From assembly GCA_963971425.1 (NCBI GenBank), contig OZ020519.1, forward strand, positions 5,348,028 through 5,412,027: a stretch of 64,000 nt of DNA, in the 5' to 3' direction. The stretch's first letter is position 1; each line of letters begins with the position of its first letter. The notes beneath the pieces are model-generated. The model saw only the letters and a list, made by a program, of their open reading frames with translations, had not been told where the DNA came from and did no database searches. Of this stretch, positions 1 through 64,000 are shown in pieces. The stretch is from Bryoerythrophyllum caledonicum (lineage: Eukaryota > Streptophyta > Bryopsida > Pottiales > Pottiaceae). A program made the position numbers and the translations under genes.

Positions 1-672
1 ATACTTCATTTTCATAATCATTGTATTGAAAATATTTTATACCAAACTTCATATCGTCTTTTTACAATATGATCTCAAGAAGGATTGAAACAATATTGGT
101 TTTATGTCAATATTCATATGGAATGCGATTATGACCATAAGAAACATATATCTCTAATATATTCTACATATGAACAAAAGTGCCTTCTATTTTCCTAATG
201 TACTTTTGGTAAATAGATTTTGAACAACCAAATTGAAATTTTTTTGTAGTATAAAATTATAAAGTAGAACCCACAGTAAGCACATAGATGTGTTGTTACT
301 TAGTCTAATGTCAGCATCAACAAGCCTTATGTGGTAATTGAAGAAAGGCAAGCAAATAATTAAAAGGTTAAATGAAAGAGATCAATTATAACATGGATGT
401 GTGTGCTAACAGCATGTATATTGTATTCATGTGAAATTTTTACCACACAAACTAGACAGGCAAGGGCTTTTTTCCCAACAACTGTTACTACATTTGGACA
501 TTTGATGCAAAAAGATATAAATTTTTGTAATTCAACGGAACCCATAATGTACATAATATGTCCATGGGGACCATTAGAAATTGTGGTTTCCATTGGCTAG
601 CATAAACTTTCTTGGTGGTGAAGTTCACCGGTGGTCTTCACCTTATGAAGTTGGCCGGTGGACTTCACCATT

Positions 673-831
673 GGGTGTTTACACTACTAACCGGTCAAGA
701 CTTCTTCATGCATTACTTTATTCTTTTATTGTCTTGTCCAACATCCACCGCTCGCCTCAAATAACCATGTCTTGGCCGAGACTTCATGACCAGCCGGTGG
801 AGTTCTCCACCATAGTGTAAAACCCCCCTTA
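673..831. repeat. Possible small MITE with GTGTTTACACTA-type ends
   Basis: The left side reads GGGTGTTTACACTACTAACC and the right side ends CATAGTGTAAAACCCCCC, which are imperfect inverted repeats. The inner arms (GGTCAAGACTTC near 698; reverse complement of GACTTCATGACC near 785) also pair. The ends resemble those of the Harbinger-like element at 6432-7054 (both contain TTTACACTA), so it may be a diverged relative. The boundaries and target duplication are not clear. Confidence 0.35.
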
Positions 832-858
832 GTGTATTATGATCCTGTATATTATCAT

Positions 859-925
859 TGCAAGTTGTACATGCAAGTTGTATATACAAGTTGTATATTG
901 CAAGTTGTATATTGCAAGTTGTATA
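859..925. repeat. Short tandem repeat, about 14-bp unit
   Basis: About five copies of the unit TGCAAGTTGTATAT follow each other with small changes. It is a simple minisatellite with no visible function. Confidence 0.8.
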
Positions 926-1911
926 AAATTAACTTAATATAAAGAATATATGTTTTTCATATAAAAACGGGGCCCTCGGATCTTCCTGTTGTGAGTATTC
1001 ACATATTAAATGAATTAACACACTTTGTCAACGTAGAAAACGTGTTGTAAATTAATGACCGACCATAATAAGGGGAGCACTTTCAGGAAAACTCTATTAA
1101 TAATCAACTAGCTACCGAGACTTCGCTCTCAAGTTGCAACAGTCTTACCGCCAGAAGTATAACAAGAAGTATAATTAAATGGTGGAAACTGCTGCACTGT
1201 GCAGATAATCTACGAAAAGTCTGTACAGAACTTACTGTTCGAAAAAATCTAAACTCCACCAGCACACTTCCATCTTGCATGCAGGGCTTACTTGCATGCA
1301 GTTTACGTCTTCCTACACCGTTCCGTCAATATAGTGTAGACCAGGCTATTTGAAAATTTCCTACACTAATTGAAAATTTACATGCAATTGTTGACTGACA
1401 CACACCAGAACTTGGCATGCACATGCTTTGATGGAAAATAGTGTGAGTGATCTACATCAGTAATCCCTCTACACTATATTCAGTGTTTAGTGTAGCTGGT
1501 GTCAAATCTTGTTGTCCTGCAAAGTCTGGACGTAGATCAAGCATGGAGGTGAAGCGTTTCTTTTGAAGCTTTTCAAAGGTGTTGAGGGCCTGTCAACGTA
1601 CTGTAGTTCGTCTCCGCAGCTTATGCCCTGCCACACGACTCTACGTGGGCTTATTAACCTTGAAGACTAGTTGGAGGAGTCGGTGAGAACTATTCTTATA
1701 CACTGAGGCTCGCCAAGGTGCGTCTTTGAGAGAAGAGGGAGCTGATGCAGCTGCTCAGCCTGCTTGGAAGCAGCAGAATGGATCAACTTCTGTTCTACTA
1801 GAGCAGAACTGATCACGGATTCCTTCGATTTCGCTGTGAAGCTGATGCACCGATTGGAGATCGACTCTGAAAGCTAGCCTGCGAGGTATCAGCACCATCG
1901 AGCGGTGCAAA

Positions 1912-4900
1912 ATGGTGCATGCTGATCACCTTGTTCTGTATAGTTGTCTCTACTCGGTGACATGCCTCGTCGTGTTGGTCACGTGCCAGTCGCAGAGCAG
2001 TACCTTGAATTCGGGCTCCACCTTATTCTCGAATGCGACACTGGTATCGCCAGGCGGAGTGTTCGAAGTGGGGTTCATCTCCGGCGTGCGGAAGAGTCTG
2101 GCCACACCAGAGTGCACGCTCGCCATCTGGTATGCCAACATTCCGGGCAAGCAAGTCGTGTGGATCCCGCGAGACAGAGCCCTAATCTTGAGCAGCAACA
2201 TAGCCGCCCTGTCCCTGGCCTTGTCGACGCTTGGAGCCTTGCAAGTCTACGACAACAGCGGCGCAGATCCGATGCTTATGTGGAGCTCCGGCACTGAAAA
2301 TGTAAGAAATTCTCACCATCTAGTACTTAAGTAGTGAGTCAGTGAGTGATTCCCTGGTGAATGCAGGAAAGAACCAGTAGTTTGCACTACCCACTAACAA
2401 CCAGTGAATGTCCTTAATTATCCATGTTCAAAGTAGGAAGAATGGTCTTTGACTGAGAGGTTAAGGCTCCATCTCCCACTTTACAGAAATGTCTTTTCTA
2501 CTTTCGTAGGATTCACCAAAGTCCTTAAGTGAGCCATCTTTCCATCTTGACATCCACTACGTACATATTTTGGCATAATCCTTGAAGTAAGGGAACGCCC
2601 CGCAAAACATCAAGCATCCTTGCCTTCATCCAGCCTCAGTCTTGCTGTTGGACCCACTTTAGCCCCGACCACCTACGGGGCTTGCCCTCCACACCACTCC
2701 CTGCCCAATGAACATCCATTTCTCAATAGGTGAACATGTACACCAGTTGGATGATCACTGGGCAGGAAGTGGCATAGAGCGCCGGCTCAGTTGGTGAGCG
2801 AAGTGGTCGGGGATGAGAAGGAGGCCGAATGGAGCCGAGGATGCCTGATGTTCTGCTGAGCATTCACCCATACTTTTAAGCTTGTGCCCATAGTTTGAGA
2901 TGAGTGGTGACGATCAAACCCTGCGTCATGTGCAGCTGGACGTGGCGAGCGCCTCCATTCAGGACACCGGCAACCTGGTGCTGCGCGACACGGCGAGCAA
3001 GGTGGTGTGGCAGAGCTTCGACTCCCCGACGGACACGCTCCTGCCGGGGCAGAATTTCAGCTCCCCCAAGTCCTTGACGGCGTGGGAGAACGACGACGAC
3101 TGGAGCGCCGGTAACTACTCGCTCACGTGGTTAAACTCCACAAACCTGTCCGCGACATGGACGATTCCGTACCCGTGGGAGAACTCGAAGACGTGGGTGT
3201 ACTGGAATGTGGTGGGCTTCTCCCAGGTGTACCTCACGCCGGATGGAGAATTCAGAGGCACGAATGCGACATCACCGGGCAGCTCAGCGTCCATCGGAGC
3301 AGCCTCTGTGCTTGGACCGAACCGCATGATTCGCCTGACGCTGGACAAAGACGGCAACCTCCGGATGTACAGCTGGTCGGACCACGACGGATACTGGGTG
3401 GTCGAGTGGGTGGTCAAGCAGGACTCCTGCTCGATACCTGGCACTTGCGGGCCTTACTCAATCTGCGTCACCTCGTCGTGTACCTGCCCCCCGGGCTTCC
3501 AGTGGGTGGACGCCATGGACAGACGGTTCGGCTGCCGGCGGGTGGACCCGCCGAGGTACTGTGCTGCCGACGCAAAGGACACTTTCCAGCTTCCTGCCTT
3601 GAGCGCAGACTGGAGATACAACGACCTGAAATACATTCAGAACGTCACGTTGTCCTACTGCATGGAGCGGTGCCTGGCCGACTGTAACTGCGAGGCCGTC
3701 ATAGCTAGACTTCCCGATGCTATTATTAATGTCAATCCTGGTTGCTGGCTTAAGAAGTTCGCGCTCATCGATGGGTATGAGACGAGCACTCGGGTGAGTT
3801 ACCTCCGCGTTGGACGTCCCTCTGATCTCAGGCAGGGAAATTCCAAATTCAAAAATATAATTCTCCCCTTGTCAATCGGGGGAGGGCTGGTGCTTCTCGC
3901 GCTGCTCGCCATCAGCCTCTTGACAGTCCGGAAGAAGTTGGAGCATAAGAGGTTACAGGACAAGTGGGTGGTGGTCAAGGGGTCACTAGTCAGGTTCACG
4001 TTCCGAGAGATTCTCCTCATGACTGGAAAGTTTGACCGTAAGATTGGGCAGGGTGGGTTTGGGACTGTGTACGGCGGGCAGCTGAATGACGCCACGGTTG
4101 CTGTGAAGCGGCTGAATAAGGAGCTGTCGAGCCATGTGGAGAAGGAGTTCACAAACGAGGTGGAGATTCTGGGAGTCATCCACCACGTACATCTGGTGTC
4201 GCTGCTGGGCTACTGCAGCGAGAAGGAGCACCGGCTGCTGGTCTACGAGTACGTGGAGAACGGCTCGCTGGACACAGCGTTGTTCCGGGAGGGGAAGCTG
4301 GCCGGCAGTGTGCCTGTGTTGGAATGGAAGGCCCGATTCGCCATCGCCTTGGCGACTGCGCGAGGGTTGGCGTACCTGCACGACGACTGCAAGCAACGGA
4401 TCATTCACTGCGACCTGAAACCCGAGAACATACTGCTGGACTCGACCTACTGCGCGAAGGTGGCGGACTTTGGGCTGTCCCGCATCAAGAACCGCGACCA
4501 GGCCACCCAGACGCGGAGCAAGACGAGTCATATACGGGGGACGTTGGGGTATCTGGCTCCGGAGTACTGGCGGCCAGATGTCGGGACCATCACAAACAAG
4601 GTGGACGTCTTCAGCTTCGGGATGGTGTTGCTGGAGATGATCAGCGGTCGACGCAACTTGAGGCCGACGCCGACGCCCAGTAGCTTGGAGGATTCTGAGT
4701 GCCTCTACTTCCCGTCGTGGGCGTTCCCGAAGCTTGAGACGGGTGCTTTCATGCAAGTGGTGGATCCGGCACTCGCAGGGACGGATGTGCATCCCATGGA
4801 GGTGAAGCGCGCGCTGCAAGTGGCCTTCTGGTGCATCAACAACAAGCCCCACGTGCGGCCGTCCATGAGCGAGGTGGTGCACATGCTGCAGGGCAACGCG

Positions 4901-5059
4901 CCCATCGTGGTGCCCGTGCCGCGCCCGGGCTTCTTCGTCGATGACAACGACGAGTACGGGTTCCAGATCAACGAACAAGCAGAACAGAATTCTGGGAGCA
5001 GCGCCGAAATTCGAATTCTTAGCATGGCGGACTCCAGGATCCTCTCCGAATCACACTGA
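1912..5059 (+). CDS. G-type lectin S-domain receptor-like Ser/Thr kinase (two exons)
   Basis: Plasma-membrane receptor kinase of the S-domain (B-lectin) class, 837 residues, normal for the family. Exon 1 is 1912-2301 and exon 2 is 2936-5059; the 634-bp GT-AG intron joins them in phase 0. In order: signal peptide (about 1-27), B-lectin domain with LVLRD and VVWQSFDSPTDTLLPGQ, Cys-rich EGF-like/SLG part (about 292-330, CGPYSIC, CTCPPGF), PAN-type domain (about 346-421, CMERCLADCNCEAV), transmembrane helix (about 437-457, then RKK), and kinase domain (about 482-775). The kinase has GQGGFGTVYGG, VAVKRL, HCDLKPENILLD, DFGLS and GTLGYLAPEY, so all catalytic residues are present. HCD instead of HRD makes it a non-RD kinase, a type often tied to innate immune or cell-surface signalling. 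The ligand cannot be inferred. The start is the first ATG before the signal peptide. Confidence 0.93.
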
Positions 5060-6428
5060 TCATCAGGCAGGTGAACAAATGAATAAAGCACAGTTCGCAG
5101 ACCCAGTTCATTGAAAGAATGCATTTGGCTACAGGTGGATGCAGCAACTATCAGACGACGTTGCACATTCGAGAAGATTGCCGACGTTTTTCTACATTCT
5201 AGATGCTTCCAGCCATTGTGCCAACAATACACATATATTTGTCAACAATGAAAATGTTGAATTCCCACCTAGCTTGCGTCGAGAGTAGAAAGCGCCCTCT
5301 ATGAAAGAGCTATCTAGATATCGGAACCGAACTGCACCTTGAACCATAGCATCCTACACAGAAACCTGATAGCAGAAACTAGTTTTTCAGACATCTCGAG
5401 GTTTGATCGAAAGCCCACTGCACTTGCACCTATTTATCATATATCCTGTCTAGATAGATTTGTAGACTTACACCTTTCGATTGAAGATTCTTCAACTAAC
5501 ATCTTTCATTTGGAGGTTATTCCATCATGTGAACCTTATCATGTTCAAATACGACACCGTACATGTAGAATACTGTGGTCACCAATGGCACCTTCAGAGC
5601 TTTGAGGGTTGAAAGTCTAGTATGTGAAGCATAGTATTTTCATTTTGCAGCTTCTAGTACTTCCTTGACTGTCACAATTTCATAGTCCACTCAGCGGGTT
5701 CCGATCCAAAATCCTCTTCCTTGCTTCTCAGCTACTCCCATTTCTTGTGTCAAGAAAATAGCTAAGGTAAGCCCCCCATAACCAACAAAAACCCATAGCC
5801 AACGCCTATAAAATTGGGGTATATCCAACCCTCTTCCATCCCATTACCACCAACTCAGTTCCGAATGGAGGTTTGCTACTAGTCAAGACCCTTACTTTTG
5901 GTCGTTGGATATGGGGGGTACCTACTGCTGGCCACCCACTAAACATCGCTACACAGTTTGAAATTCATAACTAATTCAGTTTTCATCGAAAAAATATGAA
6001 ATATTTTGGGTTGAAATTGTAATCCTATTCGCTGTCACTGAAAAATGATAGTAAAATTATCTCATCTCTTCATATATGCACATTCCTTAACTTATCGGTT
6101 TTAGGGGGCTTACCTTACTGCATACATCAACATATCAACTTATCAAGTACCATAAAACCACTGTCAAATACAAATTACTGTGCATACATATTGCCTCATA
6201 AATACAGCATTATAGAATAGATACAAGATTCTACCACACAAACTAGTCAATTTTTCTCACTCTACAAAGGGAGTATCCAAGAGTACAGGATGTTAAAGAA
6301 ATCAGGATTTTTACTTAATGGTAATCCACCACATACAAGCAAATCCTCACCCAAGGTCTCTCCTCTCTCAAAACACACTCATAAGGCTTGACTATGCAAG
6401 AATGCCAAGCCAAAGGAACTCTCCTTTC
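5060..6428. other. Intergenic region downstream of the receptor kinase
   Basis: No gene seen. It contains the 3' flank of the kinase, a diverged TTAA-family repeat copy (about 5460-5606) and otherwise unassigned A+T-rich DNA. Confidence 0.5.
5460..5606 (+). repeat. TTAA-family repeat copy (subfamily C), partial
   Basis: The stretch contains GACTTACACCTTTCGATTG, ATTCTTCAACTAACATC and CACCAATGGCACCTTC. The same blocks occur in the same order at 25427-25630 and 33823-34036, and inverted at 26856-27079. The 5' end is diverged and the TTAA at the 3' end is mutated to TTGA. Confidence 0.65.
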
Positions 6429-6431
6429 TAA

Positions 6432-7054
6432 GGGGCAGTTTACACTACAGACCAAGAGCCGTGACCAAGGAAAATGGATTAATTCCATGGTCACACTTCA
6501 TGGTCACATTTCCATGGTCACACTTCATAAAAATGTCATTTTTAAAGCCCTTGGGCCTCTCACTAAGTGTAAACCGAACTTGGACCGGGAGTAATGACCA
6601 TGTACTAAAAAGTGGGCATGCTGATTTTTTTAATGAATGCCTGAAAAGGGCAGTATTTCCTAAAATAACAAAGAAAACAAAACAAGCCAAAAAGACAAAA
6701 AGGGTGGCCGCCATTGTATCTACACTAACATTGGCCCCCTTCCCAACCACAAAAAAAAAAAAAAAAAAAAAAAAAACGATTAAAAAAATAATAAAATTGC
6801 ATTTCAGGCCCATGGTCCCCTCGTTTCAGCAACGAGAGAACCCATTTAGACTCTCTCGCCGCAAAATCCGGGGGACCCTCCAACATTATCCATTAGGCCA
6901 ATTTCTAGGCCTTTTGAGGACCTCAACTCCTTTGGTCACTTTTCTTTTTTCCTCCTAGTGTAAACCCAAGTCATCCCGGGACGAGTTGATGGAGCCAATC
7001 ACAGATTTAAGAGGGTCATGGGACGAGTTCTTGGTCCGTAGTGTAAACCGCCCC
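6432..7054. mobile_element. PIF/Harbinger-like non-autonomous element (MITE)
   Basis: The 623-bp element has terminal inverted repeats starting GGGGCAGTTTACACTACAG on the left; the right end reads CTGTAGTGTAAACCGCCCC-like in reverse complement with two mismatches. Both ends are flanked by TAA (6429-6431 and 7055-7057), the 3-bp TWA duplication typical of PIF/Harbinger. There is no transposase inside. It carries an internal A-tract of about 26 bp (6751-6776). Confidence 0.85.
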
Positions 7055-7950
7055 TAAATTCCCTTCCAAATGTCAATCCAAGTAGAGCTAGTCCTAATTG
7101 CAAGTCAACTTTAGCCTTATGAAATTGTGACACTTAAGGAAGTACTTCCTTGGACTTTCTAAGATGAAATGAACTCCCTTAACTAACCCTTTAACGCCGT
7201 GTTGGCTATGGCTGGTCGTAAAATCTACAAGCGTGAAAGATTCCATAGAATGATATCTATAACACTCGTAGATTCTCCATCAATCTAAGCCAGCCCAGCC
7301 TTAAAGGGCTAATGTGAGTCCTAAGGCTCACATTTATTTGACATGGTGGGGCACTTGATATCATGTTAATAGGAAATGGAATTGTTTGGACTATCCGAGT
7401 AAACCCGTGGAAAGGACCCCAACTTAGGGTTTAGGATTTAGGGTTACAAGGGCATTTTGACAGTTCTAGGGATTCATACCTATTAAAAATTTCAGGTTTT
7501 TAAATATACGATGGAAAAGAGGAGATGCCCAAGAAGATGAAAACTCAAATAGATTTTGAAATTTATATGTTATATGAGAAAGTTGGAGGCAATAGTTCCT
7601 TTCCACTTTTCCTTGTCCTATGGACAAAGAGATAGTGACAGGAACAAACAAACACTCTATCCATGTCGTCGTCCTTTGGAGACTGGAGTTCTTACTGATA
7701 CTACAATATAAAAGTTAGGGTCCAACATTTTAGGGTTGAAATAACCCTAACCCTTACTCTCTGACCATTGTTCCCATTGAAGCAATGGTCATATGTTTGT
7801 AAATAGGAAATGACATAATTTTGGAACATTCATCTGCATCCATGACCCTTGCTTAAAAACTTATAATTATGAACTTATAATTACAATCTTTATTGTATGT
7901 TACACGACATGAAAAGCTTACCCAACTGCAACAAGATACATTCTTTATGT
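7055..7950. other. Intergenic region with repeat fragments
   Basis: No gene seen. A fragment similar to the SINE-like family lies near 7600-7700 (GGAACAAACAAACACTCTA, then GAGACTGGAGTTCTTACTG). Confidence 0.5.
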
Positions 7951-7954
7951 AAAT

Positions 7955-9000
7955 AGAATTAAACCCTTAATGAAAAAAGTTCCAAGGTGGACTTTTGCAA
8001 ATCTCGGGCACGTTCTCATGGTTGCAATTTATATTTGTAATTCTTGAAATTTTGCACAAGTATGCAAGAAGACAAGAGGTACATTGGAGTATAATTTTTA
8101 TTCTCATTGGACTTATAAAAAAAAGGGTATGCCATCTAGAAGAAAAAATTGGTGAGTGCGCGCATGTCGGCCAACTCCAAAAAAATTTGGTAGGACACTT
8201 TAGCAAATTTGAAATTTCGATACTAGCAAGTGATATTATTTCCTTTCATATTGTATTAAAACATATCTTGTCTTCAATGAAAAATTGCATTCTATCCCAA
8301 ATCATACATTTTCACACATTGCCACATTGTCGGACAAGGTACCAAAATAACTTCTTCATTTCCACATAATGTTTAGAAATCTTTATATTTTTCACTTTTT
8401 ATTTTCTCTATTACAAGACGTGGTGTAATCCTTCTTATTGATCGTTTGGATTATTATTCAAAACATATTTTGTTCCCAAAAAATCAAAACGTGAATTGGT
8501 ACTTTTTGAACCTCCATTCCTTGCACAATTCTTTTGAAAATGCTACACCTTTTTTCTACCTCCAAAAAATTGGTGTACAAGGTGATAATATCATGATCAA
8601 CATGATGATATCAAATTTAGACCTTGTGTAGTGCAAAACTTTGACACAGGGCATTTTTTATTGTTTCGCGGTTTTAGCAAGAGTGGCGACACAAATTTTT
8701 TGGAGACCACACAAGTGGGGACACAAAGTTTCTCCTGAAACTTCATCTTCATAAACATAGATTTGTACATCGTTTTTGGAGGCAGGATGGAGTCCTTGCT
8801 ATTCACTAGTAGCAATATGGTAATATGGAAACGGCCATCCATGTAATTTTGGCGACATAAAATCATAATTTTTCCACTTTTTTTGGAATATTCTTTTTAG
8901 GGGGGGAATTCTCCATTTAGCTCCAAATTGCCAAAAAAAGCCCTGCTTGACACCAAGTGAAGTCAAAGTTTGCCGATTCACTCGATGCAGGGATGAAAAT
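7955..9000 (+). repeat. TTAA-family long repeat, left part, split by the giant MULE
   Basis: The sequence matches copies at 37565-38020, 56454-57748 and 59033-59920, and inverted at about 43316-45200. Shared blocks include TTTGCAAATCTCGGGC, TTTTCACACATTGCCACATTGTC and AATTGGTGTACAAGG. It breaks off at GGGATGAAAAT (8990-9000), and its continuation begins with the same 11 bases at 21168. It is non-coding. It is the target into which the MULE inserted. Confidence 0.8.
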
Positions 9001-9017
9001 CAGGAATGCTATCTTGT

Positions 9018-9051
9018 GAGCAGTGAGCGGTGAGCGACGAGCGGCGAGCAC
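9018..9051 (+). repeat. Subterminal GTGAGC-like repeats at MULE left end
   Basis: Five near-identical hexamers (GTGAGC, GTGAGC, GTGAGC, ACGAGC, GCGAGC) follow the terminal GCTATCTTGT. A single GTGAGC sits in the right terminal repeat. They may be transposase binding sites; this is inference. Confidence 0.5.
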
Positions 9052-9781
9052 CAAATTCATGACAATTTTTACCATTTCTTTTGTTGTGAAATTAAAAAGA
9101 ACACCTATTGCCGTGAGTGTAGGTGGATTGTGCATCAAAAAAAAATATTAACATAAGAGAAATTCTTGACTTGCAATCGCTTTAATTTATAGTTTATTGA
9201 ATAGAGGCACCTATAGCCGTGGAACTATTATGAGAATTTTGGGAAAAAATTACATCCAAAAGTAAACTGATAAGAGATAATGTAACATATATTACAATGC
9301 AAACTTCTATTTCAAATATTAACGATTCTATATATGCTTAATGAGGGAGAAGTAATAAACATTGCTCGAATAACTCTACGACTTGCAGTAGAGGAATTCT
9401 CCCGGATATGTATTGCTATTCTAATTAAGTCAAATATGTAGTACTATTATAATGACTGTTTAGGTTAAAGGAAATTTCTGCAAGAAGGTTTAGGGTGTTG
9501 AATGGAGAGAATGATAGTGGTGGACCATCTAAAAATAATCGAAACTTTGTATACTATTCATGATGTGATAATTGTATACTTCCAAAATTCAAAGACACAT
9601 TATAAAAATTGATTAAAATCCATCCGTGAATGATAATTCAATATCTATTAGATTATCTAACTAGAGTACAAACATTTATGTGGATGAAACAAATAATCAA
9701 ATAAGACATGCAAGGGTGATATATAACCATAAATCCAAAGCCTCACATCAGGTCAATACGGCATACAAAATAGAGGAATCA
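9052..9781. other. Non-coding left arm of the MULE
   Basis: A+T-rich, no coding frame seen. It presumably holds the 3' flank of the cargo gene on the minus strand. Confidence 0.5.
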
Positions 9782-12700
9782 CTACTCCTCAGATGTGAAC
9801 TCATCGTCACTGCCCTGATGGATTAACGGCATACTGCTATCAGAACCACTATCAGAATCAGTACTAGCTTCCTCAGCCTCGTCATCCACAAAAACCTTCG
9901 CTCCGGAGCCGGATCGAGCAGCCGGTGGATGTCGTGGAGGCGACGGTTGCGCTACGGATGCAATGGCAGCAGCTTCAGCATATTCAGGCAAAATATGCGG
10001 CTGCTCCGGACTGACAACCTTCCCTGCCAAGCGAGCCAGCACTCATGCGGGAGGTGTTGATAGAGAAGCCATCAACGACGTCGAGAACCGTCTGCAACTA
10101 ATTTTCATTAACAAAATACCAATGATAGAATAAGATAACAAAAACAACAAATGAATGAAGAGAACTTACTTACAAGTTCTCTTAGGCGCAGTCTTAATCT
10201 CTGGTTCATCATCACCAAGCTCCAAAGGGCGCTTGAGAGAAGTCTGCTCCATGGGCTCAACAATCGCAGAATTAACCTCCAACGTTTGTGGAATCATGGG
10301 TCAAAGCACCTTGTCTACCAAATCCTTGCTTGCCTCCAAGGCAAGAATATGACGCTTGAGGGCTTTGCAAGCCTTGATAGATGCACCTAGAAAAAGTGTG
10401 GACTGCAAACACTAATAAATTAGAATCATGGTTGGATAATAAAAAAAAATGATTAGATGAAATGCAAATACCAGTAGAAGCGGTGAGGTCCATGACGATC
10501 TCATCCTCCTTGGTGCAAAGATCAATAAGAGCTTCCAATAGATTCTACGACTTCTCTCTCGCTCCTCGCCATGGCATCTTGGTGGAGGCTCTCACCGTCA
10601 ATGACTCCTGGGTGATGAAGTTGGTCAGATGACCGTCTAAAGAAAGCTCAATTCCATCCGCCAGAAGCTCGACTCTGTCATTGAAGACAAATGGAGTTGG
10701 AGGATCCCTCTTTCAAACGAAGCACTTGACCATGAAAGTCTTGTGTACGCGGCCGGGGCGAGCATCAGAGAAGATGAGAAGTCCATTGATGGCGAACCAG
10801 TTCGCCTCTTCGTCGAATCCCGACCACTGAGCCTAGGAAACCAGTTCATTTGAAATGAACTTGGAATCTGGATAGAACACGATGATAGCTCCTCCATCAT
10901 GAAGAAACGACTCTACCAACTCGAAGTTGAACCGAATCCACAATGATTATTTCCGACCCTTGGGGGTCGGCACTGTAGGTAGTGTGTTCCATGGTGGAAT
11001 CACAGTACCACCCTGAATGCCTGGAACTGGCAAGTCCTCCGGGACGTCAAATATGAACATATCCGCCAAACCATCCTTAGCCAACTCCCCCTTCATGTAC
11101 CGCGACTTGGTCCGCCATGGGCCATCAACCACTGTGCTATATCCCTCCAAACTGGCGGAACGTCATCCTCAGCTGTAACTGAATCATACTCAGTAAAGAT
11201 AGAGTAGGCACTGGTATTGATTACCTCAACAGCTACAGTGGACTCTATCTGCTCCACTATAGGAATCAAATAGATGGTCTGCGCCGGTTTAGCAACGAAT
11301 GCTGATGGGCAGCTGCTGGCGGATGAAAAAGGGCCAAATGTTGTCAATATAGGTGCCGGTTGTAAGAACGATCCAAGACCGATGGCAGACAACAATTTCT
11401 CGGGCCCTTCTTTTGCCACCAGAGCTGCCAACTCCTTGTTCCTCACTCAAGTCTCTTTCCTCTCCTTCCTTATAGTCTCCTTCTCCAAACGGGCCGCTTC
11501 TCGCTCTGCTCCTCTGGCTCCAATCCTGACCGTCTTCTATTTTTCCCTCTCCTTGGCCTTTCCAAAGAGCTCAAGGTCAGGCTCAATCTGGAATGGAGCT
11601 GAAGCTTGCAAAGCTGGACCCACTCCAGAATGTGTTGCTACGGTATCACATGACTCCCGAAGCTCCACCTCGTCACCTGGAGTTGGAACTGAATGCCAAA
11701 ACTCCAAGTACCAAGGCTACTAAGCCAAATGATGCCGAGTAAAACGGCGCAACTGAGACTATGTGAAGATGCACTCAGCGCTGACTGTGGTATCACACCA
11801 CTTCCTCAGCCGGATAGGCAACTTCCGAGGCTACAAAGCTCCATTGGCAACGAGCTCTCGCCAAAACTATCGGAGCACCACTCTCTTGACACTCTGAGGT
11901 GTCTCTGGCTGCTTGAGAAACTCATCAGGCTTCACGAACGGCTTCGTTCCACTGAAATGGTTCTTAAACGCCTTCTTCCAGAATCTGAGAGAGTTGGCCT
12001 CCACCCATGAGCCAATATCCAGAACGGGGTTAGGGAGACCCTCCATCCTAATGGTGATGTTGTCATCCTTCACGACCTTGGAAAATAACTTCTCAGCCTC
12101 CTCCTCAAGCTATACAATGAAAACAAAATGTTAGTGAACAAAACTTACAACTGATGGAAAAATAAAACATAAAACGATTTAAGAAAATTAAACTTATCCT
12201 TGCCCAAAATGAAGCCACGTCAAGCCAGGGTTTAAGACTGATCTCCGAACATGGTGCTTTTGGAAAATTGAATTCATCCCTCCCCTCTTTCGACAGATTC
12301 CACCAACGCATCCATCTACCTTTGAACCTCGCAGAAACCTTGGAAGTGCAAAGCAATTGCAACTTCTCTGTTGTAATTTCGGGCTTGTTCTGATAAACAT
12401 CATAATGATGAAGAACCTAAATCAAACGATAACAGAGAAGTGGTCAATAAAAAATATAAAATCATTTGAAAGATATTGAATGAACAAGTACAATGAATTC
12501 AATAAACGACTACCTCTTTGAAAAACTCTTCACCATTACGAGGGTCAGCAATGGCAAGAAGTCGGGTGAGTAAGGTGCCACATTGAGTCTTCTTCTTTTG
12601 CACCACTTCGGAGCATAGAGTGACCAACTCCGCAGAGCTCCCAACACGATCAGCCCCAACACCGGTCACAAGTGTGTCACGGTAAGATCGAATACAATCT

Positions 12701-13848
12701 TCTTAAGCTGCAATAAGCTCCCGCTACACGAAGAAATTTTTTTAGTGTATTAGTATACTTTCCCAAAAAAATTCAATAACATTGTATATAGGTATTCTGG
12801 GGCATAGATAATAGCATAGAGTACACAATGTTGGACCAAATTTAATCCCAACGTAGCTCATAAAGTAACTTCAAGAATAAATCGAAGGTGATATGGTACC
12901 ACTTTTTGGTGCCCTTTCTAGCCCACTCGGCCACACTAGCATCGTGATCCTCCTCACTAATCAGACCCTTGAGCTGATCGAAGTCCAACAATCCAAAATA
13001 TTGAACTCTCTTCACATCATGTGACAGTTGTTGTGTCACATGGTCGGAGTCTTTTTGTCTGAGTGACAATGTTCATGAACTTTAAAGTCATGCGAGAATA
13101 ACAATAAAAATACAAATCTGTTGAAAAAACCAAACCAAAAAAGGAAATAAAGAAAAGAACTCACTTGTTCAAGTCCGTCATGGCGTTTAGTAATATATGG
13201 CGGTTCACCAATGTAGGCTCTAATAAAACTATCCAAACCGGAACATGAAAGGCAGAATCGTTTCTATGCATGGTGGATATGACATCCATCCATGCAAGAT
13301 GGCGGTGGTTGACATCCCACATAAAAAAGTAACGATCACAAAGGCATTGTAACTCTGGCCTACTCGCAATCAAAGCTTCGAACTTCTGGTCCTCCGCCCT
13401 CCAAAGGTCTGACCATTCCTCACGCTCCTCAGGCAGAACTTCCCGTTCGACCATGGAAAAGTCCTTCAATGCGACATAAAAACATGCAGATCCTGGGCGG
13501 TAGCCTTTGACAAACTTGCTCTTCAGCTTTTCTATGTCCGGCTTCACTGGAATACGGCGTACGCACCTCTGTCATTGGCACCATTCGGCAGAGTGGGATG
13601 TGCAACTCCTCAATAGCCGGATAATGAGACTTCTGGAGCACATCGTAGGAAGTCCCACGAATGGACTTCCTCAATGAAAGCTTTGTTGTGTCCAAACCGG
13701 GATCCACCCCCATCACCGGTATAACTTGCAGGACTAAACTCGAATCAGCATTCGGCGATCTCGAAGCCTCTGGAGCCGAAGTTGTGTCCTCACTAGGCAT
13801 CCCCAAGTCCTCAATTGGCGTGACCTTGTCTCCGTGCAGTGACTCCAT
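9782..13848 (-). pseudogene. MULE cargo: ParB-like plus permuted N4/N6 DNA-methylase-like protein, decayed
   Basis: Multi-exon minus-strand gene. The N-terminal part (from an ATG at 13848) includes YRPGSACFYVALKDFS and RYFFMWDVNHRHLAWMDV, like the DGNHR motif of ParB/sulfiredoxin folds. A splice at about 13162/13059 joins LNK to QKDSDHVTQQL in frame. Later exons are near 12715-12512 (IRSYRDTLVTGVGAD), 12410-12190 (RFKGRWMRWWNLSKEGRDEF) and 12113-11870. One long exon (about 11150-10471) reads ADMFIFDVPEDL (motif-IV position), DGGAIIVFYPDSKF, then NLLEALIDLCTKEDEIVMDL and TASTG. After an intron it continues GASIKACKALKRHILALEAS. This is the IV-then-X-I order of permuted amino-methyltransferases. 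The tail is acidic (9782-9880). At least five in-frame stops and two frame changes make it a pseudogene. The methylase reading rests on motifs by eye; DVPE replaces DPPY/W, so catalysis is doubtful even ancestrally. Confidence 0.65.
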
Positions 13849-14213
13849 CTGATGACATCTTGTGTAAATCACAAGGATTTACAAACAACAGCATGAAAGA
13901 AGTGCTTCTCTTAACTCAAGCAATAAAATCAAATGCAACAAAATATGAAGGAAGCAGCAGCACACAAGATGTAAGGAGCATGATATGACTAAAACTGAGC
14001 ATGAAAGAAACCTTATCGCACATCGAGATGTTTAAAATGAATCCAGCTTGTTAGAACAAGTTCCACAATGCAGAATCGAAATAAATAATTCAGAAATAAA
14101 TGGATTCCAAAATATGAATGAACTGAACGAGTAACTATAAGAAGCTTTAACTTCGATGAAGGTGTTACCAGTAAACAAAACAAAATGAAACAAAAATCAG
14201 CTGTGCATACAGT

Positions 14214-15035
14214 CCGAGGGACCCGATCCTACCTTCAACTTAGGTTTTTTTTTTAACATCAATCTATCTAATCTGAACTCTCACTACAACAATCGCAAAC
14301 CTAATCTAGAGATGAAGTGAAATGGACCTAGAACACATCCGAGCAATACTGAACTAAGAATCCAAAAACCACAGACTGATAGAAGCTCAAGCACAAAATA
14401 CAACAAGTACCTTTTGCAATGTTCAAGGTGTAAGCCAAAAACAAAACAAAAAAAGATCACAAATCAGCACTTCTCACAATTCTCGGATCCGAGGGACCCG
14501 AGTTTACCTCCAAGTTCGGTTTTTTTTTCTTATCTATCTAGTATCTTAACTATACTCTGATTAATGTAATCGCAAACCTAATCTAGAGATTAAGTGAAAT
14601 AAACCTAGATCACATCCCAGCAATACTGAACTAAGAATCCAAAAATCACAGACTGATGAAAAGCTCAAGAATGAAACACAACAAGTACCTTGTGCAACGT
14701 TCAAGGTGTAAGCCAAAAACAAAACAAAAAAGATCACAAATCAGCACTCCTCACAGTACCTCGGATCCGAGGGACCCGAGTCTTCCTCTAAGTTCGGTTT
14801 TTTTTCTTATCTATCTATCATAACTATACTCTAATTAATGTAATCGCAAACCTTATCTAGAGATGAAGTGAAATAAACCTAGATCACATCCCAGCTATAC
14901 TGAACTAAGAATCCAAAAATCACAGACTGATGGAAAGCTCAAGCACGAAACACATCAAGTAGCTTAAACGTGTCAGAAGGTATAACCAAGAACCAACAAA
15001 AAATCCACAATCCAGTGCACACAGTCCCTTGGGTT
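14214..15035. repeat. Tandem repeat, three copies of about 275 bp, inside the MULE
   Basis: Units start at CCGAGGGACCCG at 14214, 14489 and 14767; a fourth partial start (TTCGAGGGAC) lies at about 15035. Each unit contains an oligo-T run, AACCTAATCTAGAGAT, CTGAACTAAGAATCCAAAAA and TTCAAGGTGTAAGCCAAAAA. The stretch lies in what would be the 5' intron or leader of the minus-strand cargo gene. Confidence 0.85.
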
Positions 15036-15170
15036 CGAGGGACAAGAGGCTCTATTCGAATCTGGAATCCATTCTTTTGATAAGAAGAGGAAGCATCGTC
15101 ATCCATTCCAAGAAGATGCATAACAGGGTTCATTTCCGAGTAGAGTGTGTACTCACCATGATAGCGAGCC

Positions 15171-15541
15171 CGTTCTTGTCGGCTTCGACAGCCTCTGCTC
15201 CAAAGCTCTTGAACCCAACTTTGGCTCAGCTCTCAGAAGCGCCATCTTGATTAAGTCTCAACGCATTTAGGGTTTACTAAATTCTATGAACTATGCTCAC
15301 AAGATCAAGGTTTATAAGAACGGAAATTCTGAAATGGGTGTTGGGTAAATTGCTACGGACTTGTGATCAGACGTCGAATACAAGTATCGAACTTTGAAAG
15401 CGGACACAGGACTTAGCTTTCTCAATTTTGAAGTGGAACGTTTGAGTTGAAAAAGTCTTGAACTTACCTCTCTAGCTTGTGGCTGCAGCTCCACGTCGTC
15501 GTGCGTCTCCACTCCCTTCACCGTTCTCACGACCTCTTGCC
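15171..15541 (-). other. Possible 5' exons of the MULE cargo gene
   Basis: Two minus-strand stretches end in good splice donors. One ends at about 15470 (GCTAGAGAG followed by GTAAGT) and is preceded by a CTCTTGCAG acceptor; it encodes ETHDDVELQPQARE. The other ends at about 15171 (ATCATG followed by GTGAGT) and encodes FGAEAVEADKNGLAIM. The phases between them do not resolve, so their place in the gene is uncertain. Confidence 0.35.
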
Positions 15542-16002
15542 TGCAAGAGAAACGGATTCATTTTTATGCATATCAGGGTTCAGCAAATCCACCTTTCATT
15601 TAACCTAATGTCCATGGACGACTCTTAAATGCGATGCTATGGCAAAAACTATAGCTGAAATAGTTTACCACACCAGAAGTACACTTCAGCCGCCACTTGA
15701 AAGTTGACAAACTACATGGTATGTAAAGTTAATGTTTAGTGACGCCACACAATAGCAACGGCTTGTGCTCGAGTTGAATTCAAAAATGATTTTTCCCCTT
15801 AGCATGTAGAGATGATCCAGATGCCTTATAACTCGCGAATATTGAATCGGTCAATCTCCTCACAAATTAAAAAATGATTCTTGAAACCTAATAGCCTAGG
15901 AAGCATAACGCACAATATAGTTGGAGATGCATTGAGCTAATTAGGAAACCGAAATTACGATGCATATTGTAAATCGTTCTGATGATATCGTATCTGTGTC
16001 AT

Positions 16003-16612
16003 TTAGGCCTGCTCCGCACTCAACAGTATTGGCCCAGTTTCCCCAGCGCTTCCTCGATCGTTCCTTGGTCGACCATTGGTTGCCGTAGACGAGGACCTAT
16101 TCCTATTCCTTGTGGATCGTGATGAATTTACTTGGCTCCTAGGATCCATACTTGAGTCCATGCTTTGACAGTCATTGTCGTCAACAACACCGTTTGCACC
16201 CTTACCCCCATACATTGAGCTTACTGAGGCATTAGGTCCCCTGAAATCACTCATCATAATATCTTGTATAGACTCTTGTTCCCCCCTTTCTCTATGCAGT
16301 TGCATCACATAGCTGTACGACTACACAGTACGAATTAAAGTATGACCAATATAGGATTGCACTATTGAAAACTAACTAACCATATGAAAATGAAGCACTT
16401 ACTTCGACAGTATTGTGTGGCACCTCTTCTGCTTGAAGTATACTTGACAAGTTCCTAAATCGCACGGACCCCTCAGATGATAAGTCCTCACGACTCTCCT
16501 CTGAAACCAAGGCCTTGTGTTGTTGTTGCTGCGTTGGGGACCTACTGGGCTTTGGATTTGAGTCGTGTGTTGTTCTTCTCTTCCGGTTACCCTTGCTTGT
16601 CATCCTCTGCAA
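16003..16612 (-). CDS. Small two-exon Ser/Asn/Arg-rich protein inside the MULE
   Basis: Exon 1 is 16612-16403 and exon 2 is 16320-16003. The intron has GTCGAA followed by GTAAGTGC at the donor and GTGTAG at the acceptor, and joins in phase 0 to give 175 residues. The N-terminus is basic (MQRMTSKGNRKRRTTHDS), with a Gln run (QQQQHK) and an acidic Ser stretch. Exon 2 holds GERGEQESIQD-like acidic and SRSTRNRNRSSST basic segments. No family was recognised. It lies between the divergent cargo and transposase genes, the usual place for a MULE accessory gene (compare mudrB of MuDR), and it is the only internal gene without a stop in this copy. A disordered DNA- or RNA-binding protein is possible; its function is unknown. 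Confidence 0.5.
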
Positions 16613-17498
16613 GTCGTCCTAGTTGCGTTACATTGAACATTTTCACCAGGGTAGGGCTGCTATGATATGGCAAGACATCGTTGAACCATAATTACCCATA
16701 CTTAGTTCTATGTTACTATTTCAAGCAGTTGCCAACGGTATGGCCCATAATCCGCATCTACTTTATCAATTGTGGTCAGCCTTAATTTGAATTTCAAAAA
16801 CAAAGTTAGTCGTGGCTATAGCATTTCTATTATTTGCTTCTGCAGTCACAAGCAGTCCACTTTTTTGGATTTATCATTCATCTAAAGTGAATAACGACAA
16901 CACCGGGGAATAATTAACTTTAAGCAGACTTAGTGGCTTAGCAGATACAACTAGTGCTTATCTATTTGTAAATTGCTTACTCAGATCATGACCTCTAGAT
17001 TTGAATCAGAACTTTGTCGTGTTTAAAAGAGGTGTGTCAGATTGTGTGCAAGTGGTACTGGTAGACTAAGAATGCATTATACCATCGTAAAGAGAAACTG
17101 CGTGCTATGCGATTCTAGCAGTAAACAAAGTATTTTACTCTCTTTCAATTAGTCATCTCTCATCACTCTTCTCATTGGCTATTTGATGTAATTTTAGTTA
17201 AAAACGAGTGAATATATAGCATATCAACTGTATGGTATACTCCGCCTTAGTAGGATCAACCTATTAATTTCTTTCCTTAATTTGAAATCTTTTCCATAAA
17301 GATTGAGGCGCCGTCAAGGAGCATGCATGGGCATTTGACAGAAGGCATTAAATATTTTCGCCAATTATGAGCACGATGCGTTTCCGTAATTGGACGTCTC
17401 CACTGAGATGTTTAGGCAAGCAGTTGATTTCTTCAATATACAACCGCCATCGTAGACAACACACATTCCATATCCTATGTTGTGGAGAGCTCTTGACT
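16613..17498. other. Intergenic spacer between divergent MULE genes
   Basis: A+T-rich, about 0.9 kb, with no clear coding. It separates the minus-strand small gene from the plus-strand transposase and probably holds a two-way promoter region. Confidence 0.45.
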
Positions 17499-20400
17499 AT
17501 GGCATCACTCTCATCTCAGTATGGTGGTGTTCCGCTTGTCGTGTCCGTTGGTGAAAATGGCACTGTTAATGTCCCGGAGGCAGTCCTCAATAGTCGCTTT
17601 GGGTTTAGACTTGGAACCGTTCATGTTGAATAAGAGGTGTTTGATAGCTCAGGAGTATTAGAACATTCTATATACCAAGTGAAAGATCGAGACGATTTAG
17701 GCTTTGTGTGGAATCTGTGTCGTGGTTCTTTTACAGTATATGGTGTTAGGGATACTCAAACGTCCGCTAATGCGTCGTGTGCCGTGATGATCCTTCCTAC
17801 CGATTCCGGTGAGACAATACTCGTGCCCGGTTTGGGCACACGGTCTAACCCAAGTGTGCAGCTTCTAAGTGACACAGGCGAGGACCTCTCTTATGTGAAT
17901 TTGGGGGAATCATCATACACCTTTAAGTCACATGACTCTATCTGTCCTAATGCGTCTATCCATACCCCAAGTAGGTCGCACATGTCTCCGTCTCTTTCCT
18001 TTAGAAAACCACATGTCCATCCGAAATCAAAAAGTATCCGCAGTATCATTCCATATGTTTGTAGGACCTGTTCTAGAAAGGGATCCCGTTCTGAGTTGAC
18101 ACACGTGGATTTTGACAGCATTTAGGTTTCACGTGTGAAGTATTTGCCTTCGTCTTACAACGGAGACGTGTTGTTTAAGTTGCCTCCACTTCCAGAAGGC
18201 ATACCAACTCAATTTGGAGGAGGACTGGATGGTATGAGCAAGCAACACGATGGTCACACATGGTGCAGGACAATGACTACGAATATCATGAATGATTTTG
18301 GTCTGACATACCGAAAGTCATCTTGTACTGGCCATCTTCAATGTCCTAACCTTCATTGTGACTATAAATGCAGGAATAAAGGTCGCACTAATCAAACGGA
18401 GTGGAGTGGACTTGCCATTTCCCCCTGGCCTCTCAATGGCGCTCCGCACCTTAAATCAACCTTGGCTTGTAAGGTTTGTCAAACCCCGCCTATTTGTCCA
18501 GCTCTCTGTCATGCACGTATTTATTATGTGACGTGTACCGATGCGGAGCGCACCCGACTTGCCATTCATCTTGGTATTCACCAGCATCCCATCTCAAATG
18601 GAGTTGACCAAACCGCAATGGACGTGATGCATAAGTGCATTGCGAAAGAAATCGAGCGCACATCCGATGCCACTAATTCTACAATCATTATGGCTGCCAG
18701 TAAGAATTACCTTTCCAATTACTTGATCCGTCCCGGATCGGGATCATCAAACCTTGAAGAAGCATCCATGGATGCTGTCTTGGATCACTTCCACACTCTA
18801 TCATCCCCTAACATAAGGAATTTGGTGTCGACATGCAAGCGCTTCTACAGTGGTGGAAAGGGTGTCATGGACAACATCATGGAGCTAAAGGAGTCATCAA
18901 AGTTTGTCTTCATCCATGAGAACAAGTTCCGGGGCCAATCTAAAGGTAAGGTATTTGTATTTAAAATGTCTGTTGATCGTCTTGGTAGCGGTGTTGATCT
19001 TGTTTGGCGGATGCAACCTAGTGGAGATCTCCAAGATTGTTGGTTGATATTTGATCACGTAAAGCGGGTTAAAGACTGGACTACCATGGCATGTCATGTA
19101 TACAATAGTAAGTATTGTAAAGTTATGACGATAGCTATGTGTGATATGCAATCGGAGGATGCTCAAGCACAACAGTTGTTTTGGGAGAACCTGAATGATA
19201 CGATGTTGAATCACGGAGTAGAGAACACGAACTTCAAAGGGTTCATGGCTGATAGTGCCGGAGCGAATTGGCACTCTATTCGGCGAGCGTATGGCAATGG
19301 CGACAAGGACGTCCCGATCGAAAACAAAGAACGGACTTGTTTATTCCATTGGACCAAATGCCTTCAACGAGCCACCACAAAGAGCATTCTACCAGCATTC
19401 CAAGATCAACACATTGCACTTTGCAGGATTTGGAAGAACGCGAGATTACAAGAAGAGGCTGAAGCACAATACAACGTCATTCATGGATGGTGGATTTCAT
19501 CTGGAGCCAGTACCGAAAGCGGGCGTCGTGCGCTAGAAGACTGGATGGCTTTTTGGCATTTCCGATATAGACAATGGGGTGGAGCAATGCAACTAGTAAG
19601 TTCTCGCAATGGTGTTTATAAATATTCAAATTGTTGAAAAGTTATATGTGAACGATGTACTGACCATTGTTGTATGATATCACGACCTCACACTCGACGA
19701 GCGAGCTGACATGCCATCATGTAATCTTGCGGAGACAGTCCACAACCGCTGGCTTCAATAGTCCGGGAATACCATGACATGTTTATATGCGGCTATCGTA
19801 GATGACCTAATTCGGGCTTTCATGCAAATCACTTCGTACCGAGCATGGATCAATGGTGGGACCTCCGGAAAAGGTCCAGACAAAGATACACTTCCATTAA
19901 GACCTGCCCAACGTTCTGGTGATCCAAGACTCATTGCAGAAGCTGTGCAGAGTTTTCTGGGGGCAGAGGATCTCTTGACAAAGACGGGCGGGCTCGAAGG
20001 CGCGGAGATTTTTGGGTCTACCAAACGGAAACTTGACATGCCACCCGGGTCTAGCAACGACTCCCCCGTTCCGATACGGTGAACTATTTGATTCCACGAG
20101 ATGGCAGAAGGGTGACTCGAGCGCGGATCGAAGAGGTCATTAATGAACAAGGTTCCGGGGTCCGTCACACAATGGCAGTATTGGAATCGGAGTGTGATCC
20201 GTCAAAGTGGCACATTGGTCGACTTCCGAAGACCTCCCACCAAAAGTGCCAGGCATTGCAAGCTCACACCGGTGAGAGGTGTGACGCTAGAGTTGGGCGT
20301 GGAAGTAAGGGAACACCTGTCCCAACATTTATTGGCAAGAAGAAGGAATTCAGGTCGCCCCGAAACACTTGTGTCGAGTTCTGGTTTTGTGCTAATGATA

Positions 20401-21050
20401 TTAGCCGATGCATGATGGGTTTGAAGAAACTGTTTGTAGTGGACTGGCCATCAGTCCCAATGACATGGCCAGTGAAGCTTGGCACGAACCTAACGATGCA
20501 AGAAGTTTTATCGTTAGAAGAAGCAGGTTTCCAGTTAGAGCAACATGGTGCTTTGTCGCCTCGTAGACAATTTCAAGTAACTTTGAACATGCCTCTTCCG
20601 CGATCGAACTTCCCGCTTCCAGAGAATCCGGACTCGTACCATACTTTCGGCAACGGCTACCAGATTCGCCAAAGTTCATATGTGTCTTCCGTTGAGCACC
20701 GAAACAAGTGGTCAAGCGCAGCTCTTATGAAGAATTACTACGTTACGAATGCCACCGCAATGCCGTATCCGGGATTTGGATGCGTTATCACTTTTCTCAC
20801 GGAGAAGGAGAAGTCTTATTGCATAACCTTCACAGACTACCCGGCGTGTACATGTCCAGATTTTGTGAAGATGTCAGTGTAGGCATTGGGGAAGAAAGGG
20901 CAATGGAAGTACTGCAAGCATGTGTACTACATCCTACGCTATTTATGTAAGATGGACTACAAGGAGGACTTATTCATGCATGCCCCAAGCTATAGTTTTA
21001 ACGAGGTCATGCGCATTCTAGAGCTTGCTAATGTTGCCGAGCAAGCATGA
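17499..21050 (+). pseudogene. Mutator-like (MULE) transposase with C-terminal SWIM zinc finger, decayed
   Basis: One main frame starts at ATG 17499. The longest uninterrupted part is 18135-19637 (500 residues). It holds Cys-rich motifs (CPNLHCDYKC, CKVCQTPPICPALC) like a FLYWCH/WRKY-type DNA-binding part. Next comes the MULE core: WLIFDHVKRVKDW (first Asp), GFMADSAGANW (second Asp), CLFHWTKCLQR (the CxxHW of MULEs) and a Glu-rich helix. A likely intron (19596-19701; CTA followed by GTAAGT, then ACGAG) leads to NLAETVHNRWLQ. The SWIM finger follows at about 20842-20935 (CTCPDF, then KYCKHVYYIL). In-frame stops lie at 17631, 18123, 19759 and 20880, and there is a frame change near 20080. The role would be cut-and-paste transposition of the 12.2-kb element. 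The exact DDE triad is not certain by eye. Confidence 0.8.
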
Positions 21051-21167
21051 ATCTCGCAATGAAGTATCTTCTAAATAGTATTTGTATTTTCCGGTAGCTC
21101 GTATTTGAACATGTGAAATTGGTTTTGCTTGTCACGTGTATGGCTCACATGACAAGATAGCGTTGCT

Positions 21168-21385
21168 GGGATGAAAATGAACCATTTTTTGTACTTCAAA
21201 CACTATATCTTTCAATTTCTGTGGTCAAAGTTGATGAAATTTTGTGAGTATATTATTGATAAAGGGTTAAATGAGATACTTTGGTTAAAACAAGAATTAC
21301 TATTTAGTTCCCTTCCTTACTCATTGTGTTAAATTAATAGTTTTGAAGTGTTTTTGGTGTGAAATTGTCAAGGAAATTTAGAGGT
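21168..21385 (+). repeat. TTAA-family long repeat, right part after the MULE
   Basis: This continues the copy broken at 9000: GGGATGAAAATGAACCATTT, ACTTCAAACACTATATC, then GTCAAGGAAATTTAGAGG and TTAA at 21386-21389. The end corresponds to GGTCCTTTAGGGG-TTAA of the better copy at 38812-39621. Confidence 0.75.
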
Positions 21386-21481
21386 TTAATTAAAGGGTAA
21401 AAAGAAGCTCACCAAGCAGGTACAATAATAAAGACCCGTTGTTAGGAAAGCCAAAGACATCATCTTTGAATACACTATTAA

Positions 21482-21716
21482 CCTTTTAAGGTCTACGAGC
21501 TCACAAGGCCTGAAAAGAATCTATGAGTATAATAAACCATGTAGAACATCATCTATACAGAAGGTACATTTCATCACAATTGGTATTTGGAGAGTATTCA
21601 TGTAATGTGTGCAAATCTGAACTTCACATTTCACAACCTAATTCCTCATGGATTTCATGCAAATTAAGTTTCAAGACCTCGAAAGTTCCATTTAGGGTGT
21701 CTTGGGCACTAAAGGG
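21482..21716 (+). repeat. TTAA-flanked MITE (subfamily B)
   Basis: The left end is TTAA-CCTTTTAAGG and the right end GCACTAAAGGG-TTAA (TTAA at 21478-21481 and 21717-21720). The body shares AACATCATCTATACAGAAGG and TACATTTCATCACAA with copies at 30611, 32265 and 40430. Confidence 0.7.
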
Positions 21717-21876
21717 TTAAAGGTTGTTGCATCTTCAATATATCCCTTGGAAAGTTGAGGGTCAAGGTTGGATCCAGGGGATGCATTGAGGATGCTCTTA
21801 GAGCATGGCCACCGCTCCTCCCTGTAAGCAAACGCACATGCAACCAGACGGAGCTCCTATCTGGACACAACGTCAA

Positions 21877-22215
21877 ATGGTGGGCCCCACCTAATGTGAA
21901 ATTTTGTTTTCTTACATTTTCAAAGTCACACATTAGGAACACTATGGAACGACCGTGCCCACTTGGGAACTCGCTTAGAAACGCACTTGGGAAGATTGGG
22001 GACACATGAGAACGATGGAGAAGACACTAGGAACGGATAAGCTACAAATATGATAATAATTGTAAAGTCGAAGAAGGGTAAACAAATGGTTTGGTTCGTA
22101 ACCAAACTAGTTTTCACCTCAACCGGATATGGGTGTGAGACACCAAACCTGGCCTTGTAGGAGCCGGATTTGGTACCTCATAACACCGTATGGCGCTCAT
22201 GTGCATATTCTTTGT
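21877..22215 (+). repeat. Dispersed repeat, copy 1 (GTGGGCCCCAC family)
   Basis: Starts GTGGGCCCCACCTAATG and shares AAGGGTAAACAAATGGTTTGG, a run of ACTTGGGAAC-like phrases, and CCTCATAACACCGTATGGC followed by CATGTGCAT with the copy at 22558-22900. It is non-coding and of unknown class. Confidence 0.55.
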
Positions 22216-22557
22216 GCGGGGCACAAAGAAGGAAGGAGCGGTGGGCCGGTTGGTGGCCATGTCTGACTTTTTGTGGCAGTTGCCCCACCGCATCCTCTCC
22301 ATAAGAACCCGCCTTGATTTGCTCTTGATTGCTCATATGTTGTTGCTCCTGCGTGCAAGCATATTTAGACCAAACCATGTTGACCAAACATATACCGTCC
22401 TCAAAAATTCCCACACCATAGTTGTGTGAAATCACAAGTGTTTAGAGGGACTCCAAATTTGAAGTAATGAATATTGTCTGCGGTGGGGTGTATTGTGGAG
22501 CATATCATAAGCTCATGTACATGTGTGCGGATGAGCCTGTATTGGGGCCCCAACGAT

Positions 22558-22900
22558 TGGTAGTGGGCCCCACGAAACAAAAGGTAAATTCAGATAAAAT
22601 TTTAAAAGCATAAGTCGGTTCTCAATGTAAAAGCGTTGGGAGCTCTTTGGGAATTGAGGGAACACGTTGGAACCGATGGGAAACGTTGAAGAACACATTA
22701 TGGAACTCCGGGGAACAACATGGGAACTTGTTGGGAACATTGTGGGAACGTTGTGGTAATAATATGGTTAAAAGGGTAAATATATGGTTTGGTTAATATC
22801 AGATTTGCCATGAAACTGGTGTGGCAATGAGGAGCCCAACCCGGACTTTTGGGGACCATATCTGGGAGATGAAGCCTCATAAGGCCATCATGTGCATCTA
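22558..22900 (+). repeat. Dispersed repeat, copy 2 (GTGGGCCCCAC family)
   Basis: Second copy of the repeat at 21877-22215. It contains GTGGGCCCCACGAAAC, many GGGAAC-type phrases (for example TTGGGAACATTGTGGGAACG), AAGGGTAAATATATGGTTTG and CCTCATAAGGCC followed by CATGTGCAT. Confidence 0.55.
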
Positions 22901-23391
22901 CTTCCTCTTGCCGAACCTATTGGCGTGGTCATTGGCGCATGCAGTGGACATGCTCTTATGCACAAATATCTGGTGCAAATGACTCAAATTCTCAAAAGCG
23001 AGAAGAAGAAAATGGAAGGAGAGGCAAGCCTACATCATGAGTGGCCCAAGCAAGATAAGGTCCCCGTGCTACGGACAATCAAGCGGTTCGGCGTCGCGGC
23101 ACCGCCGCGTGACTGACGACAAAAATGCTGTGCGTTAAGACCCGAGGGCCCGACAAGCGCAGCGCACACCCCGAGGAAAAGCAGCCAATGCCGCGACCCA
23201 GCCGCGATTGCGGCATCCCCGGAGCACATGCGCTGAGACTACTCCCCAACATCACGACTCGTTCCGGAGGAACAACCAATTGACAATCACACAAGCAGGA
23301 GCAGGCCGTGGAAGCAGTCCTTACACTCACAGCACGGGTTCCACCCAATTATGCAAGTGCTTCGAGGTTGAACAGCGTTGGTGGGTGCACC

Positions 23392-26300
23392 ATGGCGATG
23401 GCGGCGTCGTTCGCGCTCTCCTCGCAGCCCGGGTTGGTCTCTAGAAGCGGCTCGAGCGCGCAGTCTCCCACTCGCTTGCCCCGTCTCTCGCCATTCAAGT
23501 AAGCCAGTCAATCCTTTCAGCTCTTCTACTGTTTGGTTTGGAACAATGTATGAACATGTTCCAGCTTGAGAGGTCGTTGCAGCCTCCACGCATTCTTGGT
23601 GTGGAACAATTTGAGCTTCGAGGAACAGGAAACCATCAATGTTGCTACTTTGGAGACGATGTTGTCGGCAGCGTGGTTTTCATGTAGGCACACCCCACAG
23701 TTTTTAACGGGTATCCGGCGGGTATCAATCGAGTATCACGTTGTTCGTTGATGTGATTTGCTTTGCTGCAGATTGCAATGTCAGGTCAGCAGAAGGGAGA
23801 GGGTCCATGGAATCCAAGCCTCAACTGTGACAGGTCCAGGTTTACACGTTTTCCCTTTTTTTTTTTCTTTTTTTTTTCTTTTGTTTTGGCACACACGAGA
23901 TGTTATATTGGCAATTTGCGGTAGTTTTGTTAGGTAGTAGAAGATTTCTGACTTTCAGTCAATGATCGAACCCACAACCACTTCATTCTTTGGGTACCTC
24001 CCACCATCATCCGGGTAGTTTGGAGTCATCTCGCACCCGAGGTTTACAAGTTTAGAACATGCTCACAAGTTTAGAACTTTGTTCATGCCCGCCTCAGTTT
24101 CAACCAAGTATCACACGGGTATCGCAGCACTATCACCTGAGTATCAGGCGAGAAGGAAAGTGTGTGCCTGTTGCTTGTGCATGGTTGCTGAAAATTTCAC
24201 GTTGCTCATCACAGGCTGACAGCGTTGTTCATGTATCAGAGCACTAGCACCCGAGATATCAGGCGAATCCTTGCACCTGACATTCTCTTTGTTTTTGTTG
24301 GTTTGGGTTGTTTATCCAGGGATTGATTTGGACGTGGAGGGCACCGCTAGCACCACCAGCGTCGTCCTCCCGCGCGGCGCCTCATGGAACGTGCACAAGT
24401 TTGGCGGCACGTGTGTGGGCAGCCCCGACCGCATCCAGCGCGTGGCGGAGATCATCGCCGAGGACCCGTCCATGCGCAAAGTCGCTGTCGTGTCTGCCAT
24501 GGCCAAGGTGACGGACATGATGTACGACCTGCTGCGCCGGGCGGCGGCACGGGATGAGTCGTACAATGTGGCCCTGGACGCGGTGTATGATAAGCACCGC
24601 GGCACAGCCACATCGCTTCTAGCAGACGGGGAGGACCTCGACATGTTTCTGCATGTCTTGGACGCTGACGTGCAGAACTTGCGCGCCATGCTCCATGCCA
24701 TCTCCATCGGTATGGAACAAAACCATGCATTTTCTACATTGAAATTGATACCACCCACATTCATTGTTTATATCCTTTTACTTGGTGTGGATGCAGCTGG
24801 TCATGTAACAGAACCCTTTGAAGATTGGGTGGTGGGACACGGAGAGTTGTGGTCTGCGCAGTTGCTAGCTGCAGCCGTGCGAAAGGTAGATTAACTACCT
24901 TTGCATCACTTGAGATGACAATGTGATGGCCTTCGTGATGCATGTACAATGTGATGGCCATCTGCGTTTTCCTGATGTAGAGGCATTTCTGTGTGGACTA
25001 CAGAGCGGCCTGCCATGTGTGTGGATGGATGCACGGGACGTCTTGGTTGTCACTCCGACCGGAAAGCAGCAAGTGGACCCAGACTACGAAGCCTCGGAGG
25101 AGAAGCTTGATCAGTGGTACTCGCGCTTCCCATCTGACACAATCATCATGACTGGTTTCATCGCCAGCACCCTGGACGGCATTCCCACCACGTTAAAGCG
25201 CGACGGCAGTGACTTGTCCGCCGCCATCATGGGTGCACTCTTGCGGGCCAAAAAAGTCACCATCTGGACAGATGTGGATGGAGTCTACAGTGCTGATCCC
25301 AGAAAAGGTACAACCTTCTCTACATCAGGAAAATGCCATTACACACACATCGGTAACCAATCATTCACCACCATTTTGTTGATGTTCCATTTCAGAGTTG
25401 GTAATGGTAATTAAATCAACATTTAATTCTTAAACGTCACTCGGGAACAGTATTTGTAGGCACATATTTTACACTCTACAATAAAATAAAATGTAGTACA
25501 GTTCGGCAAGACTTACACCTTTGGATTGAAGATTCTTTGGAGGTCATTTCAATATCTGAACCTTGTTCAAATAGGACACCATACATGTAAAATACGGTGG
25601 CCATCAGTGGCACCTTCTGACTTGTAAGCGTTAAGAAGATGGATTTACATACAAGGTGATTAAGTTGGAATAGTGTGCTCTACCTTGCTTTCCTTTTGTT
25701 GAAACATGTGCTAGTTTCTTGTATGTGCAGTCAGCGAAGCTGTGGTGCTGGATACTTTGTCATACCAAGAGGCATGGGAGATGGCAAGTATCCCTCATTT
25801 ATATATAATCATAAGACAAGGATGAGGGTTCTGATACCTGAAGTGGTGGATTTGTAGTGATTTGCTGACATTGCAAGTTATGAGGTTGTTATTGCTAAGC
25901 GTTGGTTTGATGTGGTGATGTTACAGTCATACTTTGGGGCAAACGTGCTGCATCCACGGACTACAATTCCAGTGATGAGGCACAACATCCCTGTGACCAT
26001 CCGCAATGTGTTCAATGTGGCAGCTCCGGGGACAGAAATCGGAAGGTTTACGGACCCGGGGCCACCCATTAGTTTCCAACAAACAGCTCACAATGCAGCT
26101 GATTTTGTGAAGGGATTCACAACTGTGGACAACATAGCTCTCGTGAACGTGGAAGGGTGTGTAGAACCCTCATTGTTTGTTGAAGCTTCACATCTATGTG
26201 CCCATGCTAGAAATAGAACATTTCCATGTGTATCAAAGCTCTTTCCTTGCCATTTTCGTAAAAAATTGAAGTGATTTCTTTTAATTGCAATGAGCTACAG

Positions 26301-29300
26301 TTTTGTCAAATTTTGGTGGTGTTGCAGGACAGGCATGGCAGGAGTTCCTGGAACTGCTAGTGATATTTTTGAGACTGTGAAAGGTGTGGGTGCAAATGTG
26401 GTGATGATCTCACAGGTAAGAAAATCCAATCGTATTCAGTGAACTGTAACCATACTTAAACATAGTATACTCAACCATATGTCTAAAGTGCGACAATTGC
26501 TTCCAACTCCTTGTTTGACAGGATCCTTTGTCTTCCTCAGTATTAGTTTTTCCCTATATCTGATCTTCCTTGCTTGCAGGCCAGTAGTGAACACTCAGTG
26601 TGTTTTGCCGTTCCGGAGAACGAAGTAGACATGGTCCGCCACGCGTTGGAGAAGAAGTTTCGCACTGATCTTGATGTGGGACGCTTATCACAGGTTATCC
26701 CTCCCCTTTAAACTATTGTATATTTTCTTATTTTCAGCTGGTCGGTGGATATAGATTTAGTGGTGGAACAAAGAGATACTTTATCCACATTGGTCTTTGA
26801 AGAGGCTAGAGTTTAGTTGGTTGTAAAAATGGAGGCTCCAGCTACTACTACTTAACCCTTAAACGTTAGAATGAGCCCTTGGTGGCCATAGTATTCTACA
26901 TGTATAAGATCATATTTGAACATGGTAAGGTTTAGATATTTGAAATGATGTCCAAATGAGAGATGTCACTTGAAGAATCTTCAGTTCAAAGGTGTAAGTC
27001 TTGCTAAACTTTATTATACTTTTTATATTCTACGGAGTGAACCACATGTAAAATATGGTTCCCGAGTGACATTTAAGAGTTAAACTCGTGTGGCACAGGT
27101 GGAAGTGGTGAAAAACTGTTGCATTCTTGCAGCAGTTGGACAACGAATGGCGAGCACACTTGGTGTTAGTGCAACTCTTTTCACTGCTCTAGCCAAGGTT
27201 TGTGTCAATGCTATTTTTTTGGATTTGGGCTTAGTGCCAATTGGACCTACTTGTATTTACTATATAGCCCCAAAAAAATGGATAGAAAATCGCTTTTCGT
27301 GCAAACAAATCACTGATTAAATCACTTTCACCCGATTGTCTGCGGTGAAACAATATTTTTCTGGACACTACAGAAGGTTTTAAAGAATTGAGAAGGTCAA
27401 CTGGCTCCAAATTGTGTGAAAAAGTACTGTATTGTCAACGAAGTCCATGACCTGATGATTGAGGTAGTCGTAAATGGGGAAATTGGCAAAGGGATGTCCA
27501 CCAAAGTTAAGAACTTAGTGTTAAGCATTTTCCTATCTATGATGTTAACTTTTGTGGCTGTTATTTACTACTTCCAGGCCAATATTAATGTGAGGGCCAT
27601 AGCCCAGGGCTGCTCTGAGTACAACATTACGGTGGTGGTGGACCAGGCCGATTCTGTGCGTGCACTTAAGGCCGTGCATTCCCGGTTTTATCTTTCCAAG
27701 ACGCCTCTTGCCGTAGGGCTTGTGGGTCCCGGTCTTATTGGAAAGACCCTTCTTGACCAGTTCAACGACCAGGTCTATACCTTTCCCGGTGTTTTTCCCG
27801 TCATGGAATTATCATGATATAATGTCGTATGTTCATGTATGTAGGATTGAATTTTGTTTTTTTGAGTTTCTGTTGCTTGCTATGTATTATCAGGTGGCCA
27901 CATTGAAAGAAGAGTTTAACATCGACTTGCGTGTGATGGGCATCATTGATTCCAACACCATGTACTTAGATGAAAGGTGAGAAGCCAATCTCCAATATCT
28001 TTAATGGTTAGGAGTTGCACACCGAGAAAATCAGGAGTTTGATTGTGAGTAAGAAATTTTACACTACTACTTCAGATGTTGACACTGCTAAAAACCATCG
28101 TGGAATCTCACCATATTATGAGGACCTAATGAAACTCACCTCAAGACTTCAAGGCACTTTGTGAATATCTTTATAACGAGTCACTACGAACTTTAGCTCT
28201 AAGAGAAGGCATTGAGGATAGTAGGTGTTTCTAGGGTTTAGGTTTTAGAGCTCAGGGTTTTAGGGTTTAGGATTTAGAAATGAACCATTTTGGCACTTGA
28301 TACAACCTTTCTTTTTCTTCTTTTTGTTGCAGTGGTCTTGATTTGTCGAAATGGAGGGAGCTGATTGAACGGGAGGGAGTGGCATCAGACATGTCCCAAT
28401 TCACAGCCCACATGCAGAGCCACTCTTTGCCCAACACGGTGATCATAGATTGCACGGCCAGTGCCAAAGTGGCGGAAGCCTACCACGGCTGGATGAAGAA
28501 GGGGTTTCATATCATCACCCCCAATAAAAAAGCCAATTCCGGACCGTTTGATCAGGTAATAAATAGAGTCCTTCGTAAAATCACCCAAAGGTTTAATAAG
28601 ACACCCCTCTCTTGGTTTAGAATACTACTCTTTCCTCATTCTTAGTGTGTGAGTTTGGTGATCTGTAAACTCAAGCTTAAGCCACTTTTGACAAGGAAGA
28701 CCTTTTAGGACTTTTTGGGACCTAGGGTCCTTTGGTATTGGTTACTTGTTACTGGGTACATAGTGTCCACCCTCGAAAGGGGGAAGTAGTTCCATACTAC
28801 TAACCCATGCCCGGTGGGCATGGACTTAGTGGTGGAATGAACGGACACTTTACTCACGCCGGCCTCCTCCGGGGACCGGCGTTCTTCTTCTTCTTCTTCT
28901 TCTGACAAGGAAGAAGAGGTCAAGTTGTACCATGAATCTTAGCCATCTTTTTCCTCGTTGATCTAGTTAGAGATGTTTAGATCTATTGAGGGCTAAATTT
29001 AATAATAAAATTTGAGAAAAGAGGTTAGAACTCATGCTATCTTTCACCTCACTCTACAAGTAAGAAGAAGTAGAGTAATGTTGGCCATATTGACCAATGA
29101 GAAAAAAGAATCCAATAGATCATGACTAGACTATTATTTGTCTTTTATGGTGTGCAGGTATGAACTCTGAGGATTTTAGGATTTATTCTTGATATATTAT
29201 TGATTTGAGTGCATTTGTGGTGTAGTACACCCAATTGAGGGAGCTTCAACGGCAATCCTACACCCACTACTTCTATGAAGCCACAGTGGGAGCAGGGCTA

Positions 29301-31251
29301 CCAATCATGAGTACTCTGCGTGGCCTTCTGGAAACTGGTGACAAAATTACCAAGGTGGAGGGCATTTTCAGGTCAGCGGAAAACATTCCTGTTCATCTTA
29401 AGCTACTTAATAGTAGGCTAGGTAGATAGTACGCCCGCACACATGAGGCAAACGAGGAGCGTGCGACGTCCTACGTGGAGGTGGGGAAACCCGGGTTAGC
29501 TCCGGCCAGCCCTCACGGCCGAGAGCAAATATTCCATGCGACCTGAGCCCTCACAAATTGCTTACCTCACCCTTTGCCCCTAGGGTTAATCAGCCAAGCC
29601 CAAAATTACACCTGTCATGAAGTCACCACGCAAGTCTACCCGTCTCTCTCCTTTTCTCTCTCTCAAGGGCACTAGAGATAGAAAGAGAATTCTACCTTGG
29701 CGCACCCAAAAACAACATGGCTCGCTAGCCTAGTGTGGACCTTCCAAAGGAAGTAGTTTCATATCACCAGCTGATGCCATGTAGACACAAGCTCAGTGGT
29801 GGAACAAACAAACACGTTATTCACGCCAGTCTCCTTCAAAGACCAGAGTTCTTCTTCTTCTTCAACTATCTTCACTACTACTCATGAGAATTTTTTCTCT
29901 ACATTTTGGCATTCGTGTGAGGTCTTTGAGATTGCAGGTGGTTTTTCTGAAAGGTGGATGATGTTGTGATGGCTGCAGCGGTACATTGAGCTACATCTTC
30001 AATAGCTTCAGCGGAGAGAAGCCGTTCAGCCAGATTGTGAAGGAGGCGAAAGCTGCAGGCTACACAGAACCCGATCCCAGGGACGATCTTTCGGGCATGG
30101 ACGTCGCTCGCAAGGTATTATGCCAGAAATGACTCGGTTGCAGGAGATCAACTCCATGAATATTATGAGTCACCTTTCTCTCTTGTGTGCTGATTTTAAA
30201 CGACATGAGAACACTATTAGAGGTGGTTTATAATGGAAAAAGAGGGGGTATCTTTCAAGAACCGTCTTGCGAATGTTAAGGTTATGCACCAATCGTGTAC
30301 TAGTAGTTCTCATATGGTATTCTCAGGTCATCATTGTGGCTCGGGAGTGTGGATTGCGGCTGGAACTTGCAGATATTACAATAGACAAGTTGGTGCCGGA
30401 TTCTCTACAGGTAACAATTTGGAGTGCAACCTTTTTTTTGTTTCCCATGTTTACCAAACTCATCCTTACAGCTGAAACTGTCATAGGCGCTTGCTTCGGT
30501 GGACGAGTTCTTGGAGGAGCTGCCAAGTTTTGATGCAGAGATTGAAGCTCAGAGAAAAGATGCTGATGCTTCAGGGGAGGTGAGTTGGAGAGGCTTTTTC
30601 CTCTTCTTAAACTTTGGACGATGGGAGAATCTACAAGTGTAATAGATCATGCAGAATATCATCTATACAGAGGGTATATTTCATCGTGACCCCACTTCAT
30701 GGAAATCAGTATAGTTTGTCGATGCCTACATCAATTTTGGTGGCGTTGATTCTGGTAGATGTTTATCTTGCTCCACCACTAAGCCGCAGTTCAAATTTTC
30801 CTCAGAGGTGACTTGTAGTGCTTGCTACAGGGGTTAACGTGCCTAAACAACCAATATATGGTCGTTAGGCCTTACAGGGTTGAGTAGATGGTTATAGTTG
30901 TTGGATGGAAGGAATATGATGCCATTGCAACTAATCATGGACTCCTAGATGGAAACCATCAACTGACTCTACATATTCCTACTATTGGATTGTTTGGTGT
31001 AGGTGTTGCGGTATGTTGGAATTGTTGACGTGAAGGCCAACAAGGGAATGGTGAAACTGGTGAGACTTCCCAAATCTGATGCGTTCGCGCAGCTCTCTGG
31101 CACGGACAACATCATTGCCTTCACGTCCACGCGATACATGCAGGAGCAGCGCCTCATCGTGCGCGGCCCGGGAGCCGGCGCCGAAGTCACTGCGGGGGGT
31201 GTGTTCAGCGACTTGTTACGACTCGCCTCGTACTTGGGGGCTCCTTCATAG
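23392..31251 (+). CDS. AKHSDH: Bifunctional aspartokinase-homoserine dehydrogenase, plastid (19 exons)
   Basis: Catalyses the first and third steps of the aspartate pathway to Thr, Ile and Met, in plastids. Exons: 23392-23498, 23573-23683, 23772-23833, 24320-24709, 24797-24885, 25004-25307, 25731-25783, 25927-26156, 26328-26415, 26580-26693, 27099-27197, 27578-27772, 27894-27976, 28333-28555, 29226-29371, 29979-30114, 30327-30410, 30487-30579, 31003-31251. All phases agree, giving 951 residues (Arabidopsis paralogues are about 910). The N-terminus is a Ser/Arg-rich transit peptide. Aspartokinase: KFGGTCVG (about 120), [40 protein letters not shown] regions: [10 protein letters not shown] and [20 protein letters not shown]. 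Homoserine dehydrogenase: GLVGPGLIG (596-604), [57 protein letters not shown]. Intron 7 has a GC donor. TTAA-type repeats lie in introns 6, 10 and 18. Feedback control by threonine is expected from the ACT domains. Confidence 0.95.
25427..25630 (+). repeat. TTAA-flanked MITE (subfamily C) in AK-HSDH intron 6
   Basis: Flanked by TTAA (25423-25426 and 25631-25634). Contains TTCTTAAACGTCACTCGGG, AAGACTTACACCTTTGGATT and CCATCAGTGGCACCTTC. Same family as 26856-27079 (inverted) and 33823-34036. Confidence 0.7.
25784..25926 (+). other. GC-AG intron 7 of AK-HSDH
   Basis: Exon 7 ends ...TGGGAGATG and is followed by GCAAGTATCC. The acceptor is GTTACAG before TCATACTTTGG. Only this junction restores the conserved [15 protein letters not shown] of plant aspartokinases, so the donor is GC rather than GT. 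Confidence 0.85.
26856..27079 (-). repeat. TTAA-flanked MITE (subfamily C) ending 19 nt before AK-HSDH exon 11
   Basis: TTAA lies at 26852-26855 and 27080-27083. Left end CCCTTAAACGTTAGAATG; right end reads GTGACATTTAAGAG-TTAA. The body is the reverse complement of the 25427 and 33823 copies. Exon 11 begins at 27099, so the terminal part of the repeat lies where the branch point and pyrimidine tract would be. Confidence 0.75.
28727..28905 (+). repeat. SINE-like repeat with (TTC)n tail, in AK-HSDH intron 14
   Basis: Contains TACATAGTGTCCACCCTCGA, AAGTAGTTCCATACTACTAA, GACTTAGTGGTGGAATGAAC and GGGACCGGCG, ending in (TTC)6. The same order of blocks recurs at 41885-42056 and, less completely, at 29745-29862 and elsewhere. 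The fixed order with a simple-sequence 3' tail and no inverted ends suggests a SINE. Pol III boxes could not be placed reliably. Confidence 0.55.
29745..29862 (+). repeat. SINE-like repeat, 5'-truncated copy, AK-HSDH intron 15
   Basis: Begins near GGAAGTAGTTTCATATCACC and runs through CAGTGGTGGAACAAACAAAC and CACGCCAGTCTCC to CCAGAG(TTC)n. Same family as 28727-28905. Confidence 0.55.
30611..30880 (+). repeat. TTAA-flanked MITE (subfamily B) in AK-HSDH intron 18
   Basis: TTAA at 30607-30610 on the left; the right flank is TTGA after TACAGGG. Shared blocks: GAGAATCTACAAGTGTAATA, ATCATCTATACAGAGGG, GAGGTGACTTGTAGTGCTTG. Confidence 0.65.
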
Positions 31252-31800
31252 CTTTCTACTCGTTAAAATGAGGAACTAGAAGTGTCTATTCTTAAGAAGA
31301 GGCAGTACTTCTATTCCACTAACCTTTGGCCAGATAATGGAGGGAACAAACAAACATTTTCTTCATGACGCTCTCCCCTCAAGAGCAAAGTTCATCTTTC
31401 TTTCATAGCCTGAGGAAGTGGGACATACGTTGGATGACTTAGAGAAGAGACAAATCTTCCACTCATCACATTGAATAATACTTTTGCTCACAACAACTTT
31501 CTCCATCTTTCCTCTTCTAGTAAGACTTTGGTGTTTATTAGAGTTATTTATAAGGCGAGGCAAAGATGCCAAGAGCTTTGACCTCTTTTCTAGGTTGGAC
31601 CTTCCATCCTAGTTTTCACCATTTTCTTCTTCGATGGTTGGTTGTTCTAAACCAGCACCAATTCCATAATCTTCTTGCAATTACACTTGAAACCAGAACT
31701 AGGAGAATCCAATTTCACTTGTGGCATTTGTGTGGTAGCACTACAGGTAATCAGCTTGTTAACACTACAGGTAATCAGTTACGTGGTCAGTTTTGTACAT

Positions 31801-31990
31801 AATTAGTTCACAATGGAAGGTCCAAAAGAATTGGAAAAGTCAAGAGATTTGTCTTGGTGATACCCATGTAATGTCAAGGTAATACCTGTGTATGCCTAGG
31901 TGATACACATGTAATACCTAAGTGACATCCATTGTGTCCAAACATTGTGAGATGGAAAAATAAATAATTTGGCGGAGAGGTGCCGAAAGT
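31801..31990 (-). repeat. Dispersed repeat with ATTACATGGGTATCAC phrases
   Basis: Contains GATACCCATGTAATGTC, CCTAGGTGATACACATGTAA and CCATTGTGTCCAAAC. These match the reverse complement of 56230-56440. Phrases of GGTGATACCCATGTAAT-type repeat internally about every 20-25 bp. Confidence 0.65.
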
Positions 31991-32264
31991 GACTAATGCG
32001 TACATTGGTATTGGTTGAATTTGGAACCTCAACTTGGTAATTTTGGATTTACTCATAAAGTGGAACTATGAACGCTAAGATTTGGCCCTAGGAAACTAGA
32101 ATTTGGACATGGATTTAGAGAAGTTACTTCGCTTTGCAATTTTGTGTGAAGTTGGGAAATGCAAATCATATATTGCAAAAAAATTCAATCTTCACTAGAG
32201 CCTCTTACAAAGAAGATCATGTCATTTTTTATACTGTATGGCCAAAAACAGGTCTAAACGCGCA

Positions 32265-32530
32265 ACTTTTAAGGCCGATGAGCCTTTTCAGCCTGTGAGA
32301 ATCTACAATTATTCTAGATCATGCACAAATGACATCTACGCAATGGGTACATTTCAGCACAAAAATCTACAAACTCATTTCATGGAAATCACTGTAGCTC
32401 GCCGATGCTTGCACTGATTGTTGTGGTGATGGTCTTAATAGATGCCCATATTCCTTCAACACTATGTCCCTCTTTCAATTTTTCATGGAGGTGGCCTGTA
32501 GCATTTGCTATCGAGATTATCGTGCCAGAA
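32265..32530 (+). repeat. TTAA-family repeat (subfamily B), diverged
   Basis: Starts CTTTTAAGGCCGATGAGCC and shares GAGAATCTACAATTATTCTA, ACATCTACGCAATGGG and GAGGTGGCCTGTAGCATTTG with 30611-30880 and 40430-40712. The flanking TTAA is lost. Confidence 0.6.
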
Positions 32531-33822
32531 AGACCCAAAAATGGACAATAGGCCAAAAATGGACAGTTAGTGGTTTCAGGGCAAATGACTTTGGTAAGAT
32601 TTTGTAATCTATTATATGTGAATGAACTTTGTTGCAAGCTAATTGCAACTAAAGTTGGATGTCCCATGGCCATCAACTTAGGCTCCCAAAATTATTTATA
32701 GCAATAATGTATGAGGAGTTTTTTTTCTATGATTGAAATAGAACACCAGGAATTCTGCACTTTTTTCAAGCTTTAAACTCCAATATTAAAATATTTATAA
32801 ATCTTCAAAGTATATATTTAACCGTGATCCATTTTTGTTATAGAATTTGCCCCATGTCGACAATTGACCCTGCCACTTCCCTGAACTGTGATCAAACACT
32901 TTACAAATTAAACGTTGGTGATGTCAAAATTAAAAGTATTGGTTCTAAAATAACAATGGTTACAATCTAATTGAGGGCAACTTCATTGGTGGTTGCCCTC
33001 ATTGGTGGTTGCCCACTACCATAGAGATCATAAAATGACCTTCAAAAGATGGACCATCAGATCATGGTGCACAGTTAGTCAATCATGGAATATTCACTCA
33101 CACTTCTAAAGTGGGCGGTACTCATGAACGGTAATGGGTGTAGCTCTACCCAAGATCCTCACATCGAAACAGCAAAACAAAATTGCACGAAGCTTACGTT
33201 GTCATCTATGAATGATATGCTTTTGGAAACAAACTTTTTTGGAAACTATTGAGAAACACGTATGAAAGCACTTTCCAGGGTGAAACGAACAAACATGTTA
33301 TTCACACCAGTCTCAGAGTTCTCTCTTTTTTTGCACTTCCCATGTGGCTTCATCATGGCACTATGTTCCTTGCAGAGCACCCTTCCAGAAGAACACACAT
33401 ACACACCCATCACACAGATTGCACTTGTCAAGATGAGTAAGAAAGAAGAGTTCTGAGAAGCAGTGTGAGGGAAGACTTTTGGTGCATGGAACAGGAGTCA
33501 GACTTCCAGAAGGTACATGCATACTCACCATGATGATGCACATGGTCCTTGGTGGCATTGCCCAATTGCAAATCCTACCGTACATATCACACCTGGGTAC
33601 ATGAAGTAATACCATTGGGTTAGAATATAATTTTCAAATTAGAACACCTAGAATAGCACCAACTACAGTACTCCAAATTGTTTAAGCCATAATATTTAGG
33701 GTCAGATTCGACACTCCTTTATGGAATAGATAACTTCACATCATAATTGGAATTATGTTTTTCTTTTCAACAAAGAACGTTCAAATAAAACTAAATAAAG
33801 TGATTCTCAAATTTCTCTTTAA

Positions 33823-34036
33823 CCCTTAAACGCCAGTCAGGCAAGTGTTCTACTTTGTAGGATACAGAAAATGTAAGGCAAGTGTTTTACTTTGTAGGAT
33901 ACAGAAAATGTACTAAAAGTTTAGCAAGACTTACACCTTTGATTAGAAGATTCTTCAACTAACATCTTTCATTAGGTCATTTCTTTTCTTCATGTAGAAT
34001 ACTGTAACCACCAGTGGCACCTTCTAACGTTGAAGG
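33823..34036 (+). repeat. TTAA-flanked MITE (subfamily C)
   Basis: TTAA at 33819-33822, then CCCTTAAACGCCAGTC. A 43-bp stretch containing TACTTTGTAGGATACAG is duplicated at the left end. Ends CTTCTAACGTTGAAGGG. Confidence 0.65.
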
Positions 34037-34970
34037 GATAACTTCTCATAATTCACATGGGCTCTCCTACATATCACAAATGATTAAATGGGTGAAGCAA
34101 GTTATGTGTATGGCAAATTGCTTGAAGTGATGCACTTGAAGTAATATCTTCCTAAAACCAGGACGCCATGGTTGTTTTGAAGGACTCACCTCCCAAGCAG
34201 ATTTCACTAAATTTGACGCCATCTCCGCTCTAATTGTTGGTGGATCTCCAGATCTGTGAAGAGCCATCTGCGTCAGGAGAAGCAACCACACAGTGCCACC
34301 AACTGAACCTCAATAATAGAACTTCCTCAACCTCTAAAGAAATCGCAACCACATTTCAAAAGCATCTCAATGTACCAACGTTTCAATATGATGAAATGAT
34401 CATGATGATACATGCTGTGACGATCTTTCACAAACAAGGCAGAGATCACAACAAGTCCCTCTTGTATGTTGGAAATCAGGAAGGAGTCATTAACAATGCA
34501 ACGGAACCATACGGACACTGCAGATAGATTCAAAAAGTAGATCCTCACTTGTCAGTGAAAATTCATATACTTCGATCAAAAAACGATCAGCAGCTTACAG
34601 GACACTATGAACAAGCCACTTCCTCACTCTCAATCTCACGGTAATGTTACACAAATTTTACAACTCTCTCCGCAAATTGCTAATTACGCCGTTTTAAAGC
34701 TGATCCTGATCGTTGCTGACACCAGGAAGGCGATCAAAACGTACCTCCTCTGACCTGTCGAACGTCCAAGTTAATGTACACACTGCAAGCCATGCCCTAA
34801 GGGAGCAGTTCTCTCAGACTTATCTCCTCAAACTGAGCAATGGCGGATCCTAGAAGAGGTCACAAGCTCCTCAAAAAAAAACGAAAGTAAACACGAGCTT
34901 TTGCTCGCTTAGTTTCTCCTACGCTTCTCCCGAAAAGAACTTTAAAAAACTTGGTTCTGAGCTGGAACTC

Positions 34971-36146
34971 CTACAATTCGAATGAGCAGGGCGTCTGCGC
35001 CAGGTTCAGAAACTGGTCATTGGCAGGAACAGTCTGCCACTGAGCTTTGCGAGCACCATGGCCAGGGACGAAGGACAAGGTCCGCAGCGTCGCAGTGTCG
35101 TTCTTCGTCACAAGGCCAGTGACGATGAGCGAGCTCTCGGTTGCAGAGACGGAGAACGACGCCATCTCATCCTCCGGCACTTTCTCCACGACGCTCCAGG
35201 CATTCTTCGCAGGCGAGTATTCCACGACTTCCTTCCCGAGGACGCCATATAACCGGCCGGCGAGAGCAGCCAGCGAGCTCGGATTCGAGACATCCGCGTC
35301 CCGAGCCACAAGCGGCCACATATTCTCAATCAAGTTCCAAGAATTCGCGCTCGCATCGTAAACCTCCGCGCTCTTGCGGAACACGCCCTGCGATTCAGTG
35401 CCATAGCCGCTCACGACGTACAGGCGCCCGTCCATCACCACGCCAGTGCACTCATCCCGCTCCTCGTGAAGGCTCGGGAGGCTTTCCCAGCGTCCGGTCA
35501 CCACATCGAAGGCCTCGACGGATCGCAACGCCTTCTTCTCCGCGTCGTGTCCGCCTGCGACCACGACCTTGCTCCCGACCGCGCCGCACGCGAAGAAATT
35601 GCGCACGCTCCTCATGTCCTCCCCCTGGGACCACCTCTGCGTGGAGAAATCGTACACGAACACAGACCGCGACGGCTCCCAGGTGCGCTGCCACCAGCCT
35701 CCCATCGCCACCAGCTTCCCGGCCACCGTCGCCAGCTTGCAAAACGTCGGCAGCCCCTGCGGCAGCCCGGGAATCGCCGCGAGCCGCTCCCACTCGCGCC
35801 GGGAAACGTCCAACAACGTGACACCGTACACCGGATCGCTATTCGCTCCAAAGAACGAGCAGCTCTTCTCCGCCAAAACCTCCGTGCTCATCGGCATCGG
35901 CTGCAGCATGCACACGAACGCGCCGCTCGCGCCTTCCGCTCTCCGGCACTCGTAATACTCCTTGCCCTGCACCAGCTCCCTCACCGCTCTCGAAACGCGC
36001 TGCAGATTCGCGTGCCATTGCAGCGGCACTCGCACTAAACACTTCACAAACACATCGTCCGGTAGCGCGTCGATCAATCCTCCTCCACCAACAACCTCCT
36101 CGCATCCAAGCTCCATCATCTCACTGTACGCTACATAATCCGCCAT
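34971..36146 (-). CDS. F-box/Kelch-repeat protein, KMD/SKIP20-like
   Basis: Predicted substrate receptor of an SCF (SKP1-CUL1-F-box) ubiquitin ligase. The likely start is MADYVAYSEMMELG at 36146, giving 391 residues with no intron. An in-frame upstream ATG at 36206 would add 20 residues. The F-box is LIDALPDDVFVKCLVRVP followed by RVSRAVRELVQGKEYYECRR. Four or five Kelch blades follow: GGWW...VFVYDFSTQRWSQG, AGGHDAEKKALRSVEAFD with RWESLP, VSGYGTESQGVFRKSAEVYD with SWNLIE, and VVEYSPAKNAWSVVEKVP. The spacing and short blades match the KMD group, which in Arabidopsis targets type-B response regulators and phenylalanine ammonia-lyase. The exact target here is unknown. A TATA-like stretch (minus strand, 36208-36218) lies about 65 bp upstream of the start. 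The region is G+C-rich compared with its surroundings. Confidence 0.88.
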   Translation of the reverse strand: MADYVAYSEMMELGCEEVVGGGGLIDALPDDVFVKCLVRVPLQWHANLQRVSRAVRELVQGKEYYECRRAEGASGAFVCMLQPMPMSTEVLAEKSCSFFGANSDPVYGVTLLDVSRREWERLAAIPGLPQGLPTFCKLATVAGKLVAMGGWWQRTWEPSRSVFVYDFSTQRWSQGEDMRSVRNFFACGAVGSKVVVAGGHDAEKKALRSVEAFDVVTGRWESLPSLHEERDECTGVVMDGRLYVVSGYGTESQGVFRKSAEVYDASANSWNLIENMWPLVARDADVSNPSSLAALAGRLYGVLGKEVVEYSPAKNAWSVVEKVPEDEMASFSVSATESSLIVTGLVTKNDTATLRTLSFVPGHGARKAQWQTVPANDQFLNLAQTPCSFEL

Positions 36147-36206
36147 TGTGCACTGATCTAACAAGAGAAGAAAAAAAGAAAAGTGCTCCCTAACCAACTG
36201 CTGCAA

Positions 36207-37560
36207 CTATTTATCATAAGACCCTGAGCGATAAGGTTTGCAGCAAGAAAATCAGTGCCAGAGTGACGGCGATTCCACAAAAGCCGGAAGAATATCGCGG
36301 CAGGCGGAGGCGACACTGTAATGTAAAGCACGGCGGCGATGGAGCCCACTGTCGTGTGTGTGAAGGATCGTCCTCTGCAAATGGCTCGGCAATGCATTCA
36401 TATACGTCTTCGCTAGTGTTTTTATATGCTTTTCTGTGGGGTCGCTGTGTTTCCTCACTTGAAGCATTGGTAGAGACGATCGCATTTCCGCCACCACGAA
36501 AACCGTACATTCTAGAACTTCTCCAGGTAACAAACAACTGGAAATCTACGCGTGACGCGTGATTTGACGCTGAGATCTACGGGATTGGAGATTCATAGCC
36601 ACGTGTATTTGGACATATTTTGCATCGTGGGCTTTTATTTGTACTCTCATTTGCACTTGTGAATCATAATCCTAGAGTTTTGAAGGTATTTTAAACAAAA
36701 AAATCATGCATAAAAGAACAAAGATGCGAGTAGTGATCTTTGTAAATGTACCGTTGTTTTTTTAAATTTCAAAGGTAAAAGTACTAGAGTAAACACATAA
36801 TAACATGTGAGTACTATGAAATAAAATACTCAAATATTACCTCAAGTTCGTATTTTAGAACATACTCCACTGTCACAACAACAACCAGAAATGTAGACTC
36901 TTGTGTATCCTTTCATCCACATGCAAGTTGCATTTTCTTAGAAGAATACAACTCCAAGTGCCACACCAAGAACTATAGTCCAAAACCAAAACCTCTCCCT
37001 TCTATACCCTTCTTAGATTCCAGGGAAGGAATACCACAACATAATAATTAATGCATAAGTCATGTAAAGACAAGCTACATTCCTCCATGAAATATAGGAA
37101 GAGAATAGTATTGGATCGCTTGTTGATTTTGAAGTCCTACCTTAATCTCACCGCTTTTATTCTCTACCTCCCAAAATGCATGTACAAGGATTGGGAATGT
37201 ATACATACGCTATTACCTGAACCCGTTACCTGATATCGATCTACGAGATGCGCACATTTGAGTCCCGGGTTCAAGATTCCGTTAGCCAGGTCCGAAAACC
37301 AGGCCATTTCGTAGATCATTCCCTGGATCTCGGGCTTCTGACGACTTTTGTGTCATAAGTGTCAGAATTTCTGACAGTTTTCTGGCGCGCGGAGAATTAT
37401 GTGGCGCGTTTGGAAGCTTCTGAGAATGTGATAAGCTTGTGGTGGCCCTTACAATTAGGAATCCTTTTTGTAAATGTGGGGGTGCTTTTAGTATTTTAAA
37501 AGATCCAATTGGGGATACTTATTTTTTTAAATAAAAAGAACCCGGATTTACTACTACTGG
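36207..37560. other. Upstream region of the F-box/Kelch gene
   Basis: Holds the presumed promoter of the minus-strand gene. Nothing else could be assigned. Confidence 0.5.
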
Positions 37561-37564
37561 AGGT

Positions 37565-38020
37565 GACAAAAGGCTTTTGCAAATCTCGGGCATGTTCCCA
37601 TGGTTGCATTTTATATTTAAAGATATTTGAGATGTGAGAAGACATGAGCTACATGGGAATACATTTTTTTATTCTTATCGGACCTATGGGGGGGAAAGGT
37701 ATGTCATCTTAAAGGAAAACTTCTCTACTCCAAGAACTTTTGCTAGGACACTTTATTAAATGTGAGATTTTTGATGCTACTGAGTAATGTTAATTCCTTT
37801 CATAGTGTCAGAAAAAAAATCTTGTCTTTAGTGAAAAATATCTTTTTAACCCAGGAGAAAATGTGAATTTTGAAGCTCCACTCCTTGCATAGTTGTTTTT
37901 GAACGTGCTACACGTCTTCTTTACCTCTAAAAATTGGTGTACAAGGAACTAATACCATGCTTAATTTGATGGTACAAAAATTAGATCTTGTACAGTGCAG
38001 AAAATTGACACCAAGTGAAG
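37565..38020 (+). repeat. TTAA-family long repeat copy (subfamily A), partial
   Basis: Shares TTTGCAAATCTCGGGCATG, ACTTTTGCTAGGACACTTTA, AAAATTGGTGTACAAGGAAC and TTAGATCTTGTACAGTGCAG with the copies at 7955, 56454 and 59033. The ends are not preserved. Confidence 0.7.
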
Positions 38021-38811
38021 CCAAAATGAACTACTTTATTAGTTTTTATTGAGATCCTATGGTCAAAAATGAGATCCTACGATCTCTACTCTGTTGAATA
38101 AAACTCCCAAGATGGGCTTTTTGAAAATGTCGCCGTATGATCTTCTTCTTAACTTATATGAGATGATGTGGTTAAAAAAATTATGAATTTTGACCATACG
38201 AATTGAAAGTTGATTGCAACCAAAATCAAAACTTTTGTGCCCAATAGGTACACTTGGTTTGTTTAGGGTTAAATTATTTCTTATTATTATTGCTCAAAAA
38301 TCTTAAATTTTTAATTGTATAATAATGTTTTTGGTCAAAATGTACAAATACGGGGACTTGAGAAAAAAAATTGAGTTTTAAAATTTGTTGTAATAATTTT
38401 TGCGTCTATTTAGTTTGTGTTTTATTGAAACTTTGATATACTAGTAAATTAATTATCCCTAAAAGTGTTTGTGATACTATTTTCCAAAGCACTTCTTATT
38501 TTGCAAAATCTCAAAACTTCTGAGGTCTAAATTTTTTATTGAGGCATATTACTCTCTGGTAGATGTTGTTTCCAATTGTCATACTATGATTGTAATACCA
38601 CAAGCCCTTTCTATATAAGCCAACGCAAGTGACCTAAATTTCTTTTATCCCAATCCTATATTTCACATGTCACTAATTATGCACCACATGAAAATTAAAT
38701 ATCATCTTTTTATATTCCACCTTGTATAAAAAAAGAAATCATCGTAGTTCACCAATGCCTCCATCAATTGGAGATCAAGGAGATGCCTTGGGAAGCTCTA
38801 GCAGAGCTTAA

Positions 38812-39621
38812 CCCCTAAAGGACCGATGTTCCCTCGGGGGACATTTTGAGTTTAGGTAAGGTACCACGTTCTCAATTCTAGGCATTATTTTTTGAGATTT
38901 TTTATTGAATGGCCAACTTTTGATTAGCTTTGCGTAGACACAAATTTCGTAGAATTCCGACTTACGATTCGAAAGTTACAATTTACTTTCACTTACATAT
39001 ACAAATAGTGCAGTAGTTTAGTGTGACATATCACAAATATTGTCACCAAACTTTAATAACTTCTAAATTCAATAGAAATTCGAGTTTTTGTCCATTTTAA
39101 AGAAAGAAAATGTCCTCTTGGAAAGGAAATTGAGATCTTTGCATCTACTGTACGGATTTGTGAATTTCAAATATTTGAGAAGGATTTGATATATGCAAAA
39201 TATAAAGTGTGTTGTTGATTCTCGGCACATAGTTGCATTGCAGGATTTTTTAGGACATCTTCTACACCTCTTCTACTTCTAAAATTTGGTGCACATGTGC
39301 CTAACATGATCCTTTTCAAGTTAACACAATAAAATCATGGCCCGTAGTGCAAAAAGTTGCCATAGAAGGTGGTCGAAGTTTGTTGAAGGTGTATAGTATG
39401 ACCTGAAAAAGAGATTAATTCACACTTCAAAGGCTAATATCTTTCAATCCGTGTGGTCAAACTTACCAAAAATTTTATCACACACTCTCATACAAGTCTA
39501 ATACAAGATCCTACAGCTAAATTTTCAAAAAAATGATTTTGTATCATTTTGTGTTGAATGTGCTGAAAATGGCAGTTTTGGAGTGTTTTTTAGGGGAAAA
39601 ATTGCCTTGGTCCTTTAGGGG
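38812..39621 (+). repeat. TTAA-flanked non-autonomous element (subfamily A), 810 bp
   Basis: Left end TTAA-CCCCTAAAGGACCGATG and right end CTTGGTCCTTTAGGGG-TTAA (TTAA at 38808-38811 and 39622-39625). Inverted repeats are about 16 bp with a 13-bp perfect core. No transposase is encoded. The right half shares CCGTGTGGTCAAACTT-type sequence with the longer copies. Confidence 0.8.
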
Positions 39622-40429
39622 TTAAAGTGCATTCTGAAGATCGCGACAACAATATCCAATCAAATCAACCCCTCCCATGGCCTTGTAGGCCTTAAAGGCT
39701 ACAAGAAATAGTGGACACCAAAATTAGGTTGCCGTGGAGTTGATGGCACAATAAAGTGTCGACCAAAGTTGATCGTGGTCGAGAGCTCCTATCAACTGAA
39801 TGGAGCTCATCAGGCCGGAAGATAATGAACCATGGAGCTAAGTGGAAGACACCAGCTACTTTAAACTTGATACATGGCACGGTAATTTTCTTGGTGGGTG
39901 ATTGGTCGGCTCCGCGATGCAGACACAGGTAGCAAGAGCCTAGCCAACTCCGCATCCCCTAGTGCCACGTTCCATGTTGTGGCCGGCACTAGGTGGAGCG
40001 GTGGAGGTGCTATACACACCATATAAAGTGGACATACATGAAGTACGTTCAAAATAGAAGATCATGTACTATGTCCTTTTTGCCATGGTACATCCTTATC
40101 ATCGTGTTCCAATTGTATGGCCTTTTGGCAGGTGCAATACAATAACTTGGTGGCTATCATTGAAATGGCAGTGAACTTGTAGCCAGCAAATGATGCCTTT
40201 GAACAAAACGTCAAATCTAGCTGTTATGATGGTGACGATGACTAATGGATGTGCTGTGCTTCATGCAGCTAAGATGAATCCAATTGAATGGGGAAGCAGC
40301 CTTCTCATAAATTGCATATCCCCAAAACAATGCGTGTTGGGATTGAAACGGCCCAAAGCATCTCAAATTTGAGATAATTTTATTATTATTTATTATTTTA
40401 TTATTATTTATTTTATATTTATTTTTTTA

Positions 40430-40712
40430 CCGTTGGAGGCCGATGAGCTTTTTAGCCGCGAGAGTCTACGAGTGGTCTAGAATATGCAGAATAACATCTA
40501 CGCATAAGGTACATTTCATCACAACCCCATTCACGGAAATCTTTGTTGCTCGTTGATGCTTGCACCAATTTTTGTGGCGATTGTCTCAATAGATGCCCAT
40601 CTTCCTCAACCTCTTTTTCATAGTTTAAGTCTTTTCTAGAGGTGACTTGTAGCAGTTGCTATCAAGATTATTGTGCCAAATCGACCCGAATGGGTCACTT
40701 GACCTTAAAGGG
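40430..40712 (+). repeat. TTAA-family repeat (subfamily B)
   Basis: Contains GGCCGATGAGCTTTTTAGCC, AACATCTACGCATAAGG, GAGGTGACTTGTAGCAGTTG and ends GACCTTAAAGGG-TTAA (40713-40716). Confidence 0.7.
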
Positions 40713-41884
40713 TTAACCCACTCTGGAAGTTGTGATACTCCAATCCATGCGGTCCAAAAGTTTGTAAAGAAACTGAGTGTTTTTATAGTAGCAACTAAAT
40801 TTTATGTTTAGTGTAGTATATAGTAAACATGAACATATACACTAAATGCAGAGTATGCATTTAGTATAGTGACAAAATCGTACACTAAATGCCAATTGCA
40901 AGACTAATTGTCAATTTTGGTAAACATTGCAATACATGATTTCTTAGCTGACATTTGGTATAGAGTATTGATTGAATATGTACTATAGTCTTATGGTATA
41001 AATATAGTATATATTGAAAATTGTGGAATAAAATGCTATATTTGTATATTTGTGTATGTTCAATATATAATAATGCATTGTATATGTACTACAAGCCTAG
41101 TAATGTAATACATATTATATGTTATAATATTGTGTACTATAGAATCTAATTTATATGTGTATTATAGTTGATATCGTATACACTCTAGTAGATGTTGCAA
41201 GTACGAGGAGTACACTAATCGTCAACCTGTTCACAGAAAATGTAATAGGGTATCTACACTAATTGTTCCACTGCACTAAACATCATTTTTAGTGTAGTGG
41301 AGTAGTTTAGCTTGTCCATATCTCCACCACTACACTAAAAATGGTCATTAGTATTAACCACACTAATCTACTCTAATTTATAAACGAGCAAGGCTAATAT
41401 CCGGACCAATACCTAGGCATCTCAAAATGCGCCACGTGGCAATATCCGGGTCACTTTTACTTTATACACGTAGAAATTCCGGATATTCTAAATAATGAGC
41501 ATATGTTTACTTTATTGACGATTATCATTGGCCTGTTGGGGGCAATGGGAGGTCCACTAGTTTGTTGATAAATGCTATAAGTTTTTACTCCTTATGAATA
41601 TTTTTACCAACTATGTTAAATACGATGATCCCCGTGCTTAAGTGGTATATGTACGTGGTCTCAGTAAAGTCAAAAAAATCTTCAAAAACAAAAAGTTATA
41701 GCATTTCCAAAGCAAGTAGTTTGGTTAACTAATGACCCTCTTTAGTGTACCTACTTTTCTCTACTATTCATGGTAGGCTACAAAATTATAGAGTGTACCC
41801 TTATCAACACTCCACCACCTCTTCACCACTATAAATAACCACTTGCCAAGTAGGGTGGCATAGAGGATTGGTGATTACTTGCCT

Positions 41885-42056
41885 TGGTTATTGGTTATTG
41901 ATTACTCGTTATAGACTACATAGTGTCTACCCTCGAGATGAGGGAGTAGTTCCATACTACTAAACCTATGTCTCGTGGACATTGGTTCAGTGGTGGATCA
42001 AACAAACACTCCATTCACTCCCCCCCCAGGGACCAGTGTTCTTCTTCTTCTGCTGA
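41885..42056 (+). repeat. SINE-like repeat with (TTC)n tail
   Basis: Blocks match 28727-28905 in order: TACATAGTGTCTACCCTCGA, GTAGTTCCATACTACTAA, TCAGTGGTGGATCAAACAAA, CAGGGACCAGTG and a (TTC)n tail. Confidence 0.6.
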
Positions 42057-42219
42057 TTACCACCATTTCGTAGTGTGAATCATCATACACAAGTAACTAT
42101 CCTACCTTCAACACAAGCTCCAACCAATCTCCCGGTGATATATCATATTTTTACTTGGTCTCCACTTTTTGCTCATACATCCACATTGATGTGAGAGGAT
42201 CTTTATTGGAAGGTTGTTA

Positions 42220-43040
42220 GAGCATCTCTACCGAGGCACGAGGCCCCAAAAAATTTGCCCAGATGCCGTGGATTCTACTCCAAAGAGCTGCACCGCAATC
42301 GCCAATTCGGAACCCCGCCTCACCATTTCGCCGTTCTGCAACTCATGAAACGACAAATTGACTCTCTTTTCGGGGCCAAAGCGATCTTTCCCCATTTGTG
42401 GTGACCACTCATGTGCCGCCATGTGGCGGCATGTGAGTGGCCATTGGCTTCTGACCACTCACAGTTTACTACACCACCCACGAGAACGCAAACTAAGGTT
42501 GGATGACCTATCACCACTACGAACCCCAGAACCAACAATCTAATGTGGACCAAAACCACCACCCACCCACCCACCCCATTTCCGAAATTTTAGGAAGTCA
42601 GTTATGATTGGATGTCAGTTCATGATTGGTTCAAAGCTCTCGGTTTTTAGTCTCTTGCAGAAGCAGTCATTAATACAACCTACTGTGGAAATAGAGAGTT
42701 TTGTATGTCGAGAATGGGTCACCGCTTACTATCCACTTTGAAAATTTGTAGCAATTTCAATATGAAGAAATAAATGGTCACGACAATTGCAATATTCATG
42801 AAATCCTATTTTGAATTCCCAAAAAAGGTCTTACCACGTATACAAACGCTATAAATAGGTCAGCAAGCTTAAGTTGGTGGTTATAGGTCATCCAACCTTA
42901 GCCAACATGAGGGTGGCTACAATATTGGCTCCCACTTCAAATTTTCTCCGTACGCAGTGCAGCTCTCAAAGCATGCCCGCTTTATTCGGGATTTCTCCGC
43001 CAAGGCATGGAACCCAACATGGCCAGGGGTGGAGATGCTC
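42220..43040. mobile_element. PIF/Harbinger-like non-autonomous element, GAGCATCTC ends
   Basis: The left end is GAGCATCTCTACCGAGGC. The right end reads GGGGTGGAGATGCTC, the inverse of GAGCATCTCCACCCC. Both are flanked by TTA (42217-42219 and 43041-43043), a TWA-type duplication. Length is 821 bp. Inside, AAGGTTGGATGACCTATCACC (about 42494) and its inverse near 42880 form a second inverted pair, so a smaller element may be nested. No transposase was seen. Confidence 0.75.
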
Positions 43041-43315
43041 TTACCGAACCCAACATACATTGGGAATCTTGTCCAACACTGTTGATGTGGATTGGGATGC
43101 CAGCTCCTCATGCCTTCCCTGCCACGATTCCATCACAGCATGACATAGCAATTGGCCAAATTCATCTCCTTACCTACTCTCCCATCAAATGGATGGTGCC
43201 AATGGAAAATGAAGGGCTACGACGGAGACATAATCATGAACATTTGATTTAAAAAGTTAATGAATCATCTTTACTTTCTTTCTTTTTTTGTTTGGGGGGG
43301 CACACATGAGTTACT

Positions 43316-45200
43316 ATATCCCCTAAATTTCTTGGACAATTATTACACCAAAAATACTTCAAGGTTGATGATTCAAGTGCAATGAGTAAGGAAGGAAACC
43401 AAAACTTTTATTTCTAGTTTTCACCGTAGGATCTCAATGAAGACTTATTAACTCCTAAGGTACCGTGACAGTTTTACACCAAAAACACTTCAAAATTAAT
43501 GGATTCTAGTGCAATGAATAAAGAAGGAAACAAAAACTTTGATTTTTAGTTCTGACCGTAGGATCTCAATAAAGGCTTATTAAGTAATACATGTGCAAAA
43601 TTTCACAAACTTTGACCACACGGATTGAAAGATCGTAGTGTTTGAAGTCAAGCAAATGGTTCGTTTTCTTCCCTGCGTTTAGTGGATCAGCAGACTTTGA
43701 TTTTGGTTGGTGTCAAAGAATTTCACTACACAAGGTCTAAATCTATTACCATCTTGTTAAGCATGATGATAGCTCCTTACACACCAATTTTTAGAGGTAG
43801 AGACGGGGTGTAGCATATTCAAAACAAGTGTGCAAGGAGTGGAGGCTTGAAATTTGTTAATTCACACTTTAATTTTTTTTGAACTTAATATGTTTTCGAT
43901 TGATAATCCGAATGGTTAATAAGAAGGTTTACATTACATATTGTTGTGGAAAAAATAAAAAGTGAAAAATATAAAGATACCTAGGTTTTATGTGGAAAAG
44001 AATAAGTTTTTTGGTACCTTGCCCGGCAATGAGTGACAATGTGTGAAAATGTTTGACTTGGGTTGGTATGCTATTTTTCACTAAAGACAATAACTTTTTT
44101 TTGACAATATGAAGGGAAATAATATTACTTGCGAGTACTGAAAATCTCACTTTCAATAGAGTGTCCTATCAAAAGTTTTTGGAGGTGCCCGACGTGCCTG
44201 CCTTCCCCATTTTAAATTCAAAACCTATAACTTTTTCAAGAAATGTCCAATTTAGGAAAAAATGAGTTTCCCACTAAGGTCTTGGTAATGTCTTTTTCTA
44301 TAGTAAAATTTCAAAGAAGAATGTTGGAAATTGACACCATAGGAACTTGACCGAACTTTCAAAAAGCCCATTTTTGACACTTGGTACCTTAGGGGTTAAG
44401 TAACATACTCACAAGATTTTATAAACTTTGACCGCACGGATTGAAAGATTATAGTGTTTGTAGTAAAGAAAATACTTCATTTTCTTCCTTGCATTGAGTC
44501 GATCAGCGGACTTTGACTTCAATCGGTGTCAAATGTTTGTACTACACAAGGTCTAAATTCATTACCATCATCTCACACATGATACTAGTTCCTTGTACAC
44601 CAATTTTGAGAGGTAGAAAAGGGGTGTAGCATAGTCAAGGAAATTGTGTAGGGAGTGGAGGTTCAAAAATTGCCAATTCACATTTTATTTTTTTGTGAAC
44701 TACATATGTTTTAGAATGATAATTCAAATGGTCAATAAGAAGGTTTATACCACATATTGTTTTAGAAAAGATAAAAAGTAGCAAATATGAAGATCTCTTA
44801 GTTTTATAACAATAAGAGGAAGTTTTTTGGTACCTTGCCCGAAAATGTGTGACAATGTTTGGAAATGTTTGACTTGAGTTAAAATGCTATTTTTCACTAA
44901 AGACAAGAATCTTTTCTCGATGATTGGAAAGGAAATGATGGTACTTGCTAGTATTGAGAATCTCACGTTTGAAAGAGTGTCCTTGCAAAAAAATTTGGAG
45001 TTGCTCGACATGCCTACACTCGACAATTTTTCTTTGAGATGACATAACCTTTTTTCCGTATGTTTGATGAGAATAAAAATTATATTCTTATGTGTCTATT
45101 GTCTTCTTGCATCTTTGTACAAAATTTCAAGAATCACAAATATAAACGACAACCATGGGAACGTGCCCAAAATTTGCAAATGCCCACCATGGACTTTTTC
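43316..45200 (-). repeat. TTAA-family long repeat (subfamily A), outer copy interrupted by a nested copy
   Basis: The outer copy runs 43316-43447 and resumes at 44400-45200. Across the break the sequence is continuous if the inner element and one TTAA are removed (GAAGACTTA-TTAA-GTAACATACTC). The paralogous uninterrupted site, GGCTTATTAAGTAATACATG, is present at about 43577-43596 inside the inner copy. Confidence 0.8.
43452..44395 (-). repeat. TTAA-flanked element (subfamily A), 944 bp, nested in its own family
   Basis: Ends CTCCTAAGGTACCGTGAC and CACTTGGTACCTTAGGGG are inverted repeats. TTAA occurs at 43448-43451 and 44396-44399. No transposase is encoded. It is the most complete long copy in the window. 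Confidence 0.85.
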
Positions 45201-48200
45201 ATTTAGTGGATATGGGCAACTTGTGACAAGTGTTTCCCCCAAGAAGAGAGAAGATAATACAACCACAAATTGAACCCGCAACTACTCCATTTATTCTTGG
45301 ATATGTTTCTTAATCATCATCTGGTAGTTTAGGATCATCTCGGACCAAATCATACAACATTTGAGATTTGTTTGATTCTTTCAAACTAATTAAACTTATT
45401 TTCTCCATTAAGGTATACCCCCATGACCAAAAAATTAAGCAATGTGCATAAAGGGGGAACCTAAATAATAATACATTTATTTTTCAGTGGAAGCTAATAA
45501 AATGACAATCTCATACCAAGTGATTTCATATTTTCTTGATGAAGATTGAATTAGATATCAACTTTCAAAGTGTGTTGTCATGTTTGGCCTAATTCTGACT
45601 AGGTACCTTCCATTAACGTCAATCAAAAGTTAGGGTTTTGGTGGCCATGATAGATAGGACTACCTTAAGTTTTCATAGAATTCATTTTAGAACAGGAAAG
45701 AAATAGAACATGGAAAGAAATAGATAGGGTGAGAATTTCTTAGAATCTCCTTTTAGAAAGGCAGGGTGAGATTTAAACATGGAAAGAAATAGAGCATTTT
45801 CAATTTCATGCTCTATTTTTTTGCACCAATAAAACGCATGAGCAGTAATGGCAATTAACATGTTTGAGCCCTATCATGTGGAAGTTAAAGCTCAGTGAAG
45901 ACTGAAAGTAGTCCAAGAAGCTAATTTATAGGATAGCCCCTGAAATTTCTCCTGTCCACCCAGCACTTCGCCTTGAAGACCCCTTCTTACATTTTTCAAG
46001 GGGGTTGTGGACAAAACAAACCCTTAATTTCAATGTTGGATGGGGTGCCTTATAAAAATTAAAAAAAACCCCACATTAGTGTTTAAATCACCATGGTGGA
46101 CCCCACACAATATTCTCTGGCCACCAGGCCCAATTTCGGCATAAGATTTGCCAAAAAGGCTGGTAGACCCCAATAATAAGAGGGCCAGAAAAACAAGCCT
46201 CATGAGCCCCATTGCCATTAAGACGAGGGCCCACCATTTGAAAAATACTTTGGACAAAACATGGACGCCCGGATTCACTATTTCCAATTAATAACTTAAG
46301 ATAATATTATAGGGGTGACATTTAAGATAATGGTAATGGGGCCCACCATTATCAATACCACTACACTGATTTTGATGTTTAGTATCATGGGCTATAAATG
46401 ACTTGTAAATGCTGTAAGTTTTTACATTTGATATAAATTTTTACTAAGAGCACAACAATCTATACTACTCACAGAGGGGGATCATAGTGGACATTGTCGG
46501 CAAAAATATTCATCAAGAGTGAAAACTTATAGCATTTACAAGTCATTTACTGCCCATGACACTAAACATCAAAATCAGTGTAGTAGAATACTACGAAGAA
46601 CTTCACTAACATACTTGGGTAAAGATATTCTTTCTATGTAAAAGTTATGACATTGTGAAATCGATTAGTGTAGGAGACACTATTGAGGAAAATATATGTA
46701 GCAAAACAAAGTGCAATTAGGACTCAGTCCTTCCAGTGAAAATCATACAGTACCACCACTCTAGAACAATGCAACTGATTTAAAACTTGTAATACAGAAC
46801 CGGTGTAAAAACTCACAGTGAGTGGGACATGCAGAGGATTTTTGTTGCATGATTATGCATGTCTAGGAAACTTCAAACTCCACTAACCACCTGCCCACAT
46901 AACACCCAAACTCACTTGGTTAGGTGTATCGTAGAATGGTCCAATTCAGAATCAATGCACAAGGAAGACAAACACTAAAAACTCACCAATTTGCAGACAA
47001 GCAGGAAGAGGCGCGTGGAGCTGCCAACATCGTGTGGTTCCAGAAGGCGAAACAGTTACTAACTTTAAAAAGCAAAAAATAAGACGCCTCGTCACTAGGG
47101 TGGGTCCACCAAACACACATCAGAACGAACGAAGGTGCAGAAGAAGCTACCGCATGGATCAGAGGGACTTCAGATCCCCAAAAACGTTCTAGAACCAGCT
47201 AATCTGGGACTGTACTGAGTTAATTGGTTACAACTGCATTTCTTTCTCTATGGTTGCGTGTGCTAATTACCTTACTCCAGCCGACGGTTGGATTGGTGTA
47301 GTATTTGATGGAGTCCGCTCACCGGCTCACATTGGTTGATGTGATTGCTTGTTCCATCTTTCAGGATTAGCTGAAAAATTCACCTCTGTAGTAGCCATTT
47401 CAACCGCTGGAGATTTTTACTACCTACGTGGCGGTAGTTTCAAAAGAAAATTCTAGTACGTCTAGCAAGAAATTCATTTCTGCTCTGTAAATAAGATTCC
47501 ACTGGACTAACGTAAGAAGGTAAAAAAACTATATAGTACCGGAGTTTTATAGTCGGCCAATTTTCTGTACCTCGATAGAAACATGACATTCATCGATGTG
47601 GGATCTTTGGTTATTTCTCCAGGTTCGAAGGAATCTTACTCCAATCCCTAGCACCCACTCACCGAGAAATCCACTCACGAGACAAGCCTGTCAGACTGAT
47701 GGAAGTACAGAGCATTTAAAAATTTCACGTACAAAAAGACCCTCTCCAATAATGTTGAACCTGTACTCGAAAGCTGTCGAGTCCCTGAATAATTACAACT
47801 GCGAACAAAGAGAAAAACAAGAAGAGCTCAGAGGGCCACAGTCAGGAAAGGACCTGCATTAATGGCATCAGTTGTACTGCAAGTGAAAGATGGATCTGCG
47901 AGAAAATACTAACCTTTTTGAAATACTCGTCCATATCGAAAAGGATATTCCAAAACCACCACAGAAAGTAAGCATTCTGATTTTTTTATAGTTTTTTACA
48001 TCAGCTTCTACTCGTCAGGAATGCTACAAAACTAGAAACGAGGCCCCGGAGGTACTTTCACAGTTGAGAACTCCTGCGAGGGTTATGAAGACATAAATTA
48101 GGTTGAGAATTGCTTGCTCGCATTAATGAAAAATACGTGTTAAGGAAAATTATCACAGTGGCATGCCATGCCAAATCGACCCACTTCTATATTACAAGCA

Positions 48201-48385
48201 AATTCATCAACATCCATTTCTTTCAGTGACTTTTTGCATTAAACAAATTTGATTGCGGTGCTCAGGGCCAAATCCGTTTGGCCCTGCCAACCAGGCATAC
48301 TCGATCTGGAATACAGTATACAGCGGCAATTTTGAAGAAAAACATAAGCCTACAAAAGAACTCGGTGAGGGCACGCATCTGGTAC
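45201..48385. other. Intergenic region downstream of the DONSON-like gene
   Basis: No gene seen. It contains the long-TIR element at 46361-46583 and otherwise unassigned A+T-rich DNA, including the 3' flank of the minus-strand gene ending at 48386. Confidence 0.5.
46361..46583. mobile_element. MITE with long (about 60 bp) inverted repeats, CTACACTG ends
   Basis: The left arm is CTACACTGATTTTGATGTTT, then ATGACTTGTAAATGCTGTAA. The right arm is its near-perfect inverse (GCATTTACAAGTCATTTA, AACATCAAAATCAGTGTAG). The ends read close to CACTA...TAGTG, suggesting a CACTA-type origin, but the 3-bp duplication is not clear. A related fragment lies near 41560-41720. Confidence 0.7.
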
Positions 48386-51300
48386 TCATATTGACGCCGC
48401 CAATTGAAGAGGTGCTAGTACTGCCTTGTACGAACCTCCACCGAACTTGAGTTCCTTTACGACGGCAGTTCCCACACCAGAAGGTTGATTGAATTCCGAT
48501 GAAGAGATGGTTGAAAATTCGCTCTTCGTTTTGGATACTGTCTCAGGATTAGTGGAAGCATTTAGTGTCTCAAAAAAATTCTTGAAGCTAGCAGGTTTTT
48601 CATTGTCAGTAAGCTCCTCTTGGGCTATATTGAGCCCCTCCGTGAGTGGATCTGTCGCAAACCTACAACAAGAATATTCTGGATTAAGTTTTCGAGGATC
48701 TAGGCAGTGAAAACGAGAGAGGCTTAGTAAATAACAGGCTGTAGGATTTGCATAAACTCACCGGACAGAAAATCCAAGACGCTGAGAATCTTGAAGCACT
48801 CCACAGAGCCGACTGATGACCCAAGGTGGAAGAAACGTTCCGTTTATCTCCATTGTGTATGTTGTATTGCTGGTTGTCTCTGTACATTTGAGGCTATCCT
48901 CTCTTTTACCATCCCGCGGGTGACGGTTAGATAAATTATCTGTACGCTGCATTTGCTTGCAAGTCATCTGTCGACCACAGCTATATCAGATATTATAAAT
49001 AAATATCAGTGGAAGGATGGAAATATCACAACTGCCAATATCCATGCTCATTAAGAATTGGCAAGGCATACAGAGTACACTTCGATATAATCATAATCTA
49101 CTTTTCAGGAAAAGAAAAGGGAAGTCGTTAGTTCCACCGAAAGCACCACCAACCGAATTCAGAAAAGCCCATAGATGTGAAAGTGAGACTCACCTCAGGT
49201 ACGCTAAGTGACGCATTATCAAAAGCTGTTGGCGCGTAAAGGACAGGAACATCCATGGCAGTCGTAATATTAAGAAGAGATCTGGGTCGACTCCACATGC
49301 ACATGTAAGACAGACATAAATACAACCGATGCAAAACCAAAAATACGCCAACCTTCATTGCAAAACAATGTTCTATCTATATGCTTAGCACAAGTTAGGT
49401 AATCTAGAGATTTCTTAGCCCGAAAGGTCATTTTCATGTATTTCACTTGTCCAAGAATAAGAGAAATGGAGGAGTTAGTATGCTCAAGATCTTATAGTCT
49501 GAAAAGCGGTGTGTACCTGTGATTGAGAAGGAAATCATAGAATCGATGCACATCAGAAAAACCTTCAAAGCACAACATTGATTGTGGACCATTGTCTGAT
49601 GGTGGCCTTTCATTCACCACTCTTGTCTGAATTTCCATATTTGATAATAGTCAGTACACGAACATCTCTAAATATTAATTTGGTTAAATAGATGTTTACG
49701 AATCATGATCTCCGTTCCCAAAGCATTTGAAGGAATCCTAAATAAATTCTCATATGAATTGTTATGATTATCATGAAATGTGAACTCAACAATTGGGCAA
49801 CGAAGACCAAATTCCTTTCACGTTTTTACCTGGCCAGGATTGGACTTCTCAAAATCTAGCAAATCTTGAAGATCTTCGACAGTGGTAGTGGGCGATGCTG
49901 AGGCATTGAAGGGCATAGAAAACTTAACATCCTGCGACACAATTTATAAGAATGACTAGAAGTTAGGAATATATGATGAGGAGCAAGTGGGAGAAGTTGA
50001 ATAGAGAAGTTGCGGAAGTTAAATAACAGAAAATCAAAATCCTAGGACGCCTGCTCGTGAATTTGGATCAGTAAATTTCGAATCAGAATATCACGTGAAA
50101 ATGGAAATGTAAATCGACAAAACATTCTCTCTGCTTTGTTGATGAAACCTGGGCCAGCCTGTTTAAAATAGAGTAGGTTTAAAGGGGATTGAATAAAGAT
50201 AAAAAGTGAAGAAGAAATTCGATCTTTTAATTACTTTGAAACACTAAGGAAACCGATCATGGTCACCCACTTGGGAAGTAGAACATGAAATTGATTTTCT
50301 TAATTATCTAAAAGCAAAGGTGCTCATGGGAAAGCAGCCAGGGTGATGGCGATAGTAACTGCACTATGACAATAATTATTTACGTTACGATAAGATATTC
50401 GCTCGCTAATTCGTACACAGTTACATCGAAGACATAAACCCATGTACTTGAACATCATGGTGAACCAACTTTACACACACGAAACCTGCAACACTTACAT
50501 GTTCAAGAAGAACTTGTCGCACTCCTCGTGTTGAGCGGGTCAAGTAGGCAGTACAAGCACTCCGACTTCTTCCTCCAACTCCACCACCAACAAACATTGC
50601 GACAAATTGCTGCATACAAACTACAGGCATACAAGGCTATCATAAGTCCCATGCACATATCTGGAGCTGCAAATCCGCTGTAAGTAAAAAGCCATAATCT
50701 GAATATTAGGCAACAGTTAGCATGAATTGCTAAACGAAATCCTGAAACTGCTTATTGCAGCATGCATCAGCCAAATGGTACACGCCTAATCTATCACCGG
50801 GGTTAACTGCAGATACAGACGAAATACTTAATAGCTGTCACATCACACTAATCCAAAAGCATATTTGAACCGAGGTTATCAGATACATTACCATAGAATA
50901 GAGAGCAGGCTTGACAGCAGAAGTTGTTGTAAAGGGATCGATATGCCGCTTCCCAAGCACGGTATCGTTTAGAAAGAAATATCCCTTCTGCCGAGTTCAC
51001 AATCCATGCAGAGAATTAGCAAATGTAAGGAAAAAGTCACACAATACAGGGGATGATTCTTGGAACTGGTTAGGTGATAATCACAACTTCCAATTGGAAA
51101 ACCAGGTAGAGAAAATTTTAGTGCCAGGATGCAGACGATATAATATTTGAGATAATAACCTCGTGTCCGCTACTACCGACATAATAAGTTCCAATACAAG
51201 GAGAAGACACACCTGCTTCCCCTCCACGAGCCGCAGTAGTAGAAATGACAGATAGCACAGCTGGAGGCAAGGAAGACTGTGGGTAGACCCATGAATGGAG

Positions 51301-53384
51301 TGAATTCCATAATGTTGCACCTAGCTTTTCGGTATGTGCGATTTTCTCCGGGCAAGCCACCAGCTCACATTTGTCTAATTTTCTATCCATAGCTCCAAGT
51401 CCTTGTGTAAATTGTTGTACTCCATGAAATTTGGCATTTGAACTCAATCTGTGACACCTGGTAGAAATAGGACGTCATATAAAAAAGTTCCAGCGAGTTA
51501 ATCTTAATAATTGAGAGCCGAAACCAAGTCTAGAACAGCAAAGAAATGAAGAAACAGTAAGCCCTGGGTCAGAGCATTTATACCAATTTTCCTACAAACT
51601 GAACTTCAATTTGCTACACAACAAATACAAACGTCGCACTGATAGTCCTGGCAAGTCGTAAACAGCGAAAGAAAACATACACAGTTGTGAACGCACCAAT
51701 GAAATGAATCTGGGGAGGAAAAACGAGCAAATATTTTAAGACTAAGATCCAAAGGTGCAATGCTTCCTTTCACAGATACCCAAGCTTGCGCATCCTCCGC
51801 TGGACCAGAAGTGAGTGGTAATCTGCTCCTAGAGAGAGAATTAATCCTTCTGGTTGGTCCGTTATCAGCTGCCGATTGATCGTTATGTTCGTCACGAACA
51901 TCTTTAGGCAGAGGAGGAGCCGCATTGAAATCAAATGGTCCCAGTGTCTTGCGAGGTGCTAGTTTCTTCAAAGCTTCCACCTGAGATTCACGCAGCCAAT
52001 AAATTTCAGCGGAAAATACAGACCATGCTCCTAACAAAATATTGGAAATTTACAACAAAAAACAGGTGCGCATCACTCAGCTGAGTCCAAAACTTGAGTG
52101 AGACTGTCACCTGTTGAGTTAGTCTCAACAATGGACAGTCTTGCATGAACCGCATGAATGGGTTAATCAAAATTCAAATTGTCAAAGCACTCTGGCACCC
52201 AAAGTTAAATTGCCGAACACAAACTGGATCGATTTGTTACCATATCAATGCTTGATTCACATTTTAGAAGACTTTGCGAGTTCGAGAGGTCTCTGACATC
52301 TCGAAAAGTACAGTCATGCAATCCTTTTATCTTCGCCTCGCTCTTGGAGAGAAAATCCTCTTTTCCCTCACCATCTTGCAGGGTGCCGTTCTTCGTTGGG
52401 CCATTTGAAAAAGGTAGACTGCCTTTACACGTACGCGGTCTGATTGAAAAATTTGTAAGTGAAGGGATATCGATAATAGCTGCGCCTGCTGAAAGAAGTA
52501 CTACGTACCATCGACTGCATATGGATATCAAACCAAGATAATATACCACAATCCAACTCAAATCCGTGTTTAAAGGCAAATATATACACATCCTTAGCAT
52601 CTCTGATGTACAATTGTGAATGTAGGTCAGGTAACAAACAGCTGATCACAAGAGTTCCAACAATGTGCACCGCAGATGCCAAAGTGGTAAACCAACTGAC
52701 CTGGCAAACAAGGCGAGAGAATCCGAGCAACCCTTTCCAGGCACAGGAGCTTCATAATGAGTGGCATCATGTTGAGCACCTGATGAAATATCCTGGAGAC
52801 AAATGCGACCAGGACGCGGTCAAATTAATATCTCGATGAAATGGAAGTACAGAAAAATAATGGAATTCGAAACTTTCTTTCGCGTCTTTGCATAACCCTT
52901 AACTGCGGGAAAGAGAGCAGTGCATCACAACATCAAACACGTAACTGAGATGCGGTACCTTTTTCTTCTGACTTCGCAATGAACGAAGTCCTAAACTTTC
53001 CTCAGGATGAACTGAGGAATAAATATTAGCAACTCGAGTGCCATCTGTTGAACGTGACGGCAGTACCGTCTCTCTTTTCTTCACCACAAATCTGCAAAAG
53101 ACATCAATAAGAAACAAACAATTTAACTTACTGGGCGCTGCTGAGGTCAACTAGCTGGCCTGAAATATTGAAACAAAAACAGGGTCTGGTGAAGTGCTCA
53201 CTCAGTAACGTTACTGCCTTTATGTCTATCAGAAAAATCTTCAGTTCAACGGGTAAGTCGCTACAAGTGTCAAAAGGAAACTTTGAAGTGCAGCAGAAGA
53301 GCCATTAGAGACAAACCCCTGGGTATCTGAAGATTCATGTTGTGCACCAACTTTTGACGACTGATGCCGCTTCAACTGCTCCAA
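48386..53384 (-). CDS. DONSON: DONSON-like replication fork protein (at least 12 exons, 5' end unresolved)
   Basis: Nuclear protein needed for replisome (CMG helicase) assembly and fork stability in animals; plant homologues exist. Minus-strand exons: 53384-53317, 53091-52959, an uncertain one near 52792, about 52498-52250, 52030-51697, 51457-51213, 50987-50892, 50620-50499, 49931-49830, 49626-49517, 49290-49194, 48967-48762, 48662-48386. From 52030 onward all phases join. Family signatures: EQLKRHQSSK (N-terminal), AWSVFSAEIYWLRESQ, PLDLSLKIFARFSSPDSFHW, LHSWVYPQSSLPP, RAWEAAYRSLYN, QQFVAMFVGG, AYLTRSTRGVRQVLLEH, DVKFSMPF, RFYDFLLNHR, MDVPVLYAPTAFDNASLSVP, LPPWVISRLCGVL. The middle of the N-terminal half is poorly conserved in the family and its splicing is tentative. 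The initiator exon, expected upstream of 53384 with a KRKTPSELR-like motif, was not found. Confidence 0.85.
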
Positions 53385-54151
53385 CTACATCGCAACCAAC
53401 ACTAACATTCAGGTTCTTGCAAGATGAACTATCTATTGTAATGATGAATGCGGCAAAAATTGTCTGAACGAGCAAAGTAGAATGCACGTTCCCCTTTTTC
53501 CAAGTTTCCCATTCTATGAGCCAATTTAGAAGTCTTCAGGCTCTTAAAGATAATTCATTACTTCTTCCCCGTCAGACATAGGAACACTTTCAAATGGACA
53601 AAAGTCATGTGCATCCAGTGCAGAGGCCTATACATTAAACGAACCGTTCAGAACGATGAACACGGCAGGTTGCATCTTTTTCTAACGCAGAGATTCAAAC
53701 TCAGCCCAACAGGAGAGAGACACACGTATGACAGGTGCTGGACTGAACGGTTCGAACAGCCACCATTGTACAATAATTTTGCTGAGGTAATTCACAGACG
53801 AGTTTATTGACCAAAGACGCTGACGTAAGAGAGACCACAAAGGCTGCTTGTGACGATTTGAATTGTAATCACAGACTAAAAAGATGGCATCATTTGAGTG
53901 GGCCCATCTTATTTTTTTAAACGTAGAATATTAACTTACACCAAAAGTAATATCGCAGAATACGGTAATAATCTTATTAAGACATTAAATAGGCAAATAA
54001 AGTGAAAATGGCACTTCCATATTCAACCGTTACGGCACACAAATTGACAACCATGAGCTATTTTGCTGGTAAAGGACTGGCGTTGATAGATGTACCATAC
54101 TTGGTCCAAACCTTTCACCTCGGGTTAAAAGGGGAATGACGGGTAACCCTA
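53385..54151. other. Presumed first intron or 5' region of the DONSON-like gene
   Basis: The acceptor GCGATGTAG at about 53385-53393 (minus strand) shows an upstream exon must exist, but none could be identified in this stretch. Confidence 0.45.
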
Positions 54152-54155
54152 TTAA

Positions 54156-54349
54156 CCCCTAAAGGACCAAGTGTCCTTCGGAGGACAAAACTTTTCACTT
54201 TGAATACAATTATCTTTCAATCAAAATTCACCAAAAAATTACCACATTATTTTCATATAAGTTTTGAAGAAGATTCTCGGAAAGTTCATCTTGGCAGTAT
54301 TTAATCAATGGAGTTGAGATTCCTCTTAAATGCCTTGGTCCTTTAGGAG
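54156..54349 (+). repeat. TTAA-flanked MITE (subfamily A), 194 bp
   Basis: TTAA at 54152-54155 and 54350-54353. Ends CCCCTAAAGGACCAAGTGTC and GCCTTGGTCCTTTAGGAG are inverted repeats of about 18 bp. Confidence 0.85.
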
Positions 54350-54353
54350 TTAA

Positions 54354-56229
54354 AAACGTTCTGCGGAGTTTACGAAATGCAGTGGAACATCAGCACAAGG
54401 AATGAGATCATACCCGTAGTTCAGTTGGAGTTTTTCGTTTACCAAGAGAAGACGCCATCACCTTCGTCGGAACAACCTGTTGACGTTCGGTGCATACCAC
54501 GACGACAACATCTCGCGCACACCAGAAACCTATTACGGGAAACAGATTGCCTCATACCAGAGTCCTCACACCCTCCTCACGCTCCTTTAAGCACTTAAAC
54601 CTTCCTGCACCATACTCAGCTCAAAGACGGTCTCCATCCTCCACCCTCACACACTCAAAACTCTTAGCAGCGTCAATTTTTATCAACTCGACTACTAACA
54701 CTCAGCCTCCAAAACACTCAAACATCGGCACCTCTACGAACGAGGAAACCTGCATAGAAAATAATGCCGCCCGTCAGATGATGAAGAGAGACCCTAAGAG
54801 CAGATTGTAACATAAACTATACGAACACGGGTCTTCTCTCTTCTTGCCTCAAATTCTCACAACCTCTTCTCCTCACTCCACAAAACTCCTCTCCGCCACT
54901 CGGTAACATCAAAATCCATTCTTCACGGCAAAGCTTCAAAGCCGACCGCAGATGTGCCAATCGACGACCCTGCTTCGCTTCCTACAACCCTACCGTACAA
55001 GTGGCAACCGTAAATTAAAGTACGATTAGAAACGGAAGCCACCGGCACGCCACTGAATCTACACGAGAATGGAAAGAAAGGAGGAGCACATTGCAACGCG
55101 AACTCCAATCTGCTTCAATCCTCCAGAAAATCAATTTACTACACAAAGCTCCTTCCTCTCCGTGAATCCAGAACCAAACACTCGACCAAAAATCATGGAA
55201 CGCAAATGCGCAAAACTACAAGTCGTGCGGCTCCTGCAACCCGACCTTGAAACTGTAAACAAACATGTCCTGAGAAATGGAGGCACTGGCGCACGTGGTC
55301 ACTTGATCAAATCCTCTAGAAACCTCCTCAACTAAATCCATGGAACGCAAACGTGCAAAGCGAAAAACGACGTTGTGCGCCTCCTGCAACCCTATTTTAC
55401 TAAAAATCAAAATGTACTGAAAATGTCACCGGCGCCTGTCGCAGTCGTCACTCAATCCTCCAGAAACTCCAACTACCTCCACAAAAAACTCCTTCCTCTC
55501 CGTGACTCCAAACTGGAAAGCAAATCCGCAATGCGACAAGCAACGGCGTTTCTCCCTGACTCCAGCACCTACCTAACCTGCAACCCTACCTAATCTTATT
55601 TCACACAGCAGTGAAGAACGCCACCGCTCCCTGCCACGAACTCGTCTGCTTCAATCCTCCAAGAAACAGAAAAAAAGAAACCTACATCAACTGGCGCCAC
55701 AAACCTCGCAGCTCCCTGCAACAAATCCTCCCGCACCTCATACACAGACACTTACATCAACTCCCGCTCTCCAACTCAATCCTCCGCTTCTGGAACACAA
55801 ATGTAGTGTCTCTAGAATTGCCAACACTTCGTCTTGTAAAACGTGCAATTGGAGCGATGGCCTGTTGTGAGGAGTGATCTCCGAAGTGAGATTCCCGGGC
55901 CCCGCCGCACACTTTTGAAGCAGAAAGCAGGCGATCGCAGTCGGTGCGGCGACTTCGCATTGTGTGTGTCTGTGGGAGCAGATTTAGAGGTCGAAGCACC
56001 ACCGAAAACCGTCTAGATGCACAGACTTTTGTTTGACGCGCCTGGGTATTGGCGGGTACTTGGGCAGGTATCAGGGTGGTATTGGGTGGACCGGGTCTTT
56101 GGCGGAAGCGGCGAAAGATGGAGGGCGGGAAGGGATGCTTGCGTTTGAATGGTGCTGCCTCTTTGCTGAGGTGGCGTCAAATACAGCCGCATGTGAAGTG
56201 GTCACTTTCGGACACTATTTGTCGAATTA
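54354..56229. other. C-rich region with degenerate direct repeats
   Basis: Unusually C- and CTC-rich on the plus strand for about 1.5 kb, with recurring phrases (see the repeat at 55080-55680). No gene was recognised; some minus-strand frames are long only because of this composition. The first exon of the DONSON-like gene may lie here. Confidence 0.4.
55080..55680 (+). repeat. Degenerate direct repeats with CAATCCTCCAGAAA and CTCCTGCAACCC
   Basis: CAATCCTCCAGAAAATC, CAATCCTCCAGAAACTCC and CAATCCTCCAAGAAACAG occur near 55115, 55450 and 55652. CTCCTTCCTCTCCGTGAATCC and CTCCTTCCTCTCCGTGACTCC follow two of them. ATGGAACGCAAATGCGCAAA and ATGGAACGCAAACGTGCAAA each precede a CTCCTGCAACCC. Spacing is irregular. 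Confidence 0.6.
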
Positions 56230-56440
56230 AATATTTTTCTATATCGTAGTGGTTTGGACACAATGGGTATCACCGAGACATTACATGGGTATCGCCTATG
56301 TATTACACATATATTGCCTAGGCATTACATGGGTATCACCTATTTCAATTTCTTGAAATTTCCTAAAATTTTGGACACTCTCCATTTTGTATTAATTATA
56401 TACGAAATTGACCATTGCAAAGGGTGCCAGATAGGGAGTT
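56230..56440 (+). repeat. Dispersed repeat with ATTACATGGGTATCAC phrases, second copy
   Basis: Reverse complement of 31801-31990: GGACACAATGGGTATCACC, ATTACATGGGTATCGCC, TGCCTAGGCATTACATGGG, GGACACTCTCCATTTTG. Confidence 0.65.
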
Positions 56441-56453
56441 GACACATGTTTAA

Positions 56454-57748
56454 CCCCTAAAGGTCCAAGTGTCATAAAATGGCATTTTGAAGGTTTGGTC
56501 AGGTTCCTATGGTGTCAATTTCTAACATTCCTCTTTGAATTATTTTTTGTAGAAGGGCATTACTAACACCTTAGTGGGAGAACAATTTTTTCCTTAATCC
56601 GACATTTCATGAAAAAAATTATAGGGTTTTGAGTTTCAAATGGGGAGAGCAGGCACATTGGACTCCTTCAAAAACTTTTGCTAGGACATTCTATTGAATG
56701 TGAGATTTTCAATACTGGAAAATAATATTATTTCCTTTCATGTTGTCAACAAAAAGGTCTTGTCTTTGGTGAAAAAGAACATACTAATCCAAGTCAAGCA
56801 TTTTCACACATTGTCACACATTGTCGGGCAAGGTACCAAAATAACTTCTTCTTTCCACATAAAACTTAGAGATCTTCATATTTTTCACTTTTAATTTTTT
56901 CCACAACAATATGTGGTGTAAACTTTCTTATTGACCAATCTTATTATCAACCTAAAACATATTAAGATCACAAAAAAATATAACTTGAATTGACAACTTT
57001 TTGAACCTCCACTCCTTGCATATTTGTTTTGAATATGCTACAGGTCCTGTCTTCTACCTGTGAAAAATAGTGTGTAAGGAAATAACATCATGCTTAATAC
57101 AATGGTAATGGATTTAGACCTTGTGTAATGCAAAATTTTGCCACCAATTGAAGTCAAAGTCTGTTGATCCAATCAACACAGTGCGACAAGATGCGGTGTC
57201 GAGGGTTGCACCACATCGCGTAGTACTAGTGTGGATTACATAGTTCTAATTTACGTTTGTTAAAGATGTACGTCTGCCACTCCACATCCGCCCAACGGAT
57301 GTATTTCAACTATTAGGGCTTCGCGTATGTGCATGTAGCGGTGTGTACGCGCATGACTTGACGTCTTTGTCAAGTCAAGCTTTGTGAGTGTGTATAGAGA
57401 GTGTTTGGTGAGTATCATTTGCTTGAAAGTGATGGGTTATGAGTAGTAAAGGCTCCGCATTCTTCTAATTCCGCTCCCATTTGTTGGTTCTCCCCTTGTG
57501 GAGTGGGAGGCGCTTGACTATTGTTGTGATTCACAACATTCTCCTTAATGGTGTGCTTAGAATAATTGTGTTTGACTATGTTTTTAATTTATTAGATGTT
57601 AGTTGTGATTTTTGATATGTTGTGTTCAACAATCTTTGTTAACACGTCAACACGAGAGAATATGAGCGGTTTCTCTACTTCAAACACTATATTCTTTCAA
57701 TCCGTGCGGTCAAAGTTTATGAATAAGTTGAAGGACGTCACTTAAGGG
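56454..57748 (+). repeat. TTAA-family long repeat (subfamily A) with a 467-bp insertion
   Basis: TTAA at 56450-56453, then CCCCTAAAGGTCCAAGTGTC. The body matches 43452-44395 in reverse. The copy is broken at 57179, and its continuation (TTCAAACACTATATTCTTTC) follows an insertion of 467 bp. The right end is diverged (CTTAAGGGGTTG). Confidence 0.75.
57180..57646. mobile_element. 467-bp insertion of unknown class, TCAACAC duplication
   Basis: The 7-bp TCAACAC occurs at 57173-57179 and 57647-57653. Other family members have a single TCAACGC there. The insert has no clear inverted ends and no coding frame. It could be a solo LTR of a retroelement or another small element; the boundaries do not show TG...CA. 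Confidence 0.5.
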
Positions 57749-58366
57749 GTTGTTTTAGGAAGGTTGGAAATCTTGAATAGTTTGAAATTATTATTTTCTC
57801 AAATTTCTGAATTAATTGTCGAGGAATTGTTTTCATTTGGTTTATCTTAATTTTATCCTTTTAGACTTCCATACAAATTTATACTCATTTGACAAATCTT
57901 TATAAACCATAAATTTGTCAAATACATAAAAACAAAAACCAATATATTTATGGTTCAAAAACCAGTATCAACTTAAACCATCTGAAATGATGTCATGAAG
58001 AATCCAAAGTGCTACATTATATAAAACCTCAACACCTAAAAGTGGATGCAATGTCTTTCCATCCATGGGAATTGTTGCTTGTTTGAATGACCTTCCACTT
58101 GCTTTCTGCATAAGCCCAAGCAAAGCTAGCAAACAGCTTCAAAAGTGAAACAAAATTGTCATGATAACATCAACAATGAAATTTGATGCTATTGGATGAT
58201 AAGTTGCTTACATTTTTTCATGTATGAAACATTCAAATATCACTGACGTGGAAAGATAGGTAGGTGAATTTACACTCTTTTTTGAATTAGTGAAAATGGG
58301 CAAGTCCATTCTCTTTGGCAATTGCATTTTTGTTGTCAAAACCCCCTTCTTCTCTCAAGTTACTGC
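57749..58366. other. A+T-rich spacer
   Basis: Nothing recognisable. Confidence 0.4.
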
Positions 58367-58370
58367 TTAA

Positions 58371-58493
58371 CCTTTTAAGGACAAGTGACCATGTACAAGA
58401 TCTATAATGTACATGTTGTTGTCATGCTGTATTGTATAATATATGATGCTCATAGATTCTCCTGCTAGTAGATAGTCGCTTGTCCTTAAAGGG
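58371..58493. repeat. TTAA-flanked MITE, 123 bp, near-perfect inverted ends
   Basis: TTAA at 58367-58370 and 58494-58497. Left CCTTTTAAGGACAAGTGACC and right GTCGCTTGTCCTTAAAGGG are inverted repeats with two or three mismatches. Confidence 0.85.
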
Positions 58494-59032
58494 TTAAGAA
58501 ATTCATCCTGCAAAAAGGACAACTTGATCCATGCACCGCTCCGCACAAAGACGAGTATCGTAACCTAAGGTTACCTTCAGATTTAATTGATTCAAAACGG
58601 CAAACCAAATTATTTGGTAAATCATCAAGTGATTTTTATTTATTTTAAATCAATAAACAAAATCTGTGATAAAAGAAGACACCAATGTGGAGTGGGGTTT
58701 GGACAAGCCTTGGTCTTTGGAGGTATGCATGACAAATCCACCTTGGAATCCCAAGACATTTGGTCAATCCTCATTGTCGTAAAAAATATACTAAATTTAG
58801 TAATCCATACATTTATTTATTTATTGCTGCAAATGGCTTTAATGATTTTTTTGAAAGTCAAACGGCCTTTTCCCAAATTAATCTGATATTTGGCTCAGAG
58901 GTGTTGAAGGTGACGTTAGGCTACGATATCACTGAGAGAAGCATATCTAATTTTGTAGATGTTTTGTCTAATTTACAACAAGAGTTGGAAACAGTGAAGA
59001 TATTCTAAGGCAAGTCTAAAAGATGTAATTAA

Positions 59033-59920
59033 CCCCTAAAGGACCAAGTGTCCCTTAGGGAGACGATTTCAATTTTGAGCAGATTCCTTAAATTCAAAAA
59101 AATAAAAAAATAAAAATAATACAAGATTGTCCCTGATAAGAGCTATGTGGACGTATTTTTATTTCTTTTTTGGGGATTCATGGTTTGAAAGTTAGTACCA
59201 CTCAAAGTTAGAAGTAGGGACCCTAGGCAGCTCCAAAATTTTGCTCGAAGTTTCTATTGACATTGAGATTTTTCGAACACATAGAGAATATTATCTTCTT
59301 TGAATATGTAAAAAAAACTCTTGTCTTTAGAGTAAGAAAAACATTTTAAGTCAAGTCAAACATTTTTACACATTTTGGACAAGCGGGGAAAAGAACTTCA
59401 TCTTTTATACATAAAACCTAGAGATCTTCATATTTTTCACTTTCTGTTTTTTCTACAACATTATGTGGTGTAAACCTTCTAATTGACCGTTTAGATTATC
59501 ATTCTTAAACATATTAAATTCACAAAACAATAAAACGTGAATTGGCAATTTTCAACCTTCACTCCTTGCACACTTGATTTGAATGTGCTACACCCCTTCT
59601 TTACCTCTAAAAATTGGTGTATAGGGAACTAACATCATGCTTAACACAATGGCAAGAGATATCGACCTTGTGTAGTGCAAAAATTTGACACCAAGTGAAG
59701 TCAAAGTTTGCTGATCCACTCAACGCAGGGAAGTAAATGAATCATTTGCTTGACTTCAAACACTGTAATCTTTCAATCCATGGGGTCAAAGTGTATGAAA
59801 TTTTGTGAGGATGTTACTTTGTAAGTCTTAGTTTAGATCCCACAGTCAAAACTACAAATTAATGTTTTTGTTTCCTCCTTTACTCATTGCACCAGAATCG
59901 ACAATTTTGAAGTGTCAGTG
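59033..59920 (+). repeat. TTAA-family long repeat (subfamily A)
   Basis: TTAA at 59029-59032, then CCCCTAAAGGACCAAGTGTC. Shares CACTCCTTGCACACTTGATT, TACCTCTAAAAATTGGTG, CAAGTGAAGTCAAAGTTTGC and CTTTACTCATTGCACCAGAA with the other long copies. The right terminal repeat is missing; the match fades near 59920. Confidence 0.75.
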
Positions 59921-60009
59921 TGGGACTGGTGTGGAACTGTTCCAAGCGCTCCAACTTGGTGCCTCGCGACGAAACAGTTCATCGCCGAAGCACAGTTCTT
60001 TTCTTGGAA

Positions 60010-60255
60010 ATGGCCCGCCTCAGACCTGCACTGAAATGTACCAAAGCCTTGGATAATCTTCTTCAGAACTGGATTCAGTCCCGGATGAACTTCAGAAACC
60101 AGATGGCTAAACTAAAGTGGTCCTCTAACTTTTATCACATCAGGGATGGCGTGCTCAGCGTCTACTTTCTTTCGCTTCCGTCGGAGAGTGGCTGTCGTCG
60201 AAGAGCGGTCCAGGCCTGCTTTGTGTACGCTCCGGAGAGCATGATCACCAGTTGA
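60010..60255 (+). pseudogene. Possible upstream exon of the kinase relic
   Basis: An 81-codon frame beginning MARLRPALKCTKALDNLLQN has coding-like composition and lies directly upstream of the kinase relic in the same strand. A link between the two (an N-terminal region spliced to a kinase) is plausible but not shown. No family was recognised. Confidence 0.35.
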
Positions 60256-60599
60256 TCAAGTTTGTTTTCTGTGGTGCTTCTTTCTGGGCTCTTAATTCCC
60301 ACGGACGGCGCCTGGCAACTAGTTTGTTCAGGAGGTTAGACGGTCTAAGTTACACCTGCTTGCTTGGTTCCTTGCGAGTCCGGAGTGAGTGTTGCTCGTC
60401 AGAAGTCGGGGTTGTGATCCGTTTTGCTGCTGGCCTGGAAGGGATATGTTTTGCTGATTCGTCCGTGCGCCGCTTGTGCAGTTTTCGGAAACTTCGGATT
60501 GATCTCCCTCTTCGGTAGACGTAGTGCGCCTGTCTGCAACCGATTAATTCTGTCCTGTCCTGTCGGAGCTCTCTCGATCACTCTTCGGTTCTCCTGCTT

Positions 60600-61222
60600 A
60601 AGAAGGTGGTTTTGGTGGAAGTGGATCATCTCCGGTTGGCGTTGTACGAGGAGAATTTGCAGGAGATGCGGAGGTTGGAGGAGGCGAATCTAGAGAGTGG
60701 GTTCTTTCGGATCGGGGACGATGAGTTGGTGTTAAGAGAGAAGATTGTGGAGGGTGGCCAAGGTGAGCTCTATGATGTAAGGCTTCATTACTTCAAAGGG
60801 TGGGAGAATGGTAGTGAGGATGAAGTTCCAAGTCCATATCCGATGGTTTTGAAGGTGTTTAAGGCGGGATATTTGATATTTGGCCATTGCAGGCCTTAAA
60901 AGAACGAGAGTGTGTACACAACACCAAATTTGTTCACTCCAAAGACAGATGTGTATAGTTTTGCGATGACATGCTATGAAGTGTTGATGGGACTCATACC
61001 TTTTGAAGAGGTTAGAAATTGCAATGGCGAAGCATTGGTTGACGAGGTGCTTTGATGTAGAAGACCAACATTGCCAAGCCATTTACAACCTTGGGTGGTG
61101 GAATTTATGAACAAGTGTTGGCACATGGACCCTTCAGAAAGACCTACATTTGATGAGATATTTGATATTCTTGAAGACAACTTTGTGAATGAGCAAAGAT
61201 GCAAAGGCGAGCCATTTTTCTA
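60600..61222 (+). pseudogene. TKL-type protein kinase pseudogene lacking the catalytic core
   Basis: The N-lobe is present: a helical stretch (YEENLQEMRRLEEANLE), then LREKIVEGGQGELYDV (glycine loop) and MVLKVFKAGY (VAIK lysine). The frame then stops at 60897. After about 15 codons the C-lobe resumes with FTPKTDVYSFAMTCYEVLMG, LIPFEE, RRPTLPSHLQPWVVEF, CWHMDPSERPTFDEIFDILE. The catalytic HRD loop and DFG segment, roughly 100-150 residues, are deleted, and one in-frame TGA (about 61051) precedes CRRPTLP. The short DVYSFAMTCYEVL and CW.DPSERP motifs are typical of plant TKL kinases. The gene cannot give an active kinase. Confidence 0.75.
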
Positions 61223-61298
61223 AGTTTATGATTATGAGAAGACATTGTAAAATGGTAGTTTTAGTATATATTGTGTTTATATCAAAACATTTGATGTA

Positions 61299-63003
61299 CA
61301 GTCCCTTCTACAAAGTAAGGTAACTCCCCATGGGTCAACTCACATGTGTTACACAGTTGATTTGATCGAACATCCAAATTAGGAAGCTGATTCAGCCAAG
61401 ACAAATTGCAATTATATAATTGTAGTATCTGAGAATGTATTTATGAGCCGTCAGTGGCTTCTAGACTAGCAATTCCATATGTTACATCAATTGAGTACCA
61501 TGTGGTATGTGAAGCTTTTTGAAGCAATGCAGATATTTTTTAGAATAGGGAGCTCTGTGAGTACCTAAGTCGCTCAATTTTGGTTGCGATGTCACGAAGT
61601 TGAGTAGTTGTGATGATCTGTGAGTTGAGAAGGTCACTCATACCTAGAAGGTTTTGCTACAAAATTAGATTTCTTGTGATGCTGTAGTTGTTGGTTTAGT
61701 AGCTCATAGAATTGTTGTATCTGTCATTTGGCAAGTTCATTTTCACTCTCCCTCACTAGTACCATGACAAGTTACTTCTTATCAGTAAAAGAACAAAGTT
61801 TTATTGTAGGAATGAACACAGCTGGAGCATCTTTGAGTGAAATTGTAAATGTAGTTGGAAAATTAAAAAAAGAACATTTCATTAGTCCTCAAGAGATATT
61901 GAGAGCGAGGTTCAGTACAAATAGCAAAAAGATCTGGACGTCCAAAAAAGTTGCAAGAGATTGATCCTCAAGTTTTCAAATATGAGATTGTCAAGAATTG
62001 TAGAATACCTCTTGCTGAACTTGCTAGCTAGTAGCTTGCCCATTTCTGTGAGTATGAATACCATACGAGAAGAAGTGCATGACCTTGGATTTGGCAACCA
62101 AATTACCAAGAAGAAACCTTTCTTGAATGAGAGACACAAGAAATTGAAGTTAGCCTTTGCGAAAGAGCATAAACATTGGACGGTGGAACAATGGAAGTTG
62201 GTTATTTGGAGTGATGAGTCATCATTTGAGATCGGTGCTTATTCACGTCAAACTCGAGTATGGCGAACTACTTCACAAAAATTTCATTCACAATGTTTAG
62301 CACCAACATTCAAGTCTAGAAGGATGTCAATCATGGTTTGGGGTGCTTTTACTGCAACTAGTAAGTGTTTTTTATTTTAATTCCTTTAGACAACGACTGC
62401 TATGGACTTTGTAGAGATTGTATGTGAGCAAGGATTATTGCCCTACTTCTACCACCATGCTAACCATGAAGAACTAGTATTTATGTTGGATGGTGCACCA
62501 ACACATACAGCCAGAGTGACAAAAAATTGCATCAAAGATATTGGTTTAAAGATGCTCAATTGGCCTCCAAATTCTCCTGACTTAAACCCTCTAGAAAACA
62601 TGTGGATGATTTGTAAAGATAGGGCCCAAAAGATGAAAAGACCAAAAAACAAAAAGCAAATGTAGAATGCAGTGCAAGCAGCTTGGGAGAGCATACCAAT
62701 GGAGATGTTAGACAAGTTAGTTGCAAGCATGCCAAAACGGATACAAGCTGTTATTGATGCCAGAGGAGGTAGCATACAGTGGTAGTGGTAGTTGTTGATC
62801 GATCCAATTTTCAAGTTAGAAATGATTACAAAAGATTTATATTTTTTAGCAAGAAGCTTCTACATGTATAAAGCTAACTATTTATGGAAAAAAATTCTAT
62901 ATTTGATGTGTATATGAGGTAGCATTAGTCAAGTTTTCTTGCTGGTATCTTCATGTGTGTGTGTGAAATAGCAAGCGGTTACCTTACTTTGCGGAGGGGA
63001 CTG
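61299..63003 (+). mobile_element. Tc1-like DNA transposon (DD34E), 1705 bp, complete ends
   Basis: The left end is CAGTCCCTTCTACAAAGTAA followed by GGTAAC. The right end, reverse-complemented, is CAGTCCCCTCCGCAAAGTAA followed by GGTAACC. Both are flanked by TA (61297-61298 and 63004-63005), the Tc1/mariner target. The CAGT start is the classic Tc1 terminus. The length is that of an autonomous Tc1. The transposase inside is broken, so this copy is inactive. Confidence 0.92.
61770..62786 (+). pseudogene. Tc1-type transposase, decayed
   Basis: Helix-turn-helix part: GMNTAGASLSEIVNVVGK, then a frame change before SGRPKK (61933-61950, the GRPKK hook between the two DNA-binding domains). Catalytic part: VIWSDESSFE (first Asp at 62213), MLDGAPTHTA (second Asp at 62489), WPPNSPDLNPLENMW (Glu at 62594). 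Thirty-four residues separate the second Asp from the Glu, so it is DD34E as in Tc1, not the DD39D of plant mariners. The C-terminus reads on through one TAG (62663) to MPKRIQAVIDARGGSIQW. Two adjacent stops lie near 62029-62034, and there is a gap between 62360 and 62402 where about 25-30 residues are missing or an intron-like GTAAGT...TTTAG occurs. Confidence 0.88.
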
Positions 63004-63005
63004 TA

Positions 63006-63585
63006 CAACTATTCATTGTCATCCCAATCTACAACTTAGTTGCAGCTGAATTAGTGTATATTGTATGTATTATTGAATACAACTTATTCCTACCTGTGTA
63101 TAAGCTTATATTTATATATACATGCATGGAATTTTAATTCTCTTATATCAATATTGTTATTGAAATACAAGTGTAGGGGCAATTGTCATGAATTAAAAGA
63201 CAATTGTCTAAGTTATTAAAAAATCATTTGATGATTGATTATTAGAAACCATCTAATTCAAAAGAAGCAATGAACCTATTGAATCTTGATTTATGCATAT
63301 CACATGAATTAGTGACGGAACTTTAAAACTTAATAGCAAATGTCTATAATGAAACCATAAAATCCACTAGCATTTGATTTCCAATCCTTTGACCACATTT
63401 CAAAGCAAAGTAATTATGTTTCAACAAGAATAATAGTCTAAAATATCCTTTGTGTTCGATTGTTTATATATTGCATTGTTGCATTGCCATCATATGTTTA
63501 AAATGCAACTCAAAGATGCCACTGTAATGCAAGATTCAAACCGGACCTACTATGTGTTAGAGGACTTTCATACAGAGACCCCCCA
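63006..63585. other. A+T-rich spacer
   Basis: Nothing recognisable. Confidence 0.4.
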
Positions 63586-63948
63586 CCAAACCACATAGAC
63601 CCTAATCTCACCATTCAGTTTATTGAATTCACATATTACAATGATAGATTTTCTCCAGACACTATTGCAAACAAAACAAATAAATACCAACCATTACTTG
63701 ACGATATTAAAGCACTAGGATGGAAAGTCGATCCCCTCATTGTCATCACCGCGGGTGCTAGAGCCACCACCTTCATTCCCTCAATGACAACCCTTGAAGA
63801 AACATTTAAAATCCCCATCACTTCAATCAAAACCTCTTTCTCAAATATTAACACTATTGCAATTCAACATGCTATGTCGATACTCCTGCATAAACGAAAA
63901 CTTGAAAACAACCAACCCCCTCCTAACGCATCGCACCCCCCTCCATAG
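63586..63948 (+). CDS. Unidentified coding-like frame (C-terminal end)
   Basis: An open plus-strand frame of about 120 codons without an internal Met start ends at TAG 63946-63948. It includes IQFIEFTYYNDRFSPDTI, ALGWKVDPLIVITAGARAT, LEETFKIPITSIKTSF and IAIQHAMSILLHKRKLENN. Composition and hydrophobic spacing look like a folded protein. The Pro-rich end (NNQPPPNASHPPP) and sharp stop suggest a true C-terminus. I do not recognise the family with certainty; the C-terminal region of a retroelement protein is one possibility. The start lies upstream or was lost. Confidence 0.45.
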   Translation, partial: PNHIDPNLTIQFIEFTYYNDRFSPDTIANKTNKYQPLLDDIKALGWKVDPLIVITAGARATTFIPSMTTLEETFKIPITSIKTSFSNINTIAIQHAMSILLHKRKLENNQPPPNASHPPP

Positions 63949-64000
63949 ACCTACACTCGCATTTTACCGTACACGCCCTCCCTCTTTTGAGAACTTTTGG

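Follow-up and report, generated by a model that had tools for sequence, protein, structure and literature searches.

Does a MULE-type transposon of the moss Bryoerythrophyllum caledonicum encode a protein that acts on its own DNA? This question is raised by positions 9001-21167 of a 64-kb window (the whole stretch of DNA analysed), where a MULE-type element has a transposase gene on the plus strand and two genes on the minus strand. The larger of the two minus-strand genes is designated here as the cargo.

Element boundaries, copies and transposase

The element is flanked by an 11-bp target-site duplication, GGGATGAAAAT, at 8990-9000 and 21168-21178. The outermost 17 bp of the left terminal inverted repeat (9001-9017, plus strand) are 88% complementary to 21152-21168, at the right terminus (21146-21167, plus strand). 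Short GTGAGCGG-type repeats, common to other copies, are located directly inside the left terminal inverted repeat. Target duplications of MULEs are approximately 8-11 bp in length. Among 11 copies (10 genomic copies and the window copy), eight show 9-11 bp target duplications at matching termini; that of copy K4 is a perfect 9 bp, or 11 bp if one mismatch is allowed. No target duplication was found for copies K1, K7 and K9 among these 11, and K1 also yielded no right terminus. The preliminary description had proposed an element with a target duplication and matching inverted ends, and the duplication, the complementarity and the recurrence of the ends among copies bear this out.

The complete copy K3 is 12,954 bp long, and in this complete type both the transposase and the cargo are open. 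Compared with K3, the window copy lacks approximately 660 bp just inside the right end. K3 and K4 are 99.93% identical; therefore, the family was recently active. The window copy is dead, a decayed member of a recently active MULE-type family whose complete elements are approximately 13 kb. The large autonomous-type element with a multi-exon cargo gene, suggested earlier from the window alone, is represented by these complete copies, which have an open transposase and a cargo modelled with seven exons.

The predicted layout of one transposase and two minus-strand genes was recovered at 17499-21050 (plus), approximately 13836-9785 (minus) and approximately 16612-16003 (minus). Transposase exon 1 (17499-19595, plus strand) is disabled in the window. 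Exon 2 (19684-21050, plus strand) is preceded by the dinucleotide AC, versus AG in K3, and the alignment of the window transposase includes 10 stops, some of them within the intron. A SWIM-like CxC...CxH stretch in exon 2 is visible by eye in both the K3 and the window transposases. The Pfam SWIM profile matches neither K3 nor the window frames, and the transposase falls under every curated Pfam cut-off in both. Transposase_mut reaches one window frame with an E-value of 0.21 (10.8 bits, below the cut-off of 21) and does not match the K3 transposase up to E 5, and no Mutator/MULE profile in Pfam matches lineage D or lineage E, two related lineages described below, up to E 10.

The second minus-strand gene (16003-16612) is small, with two exons, and weakly conserved between subfamilies. 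Upstream of the cargo lies a tandem array (14291-14961) with a period of 274 and 2.4 copies. Tandem arrays with family-specific periods were found in subfamilies A and B and in lineage E, while in lineage D the repeats amount to one 96-bp pair.

The cargo gene and its methyltransferase domain

The complete form of the cargo gene in K3 is open and was modelled with seven exons encoding 1135 aa. It consists of an N-terminal ParB/sulfiredoxin-like motif, a middle domain, and a C-terminal permuted amino-methyltransferase domain. The window carries a disabled copy of subfamily A at 9785-13836 (minus strand), delimited through homology to the modelled K3 gene and interrupted by stops and frame breaks. 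Exon 1 (13164-13836, minus strand), which holds the ParB-like block, and exon 5 (10470-12109, minus strand), which holds most of the methyltransferase domain, are each broken into two frames; alignment of exon 5 with its open counterpart in copy K2 reveals 11 stops. The joining of the exons is predicted by the gene model, and an alternative is that two host-unrelated genes were wrongly read as one. This reading is highly improbable: the K3 exons join in phase via GT-AG, and the same order is kept in L050, a relative from another source with 58-63% identity, as well as in lineages D and E. It was set aside.

A G-x-H-R-type box is characteristic of the ParB/sulfiredoxin-like domain. In the cargo, D-G-N-H-[RK]-x-x-A-W is invariant in all five rows compared; in the window the block reads WDVNHRHLAW (13290-13319, minus strand), which departs from the WDGNHRHxAW seen in other copies. 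The Pfam ParB profile does not match the K3 cargo, its domain, its relatives or lineage E. No ParB or sulfiredoxin chain is present among the PDB matches up to E 10, and a PHROG ParB-like match is sub-threshold (E 0.25). A ParB/sulfiredoxin-like N-terminus is possible, the label being based on the motif and a sub-threshold match. The predicted structures of the ParB-like and methylase regions are of low confidence, with mean pLDDT of 34.0 and 32.6, respectively.

PF01555 matches the cargo with 27.0 bits, just over the cut-off of 26.7, and the domain alone with 30.1 bits; the relative P0043 from Ceratodon reaches 35.0 bits. P0049, P0021 and P0015 are under this cut-off, and P0030 shows no match to PF01555. 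The family profile matches CcrM over its whole length (E 4.8e-7). From these profile matches, the C-terminus is assigned as a permuted beta-class amino-methyltransferase domain. The preliminary description had combined a permuted amino-methyltransferase with a ParB-like motif and named profiles by which both could be recognized: the methyltransferase stands, over the PF01555 cut-off, and the ParB part stands as a motif and not as a ParBc match, while SWIM gave no match and Transposase_mut stayed under its cut-off.

The cargo shares with CcrM and other beta-class enzymes the permuted motif order and the full-length profile match. It differs in having approximately 800 further residues and eukaryotic introns, and in motif IV, which is DPPY in CcrM and D-[VI]-P-E in the cargo (DVPE in the window, 11037-11048, minus strand). 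Motif IV was compared in 43 of 50 relative rows, the other seven not reaching it; many of the 50 are short predictions with a single member, and decaying copies are the probable source of some. D-x-P-E, mostly D-[VI]-P-E, is present in 32 of the 43; the fourth residue is acidic in 39 and aromatic in none, and neither DPPY/SPPY nor [DNS]PP[YFW] is seen in any. This departure from DPPY/SPPY makes ordinary base methylation by the cargo doubtful.

A rival reading is that the cargo is catalytically active, depositing 6mA or 4mC on its own element as an amino-methyltransferase; the motif IV Glu would then be tolerated, or a different aromatic residue, for instance the conserved Trp downstream, would hold the base. 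Consistent with this are the full-length beta-class match, the motif IV Asp and the P-x-W-N just downstream, invariant in all nine diverse rows, and motif I, which reads D-I-G-A-G-T-G in P0043, with D-L-T-A-G-T-G found in some relatives. However, the fourth motif IV residue is non-aromatic in all 43 rows, and in motif I, Ser often replaces the first Gly. Motif I of the window is DLTASTG (10470-10490, minus strand). This activity is considered unlikely. The D-x-P-E proteins would represent a natural test of the active-site tolerance of amino-methylases.

Relatives, linkage to transposases and selection

The whole K3 cargo, searched as a single sequence, had no match at E <= 0.001 in a set of 7686 candidates. 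A profile of the domains from A, B and D revealed 47 relatives, and a wider profile revealed 44, six of them new (P0049-P0054). Among the named relatives from the wider profile, which are few, there is no alga or bacterium. Two scans of viral contigs revealed no cargo relative, and origin as a giant-virus remnant was rejected accordingly. In a scan of prokaryotic genomes, two contigs of one cyanobacterial MAG matched. Interruptions in the genes of these contigs coincide with introns of the moss-type gene, which makes eukaryotic contamination likely.

The cargo DNA search gave 310 candidates, of which the best 40 were scored; all 40, the window included, are at least 90% identical. The methylase-domain search gave 3109 candidates, of which the best 140 were scored. 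The pair counts are lower bounds, since the lists they come from extend to the top 40 (DNA) or 140 (protein) candidates. Among the 40 listed matches of each gene, at least 20 cargo-transposase pairs have the same order and strands, and no other arrangement within 20 kb was found. Near-identical recent copies, and candidates that number in the hundreds at first look within a single genome, make the question of self-marking or shielding directly testable.

The divergent transposase/cargo pair is present in three deeply separated lineages, whose transposases are approximately 43% identical. In lineage D the cargo adjoins the transposase. Lineage E was first located by the methylase alone, and the transposase was then found on the expected side and strand (one locus). 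Exon positions of the cargo are common across lineages, with an intron of equal phase within motif I. Element ends without the cargo, together with a cargo standing alone as a host gene, had been named as contrary evidence. The loci examined show otherwise: all seven other left-end loci found continue into cargo sequence (one of them being K1), and the cargo lies beside the transposase in three lineages.

In the comparison of subfamily A with subfamily B, the cargo has pS of 0.74-0.76 and dN of 0.30-0.33. It is under strong purifying selection between these subfamilies, and therefore belongs to the element. Within B, the cargo dN/dS of 0.35-0.85 comes from few changes and is uninformative; the ratio for K1 versus the window is 0.475, and the method overruns exon edges, so that K3 against itself gives pS of 0.004 and a ratio of 0.565. 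Its maintenance by selection suggests that these elements may have a means of marking or protecting themselves at the DNA level.

MULEs are known to capture host sequence and the window copy is decayed, as expected if the cargo were a Pack-MULE-like passenger, a host gene or fragment with no function for the element. Against this, the same gene, with its exon positions and motif I intron phase, stands beside transposases only about 43% identical, is under purifying selection, and is complete, multi-exon and open in recent copies. The passenger reading has very little probability and was set aside.

Transposase dS is 0.17-0.18 (K1 and K2 versus K3), while the cargo is saturated in the same comparison; judged from these divergences, the histories of transposase and cargo differ between A and B. 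This bears on a further alternative, in which the cargo serves transposition as a structural or DNA-binding component (targeting, synapsis or strand protection) and its methyltransferase fold is that of a pseudo-enzyme. The linkage, the altered motif IV and the purifying selection are in its favor, but a tight complex should not swap halves freely, and this alternative is regarded as improbable.

Possible function and comparison with known systems

The best explanation, with a probability of about 0.5, is a MULE-type family carrying a transposase and a divergently transcribed accessory protein that acts on the DNA of the element and helps it escape silencing. The complete element would encode the transposase and an accessory protein of approximately 1.1 thousand aa, transcribed away from it. 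The accessory protein would act on the element's own DNA, probably via the family-specific tandem repeats, and may, in the manner of VANC in VANDAL MULEs, help the element to evade or reset silencing by the host. It may either write a methyl mark or merely bind DNA and SAM; D-[VI]-P-E speaks against ordinary DPPY-type chemistry. If transposons carry DNA-marking or mark-blocking proteins, their contest with host silencing includes a weapon derived from bacterial methylases.

A more speculative extension, to which a low probability is given, is that a separate methyltransferase-fold clade, recognizable by D-[VI]-P-E-x-L-P-V-P-G at motif IV, has travelled with moss MULE-type elements over deep divergence. 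Its ParB-like part would load on the repeats, its methylase-like part would write a non-standard mark or read and block that of the host, and the module would have been exchanged between families, each with its own cargo version and its own array. Such a module would amount to a self-addressed epigenetic system.

VANC, encoded by Arabidopsis VANDAL MULEs, is described as a self-targeted anti-silencing protein (PMC5735166). As here, the accessory protein is MULE-borne and encoded beside the transposase, and family-specific tandem repeats occur both upstream of genes and within introns. In contrast to the cargo, DUF1985 is among the VANC domains, and the word "methyltransferase" is absent from the main text (PMC5735166). 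VANC is the best functional analogy for the cargo, whose own function is inferred.

In architecture, a close counterpart is a protein from an Ectocarpus Sola1 element, reported to have 1104 aa with a ParB-like domain and an N4C/N6A-type methyltransferase (PMC12477816). It resembles the cargo in size (1104 versus 1135 aa), in being encoded on the strand opposite to the transposase, and in its large DNA transposon carrier. The carrier is Sola1 instead of MULE-type and the host is different, and the two proteins were compared by architecture, size and strand alone (PMC12477816). A similar architecture in brown-algal Sola1 and moss MULE-type elements would mean repeated recruitment or passage between superfamilies. 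The same paper points to two earlier works for green and red algae (PMC12477816).

Bdelloid N4CMT and the Marchantia 4mC enzyme are likewise bacterial-type amino-methylases working in eukaryotes, although they are presented in the source text consulted as host genes and not as transposon cargo (PMC8885841). Pack-MULEs also contain non-transposase sequence, but they are described as holding gene fragments, mostly 1-2 kb (PMC6431247), whereas here the conserved gene is complete and the element spans 13 kb. The literature searched, which mostly lay outside subscription papers and did not include the two algal works, yielded no mention of a MULE with a gene of this kind. Within this literature, the MULE-type carrier in a moss and the atypical motif IV are new, while the architecture has already been reported from Ectocarpus Sola1.

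Copies of the element and the divergence of its two halves

The preliminary description had placed duplicated target bases and matching ends around 9001-21167, and both were confirmed: this window copy has complementary termini and an exact 11-bp target duplication. In the eukaryotic genome of 437 Mb, the left end (585 first-look candidates) and the transposase (1098 first-look candidates) are both repeated genome-wide, the best 40 being scored in each case. Besides the window itself, the 39 scored transposase matches among the best 40 of 1098 show 93-95% identity. Ten further copies (K1-K10) were picked from the top of the left-end and transposase match lists. Target duplications of 9-11 bp were recognized in 8 of the 11 copies compared including the window, and were looked for but not found in K1, K7, and K9. 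The complete reference copy K3 is 12,954 bp long, with an open cargo gene and an open two-exon transposase gene for 1154 aa. K3 and K4 share 99.93% identity across 12,764 bp, and their location on separate contigs with distinct target duplications indicates recent movement of the family.

The fetched copies are divided into subfamily A, the window's type (K1 and K2), and subfamily B (K3-K10; 8 of 10). In the transposase half, B copies are 92-94% identical to the window, except for a stretch of ~515 bp at 86% in K7 and K8, whereas identity falls to 63-68% over the cargo stretches that could be matched. Between A and B, synonymous change in the cargo is saturated (pS 0.74-0.76; dN 0.30-0.33), whereas the transposases of K1 and K2 differ from that of K3 by a dS of just 0.17-0.18. 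The two halves therefore differ in history, and the simplest reading of these sequences would be that the families exchanged element halves. The cargo dN between A and B is lowest in the ParB-like region (0.20-0.25), residues 211-430 (0.23-0.25), and the methylase region (0.24-0.29), and higher in residues 431-790 (0.39-0.42) and the tail (0.45-0.49). Between K1 and K2, dN/dS is 0.21 for both cargo and transposase; the values of 0.35-0.85 among B copies are uninformative, being based on a small number of changes and affected by an edge artefact.

The window copy is dead. Its cargo exon 5 contains 11 stops when aligned to the open exon 5 of K2, exons 1 and 5 each occupy two frames, and the transposase frame is broken, with 10 stops in an alignment that takes in the intron. 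Compared with K3, roughly 660 bp inside the right end is missing. A second small gene (16003-16612, minus strand) with two exons, encoding a basic, Ser-rich protein, lies between cargo and transposase; it is 27-38% conserved between A and B, and it may be a mudrB-like helper.

Linkage of cargo and transposase

Among the 40 listed matches each, at least 20 cargo-transposase pairs lie 7.2-17.4 kb apart in uniform order and strand, and no other arrangement of the two within 20 kb was found among these 40 x 40 matches. At least 14 left-end/cargo pairs, 1.5-2.3 kb apart, are present among the matches listed, where the B cargo is too distant from the query to enter the cargo list. All seven other left-end loci among the matches listed, including K1 (L004), continue into cargo sequence.

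Two deeply diverged lineages were also recognized. Lineage D (L040 and L041; G000:C3:22144301-22158300) adjoins K10, and its cargo gene lies on the strand opposite to its transposase, which is 39-45% identical to that of B, in pieces. A genome search with a Ceratodon protein returned 169 matches, with the best 140 of 3109 candidates scored, and the matched stretch is stop-free in the first 13 rows. The top row represents lineage E, and the flank fetched at this one locus contained the transposase where it was expected, on the strand opposite to the cargo. Exon 1 of this transposase is 43% identical to that of B, and a stretch of 81 residues in exon 2 is 67% identical.

Three features led us to class the transposase as MULE-type: the target duplications, the inverted ends, and a SWIM-like CxC...CxH stretch recognized by eye. 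Profiles support this weakly: Transposase_mut matched the window transposase below the cut-off (E 0.21), and did not match the K3, D, or E transposases.

Architecture of the cargo protein and its atypical motif IV

The K3 cargo gene was modelled on the minus strand with seven exons and GT-AG introns, and its predicted product is 1135 aa. Exon positions agree with those of subfamily A and of L050, the pieces of which show 58-63% identity. The L050 record is assigned to a cyanobacterial MAG, and since the gene in L050 is interrupted as in K3, eukaryotic contamination is likely. L050 and L051 (CADCWO010000058.1 and CADCWO010000134.1) are both intron-bearing cargo genes in the MAG "uncultured Synechococcales cyanobacterium", and probably represent moss DNA in a bacterial bin. 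The intron that interrupts the glycine codon of motif I is in the same phase in B and lineage D. In B copies (L039:1871-3814 and the same exon elsewhere) it is stop-free and keeps the frame, and a B product retaining it is possible.

Of the two domains first proposed for the cargo, the methylase was supported by profile searches, and the ParB was not. The C-terminal part matches Pfam N6_N4_Mtase just over the cut-off of 26.7 bits (27.0 bits, E 5.3e-6; 30.1 bits for the domain alone). The same profile scores 35.0 bits on the Ceratodon purpureus relative P0043; among four other relatives, three fall under the cut-off and one has no match. PHROG methyltransferase families also match the cargo (best E 2.1e-7). 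A profile built from nine members of the family could be aligned along its entire length to the beta-class enzyme CcrM (6pbd; E 4.8e-7), and to DpnA over motifs X, I, and II. In the predicted domain motif IV precedes motif I, which is the permuted beta-class order.

In the N-terminal part, the block D-G-N-H-[RK]-x-x-A-W, which we liken to the ParB/sulfiredoxin box, is invariant in A, B, D, E, and L050. Pfam scans of the cargo and its relatives gave no ParB, and no ParB/sulfiredoxin chain appeared among PDB matches up to E 10; a phage ParB-like family gave a single match over the block (E 0.25). Assignment of this part to ParB is likely but unproven.

Motif IV was surveyed in 50 aligned rows, 43 of which cover it. 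D-x-P-E is present in 32 of the 43; the fourth residue is acidic in 39 and Lys in four, and in none is it aromatic as in DPPY/SPPY. The motif reads DLKD in lineage D. In the profile comparison this stretch aligns to DPPY of CcrM. All of nine diverse members (28-44% identity to the first) have the Asp and eight of them retain P-E, which indicates that the atypical motif IV is a stable feature and does not stem from the decay of individual copies. Across the aligned rows, motif I ranges from DIGAGTG to DLTASTG. The pattern fits a protein that would bind SAM, with the catalytic step changed or lost.

Tandem arrays and the possible role of the cargo

Bacterial amino-methylases are used by eukaryotes as host genes, as in bdelloid N4CMT and the Marchantia 4mC enzyme (PMC8885841). 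In Arabidopsis, VANC is described as stripping DNA methylation from its VANDAL MULE, and VANC proteins as binding short motifs that have accumulated as tandem arrays in upstream and intronic sequence (PMC5735166).

In A and B, tandem arrays lie just upstream of the cargo, with periods that differ between the subfamilies: 274 in the window (14291-14961), 273 in K1, and 442 in K2; 221 and 139 in K3 (element positions 4886-6013), and 220 and 140 in K10. Lineage E has a 233-bp array between recognized cargo exons, and lineage D only a 96-bp repeat pair. In anatomy this resembles VANDAL/VANC, with an accessory gene and family-specific arrays in both. Because of this resemblance, the most likely role of the cargo protein would be to recognize its own element and then protect or re-mark it.

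The idea of a transposon-borne ParB-like/methylase protein is not new, since a Sola1 element of Ectocarpus is reported (PMC12477816) to carry an opposite-strand 1104-aa protein with ParB-like and N4C/N6A methyltransferase domains; it resembles the cargo in architecture, size, and strand. New here are the MULE-type element and its probable moss host, together with the deep linkage, the evidence on selection, and the D-x-P-E motif.

Elsewhere in the window, a long open frame at 2894-5059 (plus strand) is presumably S-locus-lectin receptor kinase-like, and other frames seem to resemble aspartokinase and F-box/kelch proteins, which together we take to suggest a land plant. The Ceratodon protein, alone among the relatives in being listed with an organism, would point more closely to a moss. 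An open frame at 61925-62380 (plus strand) appears by eye to be Tc1/mariner-type transposase-like.
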